NCBI GenBank assembly: GCA_947173495.1 | Contig: CAMWFQ010000033.1 | Coordinates: forward strand, 1 to 43,575 | Length of the DNA stretch: 43,575 bases | Direction: 5' to 3' | Origin: an uncultured Lachnospiraceae bacterium | Lineage (GTDB): Bacteria > Bacillota > Clostridia > Lachnospirales > Lachnospiraceae | In this document: positions 1-43,575 of the stretch, in pieces | How positions within the stretch are numbered: position 1 is the first letter of the stretch | How the letters are laid out: the number at the start of each line of letters is the position of its first letter | The notes under the pieces: generated by a model | Told to the model about the DNA's origin: nothing | The model's database searches: none | The model's input: the letters and a program-made list of their open reading frames with translations, nothing else | Made by a program: the position numbers and the translations under genes

Positions 1-2
1 GT

Positions 3-53
3 GCGGGCTTATAGCCCGCGTCCCGAGCCACCCGTTTTACGGGTGGGGGCGAC
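3..53. repeat. Two adjacent GC-rich hairpins at window edge
   Basis: A 7-bp stem (3-9 with 13-19, loop of 3) is followed by a second 7-bp stem (28-34 with 40-46, loop of 5). An outer GTC/GAC pairing (20-22 with 51-53) brackets the second stem. No gene is visible here and no T-tract follows. The element could be the end of a dispersed palindromic repeat, an IS200/IS605-type terminus, or a structure belonging to a gene left of the window. The left boundary is cut off, so the class is undecided. Confidence 0.4.
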
Positions 54-69
54 TATAAAATATAAAACT

Positions 70-128
70 ATTCCAAATTGGAATTGTGATTTGCGAAAAA
101 CACTTTGTTTATTCTATTGTCATACAAT
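70..128 (+). promoter_or_regulatory. Operator-like palindrome and weak promoter before the peptide-transport operon
   Basis: ATTCCAA (70-76) and TTGGAAT (78-84) form a perfect 7-1-7 inverted repeat, typical in size for a dimeric repressor site. A TACAAT -10-like hexamer lies at 123-128, but no -35 hexamer sits at normal spacing; TTGTTT at 105-110 is too close. The spacer 54-207 otherwise holds only the ribosome site (AAGGAGG near 197-202) of the binding protein. Confidence 0.35.
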
Positions 129-207
129 AAAATTTATGCAGATAAACCCCAAAAGCCAGTTTTTTGGGCAACCATTTGGGAAAAAATAACAATTTAAGGA
201 GGAAAAT

Positions 208-1923
208 ATGAGGAAGAAAATTGGCAGATTTGTAGCATTAGGAATGACTGCGATCATGGTTTTTTCTATGGCTGCATGCGGCGGTTCCTCATCGGAAGGA
301 ACTTCAGAGGCAACAGAAACAACACAGACCACGGAGACAGAAGAAGCAGATGGTGCGGCAACGGCTGAAGAGACTGTATCCGGAGAAAGCGGCGAGACGA
401 CATTTGCATGGCTGAAAGAGGCTCAGCCGGAAGGGTGGACCGAAGCGGATGCAACGGAAACAGTAAACGTCCACTTAAATTCGGCAGCATACCAGCTGGA
501 TCCAAGCGCGGCGTCCGGGAACGATGCAAACAATATTTTCAGAAAGCTGATCTGGGATTTCCTGATTGTACGTGATGAGATTACGAATGAGTATATTCCC
601 TGGCTGGCGGAATCATACGAGTTATCCGACGATGGGCTGACGGTAGATTTTGTGATTCGTCAGGACGCCTATTTCACAAACGGGCAGCAGGTGACGGCGG
701 AGGACGTGGTATTCTCCTTCGAGCGTGTGCGTACGGATACGGAGCACTGCCCGGACTCCAATGCGAAGGCAATCCGTAACTATGTGGAGAGTACGGAGCA
801 GACTGGTGATTTCAGTTGTACCGTTCACTTTAAGACAGTGAACCCGGAGTTCATCAGTTATCTTACATCTTTCCCGATTCTCTGTAAGAGCGCTTATGAT
901 GAGATGGGATATGATGCGTACTGGCTGGCGCCCGTCGGCTCAGGAGCTTACGTTTTAACGGCATATGATCCGGCAAATGCAAGCGGAACCCTGACAATGC
1001 GGACGGACGAGCAGGGGTATTGGGGGTATGACTATGCCAATTCCTATTCTAATGTACAAACCATCAATATAACCTATGCGCCGGAGGCCACGACGAGGCT
1101 GTCCTCCCTGCGTGCAGGCGAAGCAGATATTATCTCAGATGTGTCGAATATGGATGTGGAGGCTCTAAAGGCGGAAGGCCTCAGCGTGGATGTGCTGCGT
1201 GCAAGTACCTGTATCTTCCTGCAGTTTGCGTGTGCGGAGGACGACACATTCTATAATCGTGATCTGAGAGAAGCGCTGTCTCTGTGCATTGACCGCGAGG
1301 CCATTGTATCAGCGCTGCTGGGCGGGTATGGTATTGCTGCGACGACGAATTCCACAGAGGGAGACCTGGGATATCGTACAGATATCGCCTATGAATACAA
1401 TGTAGAAAAAGCGAAAGAGCTTGTGGCGAACTCCGGCTACAACGGCGAACCTCTTCGTTTTATTTATTCGACCAGTGCGATATCTGTTGCCACCGAGTTA
1501 TCTCAGGTGATCCAGTCCATGGCAGCAGAAGCAGGCATCAATCTGGAAGTGGTGCCGCTGGAACTGGCTATTTATGACGAGGCACGAAACAGCCATGATT
1601 TTGACCTTTGCCTTGCATCTATCGGAAAATCCGGAAATATGTGGTTCAAAGTTGCGGCGGAGGTCATTGCAACGGACCGTTTCAATACTGGACATACAAA
1701 TGAAGAACTGAAGGCACTGGGAACGGAAATAGGATCGACCTTAAGTCAGGAAAAGCTGGATGAGCTGTTTTCTGAAATGGCGGCCATTGAGCTGACGGAG
1801 TTTGAGCCGAATCTGTACCTGTACTATCCGACTGCACTTTATGGAAGAGATGCAGACCTGACAGATATTGTATGGCATGGTTCCCATCAGCCGAATCTGA
1901 CATATATGAAGGTGAAAAACTAG
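208..1923 (+). CDS. Peptide ABC transporter substrate-binding lipoprotein (SBP family 5)
   Basis: This is the extracytoplasmic binding protein that captures peptides for the permease/ATPase complex encoded downstream. The 571-aa product starts with a basic n-region and hydrophobic core ending in a lipobox, MAAC, with Cys24 as the predicted lipidated residue. A Ser/Thr/Glu-rich linker (about 25-65) follows, then a family 5 bacterial solute-binding domain over the remainder (for example IPWLAESYELSDDG and the ADIISDVSNMD region). Start ATG 208 has a good AAGGAGG site. It is first gene of a five-gene Opp/Dpp-type operon. Peptide uptake is the usual role, but family 5 proteins also bind nickel, haem or sugars, so the exact ligand is inferred from the operon and from the S10 peptidase downstream. 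Confidence 0.93.
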   Translation: MRKKIGRFVALGMTAIMVFSMAACGGSSSEGTSEATETTQTTETEEADGAATAEETVSGESGETTFAWLKEAQPEGWTEADATETVNVHLNSAAYQLDPSAASGNDANNIFRKLIWDFLIVRDEITNEYIPWLAESYELSDDGLTVDFVIRQDAYFTNGQQVTAEDVVFSFERVRTDTEHCPDSNAKAIRNYVESTEQTGDFSCTVHFKTVNPEFISYLTSFPILCKSAYDEMGYDAYWLAPVGSGAYVLTAYDPANASGTLTMRTDEQGYWGYDYANSYSNVQTINITYAPEATTRLSSLRAGEADIISDVSNMDVEALKAEGLSVDVLRASTCIFLQFACAEDDTFYNRDLREALSLCIDREAIVSALLGGYGIAATTNSTEGDLGYRTDIAYEYNVEKAKELVANSGYNGEPLRFIYSTSAISVATELSQVIQSMAAEAGINLEVVPLELAIYDEARNSHDFDLCLASIGKSGNMWFKVAAEVIATDRFNTGHTNEELKALGTEIGSTLSQEKLDELFSEMAAIELTEFEPNLYLYYPTALYGRDADLTDIVWHGSHQPNLTYMKVKN

Positions 1924-1930
1924 AAAAGAG

Positions 1931-1959
1931 CAGGGCCGTTCAATGAATGGGCGGCCCTG
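1931..1959 (+). other. Intercistronic stem-loop after the binding-protein gene
   Basis: CAGGGCCG (1931-1938) pairs perfectly with CGGCCCTG (1952-1959) around a 13-nt loop, 7 nt after the stop codon. No T-run follows, so it is unlikely to be a full terminator. Similar hairpins after binding-protein genes are known to protect the 3' end and raise binding-protein mRNA above permease mRNA; that role is inferred here. Confidence 0.6.
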
Positions 1960-1997
1960 TCTGTGAAAATTCTTTGATTTGCAGATTGGAGAAGGTC

Positions 1998-2918
1998 ATG
2001 AAGAAGTATATTTTTAAAAGATTATTGGCTTCTATCGTCGTATTGATTGGGGTATCGATCATTGCCTTCGTGCTTGTCCGGCTGGGAGGCGGTGATCCGG
2101 CAAGGATGATGGCAGGCGATACGGCCACAGAGGCGGAAGTAGAAGAAATGCGTATTCGAATGGGTTTGGACAAATCCTGGCCTGAGCAGTATGTAACTTA
2201 TATTAAAGGGGTTCTGAAGGGGGATCTGGGATACTCCTGGAACTACAGTATGGAGGTGACGACTCTGCTTGCCACTCGTCTTCCTCAGACATTAATACTC
2301 AGCCTGTTCGGATTCTGCTGGGCGTGTCTGTTTTCGGTGATATTCGGAATGGTAGCTGGTATTAAGCAGGGAACGATTGTCGACTTTGGAGCTATGATGT
2401 TTGCCGTGATTGGACAGTCCATGAGTACGGTATGGCTGGGCTTTCTGCTGATTCTGGTGTTTGGCGTGAAGTTGGGATGGCTTCCGATTCAGGGGATGGG
2501 GAGTTTGAAACATATTATTATGCCGGGGCTTTGTGTGGGCTTCGGGTATGCGGCAAGCCAGACACGTCTGATGCGTTCCAGCATAGTGGATGTAATGCGT
2601 GAAGATTATGTGACAGCTGCCAGGGCCAGAGGAATTTCCAAGGGTGTCACCTATATGAAATATGCGTTTCGGAATGCGCTGCTTCCGATTGTAACAAGCA
2701 TTGGCGTACAGTTTGGCACGCTGTTTGCGGGAGCCGTCGTTGTGGAGAATATTTTTAACTGGCCCGGTATGGGCGCACTGTTGACACAGTCCATTGGCGC
2801 CCGCGATTATCAGCTGGTACAGTCGATTCTTTTAATATCTTCCGTAACGTTGGTTTGCAGTAATTTCCTGGCGGATCTGCTGTATACCGTCGTAGACCCG
2901 CGGATCAGTTTTCGATAG
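1998..2918 (+). CDS. Peptide ABC transporter permease, DppB/OppB type
   Basis: Inner-membrane permease subunit, 306 aa with about six membrane segments. It opens with a first helix near residues 10-28, followed by an external region (roughly 30-95), as in DppB/OppB proteins. The cytoplasmic coupling (EAA) loop is visible as EDYVTAARARGISKG followed by the FRNALLP segment, the contact site for the ATPases. ATG 1998 was chosen over an in-frame upstream ATG at 1947 because GGAGAAGG sits immediately before it and because the upstream ATG lies inside the hairpin after the binding-protein gene. It is followed 12 nt later by its partner permease. Confidence 0.92.
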   Translation: MKKYIFKRLLASIVVLIGVSIIAFVLVRLGGGDPARMMAGDTATEAEVEEMRIRMGLDKSWPEQYVTYIKGVLKGDLGYSWNYSMEVTTLLATRLPQTLILSLFGFCWACLFSVIFGMVAGIKQGTIVDFGAMMFAVIGQSMSTVWLGFLLILVFGVKLGWLPIQGMGSLKHIIMPGLCVGFGYAASQTRLMRSSIVDVMREDYVTAARARGISKGVTYMKYAFRNALLPIVTSIGVQFGTLFAGAVVVENIFNWPGMGALLTQSIGARDYQLVQSILLISSVTLVCSNFLADLLYTVVDPRISFR

Positions 2919-2930
2919 GAGGGCAGTGAT

Positions 2931-3785
2931 ATGAAAATTAGTACACTTCTTCGAAAAATGCGTAAAAGTAAGCTGTTTATGATCGGCTTTTTCATGCTGT
3001 TTGCTATTACGGTGAGTTGTTTTACCTCCCGCTGGTGGGTACAGTGGGATTCTCAGGTGTCGGATCTGATGTCCCGCCTTGGAGCGCCGGACTGGTTTGC
3101 AAACGGTCTGAGCGGTCATCCCTTCGGCGCTGATCCGTTGGGACGCGATATCTTAAGCCGCCTCTTTGAAGGCGGATGGGTATCCCTGAAAATTACATTT
3201 CTGGTCACACTCTCCAGTATGATCTTAGGATCAGTAGTGGGGCTGATTGCCGGCTATTATGGCGGATGGGTAGATATGGTTCTTATGAGGCTCTGCGATA
3301 TCTTAAGTTCCATTCCGCAGCTGATGCTCGCGATCTGCGTGGTTGCGATTCTGGGAACGAACATGTTTAACCTGATCTTTACGATGAGCGTAACCGGCTG
3401 GGTGAGTACAGCCAGGCTGGTCAGGGCTGCAGTATTCGGATGTAAAAATAAAGAGTTTGTGTCCGCATCCAAAGTTATGGGGGCCAGCGGATTCAGAATT
3501 CTCTGGAAGGAGATCTTCCCTAATACAATTACGCCGCTGATGATCTCCGCCAGCGGCCACTTTGGCGGAACAATCCTGTTAGAGACCAGTCTGAGCTACC
3601 TGGGCATGGGAGTTCCGGTTCCTGTACCTTCATGGGGGAATATGATTTCGGATGGACGCAGCTACATTACTTCCGCACCGTGGGTTGTCATTGTGCCGGG
3701 CATAGCGTTGATGATGACGGTGCTGGCATTCAACTTCATTGGCGACGGAGTACGTGATATTCTTGACCCGAAAAATATCAATTAG
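2931..3785 (+). CDS. Peptide ABC transporter permease, DppC/OppC type
   Basis: Second permease subunit, 284 aa. An N-terminal helix (about 14-30) is followed by the extracellular segment with GHPFGADPLGRDILSRL, a hallmark of DppC-like proteins, then the BPD_transp_1 core. The EAA loop reads EFVSASKVMGASG and is followed by FPNTITPL. AGGAGG lies about 11 nt before ATG 2931. It pairs with the upstream permease to form the translocation channel. Nothing is missing or unusual. Confidence 0.92.
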   Translation: MKISTLLRKMRKSKLFMIGFFMLFAITVSCFTSRWWVQWDSQVSDLMSRLGAPDWFANGLSGHPFGADPLGRDILSRLFEGGWVSLKITFLVTLSSMILGSVVGLIAGYYGGWVDMVLMRLCDILSSIPQLMLAICVVAILGTNMFNLIFTMSVTGWVSTARLVRAAVFGCKNKEFVSASKVMGASGFRILWKEIFPNTITPLMISASGHFGGTILLETSLSYLGMGVPVPVPSWGNMISDGRSYITSAPWVVIVPGIALMMTVLAFNFIGDGVRDILDPKNIN

Positions 3786-3804
3786 CACAGGAGGCGCGAA
3801 GGTA

Positions 3805-4770
3805 ATGAAGGAAGAGCTTATAAGAATTGAAAATCTGTGGGTAGAATATCATTCCGGCGGTGCAGTGGCAAAGGCGCTGAACGGGATCAATCTGACGATC
3901 AACAAAGGAGAGGCATTGGGACTGGTAGGGGAGAGTGGTGCGGGAAAGACAACAACAGCATTGTCTATTATGCAGCTGCTTCCCCGGGAGGTTGGAAGGA
4001 TCACCCAGGGGGATATTTTTTATCATGGAGAATCCATGTTAAAGAAGAAGGATAAGGAAATGAATACAATCCGCGGAAACAAGATTTCCATGGTGTTTGC
4101 CAATCCTCTTACCTCCCTGAATCCGGTGTTTACGGTAGGACATCAGATTGCAATGGGACTTCGTAAGCACCAGAAACTGAGTAAGAAGGAAGCGGCACAG
4201 GAGGCGGCAAAGCTTCTGGAAACAGTGGGAATCGCGAAATACCGCCTGGACGATTATCCGCACCAGTTTTCCGGCGGTATGAGACAGAGAGTAGGTATTG
4301 CGGCGGCTCTTGCCTGTTCACCGGAGGTTTTAATTGCAGATGAGCCGACGACTGCGCTGGACGTTACTATCCAGGCTCAGATTCTGGAACTGATGAAGAA
4401 GCTGCAGCACGAATATGATACCTCCTTGATCATGATTACGCACAATCTCGGTATTATTGCGGAGCTTTGCGAGAAAGTGGCGATTATGTATGGCGGTGAG
4501 ATCGTGGAATATGGATCGGTGCAGGAGGTGTTTGAAAATCCGCTGCATTGGTATACATACGGTCTGCTGCATGCGATTCCACAGCTGGAAGGGGAGCGTA
4601 AGCCGTTGGAATCCATTCCGGGTTTGGTTGCCAATGCGCAGACACTGCCGGAGGGATGTAAGTTTCACCCGAGATGTGCACACTGTACGGAAAAATGTAA
4701 GACAACGATCCCGACAATGATCCGGATCAGCGACAATCATTATGTGGCTTGCTGCGGAGCGGAGGTGTAA
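3805..4770 (+). CDS. Peptide ABC transporter ATPase, DppD/OppD type
   Basis: ATP-hydrolysing subunit, 321 aa. Walker A is GESGAGKTT, the ABC signature is [10 protein letters not shown] and Walker B is [12 protein letters not shown]; a switch histidine follows in MITHNLG. The C-terminal oligopeptide-transporter extension is present with its Cys-rich segment ([15 protein letters not shown]), which in relatives binds an iron-sulfur cluster. ATG 3805 is preferred to an in-frame ATG at 3739, which lies inside the permease gene, because CAGGAGG precedes 3805. It is separated by 3 nt from its partner ATPase, consistent with a heterodimer. Confidence 0.94.
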
Positions 4771-4773
4771 GAG

Positions 4774-5745
4774 ATGGCAGAACCGTTAGTTTCGATAAAA
4801 GATTTAAAAATGTATTTTGATGTTCCTGGGAAGGGCAAGCTTCATGCGGTGGATGGGGTTACATTCGATATTATGCCAAATGAGACAGTGGGGCTTGTAG
4901 GCGAGAGCGGCTGTGGAAAGAGCACAGTCGGAAATGTTCTGATCGGGCTGCTTAAGGCCACAGGCGGGCAGGTGATCTTTGAGGGGCAGGATATTTTGCA
5001 GATGAAGAGGAAGGGATTGAATGAGGTCCGCAAGAAGATGCAGATTATTTTTCAGGATCCTTATTCCTCTTTGAACCCCAGAAAGGCAGTGTCGACAATT
5101 CTCTCGGAACCTTTTCAGATTCATCATATGGCACATGGAGAATCCCTGCAAAAGAAAGTAAAAGAGATCGCAAATTCGGTTGGACTGGAAGATTATGTTC
5201 TGGAAAAATATCCTCATGAGCTGGATGGAGGAAAGCGGCAGCTGGTGGGAATTGCCCGAGCGCTGGCTTTGGGGCCTAAATTTGTTATCTGTGATGAACC
5301 GGTATCGGCACTGGATGTGTCCGTCCAGGCGACGATTATCAACCTGCTGATCGAAATGCAGAAGAAGATGGGACTTTCCTACCTGTTTGTTTCCCATGAT
5401 TTGAGTGTAGTGCGCCATATTTCCAATCGTGTGGCGGTTATGTATTTGGGCGAAATTATTGAATTCGCCGACACGGATGAGATTTTTGCAAATGCCCATC
5501 ATCCTTATTCGATTGCACTTTTGTCCGCAGTGCCCAAAATTAATTTTGAAAAGAGGACGACACGAATTGTATTGAAAGGAGATGTGCCGAGCCCGATTAA
5601 TCCGGCGCCGGGCTGCCGCTTTGCGCCGCGTTGTCCGATAGCACAGGAATGCTGTAAAAAGAAATCGCCGGAGCTTCAGGAGATTGCACCGGGCCATACG
5701 GTAGCATGTCATTTCTGGGAGGATGCCAGAAGTAAAATGCTGTGA
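4774..5745 (+). CDS. Peptide ABC transporter ATPase, DppF/OppF type
   Basis: Second ATPase, 323 aa. Walker A is GESGCGKST and Walker B is FVICDEPVSALD, followed by the switch histidine in FVSHDLS. The ABC signature reads LDGGKRQ rather than LSGGQ; a similar Asp-containing signature occurs in part of the DppF family, so this is not evidence of inactivity by itself. The Cys-rich C-terminal segment (GCRFAPRCPIAQECC) is present. The ribosome site GGAGGTG overlaps the end of the preceding ATPase gene, implying translational coupling. Confidence 0.93.
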   Translation: MAEPLVSIKDLKMYFDVPGKGKLHAVDGVTFDIMPNETVGLVGESGCGKSTVGNVLIGLLKATGGQVIFEGQDILQMKRKGLNEVRKKMQIIFQDPYSSLNPRKAVSTILSEPFQIHHMAHGESLQKKVKEIANSVGLEDYVLEKYPHELDGGKRQLVGIARALALGPKFVICDEPVSALDVSVQATIINLLIEMQKKMGLSYLFVSHDLSVVRHISNRVAVMYLGEIIEFADTDEIFANAHHPYSIALLSAVPKINFEKRTTRIVLKGDVPSPINPAPGCRFAPRCPIAQECCKKKSPELQEIAPGHTVACHFWEDARSKML

Positions 5746-5764
5746 AACAGAAAATGAGGTAGCT

Positions 5765-6483
5765 ATGGGAAGGAAAGAGATGAACCGTACAGCAAATAGC
5801 AGAAATGATCTGCTGAACGGCCCTGTTGGTACTACATTGTTACGATTTTCCCTGCCTTTCATGTTCAGCACGTTGCTGCAGACGCTCTATACGACCATCG
5901 ATACGATTATTGTGGGGCAGTATCTGGGAAGCTCCGGCCTTTCGGCAGTCTCTAACGGAAGCCAGCTGGTGGAAGTGCCCAATATGATTCTGATTGGATT
6001 TTCAACCGCAGGACAGGTTCTGATCTCCCAGGCGGTTGGAGCAAATAAAAAGGAAAATGTGCGGCAGATTGTCGGTTCACTGTTCTATTTGATTATGGCA
6101 GTGGCAGTAACAGTCTGCTGCATTTATCTGATGTTCTATAAGGTACTGCTTGATATTTTGAATACGTTTTGCAGCATGCCGCGCTATGCACGATGACACT
6201 TCTGCTGGAATTCCCAGGCAGATGTGTCATGACAGGTTGTAATGCGCTGGTATCGGCACAGGGCTTTGTAAAACTGAGCATGACAGCTGCATTTCTGGAT
6301 GCGTTTGTGGGCCGTGTATTCTTAACCTGGCTGTTTGGCATCATGCTGAATATGGGAACATTTGGACTTTTTCTGGGTTATGGAATGGGGACTTATCTGA
6401 CGGCAATTCCGGTGTTTGTATATTATATCAGCGGTTCCTGGAAGAAAAGAAAGGTACTTACATTGGGAGGTAAAGATGTATAA
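5765..6483 (+). pseudogene. MATE-family efflux transporter, internally deleted and frameshifted
   Basis: Two pieces of one MATE (multidrug and toxin extrusion) protein lie in different frames. The first (5765 to stop 6196) carries the N-terminal hallmark region GPVGTTLLRFSLPFMFSTLL and the first helices up to about residue 130 (KVLLDILNT). The second (readable about 6190-6483) carries only the last two or so helices (LVSAQGFVKLSMTAAFLDAF through VYYISGSWKKRK). MATE proteins are normally about 450 aa; the pieces add up to roughly 230, so around 200 residues are missing at a junction near 6160-6190. This points to an in-place deletion, not a simple frame error. The intact 5' end still has a plausible start at ATG 5765 or 5780. 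No transport function is expected. Confidence 0.85.
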
Positions 6484-7951
6484 AACAGAAAAATTTTCAC
6501 CAAACGATTTCACACCTGCGAGATTTGAAGCGCAGGGAGAGATTACATTGAACAATCATAAAATTTCGTACCACACGGTAAGCGAGGATAATGTTTTCTA
6601 TCATAATGACGGAAAAGCCATTGCATCAATCTTTTCCTATTCTTATTTTCGCAGTGATGTGGAAGATAATACTGCAAGGCCTGTGATTTTTTGCTACAAT
6701 GGGGGCCCGGGTTCATCTTCGCTATATGTACATGCAGGGTTTCTTGGAACCAAGCGGATAAAGTATGAGGAGCTTGACCGGCCGACTGCTCTTCCGCCGT
6801 ATGAGGTAATTGATAATCCTGACTGCCTGTTGGATATTGCAGATATTGTATTTGTGGATCCGGTGGGAACCGGGTATGGCCTGCTGCTGGATGACAGTGA
6901 GGCGAAAACCTTTTTTGGGGTTGAAGAGGATGCGGAGGCTTTATTGATGTTTATTGAGAAGTGGATTTCCCGCTATAAGCGTTGGCGAAGCCCTAAGTAT
7001 CTGATTGGTGAGAGCTATGGCTGTACCCGGTCTGCTACAGCTGCCGGCATTGCGGTGACCAGAGGAGCAGAGCATTCTTATAATATCGCTTTTGATGGCA
7101 TTGTTATGATTGGCAATACAGTCACTGTAGGAAAATACTTTGGCAGAGAGATACCGGTAGAACCTGCGGTTCTTTCATTTCCTACCTGGGCAGGCATTAA
7201 CTGGTTTCATAATCATCCTGCCGGACAGACGCTTGAAGAATTTGCAATGGAGGCAAAGCAGTTCGCCGATACGGAATATTTGTCAGCGCTGTATCAGGGC
7301 GATGCACTTCAGGGGGAGAAGAGGGAAGAGATTATCAAAAAGCTTTGCTATTATACAGGTGTGTCCCGGGAGTATCTGGAGGAGCGCAGCCTGCGCATTG
7401 ACGATAAGACTTTCCGCACGGAGGTGGTCAGGGACAGAAATATTGCGGTTGCCAGATTTGATGGGAGGATTACCCGTCCTCAGTATAAGCCGTGGATCGT
7501 GGAAGATGCAATTGGCATGCGGGATGACGCTTCAACTGACCGGTATGGCGCCTATTTCCTTTCAGCACTGAATGGAGTGATTTTTCCGGGCCTGAATATT
7601 GAGCTGGAGCGTGTTTATATTTCCTCCTACAGGATGAAGAATCCCGATACAGGGCAGGATAAATGGAACAGAGAGGCTCCCATGGGTACTACAGGAGAGC
7701 AGCTCCGTAACGCGATGATTCGTACGCCGGGAATGCGGGTCTTTTTTGCAAACGGCTGGTATGATACAGCGACCCATATCGGCACGGTGTATTATACGCT
7801 CGACCATGCAGGGCTCCCTATGGATCGGGTGACAGTAAAGGGTTATCCTTCAGGGCATATGATCTATATTGGAGAAGAGAATGTGAAGGAGCTTTGTGAA
7901 GATATCCGCAGCTTTATAAATGGTAATATGCCCGGAAAAGGCAAAAAATAA
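6476..7951 (+). CDS. S10-family serine carboxypeptidase-like peptidase
   Basis: Predicted serine peptidase, 491 aa, of the carboxypeptidase Y (S10) fold. Visible family motifs are NGGPGSSS (oxyanion-hole region), GESYG with nucleophile Ser180, Asp430 in NGWYD, and His461 in PSGHMIY, giving a complete Ser-Asp-His triad. No signal peptide or membrane segment is apparent, so it should act in the cytosol. ATG 6476 has GGGAGG 5 nt upstream and overlaps the last 8 nt of the MATE pseudogene. Its place at the end of a peptide-import operon suggests it trims imported peptides from the C-terminus; that link is inferred. Bacterial S10 proteins are poorly characterised, so the substrate is unknown. Confidence 0.88.
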   Translation: MYKTEKFSPNDFTPARFEAQGEITLNNHKISYHTVSEDNVFYHNDGKAIASIFSYSYFRSDVEDNTARPVIFCYNGGPGSSSLYVHAGFLGTKRIKYEELDRPTALPPYEVIDNPDCLLDIADIVFVDPVGTGYGLLLDDSEAKTFFGVEEDAEALLMFIEKWISRYKRWRSPKYLIGESYGCTRSATAAGIAVTRGAEHSYNIAFDGIVMIGNTVTVGKYFGREIPVEPAVLSFPTWAGINWFHNHPAGQTLEEFAMEAKQFADTEYLSALYQGDALQGEKREEIIKKLCYYTGVSREYLEERSLRIDDKTFRTEVVRDRNIAVARFDGRITRPQYKPWIVEDAIGMRDDASTDRYGAYFLSALNGVIFPGLNIELERVYISSYRMKNPDTGQDKWNREAPMGTTGEQLRNAMIRTPGMRVFFANGWYDTATHIGTVYYTLDHAGLPMDRVTVKGYPSGHMIYIGEENVKELCEDIRSFINGNMPGKGKK

Positions 7952-7969
7952 AATACACTGATTATCTGT

Positions 7970-8054
7970 GCAGCAGCTTATGGCGATATTTATAGCAAAC
8001 GACAAAAATATTTGCCATTTACTATAGATAAACTGCTGCATTTGCTATTATAAT
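7970..8054 (+). promoter_or_regulatory. Long imperfect inverted repeat and -10 hexamer before the polyol dehydrogenase
   Basis: GCAGCAG (7970-7976) pairs with CTGCTGC (8033-8039), and an inner arm TGGC (7981-7984) pairs with GCCA (8014-8017), flanked by further near-complementary A/T stretches. A consensus TATAAT lies at 8049-8054, 30 nt before the start codon, without a recognisable -35 at normal spacing, as expected for an activator-dependent promoter. The repeat could be an operator or a weak terminator for the upstream gene. Confidence 0.4.
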
Positions 8055-8083
8055 ATGAAAATATTCAGAAGGAGGAAAACAGC

Positions 8084-9133
8084 ATGGAAGGAAAAATGAA
8101 GGTAGCGGTAATGGCCGGGATCGGAAAGATGGAGTATGAAGAGAGGGATATCCCGAAGATAAAGGATAACGAAGTTCTGGTCAGGCTGGAATATGTGGGG
8201 ATCTGTGGCAGCGACCTGCATTATTATGAAACAGGAGCGATCGGGGACTATGTGGTTAAGCCGCCATTTGTGCTGGGACATGAGCCGGGGGGAACGGTAG
8301 CGGAAGTGGGGAAGGAGGTAAGGCATCTGAAGGTCGGAGACAGGGTAGCGCTGGAACCGGGAAAAACCTGCGGACACTGTGAATTCTGTAAAACGGGGCG
8401 TTATAATCTCTGCCCGGATGTGGTGTTTTTTGCGACGCCGCCGGTAGACGGAGTATTTCAGGAATATGTGGCCCATGAAGCAGATCTCTGTTTTAAGCTT
8501 CCGGAGAACGTAAGTACCCTGGAAGGAGCCCTGATAGAGCCTTTGGCAGTGGGATTTCACGCGGCTATGCAGGGAGGAGCAAGGGCCGGACAGAGCGCGG
8601 TGGTTATGGGTGCAGGTTGTATCGGTCTGGTGACCATGATGGCCCTGAAAGCCATGGGCGTATCCAGAGTATATGTGGCGGATATCATGGAAAAACGCCT
8701 GCAAAAGGCATTGGAGCTGGGAGCAGACGGAGTGATCAACGCAGACCGCTCTGATGTAGTGGAAGAGGTAAGAAAGCTGACGGAAGGAAGGGGATGCGAT
8801 CTTGCGGTAGAGACCGCGGGCACCCAGACAACCACGGTACAGACGATCCATATGGCGAAGAAGGGAGCAACCATTGTGCTGGTGGGCTACAGCAAAAGCG
8901 GAGAAATGACACTGCCCATGAGCCTTGCGCTGGATAAAGAACTGACCTTCAGGACAGTATTCCGTTACCGCCATATCTACCCCATGGCGATTGAAGCAGT
9001 TGCAGCGGGAAGAGTGAACCTGAAAGGGATTGTGACAAATATTTTCGGATTTGATGAAGTACAAAAAGCCATGGACGAGAGTGTAAACAACAAAGCGGAT
9101 ATTGTGAAGGCAGTGATTCGTATTACTGCGTAA
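8084..9133 (+). CDS. Zinc-dependent polyol dehydrogenase (sorbitol/xylitol/L-iditol type)
   Basis: Medium-chain dehydrogenase of 349 aa that oxidises a polyol to a ketose with NAD. Catalytic zinc ligands are seen in CGSDLHYY and GHEPGG; the structural zinc site is the four-Cys segment CGHCEFCKTGRYNLC; the Rossmann motif is GAGCIG. The CGSDLHYYETGAIGDY stretch is characteristic of sorbitol/xylitol dehydrogenases. GGAGG precedes ATG 8084; a second in-frame ATG at 8096 is possible. The gene stands alone, with no kinase or sugar transporter beside it, so the substrate cannot be fixed. Start and length agree with the family. Confidence 0.9.
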   Translation: MEGKMKVAVMAGIGKMEYEERDIPKIKDNEVLVRLEYVGICGSDLHYYETGAIGDYVVKPPFVLGHEPGGTVAEVGKEVRHLKVGDRVALEPGKTCGHCEFCKTGRYNLCPDVVFFATPPVDGVFQEYVAHEADLCFKLPENVSTLEGALIEPLAVGFHAAMQGGARAGQSAVVMGAGCIGLVTMMALKAMGVSRVYVADIMEKRLQKALELGADGVINADRSDVVEEVRKLTEGRGCDLAVETAGTQTTTVQTIHMAKKGATIVLVGYSKSGEMTLPMSLALDKELTFRTVFRYRHIYPMAIEAVAAGRVNLKGIVTNIFGFDEVQKAMDESVNNKADIVKAVIRITA

Positions 9134-9423
9134 GGGATATAAAAACTTCGTATAAAAACAGCCGTAACAGCTGCTTATAATGTTGCTGTTTCAGCTGTAA
9201 GAAATTTGTAAGAAACACCTTGCGTATTTTGTAAACAATTCCGGGTATGCTGATAACAGCTCAGGGAGAATGAGCTCAGGAACTGTGCAGGAGAAATATC
9301 CGGCGAAATCTGACTTCAGCACAGTTCCCAACGTTTTAAACGAATACGACAACACGGTATTGTATCAGAAGCGGTATCGGGCAGAAAAGAGACAGCCGAA
9401 AGTGTAGGCAGAAAGGCATAAGA
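9134..9423 (+). promoter_or_regulatory. Structured leader with direct repeats before the two-component system
   Basis: Two interleaved stems follow the dehydrogenase stop: 9156-9162 with 9185-9191, and 9167-9173 with 9192-9198. Then TGTAAGAAA occurs at 9196-9204 and again at 9207-9215, exactly 11 nt apart (one helical turn), with a weaker TGTAAACAA at 9230-9238. Such spacing is typical of OmpR-family regulator sites. Further on, AGCTCA/TGAGCT forms a small hairpin near 9268, and GGAACTGTGC (9279-9288) pairs perfectly with GCACAGTTCC (9319-9328). No gene is visible. A TTGCGT/TATGCT promoter pair (9220, 9246) is possible but spaced at 20 nt. Confidence 0.5.
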
Positions 9424-10131
9424 ATGGAACGCATACTTGTTGTAGATGATGACAGAGAGATTGTAAAGGCGATCAGTATTTTGCTGGAAAAGGAAGGCTA
9501 TGAGGTGCTGAAAGCTTACGATGGCCTTCAGGCATTGGATATTTTGGCGTCCTCTCAGGTACAGCTGGTGCTTATTGACGTGATGATGCCGAAGCTGGAC
9601 GGTCTGTCTGCGATGATGCGAATCAGAGAAAAAAAGAACATTCCGATTATTGTTCTCAGTGCAAAGAGCGAGGACACAGATAAGGTGCTGGGATTATCTA
9701 TGGGAGCAGATGATTATGTATCCAAGCCCTATAATCCCCAGGAACTGGCAGCCCGGGTGAAAAGCCAGATCCGCAGATATACCTGTCTGGGTGATATCAA
9801 TGCAGGGAATAAAGCAGAAGAGATCAGGAATGGACGCCTGTGTTACCGTACGGATGAAAAGGTGATCTACGCAGATGGGGAAGCAGTAAAGCTGACTGCC
9901 ACGGAAACAAAGATAGTGGATCTGCTGATGAGAAATCCCGGCCGGGTATTTCCGGCCGAGGAGATTTACCGCCGTGTATGGAATGAGGATGCCTATGCAT
10001 CGGAAAATACCGTGATGGTGCACATCAGACGTATTCGTGAGAAACTGGAGCTGAATCCGAAAGAGCCAGAATACATAAAGGTGGTGTGGGGAATTGGATA
10101 CAAAATGGAAAAACAGGAAAAATGTAATTAG
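9424..10131 (+). CDS. Two-component response regulator, OmpR/PhoB family
   Basis: DNA-binding response regulator of 235 aa. The receiver domain (about 1-120) has the acidic pocket VDDD, phospho-acceptor Asp52 in LIDVMMPKLDG, the conserved Ser/Thr in VLSAKSE and Lys in SKPYNP. The C-terminal winged-helix domain (about 135-232) shows LTATETKIVDLLMRNPG and the recognition segment TVMVHIRRIREKLE. The ribosome site is weak (AGAAAGG). It overlaps the kinase gene by 38 nt, so the two are cotranscribed and probably translationally coupled. The direct repeats in the leader are a candidate self-binding site. Confidence 0.95.
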   Translation: MERILVVDDDREIVKAISILLEKEGYEVLKAYDGLQALDILASSQVQLVLIDVMMPKLDGLSAMMRIREKKNIPIIVLSAKSEDTDKVLGLSMGADDYVSKPYNPQELAARVKSQIRRYTCLGDINAGNKAEEIRNGRLCYRTDEKVIYADGEAVKLTATETKIVDLLMRNPGRVFPAEEIYRRVWNEDAYASENTVMVHIRRIREKLELNPKEPEYIKVVWGIGYKMEKQEKCN

Positions 10132-12469
10132 CTTTGTTGTTTTCTTTCTGGGAGTCAGTCTGGTTCTGGAAAACGGAATCAGTATTTTAAAAAATATGCC
10201 GGGCGGCATGCTTTCTCCCGAGCTGGACAGCGTGTTGGAAGAGGACTATCAGCGGAGCAGGAGATTTCAGGAATATATCTGCGGACGCCTGGAGCTTTTT
10301 TTGTCCATGGCGGCGAACAGTCTGGGAAGTTCTGTGGAGGAAGGCTATTACTATGATTATTATGATGAGTATGGCGACATCCTGAGAGATTTTGGTTATG
10401 GGGAAGAATATTCTGATCCTGAACTGGAACAACAGGTGATGCCAGGGGAAGCCGGAGGAGGATATGCTGACGATGCGTGGGAAAGCCAGTGGAATGAATG
10501 GGGCGAATATATTGGAAGAGAGTGGAAACCCCTCACAGAAGAACAGAGAAGGAAGATAGCAGGGAAATATCATGAACGTATGGAAGGGGATAAAAATCTG
10601 CTCTATACGATCTCCTATGACGGGGAGGTTCTGTATTCCAATACAGATCTGCTTAAGGCGGATGGGAACATGGAAGATCCGGAGGGGATGTCCTCTCAGG
10701 GCTATAATTTTCTTCTGTGTTTTGATGGGGAAAAGGTTCAGGTCGTCAAGGATGGAAAAGAAGTGGATATCTATGGAGATGGGTATTACCGGGAGGAGAG
10801 CGGCAGCTGGTATGTGCCGGGATACCGGAATTTCCAGGTGGCTGAGGAGATGAAAAAGGCCAGGATATCTGTTGCTGTGGCCAGAGAGCCTCTTTTGTAT
10901 ACGGAAAGTATATATGGAAAAGAAGGATATCAGACAAATGACAATACGCTGTACTGGCTGGCATGTCAAAGTGCAGACAATCAAAAGAGGATGCGCAGGA
11001 ATATGGCAGGTCTGGCAGCAGGGGTGATGTTGCTTTTGACAATGCTGATCTTCCCTGTCAGAGAAGGAAAGAGAGAGACACAAAAAATAATTGCCCGTAT
11101 TCAGGGGAAAATATGGGTGGAGTGTAAAGTGATTTTGCTGCTGGCGTTGATTTATCTTGTGCTGATCATGATCTCTGCCAGTGAATACGGGTATGAACTC
11201 TGGCAGGAAATAACATATCATGAATATATGTATGATATTGAAACGATATGTATCTATGGCAGAGAATTTTTAGGAACGATCCCGCCTCTTTCTATTGTAC
11301 TGTTGTTTTGGGGAATTTATTTTTCAGTAAATGATCTGCGCAGCAACAGGAAAATATGGAAACATGGACTGATTGCAAAGGTGTACCGTTCTTTTTCGGC
11401 CAAAGGGATGAACTTGCCCTTGTCCCGCAAAATCGCTTTCCGCAGCGCAGTATCCTTTGGAAGCGCGGCAGTATGCACGATTCTGACAGCGGGTGCGATA
11501 ATGGCCGGTACGGTGCGGGACAGCATGCAGATGGTGTGGGCCATAGTGATTGTAAGCCTTTTGTGTTTTCTGGCGGTGCAGTATTTTACAGGGAAGAAAA
11601 ACATGGAGGCAGCCAGGGACATGGAAATACTGGCTGAGAGGATCAGCGATATCCGTTGCGGGAATTATCAGGAGTCCGGCAGAGAAGAGAAAAAAGACAG
11701 TTTTGCGGATCATGATCTGAAAGAAGTAATGGAGCAGCTGGAGGATATTCGTCATGGTATGGCAGCCGCGTTAGATGATCAGATGAAGAGTGAGCGCATG
11801 AAGGTAGAGCTGATTGCGAATGTATCCCATGATATCAAGACGCCGCTGACCTCTATTATCAGCTATGTGCAGTTCTTAAAACAGGAGGAAAATCTGCCGG
11901 AGCATATAAAGGATTATGTGAAGATCCTGGATGATAAATCTCAGAGACTGAAAAATATGGTACAGGATGTGTTTGCAGTGAGTAAGGCGGCTTCCGGAGA
12001 GCTTCCTTTGCACATGGAGGAGATTGATTTCAGAAAGCTTTTGTGCCAGACCATGGCAGATATGGAAGAACAGATCAGAAACAGTAAGGTGACCTTCCGC
12101 ACAGAGCTGACCGAAAAGCCGGTGATGATCATGGCTGACGGGCAGAGAATGTACCGGGTGTTTCAGAACCTGTTTCAGAATGCGATCCAGTATTCTCTGG
12201 ACGGCTCCAGGGTATATGTGACCTTAAAGGAAGAGGGAACTTTGGCAGTTGCCAGCATCAAGAACACATCCCAGATGGAGCTGGATAAAGATAAAGATTT
12301 TACAGAACGTTTTGCCCGGGGAGATCAGAGCCGTACAGATGGAGGAAGCGGTCTGGGACTGTCCATTGCGCAGACCTTTACGGAAGCCTGCGGGGGAACG
12401 TTTCACTGGGAAACCAATGCGGATCTTTTTGTAGTAACAGTTTCCTTTCAGACACTTCAGGATCAATAA
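10094..12469 (+). CDS. Sensor histidine kinase with large extracellular region and multiple membrane segments
   Basis: Membrane kinase of 791 aa, partner of the upstream regulator. An N-terminal helix (about 10-28) is followed by an extracellular region of about 270 residues containing a Tyr/Asp/Glu-rich patch near residues 80-130 (YYYDYYDEYGD). At least five further helices lie between about 305 and 500. The kinase core has phospho-acceptor His579 in VSHDIKTPLTS, an N box around residue 696 (NLFQNAIQYS) and a G box GGSGLGLSIAQ. Translation appears to begin at TTG 10094 inside the regulator gene, after the GT-rich AAGGTGG; no better in-frame start precedes the first helix. I recognise no named sensor domain, so the signal is unknown. 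Confidence 0.9.
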   Translation: MDTKWKNRKNVISFVVFFLGVSLVLENGISILKNMPGGMLSPELDSVLEEDYQRSRRFQEYICGRLELFLSMAANSLGSSVEEGYYYDYYDEYGDILRDFGYGEEYSDPELEQQVMPGEAGGGYADDAWESQWNEWGEYIGREWKPLTEEQRRKIAGKYHERMEGDKNLLYTISYDGEVLYSNTDLLKADGNMEDPEGMSSQGYNFLLCFDGEKVQVVKDGKEVDIYGDGYYREESGSWYVPGYRNFQVAEEMKKARISVAVAREPLLYTESIYGKEGYQTNDNTLYWLACQSADNQKRMRRNMAGLAAGVMLLLTMLIFPVREGKRETQKIIARIQGKIWVECKVILLLALIYLVLIMISASEYGYELWQEITYHEYMYDIETICIYGREFLGTIPPLSIVLLFWGIYFSVNDLRSNRKIWKHGLIAKVYRSFSAKGMNLPLSRKIAFRSAVSFGSAAVCTILTAGAIMAGTVRDSMQMVWAIVIVSLLCFLAVQYFTGKKNMEAARDMEILAERISDIRCGNYQESGREEKKDSFADHDLKEVMEQLEDIRHGMAAALDDQMKSERMKVELIANVSHDIKTPLTSIISYVQFLKQEENLPEHIKDYVKILDDKSQRLKNMVQDVFAVSKAASGELPLHMEEIDFRKLLCQTMADMEEQIRNSKVTFRTELTEKPVMIMADGQRMYRVFQNLFQNAIQYSLDGSRVYVTLKEEGTLAVASIKNTSQMELDKDKDFTERFARGDQSRTDGGSGLGLSIAQTFTEACGGTFHWETNADLFVVTVSFQTLQDQ

Positions 12470-12533
12470 TAATAAATAATACAGTCATTGCTTTCAGGGG
12501 CAGCTATTCAGAGAAATAAACCGGAAAAATGAA

Positions 12534-12563
12534 TTGACAAACGCAGTATGAATGGTGTAACCT
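12534..12563 (+). promoter_or_regulatory. Promoter of the ileS T-box transcript
   Basis: A consensus TTGACA (12534-12539) precedes TAACCT (12558-12563) with an 18-nt spacer. The -35 is perfect and the -10 weak. Its position directly before the T-box stem I supports it as the leader promoter. Confidence 0.55.
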
Positions 12564-12579
12564 GAATACAATTAAAAAG

Positions 12580-12887
12580 CAAAGGCAATGACGAAGACAG
12601 TAGCTGTTATCTGACAGTCACAGCGAGCCGGGACAGGTGGAAGCCGGTATCAGTAGGACAGCAGTGAATATCACTTCCGAGCCGCGGACTGAAAGCGGAT
12701 CTGTATGCAGTACGTATCATTCTTGTAGAAGATATGCGGCGGGGATACAGAGAAAGACGAGTAGGTCTTGCCGGTATCCCCCGTTACGGGAAAGCATATT
12801 AAGCCGTAGCCTAACCGGCGCGTATGAGTAAACAGGTGGTTAACGTGGTAAAATAAACCCCGTCCTTTTTACGGACGGGGTTTTTTA
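12580..12887 (+). promoter_or_regulatory. T-box leader, isoleucine specific
   Basis: Transcribed leader that binds uncharged tRNA-Ile and then lets transcription continue into ileS. Visible parts are the AG-bulge region (ACAGTAG near 12596), the distal loop elements AGCGAGCC and GGTGGAAGCC (12623-12645), the specifier loop with ATC (Ile codon) at 12670-12672 followed by the conserved purine, and the T-box/antiterminator segment AGGTGGTTAACGTGG (about 12834-12848), whose UGGU matches a tRNA with discriminator A. It ends in an intrinsic terminator. The specifier agrees with the downstream gene. Confidence 0.92.
12855..12886 (+). terminator. T-box terminator hairpin
   Basis: CCCCGTCC (12858-12865) pairs with GGACGGGG (12873-12880) around a 7-nt loop and is followed by six T (12881-12886). 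The upstream arm is next to the T-box sequence, so it can be captured by the antiterminator when uncharged tRNA-Ile is bound. Confidence 0.93.
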
Positions 12888-12888
12888 T

Positions 12889-13066
12889 GCGCAGGCCCGC
12901 ATAAGGAAATTTGCTGCTGACGCAGCATGCGGGCCGCGCGCGAGTAGGGGAAGATAACTCTTCCCTACTCGATTGCGCAAGGGTGCACAGATGAAATTGT
13001 CGCTTACGCAACATGCGCCCGCGCGGCGAGCAGGGAACAGAAGAATTTTTATGCTCGATTGCGCAA
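12889..13066 (+). repeat. Two tandem 86-bp degenerate repeats in the ileS leader
   Basis: The unit begins GCGCA and ends CTCGATT. Copy A spans 12889-12974 and copy B 12975-13060; a third start (GCGCAA) follows at 13061, so the period is exactly 86 bp. Copy A folds into two hairpins: GGCCCGCAT (12894-12902) with ATGCGGGCC (12927-12935), and CGAGTAGGG (12941-12949) with CCCTACTCG (12963-12971), the latter extended inward to a TAAC loop. Copy B keeps related arms (GGGTGCA/TGCGCCC and CGAGCA/TGCTCG) despite sequence change. It lies between terminator and start codon, so it is part of the read-through mRNA. No protein coding is credible. Confidence 0.85.
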
Positions 13067-13091
13067 CGATCACAGGAGAAGGGAGAACGTT

Positions 13092-16000
13092 ATGTATCAA
13101 AAAGTATCAACGGATCTGAATTTTGTGGACCGTGAAAAAGAGACCGGGAAATTCTGGCGGGAGAACGACATTTTTAAAAAGAGTATAGAAAACAGAAAGG
13201 ATGGACCCACTTATACCTTTTATGATGGTCCCCCCACTGCAAACGGAAAGCCTCATATTGGTCATGTGGAGACCCGGGTGATTAAGGATATGATCCCCAG
13301 ATATCGGACTATGAAGGGATATATGGTTCCCAGAAAGGCAGGATGGGACACCCATGGACTACCGGTAGAGCTGGAAGTGGAGAAATTGCTGAATCTGGAC
13401 GGGAAGGAACAGATTGAAGAATACGGACTGGATCCTTTTATCAGCAAATGCAAGGAAAGCGTATGGAAATATAAGGGGATGTGGGAAGACTTTTCAGCTA
13501 CGGTAGGATTTTGGGCTGATATGGATGATCCTTATGTAACCTACCATGATGATTTTATTGAATCCGAGTGGTGGGCATTAAAGCAGATCTGGGATAAGGG
13601 ACTTTTGTATAAGGGATTCAAGATTGTGCCTTACTGCCCCAGATGTGAGACGCCCCTGTCCTCTCATGAGGTGGCGCAGGGATATAAGGCGGTAAAAGAG
13701 CGTTCGGCAGTGGTACGATTTAAGGCGGCAGGAGAGGATGCTTATTTCCTGGCCTGGACGACGACGCCCTGGACGCTGCCTTCCAATGTGGGGCTTTGTG
13801 TAAATCCGGAAGAGATTTATGCGAAGGTAAAGGCAGCAGACGGAAATGTTTACTATATGGCCCAGGCACTTCTGGATACGGTGCTTGGAAAGCTCGCCCG
13901 GGATGGAGAGCCGGCCTATGAAGTCCTCGAGACCTGTAAAGGAAAAGATCTGGAGTACAGGGAATATGAGCCGCTGTTTGCCTGTGCGGGAGAATCCGCA
14001 GCCAGACAGCACAAAAAGGGACACTTTGTGGTATGCGACAACTATGTTACCATGACGGATGGTACCGGTATCGTCCATATTGCACCGGCCTTTGGTGAGG
14101 ACGATGCTCAGGTGGGGCGTAAGTATGATCTGCCTTTTGTACAGTTCGTTGATGGAAAAGGCCATATGACGGAAGAAACTCCCTATGCGGGGAAGTTTGT
14201 GAAGGATGCGGATAAGGATATCCTGACAGATCTGGATAAAGAAGGAAAGCTTTTTGATGCGCCCAGATTTGAACACGATTATCCCTTCTGCTGGAGATGC
14301 GATACGCCTCTGATCTACTATGCAAGAGAATCCTGGTTTATTAAAATGACAGCGGTCAGGGATGACCTGGTCCGCAACAATAAGACGGTAAACTGGATCC
14401 CCCAGTCTATCGGGGAGGGACGTTTTGGAAACTGGCTTGAAAATATTCAGGACTGGGGTGTTTCGCGTAACCGTTATTGGGGCACGCCGTTAAATATCTG
14501 GGAATGTGAGGAATGCGGCCATCAGGAAGCTGTGGGCTCCAGGCAGGAGCTGGAAAAGCTCAGCGGGGATCCGGCGGCGGGGACGGTAGAGCTTCACCGG
14601 CCTTATGTGGATCAGATCACATTTGCCTGCCCGGAATGCGGAAAAACCATGAAGCGGGTACCGGAAGTGATTGACTGCTGGTTTGATTCGGGTGCCATGC
14701 CTTTTGCACAGCATCATTATCCTTTTGAAAATAAAGAGTTGTTTGAATCCCAGTTCCCGGCACAGTTTATTTCCGAAGCTGTGGATCAGACCCGCGGATG
14801 GTTTTACTCTCTGATGGCGGAGTCGACCCTGCTTTTTAATAAATCCCCATTTGAGAATGTAATCGTTATGGGGCATGTGCAGGATGAGAACGGACAGAAA
14901 ATGAGTAAGAGCAAAGGAAATGCGGTGGATCCCTTTGACGCCCTTGCTTCCTATGGAGCGGATGCTATCCGGTGGTATTTTTATATCGGCTCTGCGCCAT
15001 GGCTCCCGAAGCAGTTCCACGGGAAAGCAGTGGTGGAGGTACAGAGAAGATTTCTGGGAACGCTGTGGAATACCTATGCATTCTTTATTCTTTATGCGGA
15101 GATTGACCAGTTCGATGCAACCAGGCATACACTGGATTATGATCAGCTGCCGGTTATGGACAAATGGCTATTATCCAGGCTGAATACGGCGATCCGCAAT
15201 GTGGATGACCATCTGGAGCACTATCGTATTCCTGAGGCCGCCAGAGTGCTGGATAATTTTGTGGACGAGATGAGCAACTGGTATGTCCGCCGCTGCCGTG
15301 AGCGTTTCTGGGCAAAGGGAATGGAGCAGGATAAGATCAATGCCTATATGACGTTGTATACAGCCCTGGAACAGATCTGTAAATGTGCGGCGCCCATGAT
15401 TCCCTTTATGACAGAGCAGATCTACCAGAATCTGGTAAGAAGTAACGATAAAGCGGCGCCTGAGAGCATCCACCTGTGCGATTTTCCGGTGGCGGACGAT
15501 TCTATGATCGACCGGAACCTGGAGGAAAATATGGAAGAAGTGCTCTCAATTGTGGTCATGGGACGTGCAGCGCGCAATGCCGCCAACATCAAGAACCGCC
15601 AGCCTGTGGGAAGAATGTATGTGAAAGCGGATCATGTGCTTGACGGTTACTTTGCCGATATTGTGAAAGATGAGCTGAATGTGAAGGAAGTAGTATTCAG
15701 GGATGATGTCAGTGACTTCACTTCTTACAGCTTTAAACCCCAGCTGCGCACGGTAGGACCGAAATATGGTAAACAGCTTGGCGGAATCAGGGAATATCTC
15801 TCAAAGGTGGACGGTACGCAGGCAATGGCGCAGCTGAAGGAAAAAGGGGCGCTTACCTTTGAAGTAAACGGTACGGAGGTTACTTTGAAAGAGGAGGATC
15901 TGCTGATCGACGTGGCCCGCAAGGAGGGATTTGTAGCAGAGACTGATAATTATACCGCGGTTGTACTTGACACGAATCTGACGCCGGAACTGGTAGAGGA

Positions 16001-16247
16001 AGGGTTTGTGTACGAGATTATCAGTAAGATTCAGACGATGCGTAAGGACGCGGGCTTTGAGGTAATGGATCATATCAGGATCTCTGTCAGCGGGAACGAA
16101 AAGCTTGCCGGAATCGTAAAGGACAATCAGGAGGCCATATCCGGTAAGGTGCTGGCGGAGGATGTGTCAGCAGAACAGGAGCTCGCGATCATGAAAGAGT
16201 GGAATGTCAATGGCGAGAAGGTTGTAATTGGTGTGGAAAAAATGTAA
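13092..16247 (+). CDS. ileS: Isoleucyl-tRNA synthetase (long, type 2)
   Basis: Charges tRNA-Ile with isoleucine in the cytosol; 1051 aa. The class I signatures are HIGH at residues 55-58 (in GKPHIGHV) and KMSKS at 603-607. Between them lies the editing (CP1) domain with TTPWTLPSN. The family-typical WGTPLNIW follows, and the anticodon-binding region carries YVRRCRERFW. The length and the absence of the C-terminal Cys4 zinc segment seen in the standard bacterial enzyme point to the eukaryote-like IleRS2 group, which in studied cases tolerates mupirocin. ATG 13092 is preferred to an in-frame ATG at 13059 because GGAGAAGGGAG precedes it and the earlier start lies within the 86-bp repeat. It is controlled by the T-box upstream. 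Confidence 0.96.
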   Translation: MYQKVSTDLNFVDREKETGKFWRENDIFKKSIENRKDGPTYTFYDGPPTANGKPHIGHVETRVIKDMIPRYRTMKGYMVPRKAGWDTHGLPVELEVEKLLNLDGKEQIEEYGLDPFISKCKESVWKYKGMWEDFSATVGFWADMDDPYVTYHDDFIESEWWALKQIWDKGLLYKGFKIVPYCPRCETPLSSHEVAQGYKAVKERSAVVRFKAAGEDAYFLAWTTTPWTLPSNVGLCVNPEEIYAKVKAADGNVYYMAQALLDTVLGKLARDGEPAYEVLETCKGKDLEYREYEPLFACAGESAARQHKKGHFVVCDNYVTMTDGTGIVHIAPAFGEDDAQVGRKYDLPFVQFVDGKGHMTEETPYAGKFVKDADKDILTDLDKEGKLFDAPRFEHDYPFCWRCDTPLIYYARESWFIKMTAVRDDLVRNNKTVNWIPQSIGEGRFGNWLENIQDWGVSRNRYWGTPLNIWECEECGHQEAVGSRQELEKLSGDPAAGTVELHRPYVDQITFACPECGKTMKRVPEVIDCWFDSGAMPFAQHHYPFENKELFESQFPAQFISEAVDQTRGWFYSLMAESTLLFNKSPFENVIVMGHVQDENGQKMSKSKGNAVDPFDALASYGADAIRWYFYIGSAPWLPKQFHGKAVVEVQRRFLGTLWNTYAFFILYAEIDQFDATRHTLDYDQLPVMDKWLLSRLNTAIRNVDDHLEHYRIPEAARVLDNFVDEMSNWYVRRCRERFWAKGMEQDKINAYMTLYTALEQICKCAAPMIPFMTEQIYQNLVRSNDKAAPESIHLCDFPVADDSMIDRNLEENMEEVLSIVVMGRAARNAANIKNRQPVGRMYVKADHVLDGYFADIVKDELNVKEVVFRDDVSDFTSYSFKPQLRTVGPKYGKQLGGIREYLSKVDGTQAMAQLKEKGALTFEVNGTEVTLKEEDLLIDVARKEGFVAETDNYTAVVLDTNLTPELVEEGFVYEIISKIQTMRKDAGFEVMDHIRISVSGNEKLAGIVKDNQEAISGKVLAEDVSAEQELAIMKEWNVNGEKVVIGVEKM

Positions 16248-16271
16248 CGGCAGCATGAGGGATTACTATGG

Positions 16272-16306
16272 TAAATCTTGTGATTTATCGTAGACTGTAG
16301 TATAAT
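16272..16306 (+). promoter_or_regulatory. Strong promoter with overlapping palindrome before glgP
   Basis: TTGTGA (16278-16283) and a perfect TATAAT (16301-16306) are separated by 17 nt. TAAATC (16272-16277) and GATTTA (16282-16287) form an inverted repeat that covers the -35, a plausible operator. The transcript would start near 16313 and include the GGAGGAGA ribosome site. Confidence 0.8.
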
Positions 16307-16365
16307 AAAAAGCGATTAAAATGCCTGAATCTATTTTACTAAATGATGAATGGGAGGAGATAACG

Positions 16366-18876
16366 ATGGCCTTGAACATGAAAAAATCGGCTCCGGCAGC
16401 CGTAAAGGCACCTGCAGCTTTTGATAAGGAATTATTTAAAAGAAGCGTGCTTTACAATGTAAAAACCTTATATAGAAAAACGCTGGAGGAAGCCAGCCAG
16501 CAGCAGATCTTTCAGGCAGTTGCCTATGCGATCAAAGATGCTGTAGTGGATAACTGGCTGGTTACCCATAAAGAGTACGATAAACAGGATCCCAAGATGG
16601 TATATTATTTATCTATGGAATTTCTGATGGGACGTGCGCTTGGAAATAATATCATCAATCTTCAGGCCTATAAGCCTGTGAAGGAAGCGCTTGACGAGCT
16701 GGGGCTGGATCTTAATGTGATCGAAGATCAGGAACCGGATGCAGCATTGGGGAACGGCGGTCTGGGACGTCTTGCCGCCTGCTTCCTGGACTCTTTAAGC
16801 ACGCTGGGGTATCCCGCATATGGCTGTGGTATCAGATACCGCTATGGAATGTTTAAGCAGGAAATCAGAGATGGGTATCAGATAGAGGTCCCGGATAACT
16901 GGCTTGTGGATGGAAACCCCTTTGAATTGAGAAGGCCGGAATATGCCAAGGAAGTTAAGTTTGGCGGTTATGTCAATGTGCGCATCGATGAGAATGGCAG
17001 AAGCCATTTTGTACAGGAGGGATATCAGAGCGTAAAGGCGATTCCTTATGATCTGCCGATTGTGGGTTATGGTAATGGTATAGTAAATACACTCCGCATC
17101 TGGGATGCAGAGGCAGTGGAATGCTTCCAGCTGGATTCTTTCGATAAGGGAGATTACCAGAAGGCAGTTGAGCAGGCAAACCTGGCTAAAAATATTGTAG
17201 AGGTTCTTTACCCCAACGACAATCATTACGCAGGCAAGGAGCTGCGTTTAAAACAGCAGTATTTCTTTATTTCCGCTTCCGTACAGGAAGCAATAGCAAG
17301 ATACATGAGAAAGCACGACGATGTGAGGAAGTTCTATGAGAAGGCGACTTTCCAGTTAAACGATACACATCCGACAGTAGCTATCGCAGAGCTGATGAGA
17401 ATCCTTATGGATGAGTATTTCCTGACATGGGATGAGGCCTGGAATGTTACCACCAGAACCTGTGCTTATACCAATCATACGATCATGGCGGAAGCGCTGG
17501 AAAAATGGCCGATTGAGCTGTTCTCAAGACTGCTTCCCAGGATCTATCAGATCATTGAGGAGATCAACCGCAGATTTATTATTAAGATACAGGAACTTTA
17601 TCCCGGCAATCACGAAAAGATCCGTAAGATGGCGATTATCTATGATGGCCAGGTTAAAATGGCGCATCTTGCCATTGCTGCCGGATATTCGGTTAACGGT
17701 GTTGCAAAGCTTCACACTGAAATCCTGAAACATCAGGAGCTGAAAGATTTCTATGAAATGATGCCTGAAAAATTCAACAACAAGACCAACGGTATCACTC
17801 AGAGACGTTTTCTGCTTCATGGAAACCCTCTTCTTGCAGACTGGGTGACGGCTCATGTGGGGAAAGAGTGGATTACAGATCTTCCGCAGATAGGAAGGCT
17901 GAAGATATATGCGGATGATGAGAAGGCGCAGCAGGAGTTTATGAACATCAAATATCAGAATAAAGTGCGCCTGGCGGAATATATCCGGGAGCATAACGGA
18001 ATAGAAGTAGATCCCCGTTCTATTTTTGATGTACAGGTTAAGAGACTGCATGAATATAAACGTCAGCTTCTCAATATCCTCCATGTGATGTATCTGTATA
18101 ACCAGCTGAAAGATCATCCGGAGATAGAGTTCTACCCCAGAACCTTTATTTTTGGCGCCAAGGCATCAGCCGGTTACTACAATGCCAAGATGATTATTAA
18201 GCTGATCAACTCTGTGGCAGAGGTAGTGAACAATGATCCCGCAATCAAGGGAAGGATTAAAGTTGTGTTTATTGAAAATTACAGAGTATCCAATGCAGAG
18301 CTTATATTTGCTGCGGCAGATGTTTCCGAGCAGATTTCCACCGCAAGTAAGGAAGCATCCGGTACCGGTAACATGAAATTTATGTTAAACGGAGCGCTCA
18401 CCATTGGAACTATGGATGGGGCCAATGTGGAGATCGTGGAGGAAGTAGGAGCAGAGCATGCGTTTATCTTTGGTCTTTCCTCTGATGAAGTAATTAATTA
18501 TGAAAATCATGGCGGTTATAATCCCATGGATATTTTCAATAATGATCCTGATGTAAGAAGAGTACTGATGCAGCTGATCAATGGGACCTTTGCACCCAAT
18601 GATCCTGACAGATTCAGAACCCTTTATAATTCACTTTTGAATACCTTAAGTACCTCCAAGGCTGATACCTACTTTATCCTGAAGGACTTCAGGGCTTATG
18701 CGGAAACGCAGAAGAAGGTGGAGGCTGCTTATCGTGATGAGAAGAACTGGGCGAGAAGTGCGATCTTAAATGTGGCATGCAGCGGTAAATTCTCATCTGA
18801 CAGAACTATTCAGGAATATGTGGATGAGATCTGGCATCTGGACAAAGTTGAATTACCTCCAAAAAACAGTAAATAA
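16366..18876 (+). CDS. glgP: Glycogen/maltodextrin phosphorylase (GT35)
   Basis: Releases glucose 1-phosphate from alpha-1,4-glucan ends using inorganic phosphate and pyridoxal phosphate. The 836-aa protein has the usual family length. The PLP segment EASGTGNMKFMLNGA contains Lys671, the cofactor lysine; other family stretches are LGNGGLGRLAACFLDSLSTL, the GIRYRYGMF segment and RLHEYKRQLLN. ATG 16366 has GGGAGGAGA upstream; an earlier in-frame ATG at 16321 would sit only about 8 nt into the transcript. It is followed by a PPK2 kinase gene 62 nt away. Whether glycogen or maltodextrin is preferred cannot be read from sequence. Confidence 0.95.
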   Translation: MALNMKKSAPAAVKAPAAFDKELFKRSVLYNVKTLYRKTLEEASQQQIFQAVAYAIKDAVVDNWLVTHKEYDKQDPKMVYYLSMEFLMGRALGNNIINLQAYKPVKEALDELGLDLNVIEDQEPDAALGNGGLGRLAACFLDSLSTLGYPAYGCGIRYRYGMFKQEIRDGYQIEVPDNWLVDGNPFELRRPEYAKEVKFGGYVNVRIDENGRSHFVQEGYQSVKAIPYDLPIVGYGNGIVNTLRIWDAEAVECFQLDSFDKGDYQKAVEQANLAKNIVEVLYPNDNHYAGKELRLKQQYFFISASVQEAIARYMRKHDDVRKFYEKATFQLNDTHPTVAIAELMRILMDEYFLTWDEAWNVTTRTCAYTNHTIMAEALEKWPIELFSRLLPRIYQIIEEINRRFIIKIQELYPGNHEKIRKMAIIYDGQVKMAHLAIAAGYSVNGVAKLHTEILKHQELKDFYEMMPEKFNNKTNGITQRRFLLHGNPLLADWVTAHVGKEWITDLPQIGRLKIYADDEKAQQEFMNIKYQNKVRLAEYIREHNGIEVDPRSIFDVQVKRLHEYKRQLLNILHVMYLYNQLKDHPEIEFYPRTFIFGAKASAGYYNAKMIIKLINSVAEVVNNDPAIKGRIKVVFIENYRVSNAELIFAAADVSEQISTASKEASGTGNMKFMLNGALTIGTMDGANVEIVEEVGAEHAFIFGLSSDEVINYENHGGYNPMDIFNNDPDVRRVLMQLINGTFAPNDPDRFRTLYNSLLNTLSTSKADTYFILKDFRAYAETQKKVEAAYRDEKNWARSAILNVACSGKFSSDRTIQEYVDEIWHLDKVELPPKNSK

Positions 18877-18890
18877 TAGTGTGTGATGAG

Positions 18891-18916
18891 TGTGCGGCAG
18901 AGGAATCTGCCGCACA
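18891..18916 (+). other. Intercistronic hairpin between glgP and the PPK2 gene
   Basis: TGTGCGGCAG (18891-18900) and CTGCCGCACA (18907-18916) form a perfect 10-bp stem with a 6-nt loop. No T-tract follows, so it more likely stabilises the glgP mRNA end or tunes downstream expression than stops transcription. Confidence 0.6.
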
Positions 18917-18938
18917 TGCCTTTGAGGAGGATTTTATT

Positions 18939-20405
18939 ATGTTGAAGAATATTGTTTTTGCCAGTAAACCGGAAAAGGAAGAATTAGATGAAAGGCTCAA
19001 AGCTGCAAAGAACAAGCTTTCAGAGCAGCAGATACAGATCACAGAGCACAAAATTCCGGTATTGGTGCTGGTAGAAGGCTGGGGAACAGCAGGAAAAGGA
19101 AGCGCTATAGGAAAGATCATTCAGAATATTGATCCCAGATTTTTCAAGGTGGCATCCATGGACCGGCCTACACAGGAGGAGCAGAGAAAGCCGTTTTTGT
19201 GCCGGTACTTTACCAGGCTGCCTGAAGCGGGGAAATTTATGCTTCTGGATTCAGGGTGGATGAATGAAGTGGCGGGAATGAGCCTCCGCGAAGAATTAAG
19301 CAGAAAGGCCTATGAGCAGCGTATTGCAAGTATCAGGAGATTTGAACGGCAGCTGACAGACAATGGATATCTTCTGATGAAATTTTTCTGCCATATCAGC
19401 AAAAAAGAACAGAAGAAACGGATTCGTATGCTGGAAAAAAATATCGATACCAGATGGCGCGTGGGGGAAGAAGACAGGTGGCAGAATAAGCATTATGAGA
19501 AATGCAGAGAAGTGTTTGGACAGTATATGGAAGATACCAATGCGCCTTCCGCACCCTGGTATATTATTGATTCCAAATCGAGAAAATGGGCGGAATTGCA
19601 GATTCTGGAACAGCTGACCCAGGGGATAGAAATTGCACTGCAGAACAGAAGTCTGGCTGTGCCTCTTTTACAGAATGTATTCCCGCTGAAGCAGATGCCC
19701 CGTCTGGCAGAAATCCCGTTGGATAAAGCGGTGGCGGAACAGGAATATAAAGAAGAATTGAACAGGCTTCAAAAACAGCTGGGAGAGCTTCATAATCGCC
19801 TTTACAGAAAGAAAGTACCGGTTGTGATTGCCTATGAGGGCTGGGACGCGGCAGGCAAGGGAGGTAATATCAAACGGATCACCGGAGCATTGGATGCAAG
19901 AGGATATGAGGTCCATCCCATTGCAAGTCCGGAACCCCATGAAAAGGCGCGGCATTATCTCTGGCGTTTCTGGACCAGGCTGCCCAAGGAGGGACATATT
20001 GCGATCTTTGACAGAAGCTGGTATGGGCGGGTGATGGTAGAGCGCCTGGAAGGCTTCTGCAGTGAAAATGACTGGAAGCGGGCCTATAATGAGATCAATG
20101 AGTTCGAGAAGGAACTTCATGACTGGGGAGCGGTGATCATTAAGTTCTGGGTACAGATCGATAAGGATACTCAGCTTGCACGTTTTACAGCCAGACAGAA
20201 TACACCGGGCAAACAGTGGAAGATTACGGACGAGGACTGGAGAAACCGGGAAAAATGGGATGAATATGAGATTGCAGTTAATGAAATGATTCAAAAGACC
20301 AGTACCACTTATGCCCCCTGGCATATTCTGGAATCAGTAGATAAGAGGTATGCCCGGCTGAAAGCGCTGAAGATCGTGATCGAAGAGCTGGAGAAGGTGC
20401 TGTGA
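18939..20405 (+). CDS. Polyphosphate kinase 2, tandem-domain (polyphosphate:AMP phosphotransferase type)
   Basis: Transfers phosphate between polyphosphate and a nucleotide; the 488-aa two-domain form corresponds to the class II enzymes that convert AMP to ADP. The N-terminal domain has a P-loop GWGTAGKGSA (about residue 47) but a lid/Walker B region with LLDSGW instead of FDRSW. The C-terminal domain has GWDAAGKGGN (about residue 302), TRLPKEGHIAIFDRSWYGR and LARF, all intact. So the second half is likely the catalytic one and the first structural. ATG 18939 is preceded by GAGGAGG; an upstream in-frame ATG at 18879 would run through the intercistronic hairpin. It is probably cotranscribed with glgP. 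Confidence 0.93.
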   Translation: MLKNIVFASKPEKEELDERLKAAKNKLSEQQIQITEHKIPVLVLVEGWGTAGKGSAIGKIIQNIDPRFFKVASMDRPTQEEQRKPFLCRYFTRLPEAGKFMLLDSGWMNEVAGMSLREELSRKAYEQRIASIRRFERQLTDNGYLLMKFFCHISKKEQKKRIRMLEKNIDTRWRVGEEDRWQNKHYEKCREVFGQYMEDTNAPSAPWYIIDSKSRKWAELQILEQLTQGIEIALQNRSLAVPLLQNVFPLKQMPRLAEIPLDKAVAEQEYKEELNRLQKQLGELHNRLYRKKVPVVIAYEGWDAAGKGGNIKRITGALDARGYEVHPIASPEPHEKARHYLWRFWTRLPKEGHIAIFDRSWYGRVMVERLEGFCSENDWKRAYNEINEFEKELHDWGAVIIKFWVQIDKDTQLARFTARQNTPGKQWKITDEDWRNREKWDEYEIAVNEMIQKTSTTYAPWHILESVDKRYARLKALKIVIEELEKVL

Positions 20406-20437
20406 CAGGTAAATGGGTCACGATAAAAGCATAATAT

Positions 20438-20480
20438 TTGCAAACAGAAGCTTTTTATTTTATAATCAATGAAATAAAAA
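20438..20480 (+). promoter_or_regulatory. Strong promoter before the aconitase-like gene
   Basis: TTGCAA (20438-20443) and TATAAT (20461-20466) have a 17-nt spacer. TTTTTATTT (20452-20460) and AAATAAAAA (20472-20480) form a perfect 9-bp inverted repeat with the -10 in the loop, which may bind a regulator or just reflect AT bias. Confidence 0.75.
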
Positions 20481-20502
20481 ACCCATGAAGGAGGAACCAT
20501 TC

Positions 20503-22791
20503 ATGATAAAAGTACTTGAAGGCGGCGCTTACCTGATAAACGGTATGGAGATTATTCCTGACGGGCCGGAAGCACTGGCGGCAGTGAAATCCCGGACCGG
20601 AAAGGAAGCTGATCAGGAGACAGCCAGACAGCAGACGATTGCATACGGCATTTTGAAAGACCATAATACATCGGGCAGCATGAAAAAGCTGAAAATTAAA
20701 TTTGATAAGCTCACTTCCCACGATATTACGTTTGTGGGAATCATCCAGACTGCCAGGGCATCGGGACTTGAGAAGTTCCCTGTGCCTTATGTGCTTACCA
20801 ATTGCCACAATTCTCTGTGTGCAGTTGGCGGGACGATCAATGAGGACGATCACATGTTTGGCCTTACCTGTGCCAAAAAATATGGCGGTGTCTATGTACC
20901 GCCCCACCAGGCGGTGATTCATCAGTATGCAAGGGAAATGCTGGCAGGGGGAGGAAAGATGATTCTGGGATCGGATTCCCATACCAGATACGGCGCTCTG
21001 GGCACCATGGCAATGGGAGAGGGAGGACCGGAGCTGGTGAAACAGCTGCTGGGGCAGACCTACGATATCAATATGCCAGGTGTGGTGGGAATCTATCTTA
21101 CCGGAGAGCCAATAAAGGGTGTGGGCCCTCAGGATGTGGCGCTTGCGATCATCGGAGAAGTATTCGCAGGAGGATATGTGAAGAACAAGGTGATGGAGTT
21201 TGTGGGACCCGGTGTATCCGGCCTGAGCGCAGATTTCAGGATCGGTATCGATGTCATGACTACGGAGACCACCTGTCTGTCCTCTATCTGGCGGACAGAT
21301 GATACCATCAGAGAGTTTTATGAGATTCATGGAAGAAAAGAAGAGTATAAAGAATTAAAACCCGGCGAAACAGCTTATTATGATGGAATGATTGTCGTTG
21401 ACCTTAGTTCTATCAAGCCGATGATCGCTATGCCCTTCCATCCCAGCAATACCTATACCATTGAGGAACTGAATGCGAATCTCATGGACATTTTGGATGA
21501 CGTGGAAAAGAAGGCGGCGGTTTCTCTGGACGGAGCGGTGGATTTCACTCTGAAAAACAAAGTGAGGGATGGGAAGCTTATAGTAGACCAGGGAATTATT
21601 GCGGGCTGCGCGGGAGGAGGCTTTGAAAATATCTGTGCAGCTGCGGAGATCATGAGAGGATCGTACATTGGTTCCGATGGCTTTACTTTGAGCGTATATC
21701 CGGCATCCATGCCTGTCTACATGGAGCTGATTAAAAACGGCTGTGCAGCCGCGTTACTGGAAACGGGAACTGTGTTGAAGACAGCCTTCTGCGGTCCCTG
21801 CTTCGGCGCGGGAGATACGCCCGCCAACAATGCCTTCAGTATCCGCCATTCCACGAGAAACTTTCCCAACAGAGAGGGCTCCAAGCTGCAGAATGGTCAG
21901 ATTTCATCAGTGGCGCTTATGGATGCGAGATCCATTGCGGCCACAGCAGCTAATAAGGGTGTTCTCACTCCGGCTACAGAATTTGAAGGGGAAATCCGCA
22001 GATATCAATATCATTTTGATGCTAATATTTATGCTAACAGAGTATTTGATTCCAAGGGGAAGGCTGACCCTTCGGCAGAAATTCAGTTTGGCCCCAACAT
22101 TAAGGACTGGCCTGCCATGACGGCTCTGCCTGAGCACCTTGTTCTGCGTGTGGTTTCTGAAATTCATGACCCGGTGACCACCACAGATGAACTGATTCCT
22201 TCCGGGGAGACTTCCTCATACCGCTCCAATCCGCTGGGACTGGCAGAATTTACCCTTTCGAGAAAGGATCCCGCCTATGTAGGGCTGGCCAAGGATATTC
22301 AGCTTGCGCAGAAAGCAGTGATGGAGGGGAAATGCCCTGTGGAGGCCAAACCGGAACTGAAGCCGGTAATGGATGTGATAAAGAGAACTTTTCCGGAAGT
22401 CTCCAAAGAAAATGTGGGGTTTGGTTCCACCATCTTTGCAGTGAAGCCTGGAGATGGTTCCGCCAGGGAGCAGGCAGCCTCCTGTCAGAAAGTACTGGGA
22501 GGCTGGGCCAATATTGCCAATGAATACGCTACCAAAAGGTACCGCTCCAATCTGATCAATTGGGGAATGCTTCCCTTTACGATTCAGGAGGGAGAGCTCC
22601 CGTTTAAGAACAAAGATTATCTTTTCTTCCCGGATATCAGAAAAGCAGTGGAAGAAAAAGCAGAAACCATCAGGGCCTTCCGGGCAGGTGAGGAAGGACT
22701 TTCAGAGTTTACGGTATGCCTTGGAGAGCTTACCGATGAGGAGAGACAGATTATCCTGAAAGGATGTCTGATCAATTACAATCGGGTATAA
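20503..22791 (+). CDS. Aconitase-superfamily hydratase (YbhJ-like)
   Basis: Putative iron-sulfur (de)hydratase of 762 aa, resembling E. coli YbhJ, whose substrate is unknown to me. Superfamily elements are the N-terminal [31 protein letters not shown], and the [4Fe-4S] ligand segment [17 protein letters not shown] with [14 protein letters not shown] following. The swivel domain holds [18 protein letters not shown]. The CxxC pair in CGPC is present, so the cluster can probably form; a third ligand is likely in [11 protein letters not shown] 20503 has AAGGAGG 8-10 nt upstream; an in-frame ATG at 20485 overlaps that site. No other citrate-cycle gene lies nearby. Its 3' end overlaps the convergent gene by 16 bp. 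Confidence 0.88.
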
Positions 22792-23606
22792 GCGTACTGC
22801 CTGTTAAGGATATCCAGAACAGAAGAGAGAAAAACGCCTGCTGCAAGAAAAAAGATATTCAAAAGGCAGGAGCGGGAGGAGAGCGTGAAACTCTCAAAGG
22901 GCACAGTCATAAAAGTGGCAGCAATCACTATTCCGACGATAGCGTGGAAGGCAATGGAATAATGCTGTTCAAACAGAGAATTAACAGCTTTTGACAGACA
23001 GATGATGGTGATCAGAGAACCAATTGCAGAGGGGACGATCACCGCGTCTGTCAGATGCCCGATCCCGTCTACGAAGGGGGTATAAAGTCCCAAAGGCATC
23101 AGAAGAGTGGAAAAACTCATACCCGGCGCGATGATACTGAGCGCAAGGCAAAATCCGCAGAAGATATACCAGCAAAAGGTCGGCTGGATAGCGGCGGAAG
23201 CGGTATTCAGTTTGATGAGCAGAGCAAAAATAAAAAACATAGCGGAGAACATTGCAAGAAAGGAATTGGCACTGCGGCCCTGCAGACCGGCTTCTCTCCA
23301 CAGAGAAGGAAACATTCCAATGATCAGCCCGATGAAAAGGCAGACAGAAGGAGCCGGGTATTTTTCCAGGAAATATGCCAGCAGATTGGCGACTCCCATA
23401 AATCCGATTACGGATCCTGCAAAGTAGGGAAGAAGCAGAGGTACATGTGTCTTAAAATTGCGGAAGGGATTGGAGAGAAATTCCATAAGCGGACGATACA
23501 TCCCAAATACAACACTCAGAACGCCGCCGCTGATTCCCGGCAGAACAGCGCCCAGTCCGACCAGGGCGCCCTGCAGCACCTTTAAAAGAATTCTAAATAT
23601 TCTCAT
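22776..23606 (-). CDS. DUF368 family membrane protein (candidate polyprenyl-phosphate translocase)
   Basis: Polytopic membrane protein of 276 aa with about eight helices. The N-terminal half has the family signature [19 protein letters not shown] and the second half an inverted counterpart [21 protein letters not shown]368 members (PopT) have been implicated in returning undecaprenyl phosphate across the membrane for wall synthesis; assignment to this protein is by family only. GAGGAG lies just before ATG 23606 and a strong promoter is immediately upstream, giving a very short leader. Its stop codon lies inside the last codons of the convergent hydratase gene. Confidence 0.9.
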
Positions 23607-23623
23607 GACTCCTCACTGGAAGT

Positions 23624-23653
23624 ATCATATTAGTATAGCATAACCTATGTCAA
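23624..23653 (-). promoter_or_regulatory. Promoter of the DUF368 gene
   Basis: On the minus strand TTGACA (23653-23648) is followed after 18 nt by TATGAT (23629-23624). The start point would be near 23617, about 10 nt before the start codon. It is divergent from the sigma-28-type promoter at 23702. Confidence 0.72.
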
Positions 23654-23701
23654 AAACAGGTTGTTTCATTACATTTCCAATGGTAAAAATTTCTCTTTAT
23701 C

Positions 23702-23728
23702 TAAATTTATCCTTTGAGAAACCGATAA
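23702..23728 (+). promoter_or_regulatory. Sigma-28 (SigD/FliA) type promoter
   Basis: TAAATTTA (23702-23709) and ACCGATAA (23721-23728) with an 11-nt gap match the flagellar sigma consensus TAAAGTTT-N11-GCCGATAA at most positions, including TAAA and CCGATAA. The predicted start is near 23735, leaving a 155-nt leader to ATG 23891. The leader 23735-23880 contains no ORF with a ribosome site and no riboswitch I recognise. Confidence 0.75.
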
Positions 23729-23890
23729 ATATTATGCAGGTATTTGTGGCCAGAGTACCCGCAGAGAATATTGTTTTAGTCGCCATGGATGGTATACTTC
23801 AGGGAAACGGACAGCCCTTTTGTGTATCATTTTGTTTTTCAGACCACGGATGGGAGAAAAACAAGGAACCTGGAATAAAAGGAGGATAAA

Positions 23891-25087
23891 ATGCGAATTG
23901 ATTCCAGCGTAATAGGAATGGAATCCACCAGACGCTACACTTCTGTTGCAGGAAGGATAAGCAGAATGGTCGTTATAAGCGGGCGTCAGAATCTGGGAAG
24001 CGGGACAGGTACTTTATTTGGGGATCTGGACGGGGCGGACGGAAAGAACGGGGGAGCACAGACAAAGGGAAAGGATTCCCCGCAGGACGCGCTGAATGCT
24101 ACCTACGAAGAGATGAAGGCCAGAACGCAAAACACAGCTTCAGGAAACATACGCCGTACAGATGTGGCCAGGGCACGGGAACAACTGCTTGAAATCCGTC
24201 AGCAGTGCCTGAATTACCTGATGCAGATCTTTTTCCCGGAAAGAAGACGTACCCCTTGGGAAGGGGAAGATATCACCGGAGAAAGACAGGAGCGGAGCGG
24301 GACATCATCTGATTCAGAGGGGCAGGCCGGAATTTTGGGGTTAAATTTAAAAACCTTTGCCTTCAGCACGCAGTATTATCGGGAGGAAAGAGAAACCACC
24401 GGCTATACGACTCAGGGAACTGTGAAATGTGCAGATGGAAGGGAAATTAACTTTAACCTTAATGTGGAAATGAGCCGCAGCTTTCAGGAATATTATGAGG
24501 AAAATGTGAGCATAAGGCAGGTTTCCATGTGCGATCCGCTGGTGATTAACCTGAGCGGAAATATAGCAGATCTGTCCGATCAGACTTTCCTGTTTGACAT
24601 AGACGGTGATGGGGAGGAAGACGAAATCAATCGTCTGGCAGCAGGCAGCGGTTTCCTTGCATTGGATAAAAACGGTGATGGGTCTATTAATGACGGGTCA
24701 GAGCTTTTTGGAACCAGATCAGGTAATGGATTTGCAGACCTTGCGGCGTATGACACGGATCATAACGGTTTTATTGATGAAGGAGATGAAATCTGGGATA
24801 AGCTGAAGATTTGGGTTATGGATGAAAACGGAAACCAGCAGCTATATTCCCTTGCAGAGAAAGGAGTGGGTGCTATCTGCCTTCAAAACGCATCCACCGA
24901 TTTTGCGCTCACAGATGAAAAAAATGAAGTTAAGGGAATGGTACGCAACACGGGATTTTTCCTGTATGAAAATGGAAATACAGGTACTGTTCAGCATGTG
25001 GATCTGGCTCTTCATGGAGAGAGAACACAGGCAAAGGTGAGGCAGAATCAGGATAAGTATACACAGTGGATGTATCGTATGGCATAA
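23891..25087 (+). CDS. Uncharacterised protein with EF-hand-like calcium loops
   Basis: Protein of 398 aa with no signal peptide or membrane helix. The N-terminus (IDSSVIGMESTRRY) resembles a group of clostridial proteins I have seen without assigned function. The C-terminal half has three Asp-rich loops of the DxDxDG type: FDIDGDGEEDE (about 235-245), ALDKNGDGSINDGSELFG (about 256-273) and YDTDHNGFIDEGDE (about 286-299), ordered as in dockerin- or VCBS-like calcium binders. The middle (about 150-225) is beta-rich. AAAGGAGG precedes ATG 23891. The sigma-28-type promoter links it to motility or late flagellar expression; this is inference from the promoter only. Confidence 0.82.
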   Translation: MRIDSSVIGMESTRRYTSVAGRISRMVVISGRQNLGSGTGTLFGDLDGADGKNGGAQTKGKDSPQDALNATYEEMKARTQNTASGNIRRTDVARAREQLLEIRQQCLNYLMQIFFPERRRTPWEGEDITGERQERSGTSSDSEGQAGILGLNLKTFAFSTQYYREERETTGYTTQGTVKCADGREINFNLNVEMSRSFQEYYEENVSIRQVSMCDPLVINLSGNIADLSDQTFLFDIDGDGEEDEINRLAAGSGFLALDKNGDGSINDGSELFGTRSGNGFADLAAYDTDHNGFIDEGDEIWDKLKIWVMDENGNQQLYSLAEKGVGAICLQNASTDFALTDEKNEVKGMVRNTGFFLYENGNTGTVQHVDLALHGERTQAKVRQNQDKYTQWMYRMA

Positions 25088-25123
25088 AAGAAGGATCTCT
25101 CTGCATAAAATAGCAGAGAGGTG
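25083..25123 (+). promoter_or_regulatory. Candidate sigma-E promoter overlapping an RBS-masking hairpin before spoIID
   Basis: CTCTCTGC (25097-25104) pairs with GCAGAGAG (25113-25120), and the 3' arm overlaps the spoIID ribosome site GAGAGGTG (25116-25123). CATAAAA (25083-25089) and CATAAAAT (25104-25111), 14 nt apart, resemble the sigma-E elements (ATATT-like and CATACAAT-like). A transcript from this promoter would lack the 5' arm and so expose the site, while read-through mRNA would mask it. Confidence 0.4.
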
Positions 25124-25127
25124 TCTT

Positions 25128-26141
25128 ATGAAAAAACTTAGAGTCTTTCAAGCTTTCAAAATAAAAAGAATCGTACCGGGAAATCTTCCCAGAAATCTCG
25201 GTACGGTTCTTTTGTTTTTGTTATTATTTCCTTACATGATTACTTTTTTATTTGGGAATCTGCAGGAAGGCGCAGCAGGGAGAGAGAATGAAGGATACAG
25301 GCAGGCCTTTCGCGAAGGCCAGATTTTTGTGGTCAATACCACAGCGCTGGGAACAGAAAATATTCCGTTAGAAGCGTATGTGGCTGATAAGCTTGTTCGC
25401 AGTATTGATCACAATTATGAGTTGGAGACATTGAAAGCGCAGGCAGTACTGATCCGTTCCGGCATAGTCTCCTCCCTGGATTCATCAGGGAAAAATATGA
25501 CAGGCAGTATGGAAATCAGAACGGAAGATACCGACTATGGAAGAAGCGCCTTATCCGAACCTGTGCTGGAGGCAGTTTCCGAGACAAAAGGGGTATGTCT
25601 TACCTTTGACGGTAAAGCTATTAATGGGGCGTACTTTGCAGTCAGCAACGGACTTACCAGAAGCGGAAAGGAACTGTTTGGGGAGGAATATCCCTATTTA
25701 AAAAGCGTGTCCTGCAGCCGGGATTTTTTATCTGCGGATTATACATCCTTTGTCAGCTATCGATCAGATGAATTTGATCAAAAATGGGCGGAGATAGATT
25801 TTTGCCAGATTACGGAGGAGGAAATTTTGAAAAAGGATGGGATACAGAAGGAAAGAGAAGCGGGAAATATCACTTTGTACAGGGACAGTGCCGGATATGT
25901 AGTATATATGGAACGAGAGGGGAAGTATGTTTCGGGAGAACAATTCAGAGATAAATTTCATCTTTCCTCGTCCAGCTTCCACTTAAAAAAAGAAGAAGAG
26001 ATTTTGATTACAGTAAAGGGTGTGGGACATGGGTTGGGAATGAGCCAGTTTGGAGCAAACGAAATGGCAAAAGAAGGGGAGGACTATGTAGATATATTAA
26101 ATTACTTTTTCGATCATGTAACATTTACAAAATTTGAATAA
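25128..26141 (+). CDS. spoIID: Stage II sporulation protein D (SpoIID/LytB lytic transglycosylase)
   Basis: Cell-wall hydrolase needed for engulfment during sporulation, anchored in the mother-cell membrane; 337 aa. A single N-terminal helix (about 26-46) precedes the SpoIID domain: VADKLVRSIDHNYELETLKA with the catalytic-type Glu, the middle NGAYFAVSNGLTRSGKELFG, and the C-terminal GVGHGLGMSQFGANEMA. Length is normal. ATG 25128 is 4 nt from GAGAGGTG. The neighbour downstream encodes its forespore counterpart, a common clostridial arrangement. No spoIIID or spoIIR is adjacent. Confidence 0.92.
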   Translation: MKKLRVFQAFKIKRIVPGNLPRNLGTVLLFLLLFPYMITFLFGNLQEGAAGRENEGYRQAFREGQIFVVNTTALGTENIPLEAYVADKLVRSIDHNYELETLKAQAVLIRSGIVSSLDSSGKNMTGSMEIRTEDTDYGRSALSEPVLEAVSETKGVCLTFDGKAINGAYFAVSNGLTRSGKELFGEEYPYLKSVSCSRDFLSADYTSFVSYRSDEFDQKWAEIDFCQITEEEILKKDGIQKEREAGNITLYRDSAGYVVYMEREGKYVSGEQFRDKFHLSSSSFHLKKEEEILITVKGVGHGLGMSQFGANEMAKEGEDYVDILNYFFDHVTFTKFE

Positions 26142-26164
26142 AGAAGGAAAAAAGGGCAAAACTA
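26136..26164 (+). promoter_or_regulatory. Candidate sigma-F promoter before spoIIQ
   Basis: GGCAAAACTA (26155-26164) fits the sigma-F -10 pattern GGnnAnAHTR at every fixed position. GAATA (26136-26140), 14 nt upstream, matches the -35 GYATA at four of five. The predicted start is near 26171, leaving the CCAGGAGG ribosome site of spoIIQ intact. Confidence 0.5.
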
Positions 26165-26200
26165 TCCATAAGAACAATAAAGGTTCCAGGAGGAAAAGAT

Positions 26201-27115
26201 ATGAGACGAAGTAGAAGAAGAAAAGGTCTTGGAAAAGAAAGAATTCTTATGGCAGCTTCAGCTGTGCTGGTTTTGGGGTCTTTGACAGCAACGGGATTGT
26301 GGCTTGGAAGAGATACGGGCAGCCGGGATGAAGGATATGTGGTTGATTTAAGCTCTATTGAAAATAATGCAGTGGCAGAATTGGGAGCAGAAAACGGAGG
26401 AACGCTGGCGGAAAGTGTGACGCAGTCGGTGCCGGCGGACGATCTGGATTATGATCCCTATTTCCAGGAAACCAATTCCCAAAAAGTGGAAAATCCCGAT
26501 CAGTCGGAAAGTGAGAGTATGTCGGAGGGATCGGATCAAAAGGAAAACGAAGAACCGTCAGCCAGCCCCAGGCCGGAAAGCAGCAGGAAATCCGAAACAC
26601 AGGATCAGAAAGCAGAAGATCAGGAGGCGGCCGAAACAAGTCTGATGGGAGATGGAGAAGGAACACAGGCATTATCTACAGCCATGCAGCCGGCGCTTAC
26701 CTTCAGTGATTCGGATACGCTGGTGTGGCCTATAGTGGGAAATATCCTGGTAAATTACAGTATGGACAAGACCGTTTATTTTGCTACCCTTCAACAATAC
26801 AAGTATAATCCGGCCATTATTATTCAGGCGAATGAAGGAGATATGATCACGGCAGCGTGTGCGGGTAAGGTGACCTCAGTGTTTACAGACCCTCAAATCG
26901 GAAATGGCATTACGATGGAACTGGGCGGAGGATATGAGGCGACCTATGGGCAGCTGACAAATATTCTGGTCTCTGAAGGAAGTTATGTGGCGGCAGGAGA
27001 TATTCTTGCAGAAGTGGCTTCTCCCACCAAATATTTCAGTGTGGAGGGGACCAATGTTTACTTTAAACTTACCAAGGATGGAGAACCGGTAAATCCTATG
27101 ACAAAATTGAGCTGA
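26201..27115 (+). CDS. spoIIQ: SpoIIQ-like M23-fold sporulation protein, catalytic residues missing
   Basis: Forespore membrane protein that pairs with SpoIIIAH across the septum in studied species; 304 aa. A helix at about 14-34 precedes a long acidic, Ser/Gln-rich linker (about 55-165), then an M23/LytM domain (about 175-300) with YKYNPAIIIQANEGD, AACAGKVTSV, YEATYGQLTNI and VYFKLTKDGEPVNP. In active M23 enzymes these contain HxxxD and HxH zinc ligands; here they read YNPAI, YGQL and YFKL, so zinc binding is not expected. That matches the inactive B. subtilis type. AGGAGG precedes ATG 26201. It lies 59 nt after spoIID. Confidence 0.85.
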   Translation: MRRSRRRKGLGKERILMAASAVLVLGSLTATGLWLGRDTGSRDEGYVVDLSSIENNAVAELGAENGGTLAESVTQSVPADDLDYDPYFQETNSQKVENPDQSESESMSEGSDQKENEEPSASPRPESSRKSETQDQKAEDQEAAETSLMGDGEGTQALSTAMQPALTFSDSDTLVWPIVGNILVNYSMDKTVYFATLQQYKYNPAIIIQANEGDMITAACAGKVTSVFTDPQIGNGITMELGGGYEATYGQLTNILVSEGSYVAAGDILAEVASPTKYFSVEGTNVYFKLTKDGEPVNPMTKLS

Positions 27116-27136
27116 AGAGCGGAAGGATAAAACAGA

Positions 27137-28339
27137 ATGCTATATATTATCGGCGGTAAAATACTGACTATGACAGGGGAAGTATGGGAAAAGGGATATA
27201 TAGGTATTGAAGAAGGGAAAATAAGGGAATTGGGGCCTATGAAAGATGGAGCCCCTTTTCCTCTGCCTGAGGGCAGGCAGGTAGAAGTGATTAATGCGTT
27301 CGGCAATCTGGTCATGCCCGGATTAATTGAGGCACATTGTCATATGGGGATTACAGAGGAGAAAAAGGGAATGGAAGGGGACGACTGCAATGAAACCGTC
27401 GACCCTGTAACACCTTATCTCCGGGCCATAGATGCGATCAACCCCATGGACGCCGCTTTTGACGATGCACTGCGGGCAGGCATTACTTCGGCCATGATCG
27501 GACCGGGAAGTGCCAATGTCGTGGGAGGTACCTTTGCTTTTGTGAAGACCAGTGGGAGAAGTATTGATGAACTGGTAGTGTCACAGCCGGCAGCTATGAA
27601 GATTGCTTTTGGGGAAAACCCCAAGGTAAACTATTCCGGTCAGGGAAAGTCACCTGCCACCAGAATGGCAATTGCAGCCATGCTCAGGGAGGAGCTCTTT
27701 AAGGCGCAGCGTTATTATGAAAAAAAGTGCGCCGGAATGAAACGGGAGGAGGAAGACTTCCGATATGAATGCTGGATCCCCGTCTTTGAGAAAAGGATTC
27801 CTCTGAAAGCCCATGTACACCGGGCGGATGATATTCAGACAGCAATCCGTATTGCCCGGGAGTTCGATCTGGATATGACACTGGATCATTGCAGCGAGGG
27901 ACATCTGATCGGCGAAAAAATAAAAGACTCCGGATTCCCGGCAATCGTGGGACCGGATCTCTCCAGCAGGAGTAAAATTGAGGTCCAGAACGTGGCATTT
28001 AAAACCGTAGGGATCCTGAACGGACTGGGAATCAAAACGGCAATCACAACGGATCATCCGGTATCGTTGATTCAGTCTCTGCCCATATGTGCAGGCCTGG
28101 CAGTAAAGGCAGGCCTTGAGGAAAAGGAAGCATTAAAATCCATCACCATCTATCCGGCTCAGATTTGCAGAGTGGATCACAGAGTAGGCTCTCTGGAGGT
28201 GGGCAAGGATGCAGATATTGTGATTTTTGATAAACTTCCCCTCAGAGTCGAAGCCAGAACCATGTGTACCATTATAGATGGAAAAATTGTATATGCAGAT
28301 GAAACCTTTCCTTTACCTGCCTGTGAAAAAAATGTATAA
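27137..28339 (+). CDS. Amidohydrolase (imidazolonepropionase-like)
   Basis: Metal-dependent hydrolase of 400 aa in the amidohydrolase superfamily. Metal-site elements visible are HCH in LIEAHCHMGI, HVH in LKAHVHRADD, HC in LDHCSEGH and Asp in TTDHPVSL. The N-terminal and C-terminal segments form the usual beta-sandwich (GYIGIEEGKIRELG and GKDADIVIFD). The protein is soluble. GGAAGG precedes ATG 27137, 21 nt after spoIIQ. It might act on a cyclic amide or peptide; I cannot name the substrate, and the placement among sporulation and wall genes gives no firm hint. Confidence 0.85.
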   Translation: MLYIIGGKILTMTGEVWEKGYIGIEEGKIRELGPMKDGAPFPLPEGRQVEVINAFGNLVMPGLIEAHCHMGITEEKKGMEGDDCNETVDPVTPYLRAIDAINPMDAAFDDALRAGITSAMIGPGSANVVGGTFAFVKTSGRSIDELVVSQPAAMKIAFGENPKVNYSGQGKSPATRMAIAAMLREELFKAQRYYEKKCAGMKREEEDFRYECWIPVFEKRIPLKAHVHRADDIQTAIRIAREFDLDMTLDHCSEGHLIGEKIKDSGFPAIVGPDLSSRSKIEVQNVAFKTVGILNGLGIKTAITTDHPVSLIQSLPICAGLAVKAGLEEKEALKSITIYPAQICRVDHRVGSLEVGKDADIVIFDKLPLRVEARTMCTIIDGKIVYADETFPLPACEKNV

Positions 28340-28374
28340 TAACAAGCGGACAGAAAATTTCGGGAGGAATTGAT

Positions 28375-29931
28375 TTGCATGGAATAAAAAAAGCAATGTT
28401 CTTTTTTTCTTTATTTCTGCTGATGGGATGCTCTGCCCGGCAGGAAGAGGTAGATATTCAGGAGCCGGAAACGGCCCTTGACAGTATGGAGGAAGAACCG
28501 GACCTTGTCTATGAGGTCCCGGTGAGTACTCCTAATATTCTTGTTAATCAGCTGGGATACATAACGGGAGGAACAAAAACGGCGATTTTCCGTTCGGAAG
28601 AGATGCCGGGGGAGTTCCATGTGGTGAGGGTGGATGATCAGAAGGTAGTGTTTACCGGATCTTCGGATAACGGAGAGTATGATGCAGATACAAAGGAATA
28701 TTATGGATATGGGGACTTTTCGGATCTTTGCGAGCCCGGACACTATTATGTGGAGGCGCCTTTTCTGGGGAGATCCTATTCTTTCAAAATCGAAGATGGC
28801 CTGTATGATGAAATCTTTAAAGAGGCATGCAGGCAGTACTATTATCATCGATGCGCAATGGATCTGCTGCCAGAATATGCAGGGGAGAAAGCACATGATG
28901 CCTGTCATACAGAAGAGGCTTTTCTGCGGGAAGATCCGGCAGTTTGTAAGGATGTAAGCGGGGGCTGGCATCAGGACGAAGAAGGCTTTAAGAGTGTGAC
29001 AAGCGCTGCACGGAACATGTCGGTGCTGCTGCTTGCTTATGAACTGTATCAGGACGTTTTTACGGATGATATGGGGATTCCGGAAAGCGGAAATGAAATT
29101 CCTGATCTTCTGGATGAGATTCGCTATGAGGCGGAATGGATGCTGAAAATGCAGGATGAGGAGAGGGGAACTGTTTATGCGGGCATCACCTTTCCGGAGC
29201 CGGGGGAAAAAGGCGGGAAAATATATGTGGAGGAGGCTGATTTCGAGGCAGCTATGGCTTTTGCCGCGGCACTTGCAAAACTCAGCTATAGCTATCAGGA
29301 TTATGACGCGGAATTTGCATCCGAATGCCTTCTGGCTGCCAGGAGAGCCTTTGACCATGCCGGAGAGTATGAAGAAAAGGAAGCAGATGACTGGGAATTT
29401 GTAGCGGCAGCGGAATTATATCGTATGCTGGGGAAACAGAGTCTGCATACGGTGATTTCAGAGTGTCTGTCGGAAAAAAACTATGCGGAAAACCTGAACG
29501 AAATTAGTTTTCTGGGGGGCGTTACCTATATTTCGACCAGAGGCTCTGTAAAGATCAGCCTGTGCCAGGAAATCGCAGATGCACTGATGACGCGTGCAGA
29601 GAACATTGCAGAGCAGGCCAGAGGCTTTGTTTTTCAGACAAAAGGAAATGCCGATGAAAACAGCCACAGAGATCTGCTTCGGGAAATGATGTATCTGACC
29701 ATGATCGATCATATGATAACGAACTATGAGTATGGAACAGTGATCGAAAATCACCTTCACTATTTTATGGGAAGGAATGAGGCGGCCATCAGTTACATAG
29801 ATAATGTAGGGGAGAAAAATTATAAGCTGATCAGTGAAGAGCCGGGGATCATGGAGCAGCTTGACACGGACAGTATGCTGATCTTTATGGTCAGTGAAAT
29901 TGTGCACAGCTATCGAAATGAAAAGCCGTGA
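28375..29931 (+). CDS. GH9-like lipoprotein with cellulase N-terminal Ig domain, catalytic motif lost
   Basis: Predicted exported lipoprotein of 518 aa; lipobox LMGC with Cys19. An Ig-like cellulase N-domain (about 52-145, NILVNQLGY typical) is followed by a GH9 alpha-barrel region (NEIPDLLDEIRYEAEWMLKM). The place of the catalytic DAGD in active enzymes, normally GGWYDAGD, reads GGWHQDEE (Gln200 and Glu203 replace the two Asp). The C-terminus ends near MGRNEAAISYI, before the segment that carries the acid Glu. It therefore looks like a carbohydrate-binding or scaffold protein, not a cellulase. Translation starts at TTG 28375 with GGAGG 7 nt upstream; the next in-frame ATG is inside the signal peptide. 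Confidence 0.8.
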   Translation: MHGIKKAMFFFSLFLLMGCSARQEEVDIQEPETALDSMEEEPDLVYEVPVSTPNILVNQLGYITGGTKTAIFRSEEMPGEFHVVRVDDQKVVFTGSSDNGEYDADTKEYYGYGDFSDLCEPGHYYVEAPFLGRSYSFKIEDGLYDEIFKEACRQYYYHRCAMDLLPEYAGEKAHDACHTEEAFLREDPAVCKDVSGGWHQDEEGFKSVTSAARNMSVLLLAYELYQDVFTDDMGIPESGNEIPDLLDEIRYEAEWMLKMQDEERGTVYAGITFPEPGEKGGKIYVEEADFEAAMAFAAALAKLSYSYQDYDAEFASECLLAARRAFDHAGEYEEKEADDWEFVAAAELYRMLGKQSLHTVISECLSEKNYAENLNEISFLGGVTYISTRGSVKISLCQEIADALMTRAENIAEQARGFVFQTKGNADENSHRDLLREMMYLTMIDHMITNYEYGTVIENHLHYFMGRNEAAISYIDNVGEKNYKLISEEPGIMEQLDTDSMLIFMVSEIVHSYRNEKP

Positions 29932-29945
29932 GAAAGGAAAAAGAG

Positions 29946-30995
29946 ATGAAGATTGTAGTTTTGGCAGGAGGAACCAGTTCAGAGAGGGATGTGTCCATAA
30001 GCTCCGGCGCGATGATTTATCGGGCGCTTAAGGAGAAAGGACATCAGGTAATTTTTCTGGATGTATATCTTGGATGTGAGTGGGAAGAGCAGGATGCGGC
30101 CGGGATTTTTGAGTGCGAAAAAGACTGGGTCAAAGAGCTGGGAAACATATCGGAAGAGAACCCGGATATCAGCCAGATCAGAGCCATGCGTCCCGATGGA
30201 GATAAAAACTTCTTTGGTCCCAATGTGATCAGGATCTGTCAGGCAGCAGATGCCGTTTTTATGGCTCTTCACGGAGAAAATGGAGAGAACGGAAAGATTC
30301 AGGCATGCTTTGATCTGCTGGGGATTACTTATACAGGCACCGATTATGTTAGCTCAGCTCTGGCTATGGATAAAGGCATTTCCAAGGAATTGTTTGCTTA
30401 TCATGGAATCCCCACGCCGGCAGGTATTCGCCTGAAGAAGGGGCAGAAGCAGGAAGAAATAAAGGAAAGGGTTCCCTTTCCGTGTATTGTCAAGGCCTGC
30501 TGCGGCGGTTCCAGTGTGGGAGTCAGTGTTGCAATGACGGAAGAGGATTACGAAAAGGCTCTTGAGGAGGCCTATAAATATGATGATGAGGTGATTGTGG
30601 AGCAATACATAGAGGGACGGGAATTTTCCGTAGGGGTAATCGCCGGGAAGGCTCTGCCAATTATCGAGATTGCTCCTCTTCAGGGATTTTATAATTACAA
30701 AAATAAATATCAGCCCGGTGCCGCTGTGGAGACCTGTCCGGCGGAGCTTTCGCCGGAAAAGACGAAGGAAATTCAGGGATATGCGGAAAAAGTATTTAAG
30801 GCACTCAGACTGAAAAGTTATGCCAGAATGGATTTTATGATGAGCAGGCAGGGAGAGGTATTCTGTCTGGAAGCAAATACGCTGCCGGGGATGACTCCGG
30901 TATCCCTTCTTCCACAGGAAGCAGCGGCCGTGGGGATCGGATTTGGGGATTTGTGTGAGAAGATTTTAGAGATGGCATGTGTACCGCAGAAGTAA
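29946..30995 (+). CDS. ddl: D-alanine--D-alanine ligase
   Basis: ATP-grasp ligase joining two D-alanines for peptidoglycan precursors; 349 aa, normal length. Motifs seen are VLAGGTSSERDVSISSG at the N-terminus, HGENGENGKIQ, the ATP-grasp core PCIVKACCGGSSVGVS, and EANTLPGMTPVSLLPQEA near the C-terminus. ATG 29946 has AAAGGA upstream; an in-frame GTG at 29928 overlaps the preceding stop region. murF follows 17 nt later, giving a two-gene module that makes and uses D-Ala-D-Ala. Signature positions that would tell D-Ala-D-Lac specificity were not judged. Confidence 0.94.
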   Translation: MKIVVLAGGTSSERDVSISSGAMIYRALKEKGHQVIFLDVYLGCEWEEQDAAGIFECEKDWVKELGNISEENPDISQIRAMRPDGDKNFFGPNVIRICQAADAVFMALHGENGENGKIQACFDLLGITYTGTDYVSSALAMDKGISKELFAYHGIPTPAGIRLKKGQKQEEIKERVPFPCIVKACCGGSSVGVSVAMTEEDYEKALEEAYKYDDEVIVEQYIEGREFSVGVIAGKALPIIEIAPLQGFYNYKNKYQPGAAVETCPAELSPEKTKEIQGYAEKVFKALRLKSYARMDFMMSRQGEVFCLEANTLPGMTPVSLLPQEAAAVGIGFGDLCEKILEMACVPQK

Positions 30996-31012
30996 TGCCG
31001 GAGGTGTAAGCT

Positions 31013-32434
31013 GTGAAAAATATGAACTTATTCAGTATTGCGGAAGCCTGTGAGGGACGTCTGTGCGGACTGGAGCAGACAGACGATGCAGCAAGAGCAG
31101 AGATCAGAGGCAGGGAGGCATCCTGTGTGGTGATCGATTCCCGTAAGATAGAGGCGAATGGAATTTTTGTTGCAACAAGAGGAGAGAAAGTAGATGGCCA
31201 CACTTTTATCCCAAATGTTGCCGCAAGGGGCGCTTTGGGTGTGGTCTGCGAGCAGCCGCCTGAAAACGTTGCCATACCGTATATTCTGGTGGAAGACTCT
31301 TTTAAGGCGCTGAAGAAAATTGCAGAGTACTACAGAAAGCAGCTTAAAATTCAGGTGGTGGGTATTACCGGAAGCGTAGGCAAGACCAGCACCAAGGAGC
31401 TGATTGCAGAGGTCCTTTCCACAAAGTACCGTGTATTGAAAACACAGGGAAATTTTAATAATGAGATCGGGCTGCCGCTCACGGTTCTTTCAATCAGGCC
31501 TGAACATGAGATTGCCGTACTTGAGATGGGAATCAGTGATTTTGGAGAGATGCACCGCCTGAGTAAAATTGCGAGACCGGATATCTGTGTTATGACCAAT
31601 ATCGGGCAGAGCCATCTGGAGACACTGGGAACCAGAGAGGGGATCCTTAAGGCGAAATCAGAGATTTTTGACTTTATGAATCCGGAGGGGTGTGTGTTTG
31701 TCAATGGGGATGATGATCTCCTTCGGCTGATCAGAAAGAAGGGAAATTATGAACCTGTTCATTTTGGTCTGGATCCGTCCAATGAAATCTATGCTTCTGA
31801 CGTAAAAAACAGCGGTCTGTCAGGAACACATGTGACAGTTCATGCGAAACTGGAGAATAGTCCTATGAAAGTCTTTCCGCTGGAGATTCCTCTGCCCGGA
31901 GAACATATGATTTTAAATGCACTGGCGGCGGCGGGGATTGCCCTGCAGCTCGGCCTCAGTACAGAAGAGATTCAAAGAGGGGTGGCTGAAACGGAAATGG
32001 TCAGCGGAAGAAGTAATGTGCTTGCCCTTCCGAGTTATACGCTGATTGACGATTGCTACAATGCGAACCCGGCATCCATGCGGGCGGCGCTGAATCTTCT
32101 GGCTTCTGCGGCAGGAAGAAAGGTGGCAGTACTGGGCGATATGTTTGAGCTGGGAAAAAGGGAGAAACAGCTCCACAAAGAGATAGGAGACTATGCGGGG
32201 GAAAAAGGAATTGATGTTCTGCTCTGCACAGGTGATCTTTCAAAAAATATATATGAGGGAGCATTGAACCGGGAGAGGGATGACGGAAAGAAAGTGAAAG
32301 CATACTATTTTGAGTCCAGGGAGGATATGACGAAAAAACTCCCGGCGCTTCTTCAAAAAGGAGATACGATACTGGTGAAGGCGTCTCATAGAATGGAGTT
32401 TGAAAAAGTGGTGGAATTCTTAAAGAAAATGTAA
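31013..32434 (+). CDS. murF: UDP-MurNAc-tripeptide--D-alanyl-D-alanine ligase
   Basis: Adds D-Ala-D-Ala to the UDP-MurNAc tripeptide; 473 aa. The Mur ligase P-loop GITGSVGKTSTKE lies around residues 118-130, followed by NFNNEIGLPLTVL, the central ATPase region VLEMGISDFGEM, and the C-terminal DDCYNANPASM, which is characteristic of MurF. GTG 31013 is preferred to ATG 31022 because GGAGGTG (about 31001-31007) is at proper distance from it. It ends the wall-synthesis operon at a terminator. Confidence 0.95.
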   Translation: MKNMNLFSIAEACEGRLCGLEQTDDAARAEIRGREASCVVIDSRKIEANGIFVATRGEKVDGHTFIPNVAARGALGVVCEQPPENVAIPYILVEDSFKALKKIAEYYRKQLKIQVVGITGSVGKTSTKELIAEVLSTKYRVLKTQGNFNNEIGLPLTVLSIRPEHEIAVLEMGISDFGEMHRLSKIARPDICVMTNIGQSHLETLGTREGILKAKSEIFDFMNPEGCVFVNGDDDLLRLIRKKGNYEPVHFGLDPSNEIYASDVKNSGLSGTHVTVHAKLENSPMKVFPLEIPLPGEHMILNALAAAGIALQLGLSTEEIQRGVAETEMVSGRSNVLALPSYTLIDDCYNANPASMRAALNLLASAAGRKVAVLGDMFELGKREKQLHKEIGDYAGEKGIDVLLCTGDLSKNIYEGALNRERDDGKKVKAYYFESREDMTKKLPALLQKGDTILVKASHRMEFEKVVEFLKKM

Positions 32435-32442
32435 TGCTGAAA

Positions 32443-32467
32443 GAGCAGGCCTTTTAAAAGCCTGCTC
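32443..32467. terminator. Terminator between murF and plsC
   Basis: GAGCAGGC (32443-32450) pairs with GCCTGCTC (32460-32467), loop of 9 nt, followed on the plus strand by a T-rich run (CTTCTTTTATTT). It lies 9 nt after the murF stop and overlaps the 3' end of the convergent plsC gene, so it can serve mainly murF. Confidence 0.8.
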
Positions 32468-33194
32468 CTTCTTTTATTTGAAAATAGGTTTTCGTAATAA
32501 GATCCTGAGTATAAGCGCCGATTCGCCGCTGATCTGCTTTAGACAGATCTTTTACATAAAAGGGTTTACCATATTCCAGGATCACACGGGTTTTTCTGAT
32601 ACGGGGTAAATGATCTTCAAAAATATCGGCGGAATTGTAGATTGTCATGGGAACAATGGGGCATCCTGTTTTGGCGGCAATTTTAAAGCTTCCTTCCTTA
32701 AAATCCATAAAGGTGTGATTGACTTTGTTTCTGGTCCCCTCAGGGAAAATACAGATCGAAGTGCCGGACTTTACATCATCTATAGCGGAGAGGATTACCT
32801 TAAGCCCCTGCTTTACATCGACCCGGTCCAGGAACAGACAGTGCAGATTCCGCATCCAGTTTACCAATAAAGGCCATCTGAGCATTTCTTTTTTGGCAAT
32901 GTAGCCGGTTGGCCTGGGAACCCGGACATAAGTTATCACAATATCAAAATAGCTTCTGTGATTTCCGATGTACAGGACAGGTTCATCCTTCGGTACATTT
33001 TCTTCACCCCGGACAATAACAGTGGTACCCGACAGGAAGAGAACAACCCGGAAGGCCCATTTCACGATAGCCAGAGAGCTTTTGTTTTTCAGTTCCATAT
33101 TGTGTTTGCCGATGATCCACTCTGCGATCAGAAGAGGGATGCTCAGAATCAGAAAGAGAATGACAAAGACAGCTACTAATATTAATCGTATCAT
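32454..33194 (-). CDS. plsC: 1-acyl-sn-glycerol-3-phosphate acyltransferase
   Basis: Membrane-bound acyltransferase making phosphatidic acid; 246 aa from the chosen start. An N-terminal helix is followed by the acceptor motif NHRSYFDI (HX4D type, His and Asp in place) and the FPEGTRN motif of block III. The start 33194 lies after AAGGA and fits a transcript beginning near 33232; two earlier in-frame ATGs (33218 and 33248) lack a ribosome site, and 33248 would precede the promoter start. Both reading-frame length and motifs are normal. It faces murF tail-to-tail. Confidence 0.9.
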   Translation of the reverse strand: MIRLILVAVFVILFLILSIPLLIAEWIIGKHNMELKNKSSLAIVKWAFRVVLFLSGTTVIVRGEENVPKDEPVLYIGNHRSYFDIVITYVRVPRPTGYIAKKEMLRWPLLVNWMRNLHCLFLDRVDVKQGLKVILSAIDDVKSGTSICIFPEGTRNKVNHTFMDFKEGSFKIAAKTGCPIVPMTIYNSADIFEDHLPRIRKTRVILEYGKPFYVKDLSKADQRRIGAYTQDLITKTYFQIKEGAGF

Positions 33195-33238
33195 GGTATT
33201 TGGTATCCTTACTTTCATTTTTTGGAAAGATCTTTTGT

Positions 33239-33267
33239 ATAATAGCACAAAATTAACATTGCATCAA
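33239..33267 (-). promoter_or_regulatory. Promoter of plsC
   Basis: On the minus strand TTGATG (33267-33262) and TATTAT (33244-33239) are 17 nt apart. The start point falls near 33232, downstream of the first in-frame ATG, which supports the internal start chosen for plsC. Confidence 0.75.
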
Positions 33268-33335
33268 CTATTATAATTATAACAGTTCAGCCTGGCTGAA
33301 TAGTTTTTTATAATCAAACAGTTTCCCTACAGAAC

Positions 33336-33364
33336 TGGACTTCGGACAGAATCTCTGCTAAAAT
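33336..33364 (+). promoter_or_regulatory. Promoter before the GT2 glycosyltransferase
   Basis: TGGACT (33336-33341) and TAAAAT (33359-33364) are separated by 17 nt. It is divergent from the plsC promoter; the AT-rich 33268-33300 between them has no gene. Confidence 0.55.
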
Positions 33365-33442
33365 AACAGGGAAATATACCTACTGCATCAGAAGAGTACT
33401 TCGGCAGGGATATTTCAGATTTTAGAAAAAGGAATCTATAAA

Positions 33443-34390
33443 ATGGACAAAATAGCAGTTTTAATCCCATGTTTTAATGAAGAAAAGACGATTGCCAAGG
33501 TGATCAGGGATGCGAAGGCAGCATTGCCGGAGGCGGTCATTTATGTATATGATAATAATTCCACAGATGCCACAGGAGCCATAGCGGCCAGAGAAGGGGC
33601 AGTGGTTCGCCGGGAATATATGCAGGGAAAAGGAAATGTGATCCGCAGGATGTTCCGTGAGATCGAAGCCCGGTGTTACATCATGGTGGATGGGGATGAT
33701 ACGTATCCGATGGAGTTTGCACCGGAAATGGTGAAGAAGGTATTGGAACACAATGCCGATATGGTGGTAGGAGACAGGCTCTCATCAACTTATTTTGAAG
33801 AAAATAAGCGTCCGTTTCATAATATGGGAAACTCCCTGGTGCGGGCCAGTATTAACCATTTATTTGGGTGTAAGGTTAAGGATATTATGACGGGATTTCG
33901 TGCTTTCAGCTATGGATTTGTAAAGACCTTCCCGGTACTTTCCCGGGGATTTGAGATCGAGACGGAAATGACGATTCATGCGGTTTATAATAATATGCAG
34001 ATCGACAATGTGATTGTGGAATACAGAGACAGACCGGAGGGAAGCGTATCCAAGCTGAATACCTATTCTGACGGGTTCCGGGTGCTGGGGACGATTTTCC
34101 GCCTGTATCGGGATTATAAGCCTTTCGGCTTTTTCAGCCTTTTGGGGCTGGTGCTGGCAGTGATTGCGGTTCTTTTCTTTATACCTGTTCTGCTGGAATT
34201 CCTGGGAACGGGACTGGTACTTAAATTTCCCACACTGATTGTCTGTGGATTTGTGATGCTTGCGGCGATTCAGTCTTTCTTTGCAGGGCTTATTTTGTCC
34301 AACATGGCCATGAAAAACCGGAGAGACTTTGAATACCGTCTGACGCTGGTATGCCAGAAGCAGCAAAGTACACAGGAGGAGGAAAAGTGA
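33443..34390 (+). CDS. GT2 glycosyltransferase with C-terminal membrane helices (GtrB/DPM-like)
   Basis: Predicted polyprenyl-phosphate glycosyltransferase of 315 aa. The GT-A domain starts with VLIPCFNEEKTI and includes DNNSTD, the DGDDTYPME metal-binding region and GFRAFSY. Two C-terminal helices (about 229-254 and 268-292) anchor it. Such proteins load a sugar onto undecaprenyl phosphate for a following GT-C transferase. The stop overlaps the next gene by 4 nt (GTGA), so the pair is translated together. The sugar is not readable from sequence. Confidence 0.88.
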   Translation: MDKIAVLIPCFNEEKTIAKVIRDAKAALPEAVIYVYDNNSTDATGAIAAREGAVVRREYMQGKGNVIRRMFREIEARCYIMVDGDDTYPMEFAPEMVKKVLEHNADMVVGDRLSSTYFEENKRPFHNMGNSLVRASINHLFGCKVKDIMTGFRAFSYGFVKTFPVLSRGFEIETEMTIHAVYNNMQIDNVIVEYRDRPEGSVSKLNTYSDGFRVLGTIFRLYRDYKPFGFFSLLGLVLAVIAVLFFIPVLLEFLGTGLVLKFPTLIVCGFVMLAAIQSFFAGLILSNMAMKNRRDFEYRLTLVCQKQQSTQEEEK

Positions 34391-36132
34391 AGCAGTTGAT
34401 ATCTCGATGGCATTTGTTGGCAGTATTTGGTTTTTTTCTGTTTGCAGGACTGGTGTTTGTGCTGAGCGGGGAAAACAGCATTATCGCGATTCACGATAAT
34501 CTTGATCTGTTTATTCCGCAATATCAAATGATGAAGGATACGGGTACCTTTTTCAGCCATGACGCGGAAGTGCCTTTTCTGGGGGGAATCAGCAGGGATG
34601 TGCTTCCTGCTGAATTTTCGTTATATACACTACTTTATATGATTTTGCCCGCTTATTCCGCCTATGTGGCAGGATATCTTCTTAAAGCAGGAATTGCATT
34701 GTTTTCCTGCATTCTCCTGGCAAAGGATCTGTATGGGAAGCGTTATGACACATACAAGCCTCTGGTGTGGATTTTGGGACTGGCATACGGAATACTCAAT
34801 GTGTTCCCCAATTTTGGAATCTCTTTTGCGTCCATTCCGCTGGTGATTTTCCTGATACGTAAAATCTGCAGGGAACCGGGAATCAAATGGTATGCGATGT
34901 TGTTTTTCTATCCGGTGCTCTCTTACTTTTCCTATTTCGGCCTGTTCATCCTGGCCTATATGGCTCTTTATTTCATCTGGCTGCTGATCAGAAGAAAGCA
35001 GCTGGAAGATAAAAAGCTTCCGGTAAGGATGTTCCTGGCAATCTGTGTTCTGTCAGTGGGATGCATTGTTTGTGAGTACAGGCTGTTCGGGCAGATGTTG
35101 CTGAGCGACGAGGTGACCATCCGCTCCACCATGGAGGCAGGGAGCCTTGCCGCAGGGGAAATATTCAAAACCATAGGAGAGGTATTTGCAAAGGGAATGT
35201 TTCATGCGGAGAGCGTGCATGCTTATCTGGTTCTTCCGGTGTGTGCCATATACTTTCTGTATCTGAATTATTCCTATCTGAAAGAAAAGAATATCTCAGG
35301 TATCTTCCGGGACCTGTATAATCTTCTGATATTGGTAATTGTCTTTAACAGTGTTGTATATGGGATTTATTACTGGGAGGACTTCCGCAGGATAGTGGAA
35401 ATGCTCTGCCCGCCCCTTACCGGGTGGCAGTTTAACAGAACGGTATTTTTCAGTCCGTTTCTGTGGTATGCGGCATTTTTTCTGGCGTTGAAGCGGCTTT
35501 ACGACTGCCGGGGCAGATGGGGCAGGTATACGGCAAACCTTTTAGCAACGGTCGCGCTGTTGATCATTATCTTTTCAGATACTCGATATAATGATTTGTA
35601 CCATACCTGTTATGGGCAGGCATACCGGTTGCTGAAGGGAGCGCATACCGACCAGCTCAGTTTCGGAGAATTCTATTCGGAGGACTTGTTCCGGGAGGTC
35701 CGGAAGGAGATTGGGTATAATGGAGAGTGGTCTGCTGCTTACGGATTTTACCCTGCAACCCTGGAGTACAATGGAATCGCAACATTGGATGGCTATTTGG
35801 GATTTTATTCTCAGGAGTATAAGGAAGCGTTCAGGAGGGTCATAGCACCGGCGCTGGAGCGGGTGGAGGAGAGCAGAGAATATTTTGATACCTGGGGCGC
35901 CAGAGCATATCTGTATTCAGGTACGGATCTTTCTATTGTGAATGCGTCCCGCAGCTATCATGTGACGGATCAGAATATTTATATTGACACGGAGGCATTT
36001 AAGGCTCTGGGGGGCACGTATATTTTTTCCAGAATTGATATTACCAATGCAAAGGAAGCAGGGCTGGAGCTCATGGGAGTTTACACGCAGGAGAAATCGC
36101 CTTATACGTTGTATGTGTACCAGTGCGATTAG
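34387..36132 (+). CDS. Polytopic membrane protein, DUF6044-like, probable sugar transferase
   Basis: Membrane protein of 581 aa with roughly ten to twelve helices and a soluble C-terminal third (about 440-581). Near the N-terminus it has AIHDNLDLFIPQYQ, an Asp-containing loop right after the first helix, as in DUF6044-like and GT-C-type transferases. The GTG start 34387 overlaps the previous stop and has CAGGAGGAGG upstream. Pairing with a GtrB-like enzyme suggests it uses the polyprenyl-linked sugar on an outside acceptor such as a wall glycopolymer; this is inferred from context. Family assignment is from memory of the N-terminal motif and is moderate. Confidence 0.72.
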   Translation: MKQLISRWHLLAVFGFFLFAGLVFVLSGENSIIAIHDNLDLFIPQYQMMKDTGTFFSHDAEVPFLGGISRDVLPAEFSLYTLLYMILPAYSAYVAGYLLKAGIALFSCILLAKDLYGKRYDTYKPLVWILGLAYGILNVFPNFGISFASIPLVIFLIRKICREPGIKWYAMLFFYPVLSYFSYFGLFILAYMALYFIWLLIRRKQLEDKKLPVRMFLAICVLSVGCIVCEYRLFGQMLLSDEVTIRSTMEAGSLAAGEIFKTIGEVFAKGMFHAESVHAYLVLPVCAIYFLYLNYSYLKEKNISGIFRDLYNLLILVIVFNSVVYGIYYWEDFRRIVEMLCPPLTGWQFNRTVFFSPFLWYAAFFLALKRLYDCRGRWGRYTANLLATVALLIIIFSDTRYNDLYHTCYGQAYRLLKGAHTDQLSFGEFYSEDLFREVRKEIGYNGEWSAAYGFYPATLEYNGIATLDGYLGFYSQEYKEAFRRVIAPALERVEESREYFDTWGARAYLYSGTDLSIVNASRSYHVTDQNIYIDTEAFKALGGTYIFSRIDITNAKEAGLELMGVYTQEKSPYTLYVYQCD

Positions 36133-36180
36133 AACGATTGCCAAAGGAGAGTTTCCATATAGAATTTCTGGAAAAATGAT

Positions 36181-36233
36181 AACAAAGGCGCATGGATTTT
36201 GCAGTGACAGAATCCATGCACCTTTGTTACTTT
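36181..36233. terminator. Bidirectional terminator between DUF6044-like gene and pgi
   Basis: An 18-bp stem with a single mismatch joins 36181-36198 (AACAAAGGCGCATGGATT) to 36211-36228 around a 12-nt loop; it is followed by ACTTTTTC on the plus strand and by ATCATTTTT on the minus strand. It serves the DUF6044-like gene and the convergent pgi. Confidence 0.85.
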
Positions 36234-36262
36234 TTCAATAGATTAATGTCTGTTGACGGATA

Positions 36263-37609
36263 TTATAATCTTTTAAGCAGCTCTTCCCTCTGGGCCTCAT
36301 ATCCGGGCTTGCCCAGAAGCGCAAACATGTTCTTCTTGTAGCTCTCCACGCCGGGCTGATTGAAAGGATTCACACCGAGCAGATATCCGCTGACGCCGCA
36401 GGCGAATTCAAAGAAGTAGAACAGCTGACCCAGATAATACTCATTTACCTCAGGAACGCGCACCATAAGGTTGGGAACCTGTCCATCGGTGTGGGCAAGG
36501 ATGGTGCCGTTCATAGCGCTTTTGTTGACGAAATCAACGCTCTTGCCGGCCAGATAGTTCAGTCCGTCCAGATCGACAGGCTCTTCCTCCAGAAGAATTT
36601 CCTCTCTGCTGGTCTCGATATTGATCACCGTCTCAAACATATTCCGGGAACCATCCTGGATGAACTGGCCCATGGAGTGCAGATCAGTGGTCAGATCAAC
36701 GCTTGCGGGGAAAATGCCCTTCTGATCCTTCCCCTCGCTTTCGCCGTAGAGCTGCTTCCACCATTCGGAAACATAGTGAACACTGGGCTCATAATTTGCA
36801 AGGATCTCGATTCCCTTGCCTTTTCTCAGCAGGATATTGCGCAGAGCTGCGTACTTGAGAGCATCATTTTCTTCAAAAGGAGCTTCCAGAGCAGCCTTGC
36901 GCCCGGCCTGAGCGCCTTCCATTAATTTATCAATATCGGCGCCGCTTACAGCGATGGGCAGCAGGCCTACAGCAGTGAGAACAGAGAAACGGCCGCCAAC
37001 ATCATCGGGAACGACGAAGCTTTCATAGCCTTCCTCTGTGGCCAGATTCTTTAAGGATCCCCGCGCCTTGTCTGTGGTGGCATAAATTCTCCTGGAAGCC
37101 TCTTCCTTGCCGTATTTTTTCTCCAGCATGGCCTTGAACACACGGAATGCAATAGCAGGCTCGGTAGTGGTGCCGGATTTACTGATCATGTTGATAGAGA
37201 AATCTCTCTCGCCAATCACGTCCATTAAATGTTTAATATAGGTTGAGCTGATGGAATTTCCTACAAAATAGATTTCCGGAGTCTTTCGGATCTCTTTGCT
37301 TACGGTGTTGTAGAAGCTGTGGCGTAAAAATTCAATGGCTGCTCTTGCACCGAGATAAGAACCACCAATACCAATCACCAGAAGGACTTCGGAATCATTC
37401 TGGATTTTGGCGGCCGCCTTTTTGATCCTGTCAAACTCATCCTTATCGTAATCTACCGGCAGATCGATCCAGCCAAGGAAATCATTTCCCGCGCCTGTTT
37501 TGGAAACCAGTACCTCTTTTGCATCCAACGCCAGCTTTTTCATGGATTCCACTTCGTGGTCTGCAATGAAGGAAGCAGCTTTGGAATAATCAAATGTCAC
37601 TTTGCTCAT
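36263..37609 (-). CDS. pgi: Glucose-6-phosphate isomerase
   Basis: Interconverts glucose 6-phosphate and fructose 6-phosphate in glycolysis; 448 aa. Motifs are [31 protein letters not shown] (sugar-phosphate binding), the [14 protein letters not shown] signature and the catalytic-region [13 protein letters not shown]. The start 37609 has AAAGGAG just upstream; an in-frame ATG at 37696 lies further upstream and lacks a ribosome site. It forms a small minus-strand group with the UPF0340 gene upstream. The glycogen phosphorylase gene elsewhere in the window feeds the same sugar-phosphate pool, but it is a separate transcript. Confidence 0.95.
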
Positions 37610-37720
37610 AATGTACGCTCCTTTTTCTGAAAAATTCAATTCGCTGAGAACTGTAAACGTCAGGTCAACTTGTTGCTTACGGTTTAAGTGTAACAAATGA
37701 ACATGGGTTTTTCAAGAATT

Positions 37721-38311
37721 TTACAGCATTTCCTCGTTATAGACTGCCCGTGAACCGCCGATAAATTTGCCTCTTGTCCGGGCACACACCAGATGAGCCT
37801 GGCCGATCTGCTTCAGATCGATTCTCACAGGAACCGCCACGTCCGCAAGGTGCATGCCGATCAGCGTATCTCCGATATCCATCCCGGCCTGAGCTGAAAT
37901 ATGTTCAACGGCCGCAGGATGCGCAAACCGGCTGTAAGCAGTGGTGCCAAAGGAGCCGCCTGCTTTAGGCTGGGGAACCACATTTACGAGAGGAAGGCGT
38001 TCTCTTTTGGCAAGTTCCTCTTCAACAATCAATGCACGGTTCAGATGCTCACAGCACTGGGCTGCCAGATACAGTCCGTTTTCCTGAATAACCTGGTAGA
38101 CCCCTTCAAATATGGCTTTTGCCGTTTCCACGCTGGAGGAGGTTCCGATTCGCTGACCGATCACCTCGCTGGAGGAACATCCTACCACCAGGATATCTCC
38201 TTCTGAGAGGTGCGCTTTTGTCAGCAATTGGCTTGCTGCCTCATAAGCTTCCTCCTGCACTTTTTGTAAAAACGCTTCTTCCTGAAATTCTTTTTCCATT
38301 CCACTTTCCAT
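37721..38311 (-). CDS. UPF0340 / TIGR01440 family protein (YwlG-like)
   Basis: Conserved protein of 196 aa with unknown function, resembling B. subtilis YwlG. Family stretches are LVVGCSSSEVIGQRIGT near residue 45, the CCEHLNRALI segment, and the PQPKAGGSFGTTAY and DIGDTLIGMHL region. Soluble, no targeting signal. Start 38311 has GAAGGA at proper distance; ATG at residue 5 is an alternative. It lies 111 nt upstream of pgi on the same strand. Confidence 0.88.
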   Translation of the reverse strand: MESGMEKEFQEEAFLQKVQEEAYEAASQLLTKAHLSEGDILVVGCSSSEVIGQRIGTSSSVETAKAIFEGVYQVIQENGLYLAAQCCEHLNRALIVEEELAKRERLPLVNVVPQPKAGGSFGTTAYSRFAHPAAVEHISAQAGMDIGDTLIGMHLADVAVPVRIDLKQIGQAHLVCARTRGKFIGGSRAVYNEEML

Positions 38312-38640
38312 CTTCTTTTCCTTCTTTCTTCTTCGTTTGGCGCTGATGTTTTATTTCCGCGAGCAACGAGCCAAGCGGACATGCTTGCATGTCCATTTGG
38401 CGACTGCCGCGAGGCGATGAGTCAAGCCGCAGGCTTTTGACTGAATATTAAGAATGTCTGGCGGAGCCCGACATCCGTTCTTTTCCCAAAAGGTCTACTT
38501 TATATTTTCGGCAGGAAGTGGGAAATTCCTTTTTTGTTTAAAAGGAAAAGTAGAAAATCCTCTGCCCTGACGTTAAAAAAGAATTGTCAATTACTATCTG
38601 TTCAAAAGCAAATAATTTTTATATAATGAAAAGAGATTTA
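38312..38640. repeat. Repeat-rich spacer with palindrome, degenerate tandem units and a promoter
   Basis: No gene is visible. GGACATGC (38377-38384) and GCATGTCC (38387-38394) form a perfect palindrome flanked by CCAA and TTGG. Two related units begin CCGCGAGCAACGAGCC (38358) and CCGCGAGGCGATGAGTC (38408), about 50 bp apart, suggesting a degenerate tandem repeat that runs to about 38480. A TTCCTTTT/AAAAGGAA hairpin lies at about 38526-38548. TATAAT at 38622-38627 is the likely -10 of the dehydrogenase gene; its -35 (TGTTCA) is weak. Confidence 0.6.
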
Positions 38641-38663
38641 TAATTACCGTTAAGGAGAAGAAT

Positions 38664-39623
38664 ATGAAAATAGTAGTTCTGGAGAGAAACAGTGTGGGAC
38701 TGGATGTTTCTGTGGATGAGATCGGGACATTGGGAGATGTGAGAGTGTATCCGAACACCACGGCGGCAGACGTGAAGGATAAGATCAAGGATGCAGAGAT
38801 TATCGTAGCGAACAAGGCGCCTCTGAATGAAGATACCTTAAGGGGGGCGGAGAATGTGAAGCTGATCTGTGAATTTGCCACAGGATATGACAATGTGGAT
38901 CTGGCCTATTGTAAAAGCAGGGGGATTAAAGTGGCCAATGTGGTGAACTATTCCACAGATGCAGTGACGCAGCATACCTTTGCGCTTTGCTTTTATGTGC
39001 TGGAGAAGCTCCGTCATTATGATGAATATGTAAAGTCAGGCGCCTACGCTGCCCAGGAGAGGTTTTCAAATTTTGACATCCCTTTTACCGAGCTGGCAGG
39101 AAAAACCTGGGGAATCATAGGAATGGGACATATTGGCAGGAAGGTTGCGTCTGTGGCACAGGCTTTTGGATGTAAGGTGATCTTCTATTCGGCGTCCGGC
39201 AGCAGTACCTGTACAGAATATGAAAGAGTAGATTTTGATACGGTTCTCAGAGAAGCAGATTTTCTTTCCCTTCATTGCCCGCTGAGCGACAGAACGAGGA
39301 ATCTGATAGATGCGGAAGCATTTCAGAAAATGAAAAAAAGCGCTATTTTGATTAATGTGGCCAGGGGGCCGGTGGTAAATGAAGAAGCGTTATATGAGGC
39401 GCTGACCGAAGGGACGATTGCAGGAGCCGGACTCGATGTGCTCAGCGCAGAACCCATGAAAGAGAGCAACCCTCTGAGCAGGATTCAGGACAGTAATAAG
39501 CTGATTATCACCCCGCATCTTGCATGGGCAAGCATTGAGGCCAGGAGGCGGTGCGTTTCCGAAACCTGCAGGAACATTGAAGCCTTCCTCAAGGGAGAGA
39601 ACAGAAATATCGTGAACTTGTAA
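38664..39623 (+). CDS. D-isomer 2-hydroxyacid dehydrogenase
   Basis: NAD-dependent reductase of a 2-oxo acid, 319 aa. The Rossmann motif GMGHIG sits near residue 155; the catalytic set is Arg in NVARGPVVNE, Glu in LDVLSAEPM and His in ITPHLAWAS. Sequence around these motifs is closest to glycerate/hydroxypyruvate dehydrogenases. AAGGAG precedes ATG 38664. It is followed 11 nt later by an SAH/MTA deaminase gene; a role in 2-oxo-acid handling next to methionine recycling is possible but unproven. Confidence 0.88.
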   Translation: MKIVVLERNSVGLDVSVDEIGTLGDVRVYPNTTAADVKDKIKDAEIIVANKAPLNEDTLRGAENVKLICEFATGYDNVDLAYCKSRGIKVANVVNYSTDAVTQHTFALCFYVLEKLRHYDEYVKSGAYAAQERFSNFDIPFTELAGKTWGIIGMGHIGRKVASVAQAFGCKVIFYSASGSSTCTEYERVDFDTVLREADFLSLHCPLSDRTRNLIDAEAFQKMKKSAILINVARGPVVNEEALYEALTEGTIAGAGLDVLSAEPMKESNPLSRIQDSNKLIITPHLAWASIEARRRCVSETCRNIEAFLKGENRNIVNL

Positions 39624-39634
39624 GGGAGATGGAT

Positions 39635-40930
39635 ATGGGAATCTTACTGAAAAACATTCTGGCAGTATTGCCGGAGAAAGATAAGGATGTTATCAGAGAA
39701 ACGGATATTTATATTGAGGGCAGCAGAATTGTCTCTGTGGGCGACAGGCCGGAAGGATTTTTCGCTGAAAAGGTGATTGATGGGAAGGACAGGCTTGCCA
39801 TACCAGGGCTGATCAACTGCCATACACATTCTTATATGTCTTTTATGAGGAATATGGCGGACGACATCAGTTTTATGGACTGGTTGTTTGGAACCATTGA
39901 TCCCATAGAGCAGAAGATGACAGATGAGGATGCCTATTGGGGAGCGTGCCTTGCGATTATAGAAATGATGAAAAGCGGCACCACCTGTTTCAACGACATG
40001 CAGATGAACATTCACCAGACCACAAGAGCGGTGAAAGAATCCGGTATGCGTGCTGTGATCAGCCGGGGACTGGTGGGAAGCGGAAACGATGAGGGCGGAC
40101 GGATGCGGCTGCAGCAGGCTTTTGAGGAGAAAGAGGCAGCCAGAGACTGTGACAGGCTCACCTTTATGCTAGGACCTCACGCACCTTATACCTGCGATGA
40201 CTCCTATATGCGTATTGTTTCTGAGGAAGCAAAAAAGAACCATATGCGGATTCATGTTCATCTTTCAGAGAGTGAAAGTGAGATACAGCAGATTCAGGAA
40301 AAATACGGCGTATCGCCGATCGAGATGGCTGATCAGAACGGTCTGTTTGATGTACCTGCCATCGCTGCCCATTGTGTGCAGATTACGGAAAAGGATATGG
40401 AGATCCTGAAAAAAAAGAATGTGAGCGTGGTGACCAATCCGGCCAGTAACATGAAGCTGGGCAATGGATTCGCACCGGTACCTGCCATGTTGAAAAAAGG
40501 GATTAACATTTGTCTTGGCACAGATGGCGCCGCCAGCAATAATTCGCTGAATATGTTTCATGAGCTGAGTCTGCTTACTCTGGTCCACAAGGGCGTGCAC
40601 AAGACGCCTCAGTGTATCAGCGCTGAAGAGGGCTTTCGGATCGTAACGATAAACGGTGCCAGGGCGCTGGGACTGGAAAAGGAGATCGGGTCACTGGAAA
40701 CAGGCAAGAAAGCGGATATTGCAATCCTTGACCTGAACAGCCCGTCTCTGACACCCAGAAACAATCTTCTGGCCGGACTTTCCTATTCAGCCAACGGCTC
40801 AGAGGTGGAGACAGTCATCATTGATGGAAAGATTACCATGGAAGGACGGAAAGTACTGACTATGGATGAAGCGCTGGTGTGTCGCAAGGTAAATGAGATC
40901 ATAACTCGTATGAGTATTGATAAAAAGTAG
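39635..40930 (+). CDS. mtaD: 5'-methylthioadenosine/S-adenosylhomocysteine deaminase
   Basis: Amidohydrolase that removes the 6-amino group of the adenine ring in SAH or methylthioadenosine; 431 aa. The metal ligands are INCHTHSYM (HxH), His in MRIHVHLSES, His in AIAAHCVQ and Asp in CLGTDGAASNNSLNMF, all in place. The fold and length fit the MtaD/DadD group. ATG 39635 is chosen over ATG 39629 because AAGGGAG ends immediately before 39629 and gives proper spacing only to 39635. The next gene is an SAH-hydrolase homologue 83 nt on, which has its own promoter. Confidence 0.88.
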   Translation: MGILLKNILAVLPEKDKDVIRETDIYIEGSRIVSVGDRPEGFFAEKVIDGKDRLAIPGLINCHTHSYMSFMRNMADDISFMDWLFGTIDPIEQKMTDEDAYWGACLAIIEMMKSGTTCFNDMQMNIHQTTRAVKESGMRAVISRGLVGSGNDEGGRMRLQQAFEEKEAARDCDRLTFMLGPHAPYTCDDSYMRIVSEEAKKNHMRIHVHLSESESEIQQIQEKYGVSPIEMADQNGLFDVPAIAAHCVQITEKDMEILKKKNVSVVTNPASNMKLGNGFAPVPAMLKKGINICLGTDGAASNNSLNMFHELSLLTLVHKGVHKTPQCISAEEGFRIVTINGARALGLEKEIGSLETGKKADIAILDLNSPSLTPRNNLLAGLSYSANGSEVETVIIDGKITMEGRKVLTMDEALVCRKVNEIITRMSIDKK

Positions 40931-40944
40931 TAAGGCAGAAAGTG

Positions 40945-40973
40945 ATGACAGGACAGACGACCATCACTATAAT
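40945..40973 (+). promoter_or_regulatory. Promoter before the SAH-hydrolase homologue
   Basis: ATGACA (40945-40950), one mismatch from TTGACA, and a perfect TATAAT (40968-40973) are 17 nt apart. The leader is about 33 nt and contains the GGAGG site; no SAH or SAM riboswitch is seen. Confidence 0.75.
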
Positions 40974-41013
40974 AAAAATTCGGCTGAATCAAATATCTAT
41001 TGGAGGATAAAAA

Positions 41014-42264
41014 ATGAACAGTGAAATCAGAGACATCAGTTTGGCCGAATCCGGGGAACGCAAGATCGAATGGGTGAAGAGAAATTGCGATCTTTTACGT
41101 ACTCTGGAAGGGGAATTCAGGGAGATGAAGCCCTTCGAAGGTAAAAAAATTGCTCTTTCCGTTCATCTTGAGGCGAAGACAGCTTATCTTTGTCTGGTAC
41201 TGAAGGCAGGCGGAGCCCAGATGTTTGTAACAGGCTCCAATCCTCTCTCCACCCAGGATGATGTGGCGGCCGCTCTGGTAAAAGCCGGCCTTGAAGTTCA
41301 CGCATGGTATGACTGTACACCTCAGGAGTATGAAACGCATATCCGCCATGTGTTGGAAGCCGGCCCTAATATTATCATTGATGATGGAGGAGATCTGGTT
41401 AATATGATCCATACACAGATGCCGGAGCTGATACCGGCTATCATCGGCGGCTGTGAAGAGACTACCACAGGAATTATCCGTCTGGAAGCGATGAACCGGG
41501 CAGGAGAGCTGAAGTTCCCTATGGTTCGCGTTAATAATGCAGATTGCAAGCATCTGTTTGATAACCGCTACGGGACCGGGCAGTCTGTATGGGATGGCAT
41601 CAATCGTACCACCAATCTGATTGTAGCAGGCAAAATTGTGGTGGTAGCCGGCTATGGCTGGTGCGGAAAGGGCACGGCCATGAGGGCGAAAGGGCTTGGC
41701 GCAAGAGTAATTGTTACGGAAATCGATCCTATTAAGGCAATCGAGGCAGTTATGGACGGATTTGATGTGATGCCCATGAACGATGCCGCGAGGGTAGGCG
41801 ATTTCTTTGTTACGGTGACAGGATGCGATAAGGTGATCGACGAAGAGGACTTCAAAGTCATGAAGGATGGGGCGATCCTCTGCAACGCAGGACACTTTGA
41901 CTGCGAGATCGATATGGCAAGGCTCCGCGAGATTGCCGTGGAGACCAGGGAGCAGAGAAAAAATATCATGGGTTATAAACTGCCCACCGGCCAGTGGATT
42001 TTCGTTCTGGCAGAAGGAAGGCTTGTAAATCTGGCGGCTGGAGATGGACATCCGGCAGAGATTATGGATATGAGTTTTGCAATCCAGGCATTGTCTGCCA
42101 AATATCTGGTAGAGCACGGCAGCGGGCTGAAAGAGAAGCTGATCGATGTGCCTGCAGAAGTTGACAGGGACGTAGCGGAAAGGAAGCTTGCATTCCTTGG
42201 AAAAAAGATTGATGTACTGACACCGGAGCAGGAAAAATATTTAAACAGCTACACACTCAACTGA
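41014..42264 (+). CDS. ahcY: S-adenosylhomocysteine hydrolase homologue, possibly S-inosylhomocysteine hydrolase
   Basis: NAD-containing hydrolase of 416 aa, the short form without the insert near the middle. Catalytic residues by comparison with the human enzyme are kept: His51 (human His55), Glu in EETTTG, Lys and Asp-Asn in CKHLFDNRYG, His in NAGHFDCEID, and the NAD motif GYGWCGKG. The base-binding stretch reads HLEAKTA instead of HMTVETA, so human Thr57 and Glu59, which contact the adenine amino group, are Glu53 and Lys55. Human Met351 corresponds to Asp344 in GDGHP. With an SAH deaminase gene next door, these changes suggest it splits S-inosylhomocysteine to inosine and homocysteine. TTGGAGG precedes ATG 41014. 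Confidence 0.9.
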   Translation: MNSEIRDISLAESGERKIEWVKRNCDLLRTLEGEFREMKPFEGKKIALSVHLEAKTAYLCLVLKAGGAQMFVTGSNPLSTQDDVAAALVKAGLEVHAWYDCTPQEYETHIRHVLEAGPNIIIDDGGDLVNMIHTQMPELIPAIIGGCEETTTGIIRLEAMNRAGELKFPMVRVNNADCKHLFDNRYGTGQSVWDGINRTTNLIVAGKIVVVAGYGWCGKGTAMRAKGLGARVIVTEIDPIKAIEAVMDGFDVMPMNDAARVGDFFVTVTGCDKVIDEEDFKVMKDGAILCNAGHFDCEIDMARLREIAVETREQRKNIMGYKLPTGQWIFVLAEGRLVNLAAGDGHPAEIMDMSFAIQALSAKYLVEHGSGLKEKLIDVPAEVDRDVAERKLAFLGKKIDVLTPEQEKYLNSYTLN

Positions 42265-42290
42265 AAGGTTGAAGAAAAGGAGGGACACCT

Positions 42291-42932
42291 ATGCAAGACG
42301 TGATACACATCAAATCAAAAGAACATCCGGATGTTGTTTTAAAGGCAATACCGGGACATTTCGTCACCCCCAATTCCCACGTGAATTATTTCCTGGACAT
42401 GACGACCTTAAAGAGCAGGCTCAGCGAAGCATCCGCTGCGGCCAAGGCTCTCAGTGAGCAGATTGCAGTAACTACCATTGTAGATACGATTGTCTGTATT
42501 GATGGCTGTGAAATTATTGGTGCTTTACTGGCGGAGAATCTGACCAGAGCGGGAACCTATTCCATGAATGCCCATCAGACCATTTATGTGGTGACGCCGG
42601 AATATGTAAATTCAGGTCAGCTTGTCGTAAGAGAAAATATGATCCCGATGATCAAGAATAAAAATATTCTTCTCCTTCTTGCTTCGGCGACCACAGGACA
42701 GTCCATTGTGAGAGCAATTCGGGCGCTCAGCTATTACGGTGCAAAAATCAGCGGCATCAGCGCAGTATTCAGCGCGGCAAACAGCTCCATGGGAATTCCC
42801 ATTAAATCGCTGTTCTCCATAGCAGATATTCCTGATTACAAGACTTATGATCCGGAAGGATGTTCCCTGTGCAAGGACGGAAAGAAGATCGATGCCTTTG
42901 CAAATGGTTTCGGATATTCCAAGATCGGTTAA
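42291..42932 (+). CDS. Orotate-PRTase-like protein with degenerate PRPP motif
   Basis: Protein of 213 aa with the type I phosphoribosyltransferase fold. The hood and core segments (DTIVCIDGCEIIGALLAENL) and the C-terminal YDPEGCSLCKDGKKI match orotate PRTases, but the PRPP loop, normally with two acidic residues before TTG, reads LLLLASATTGQSI. The loss of both acids argues against ordinary catalysis. AAAGGAGGG lies before ATG 42291, 26 nt after the SAH-hydrolase homologue, so it is in the same transcript. It may be a ligand-sensing paralogue, as some PRTase-like proteins are; the function is unknown. Confidence 0.82.
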   Translation: MQDVIHIKSKEHPDVVLKAIPGHFVTPNSHVNYFLDMTTLKSRLSEASAAAKALSEQIAVTTIVDTIVCIDGCEIIGALLAENLTRAGTYSMNAHQTIYVVTPEYVNSGQLVVRENMIPMIKNKNILLLLASATTGQSIVRAIRALSYYGAKISGISAVFSAANSSMGIPIKSLFSIADIPDYKTYDPEGCSLCKDGKKIDAFANGFGYSKIG

Positions 42933-42948
42933 GCAGGCAGTAAACAGC

Positions 42949-42999
42949 AAAAAAGAATTGAGCAGGGAAGAAAATTTTCTCCCTGCTCAATTCTTTTTT
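42949..42999. terminator. Bidirectional terminator between the PRTase-like and rubredoxin genes
   Basis: GAATTGAGCAGGGA (42955-42968) pairs with TCCCTGCTCAATTC (42980-42993), with an 11-nt loop. Six A precede (42949-42954) and six T follow (42994-42999), so it works in both directions. Confidence 0.93.
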
Positions 43000-43021
43000 G
43001 TAACAGTCAGTACAAAACAGC

Positions 43022-43195
43022 TTAGTTATAGTTGTCAATGCAGGGCTGGAACATGCTCTTGTTCACGCCGCACAAAGGACAGCACCAGTCATCGGGAAGA
43101 TCCTCAAATGCTGTGCCGGGCTTGATGCCGTGCTCAGGATCACCCTTTTCAGGATCATAAGTATATCCGCAGGGATTGCAAAAATATTTTTTCAT
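43022..43195 (-). CDS. Rubredoxin
   Basis: Small iron-sulfur electron carrier of 57 aa. The two CxxC knuckles are [10 protein letters not shown] and WCCPLCGV, giving the Fe(Cys)4 site; the linker [10 protein letters not shown] is typical. Start 43195 has AAGGAGA upstream on the minus strand. It directly follows the rubrerythrin-like gene, 47 nt apart, so the carrier and a peroxidase are probably cotranscribed. This supports an anaerobe's defence against peroxide, with rubredoxin donating electrons. Confidence 0.95.
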
Positions 43196-43242
43196 TGTGT
43201 TTATCTCCTTTCATGAAATGAGTATACCTGAATTAGAAATCT

Positions 43243-43575
43243 TTAACCAAAATATCTTTTGAGAAGGCCTTCGAAAGCCTTTCCGTGTCTTGCCTCGTCT
43301 CTTGCCATTTCATGTACAGTGTCATGAATAGCATCCAGACCGGCTTCTTTTGCTCTCTTGGCGAGATCAAATTTACCGGCAGTAGCTCCGTTTTCAGCAT
43401 CTACTCTCATCTCAAGATTCTTTTTGGTAGAGTCTGTTATAACTTCGCCCAGCAGCTCTGCAAATTTAGCGGCATGTTCAGCTTCCTCGTAAGCAGCCTT
43501 CTCCCAGTACAGGCCGATCTCAGGATAACCTTCTCTGTGGGCAACTCTTGCCATTGCAAGATACATACCAACTTC
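43243..43575 (-). CDS. Rubrerythrin-like peroxidase, 3' part (5' end outside window)
   Basis: Di-iron peroxidase; only the last 110 codons are in the window and the frame runs off the right edge. The ferritin-like helices show [19 protein letters not shown] and [20 protein letters not shown], with the conserved ExxH iron ligands. The ferritin part ends the protein without a C-terminal rubredoxin domain, which fits the reversed-domain rubrerythrin (NADH peroxidase) type; the N-terminal part would confirm it. Rubredoxin follows on the same strand. Confidence 0.9.

Follow-up and report, generated by a model that had tools for sequence, protein, structure and literature searches.

An MTA/SAH-type deaminase gene precedes a gene for an SAH hydrolase (SAHH) homologue on a contig of an uncultured Lachnospiraceae bacterium, raising the question of whether SAH is deaminated there before it is hydrolysed. 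The stretch analysed, 43,575 nucleotides long, is referred to below as the window. Both reading frames proved to lie where the first-pass annotation had placed them (Table 1). The deaminase frame opens slightly earlier, but the start at 39635 was preferred over the ATG at 39629 because GGGAG sits immediately 5' of the latter; the corresponding proteins of two relatives begin MGILLKN (L199) and MGIEIKG (L034). Ribosome-binding-like sequences were seen by eye ahead of the window genes. Promoter-like matches in the region were not in excess (8 vs 6.8 in shuffled sequence), and an Rfam scan of the window returned zero families at gathering score. The dehydrogenase gene is also the upstream neighbour of the deaminase in three relatives (L199, L034 and L201). 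In two of these, L034 and L201, approximately 1.4 kb separates the deaminase from SAHH, and in L034 this gap holds a 412-aa ORF (8819-10057), presumably EAL/HDOD-like.

Table 1. Features of the deaminase-SAHH region, in window coordinates.
Feature	Position	Strand	Remarks
D-2-hydroxyacid dehydrogenase	38664..39623	+	No role in SAH route assigned
MTA/SAH-type deaminase, amidohydrolase, TM0936-like	39635..40930	+	Frame opens at 39629
Deaminase Arg146 (numbered from 39629) = TM0936 Arg136	40064..40066	+	Alignment, codon
Promoter-like ATGACA-17-TATAAT before SAHH	40945..40973	+	Pattern match only
Short-form SAHH homologue, predicted S-inosylhomocysteine (SIH) hydrolase	41014..42264	+	Pfam, NCBIfam, PDB matches
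HLEAK motif (H51, E53, K55) of SAHH	41164..41178	+	Alignment
SAHH Asp344 (= human Met351 position)	42043..42045	+	Alignment
Phosphoribosyltransferase (PRTase)-like protein with degenerate PRPP loop	42291..42932	+	Not counted in the SAH route

The window SAHH matched both the substrate and the NAD domain of the family (Pfam AdoHcyase and AdoHcyase_NAD) and scored 652.8 bits against NCBIfam PRK05476.2-3. Its best PDB matches were 7r37 and 7r3a, followed by 3x2e (56, 56 and 54% identity). It was aligned with five further PDB chains and the human core, a sequence matched to PDB chains. Eight catalytic residues were retained (human to window: H55 to H51, D131 to D124, E156 to E149, K186 to K179, D190 to D183, N191 to N184, H301 to H294 and H353 to H346), bearing out the claim that the catalytic residues are kept. 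C195 differs, being T188 in the window and threonine in all five archaeal and bacterial PDB chains compared. The three substitutions proposed at adenine-contact positions, T57 to E53, E59 to K55 and M351 to D344, were in register with the human enzyme. The SAHHs of P. furiosus, M. maripaludis and T. maritima carry E, K and D at these positions, whilst those of S. acidocaldarius and Synechocystis carry T, E and E. Judged from this alignment, the changes in the window SAHH are not chance, because the first three enzymes bear the identical residues.

The nucleobase motif of the window SAHH is HxExK (HLEAK, residues 51-55); the canonical HxTxE(Q) motif of SAH hydrolase (EC 3.3.1.1) is absent. In the passages available of Koeppl et al. 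(2024; PMC10978960), 18 enzymes were tested; those with HxExK, T. maritima included, preferred SIH but still cleaved SAH to a low degree, and those with HxTxE(Q) preferred SAH. The E/K/D triple is thus shared with SIH-preferring enzymes and not with the SAH-type ones. The same passages describe structures in which the Lys can bond O6 of inosine and the Glu bonds N1, in line with the proposal that a lysine donates to the 6-oxo group. The contact to O6 from Asp348, the 351/344 position, is made by the main-chain carbonyl and not by the side chain, a point that calls for care in reading the change at 344. The window protein is a probable SIH hydrolase (EC 3.13.1.9) on the strength of its motif, agreeing with HxExK biochemistry and with the genome context below, and probably retains some SAH activity, as the tested enzymes do. 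PRK05476.2-3 gave the label adenosylhomocysteinase alike to the HxExK, HxTxE and HxS/TxK proteins tried, and therefore does not separate the three motif classes. That the SAH-hydrolase label names the wrong substrate is partly supported, although the motif alone is not proof.

The window deaminase matched Pfam Amidohydro_1 (249.2 bits). Its best PDB match was TM0936 (1p1m/2plm; 5.5e-72, 38% identity over 355 aligned residues), reportedly the subject of a 2007 paper by Hermann. The eight metal and catalytic residues of the amidohydrolase site were kept (H65, H67, E94, H184, H211, E214, H248 and D299). Among the best 25 of 61 NCBIfam models none reached its cut-off; the best scored 440.5 against 609 and the MTA/SAH model 285.4 against 779. 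Arg146 aligned with TM0936 position 136, where the arginine is presumably a ligand of the SAH carboxylate, a group that adenosine lacks. The residue is not strictly required, since 4f0r, a protein labelled MTA/SAH deaminase, has Cys there. TM0936 itself deaminates adenosine, MTA and SAH, according to the text available of PMC4372640.

We then considered the rest of the genome (4.58 Mb in 52 contigs). With completeness at 97% and contamination at 4%, gene absences are not certain. One SAHH was present, and neither LuxS nor an MTA/SAH nucleosidase (TIGR01704) was found. The sole PF01048 protein was an inosine/guanosine-type PNP scoring above the TIGR01700 cut-off. An ordinary adenosine deaminase was not found either, the genome's sole PF00962 match falling in an RdrB-like ORF. 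This 965-aa ORF on contig 17 (L128:3144-6041) gave a partial match to RADAR RdrB (134 bits, PADLOC) and is adjoined by a 263-aa ORF. A second deaminase homologue, on contig 14 near PNP, was 37% identical to the window deaminase and lacked the Arg; a cytidine deaminase-like ORF, identified by eye, lies between it and PNP. Among the matches listed, the closest named relatives were uncultured Lachnospiraceae such as UBA7199 (95% identical), and many of the best 80 of at least 588 named records were rumen or faecal assemblies by title. From its kinship with uncultured Lachnospiraceae we infer that the organism is a mesophile.

We favour, with moderate confidence, the reading that the two window genes work together in SAH recycling, with deamination as the first step. 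The amidohydrolase would deaminate SAH to SIH, which the HxExK hydrolase would then cut to inosine and homocysteine, with Lys55 donating to O6 and Glu53 touching N1 of the hypoxanthine. The inosine would be split by the inosine/guanosine-type PNP encoded elsewhere in the genome. With neither LuxS nor an MTA/SAH nucleosidase found, SAH is probably removed mainly by this pair. Genes, residues and the presence or absence of other genes were observed; the substrates, order of steps and flux of the pair are what we infer. In the window's own genome the evidence points one way: the HxExK motif is accompanied by an Arg-type deaminase and an inosine-type PNP, and no other route for SAH was found. Many bacterial HxExK genomes were however found without an Arg-type deaminase, so the motif by itself does not prove the route.

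To place the pair in context, SAHH and LuxS were surveyed in 196 genomes of the order. SAHH matches at E<=1e-3 were obtained in 53 genomes, of which the 26 with E<1e-60 were accepted as genuine; those dropped were partial and of low identity (the strongest, G005, 29% over query 117-380, E 1.4e-16). LuxS was found in 117 genomes and together with a real SAHH in none, an exclusion significant by Fisher test when kinship is left uncorrected (p 3e-12; lists compared by eye). In the 22 sampled genomes of the window's own family, archaeal-type SAHH occurred in four (LuxS 0/4) and LuxS in all of the other 18. LuxS was likewise found in none of 72 further SAHH genomes.

Motif classes were read in 88 SAHH loci with flanks, comprising the window, 22 of the other 25 order SAHH genomes, one second copy and a phylum sample. 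This set is not random, because the phylum-sample loci were best and low-identity matches. For the order, 23 of the 26 SAHH genomes could be read with flanks, G125, G133 and G141 being fragments. The loci comprised 63 HLEAK, 14 HxS/TxK, 10 HxTxE and one ILEPK, whilst the best 80 of at least 588 named loci were all HLEAK or HMEAK with Asp344. The ILEPK protein (L052:7920-9113) is a divergent second SAHH-like protein (34%), with ILEPK for HLEAK and GGGNP for GDGHP; its gene adjoins a distant amidohydrolase (24%). In the order, 18 loci (among L035-L055, excepting L037, L040 and L052) had HLEAK with Asn344 (GNGHPAD). All but one of these (17/18) came from a single family code (f5), and in none was a deaminase seen in the flanks, although 7/18 have a flank shorter than 3 kb.

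The first-pass annotation had called for the three positions to be compared with the presence of a neighbouring deaminase. Among these loci, chosen by similarity, a deaminase was found in the SAHH flank of 29/63 HxExK, 1/14 HxS/TxK and 0/10 HxTxE loci (27/51, 1/10 and 0/7 with at least 3 kb on both sides). Of the best 80 of at least 588 named loci, all HxExK, 18 had a flanking deaminase (12/51 with 3 kb on both sides) and 62 did not. Genome-wide, a deaminase homologue at E<=1e-60 accompanied 69/73 Lys55 rows against 0/10 Glu55 rows (71/73 and 2/10 at E<=1e-50), in a Lys55 count that leaves out G462, G366, G438 and G223 and counts G247 and G311 twice. At the stricter threshold no homologue was seen in any of the 10 HxTxE genomes from the phylum sample, two of which had weak ones (31%). 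Genome-wide deaminase presence by itself was nevertheless rejected as a clean test, as SAHH-less genomes also bear homologues, 5/6 of those read being non-Arg.

The residue at TM0936 position 136 was also compared across deaminases. Of the 47 deaminases beside an HxExK SAHH, which are related and not independent rows, 45 had Arg, one Lys and one His. Arg was also present in 9/9 deaminases read from HxS/TxK genomes (of 13 genomes), only one of the nine being SAHH-linked. Unlinked deaminases carried it in 9/12 Asp344-class phylum genomes and 8/8 HxS/TxK genomes read, so linkage to SAHH is not needed for Arg. In the Asn344 group Arg was found in 2/19 and Asn in 15/19, where two of the 19 rows (G133 and G141, one of them with Arg) lack a confirmed residue 344. 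Arg occurred in 1/6 SAHH-less genomes, 0/3 paralogues of the contig-14 type and 1/2 weak homologues from HxTxE genomes. Arg and non-Arg deaminases fell mostly into separate clades (7 changes vs 40 in shuffles) on a tree that leaves out two HxTxE-genome rows.

The named genomes with unlinked HxExK genes gave a different result. At E<=1e-40, Arg was found in 0/40 deaminase sequences, which came from 39 of the 50 genomes searched; three of the other 11 had no match, and eight had 40-79% homologues that are outside the count and may well carry Arg. None of the 39 genomes showing only non-Arg homologues had LuxS. Three SAHHs 84% identical to that of the window (L203, L205 and L206) came from genomes in which only non-Arg deaminases were found. 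Close HxExK relatives thus seem to work without an Arg-type deaminase. In those genomes either the non-Arg deaminases still make SIH or the hydrolases take SAH, and with only non-Arg homologues and no LuxS in 39/50, some HxExK enzymes may indeed do the latter.

These relatives keep alive a rival in which the order of steps is reversed, the hydrolase cleaving SAH to adenosine and homocysteine and the deaminase serving as the missing adenosine deaminase that passes inosine to PNP. We consider this unlikely, though it is the strongest competitor. It would account for the failure to find an ordinary adenosine deaminase in the genome, and both the adenosine activity reported for TM0936 and the residual SAH activity of HxExK enzymes, in the published passages cited above, are compatible with it. 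Against it, the HxExK Lys and Glu contact inosine in the solved structures (PMC10978960, in the passages available), and 45/47 linked deaminases keep the Arg, presumably the ligand of the SAH carboxylate.

Less probable still is that the two enzymes act independently, the deaminase salvaging MTA and 5'-deoxyadenosine whilst the hydrolase handles SAH alone and their adjacency is incidental. In its favour, the genome yielded no nucleosidase acting on MTA or 5'-deoxyadenosine, and M. jannaschii is known to have a 5'-deoxyadenosine deaminase (PMC6302742, text seen in part). However, the non-Arg homologue beside PNP on contig 14 is a better candidate for such salvage, and linkage of deaminase and SAHH is seen repeatedly, in over a dozen family codes. 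A possible part in hypoxanthine salvage for the PRTase-like gene downstream of SAHH was rejected, since L033 and L034, the two closest relatives in the order, lack the gene within approximately 7.5 kb of SAHH. It was near SAHH in only one of the best 80 of at least 588 named loci (L199), as an 81% identical copy following a chemoreceptor-like ORF identified by eye. The protein gave a weak pyrE_Therm match (36 bits) and no Pfam match, and its model, built from two sequences, had a mean pLDDT of 36.7. The usual PRPP loop motif has an acidic pair; here the loop reads LLLLASATTGQ, without it.

On SAHH trees built without the motif columns and without L052 (ILEPK), residue 55 required two Glu/Lys changes. 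Holding all Lys rows together was rejected (AU p 4.6e-5) in a set of 52 rows that leaves out eight (human, long-branched and one split match) and approximately two thirds of the other HxExK rows. Change counts alone do not tell gain from loss, but the human outgroup suggests that Glu55 is ancestral. If so, Lys was gained twice, once in the HxExK clade and a second time within the HxTxE clade. A paired phylogenetic test was rejected, as two events put significance out of reach. The idea that HxExK marks only an archaeal-type lineage and is a poor guide to substrate in mesophiles fits the clustering of the E/K/D triple by clade and the HxExK enzymes found with neither Arg-type deaminase nor LuxS, but is very improbable given that the tested HxExK enzymes prefer SIH (PMC10978960, in the passages available) and that residue 55 changed twice, with Arg in every deaminase read from the second Lys lineage.

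Returning to deaminase-first recycling, we tentatively suggest, as a possibility that may well prove wrong, that Lys55 of the hydrolase and the TM0936-type Arg of the deaminase form a two-residue code for SIH recycling in many anaerobic bacteria, the hydrolase side having evolved twice (HxExK, and HxTxK/HxSxK inside the HxTxE clade). The HxTxK/HxSxK group would then be convergent SIH hydrolases outside the published test panel, and those HxExK enzymes that lack an Arg-type partner would have adapted back or have a dual role. The residue rule can be put to a direct test in the second Lys lineage.

The M. jannaschii SIH hydrolase was reportedly described by Miller in 2015. The HxExK rule was published in 2024, so the reasoning of the first-pass annotation was sound but already in print; a 2026 review repeats it (PMC13406329, text seen in part). 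The suggestion of a bacterial version of the methanogen route likewise holds in that the pair is in a bacterium, but T. maritima was a known bacterial case. The passages available of PMC10978960 mention that M. jannaschii and T. maritima have the deaminase and refer to 'closely related thermophilic bacteria'; none of the strings Firmicutes, Bacillota and Clostridi occurs in its text. Judged by title and abstract, no paper matched on S-inosyl(-L-)homocysteine concerned gut bacteria. HxTxK gave no match, and in broader searches the titles and opening lines of abstracts among the matches listed revealed no SIH route in such bacteria. The deaminase and HxExK pair in relatives of gut Lachnospiraceae is new. 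If our reading is right, SIH-based SAM recycling is not confined to hyperthermophiles but also occurs in relatives of common gut anaerobes, a single database label covers two substrate types, and the usual name of the second enzyme may misstate its preferred substrate. Hydrolase Lys55 together with deaminase Arg would be a cheap sequence test, with clear exceptions.

The closest known systems include the SAHH (3X2E) and SAH deaminase TM0936 (1P1M/2PLM) of T. maritima, the same enzyme pair with E/K/D and Arg136 (54% and 38% identity, respectively). Unlike the window organism, T. maritima is a thermophile, and an MTAN homologue is reported there (Koeppl et al., PMC10978960, in the passages available) whereas none was found in the window's genome. 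The Synechocystis SAHH (7O5L; 53% identity), along with other HxTxE short forms, has the same length and fold family as the window SAHH but differs in having Thr/Glu/Glu at the three positions. The SAHHs of M. maripaludis (7R3A) and P. furiosus (7R37/7R38), each 56% identical, share with it the fold family, short C-terminus, catalytic residues, HxExK and an Asp at the human 351 position. Unlike these enzymes and the SIH hydrolase of Methanocaldococcus jannaschii, the window protein is bacterial and its SIH activity is predicted only; in the window the deaminase gene lies adjacent.
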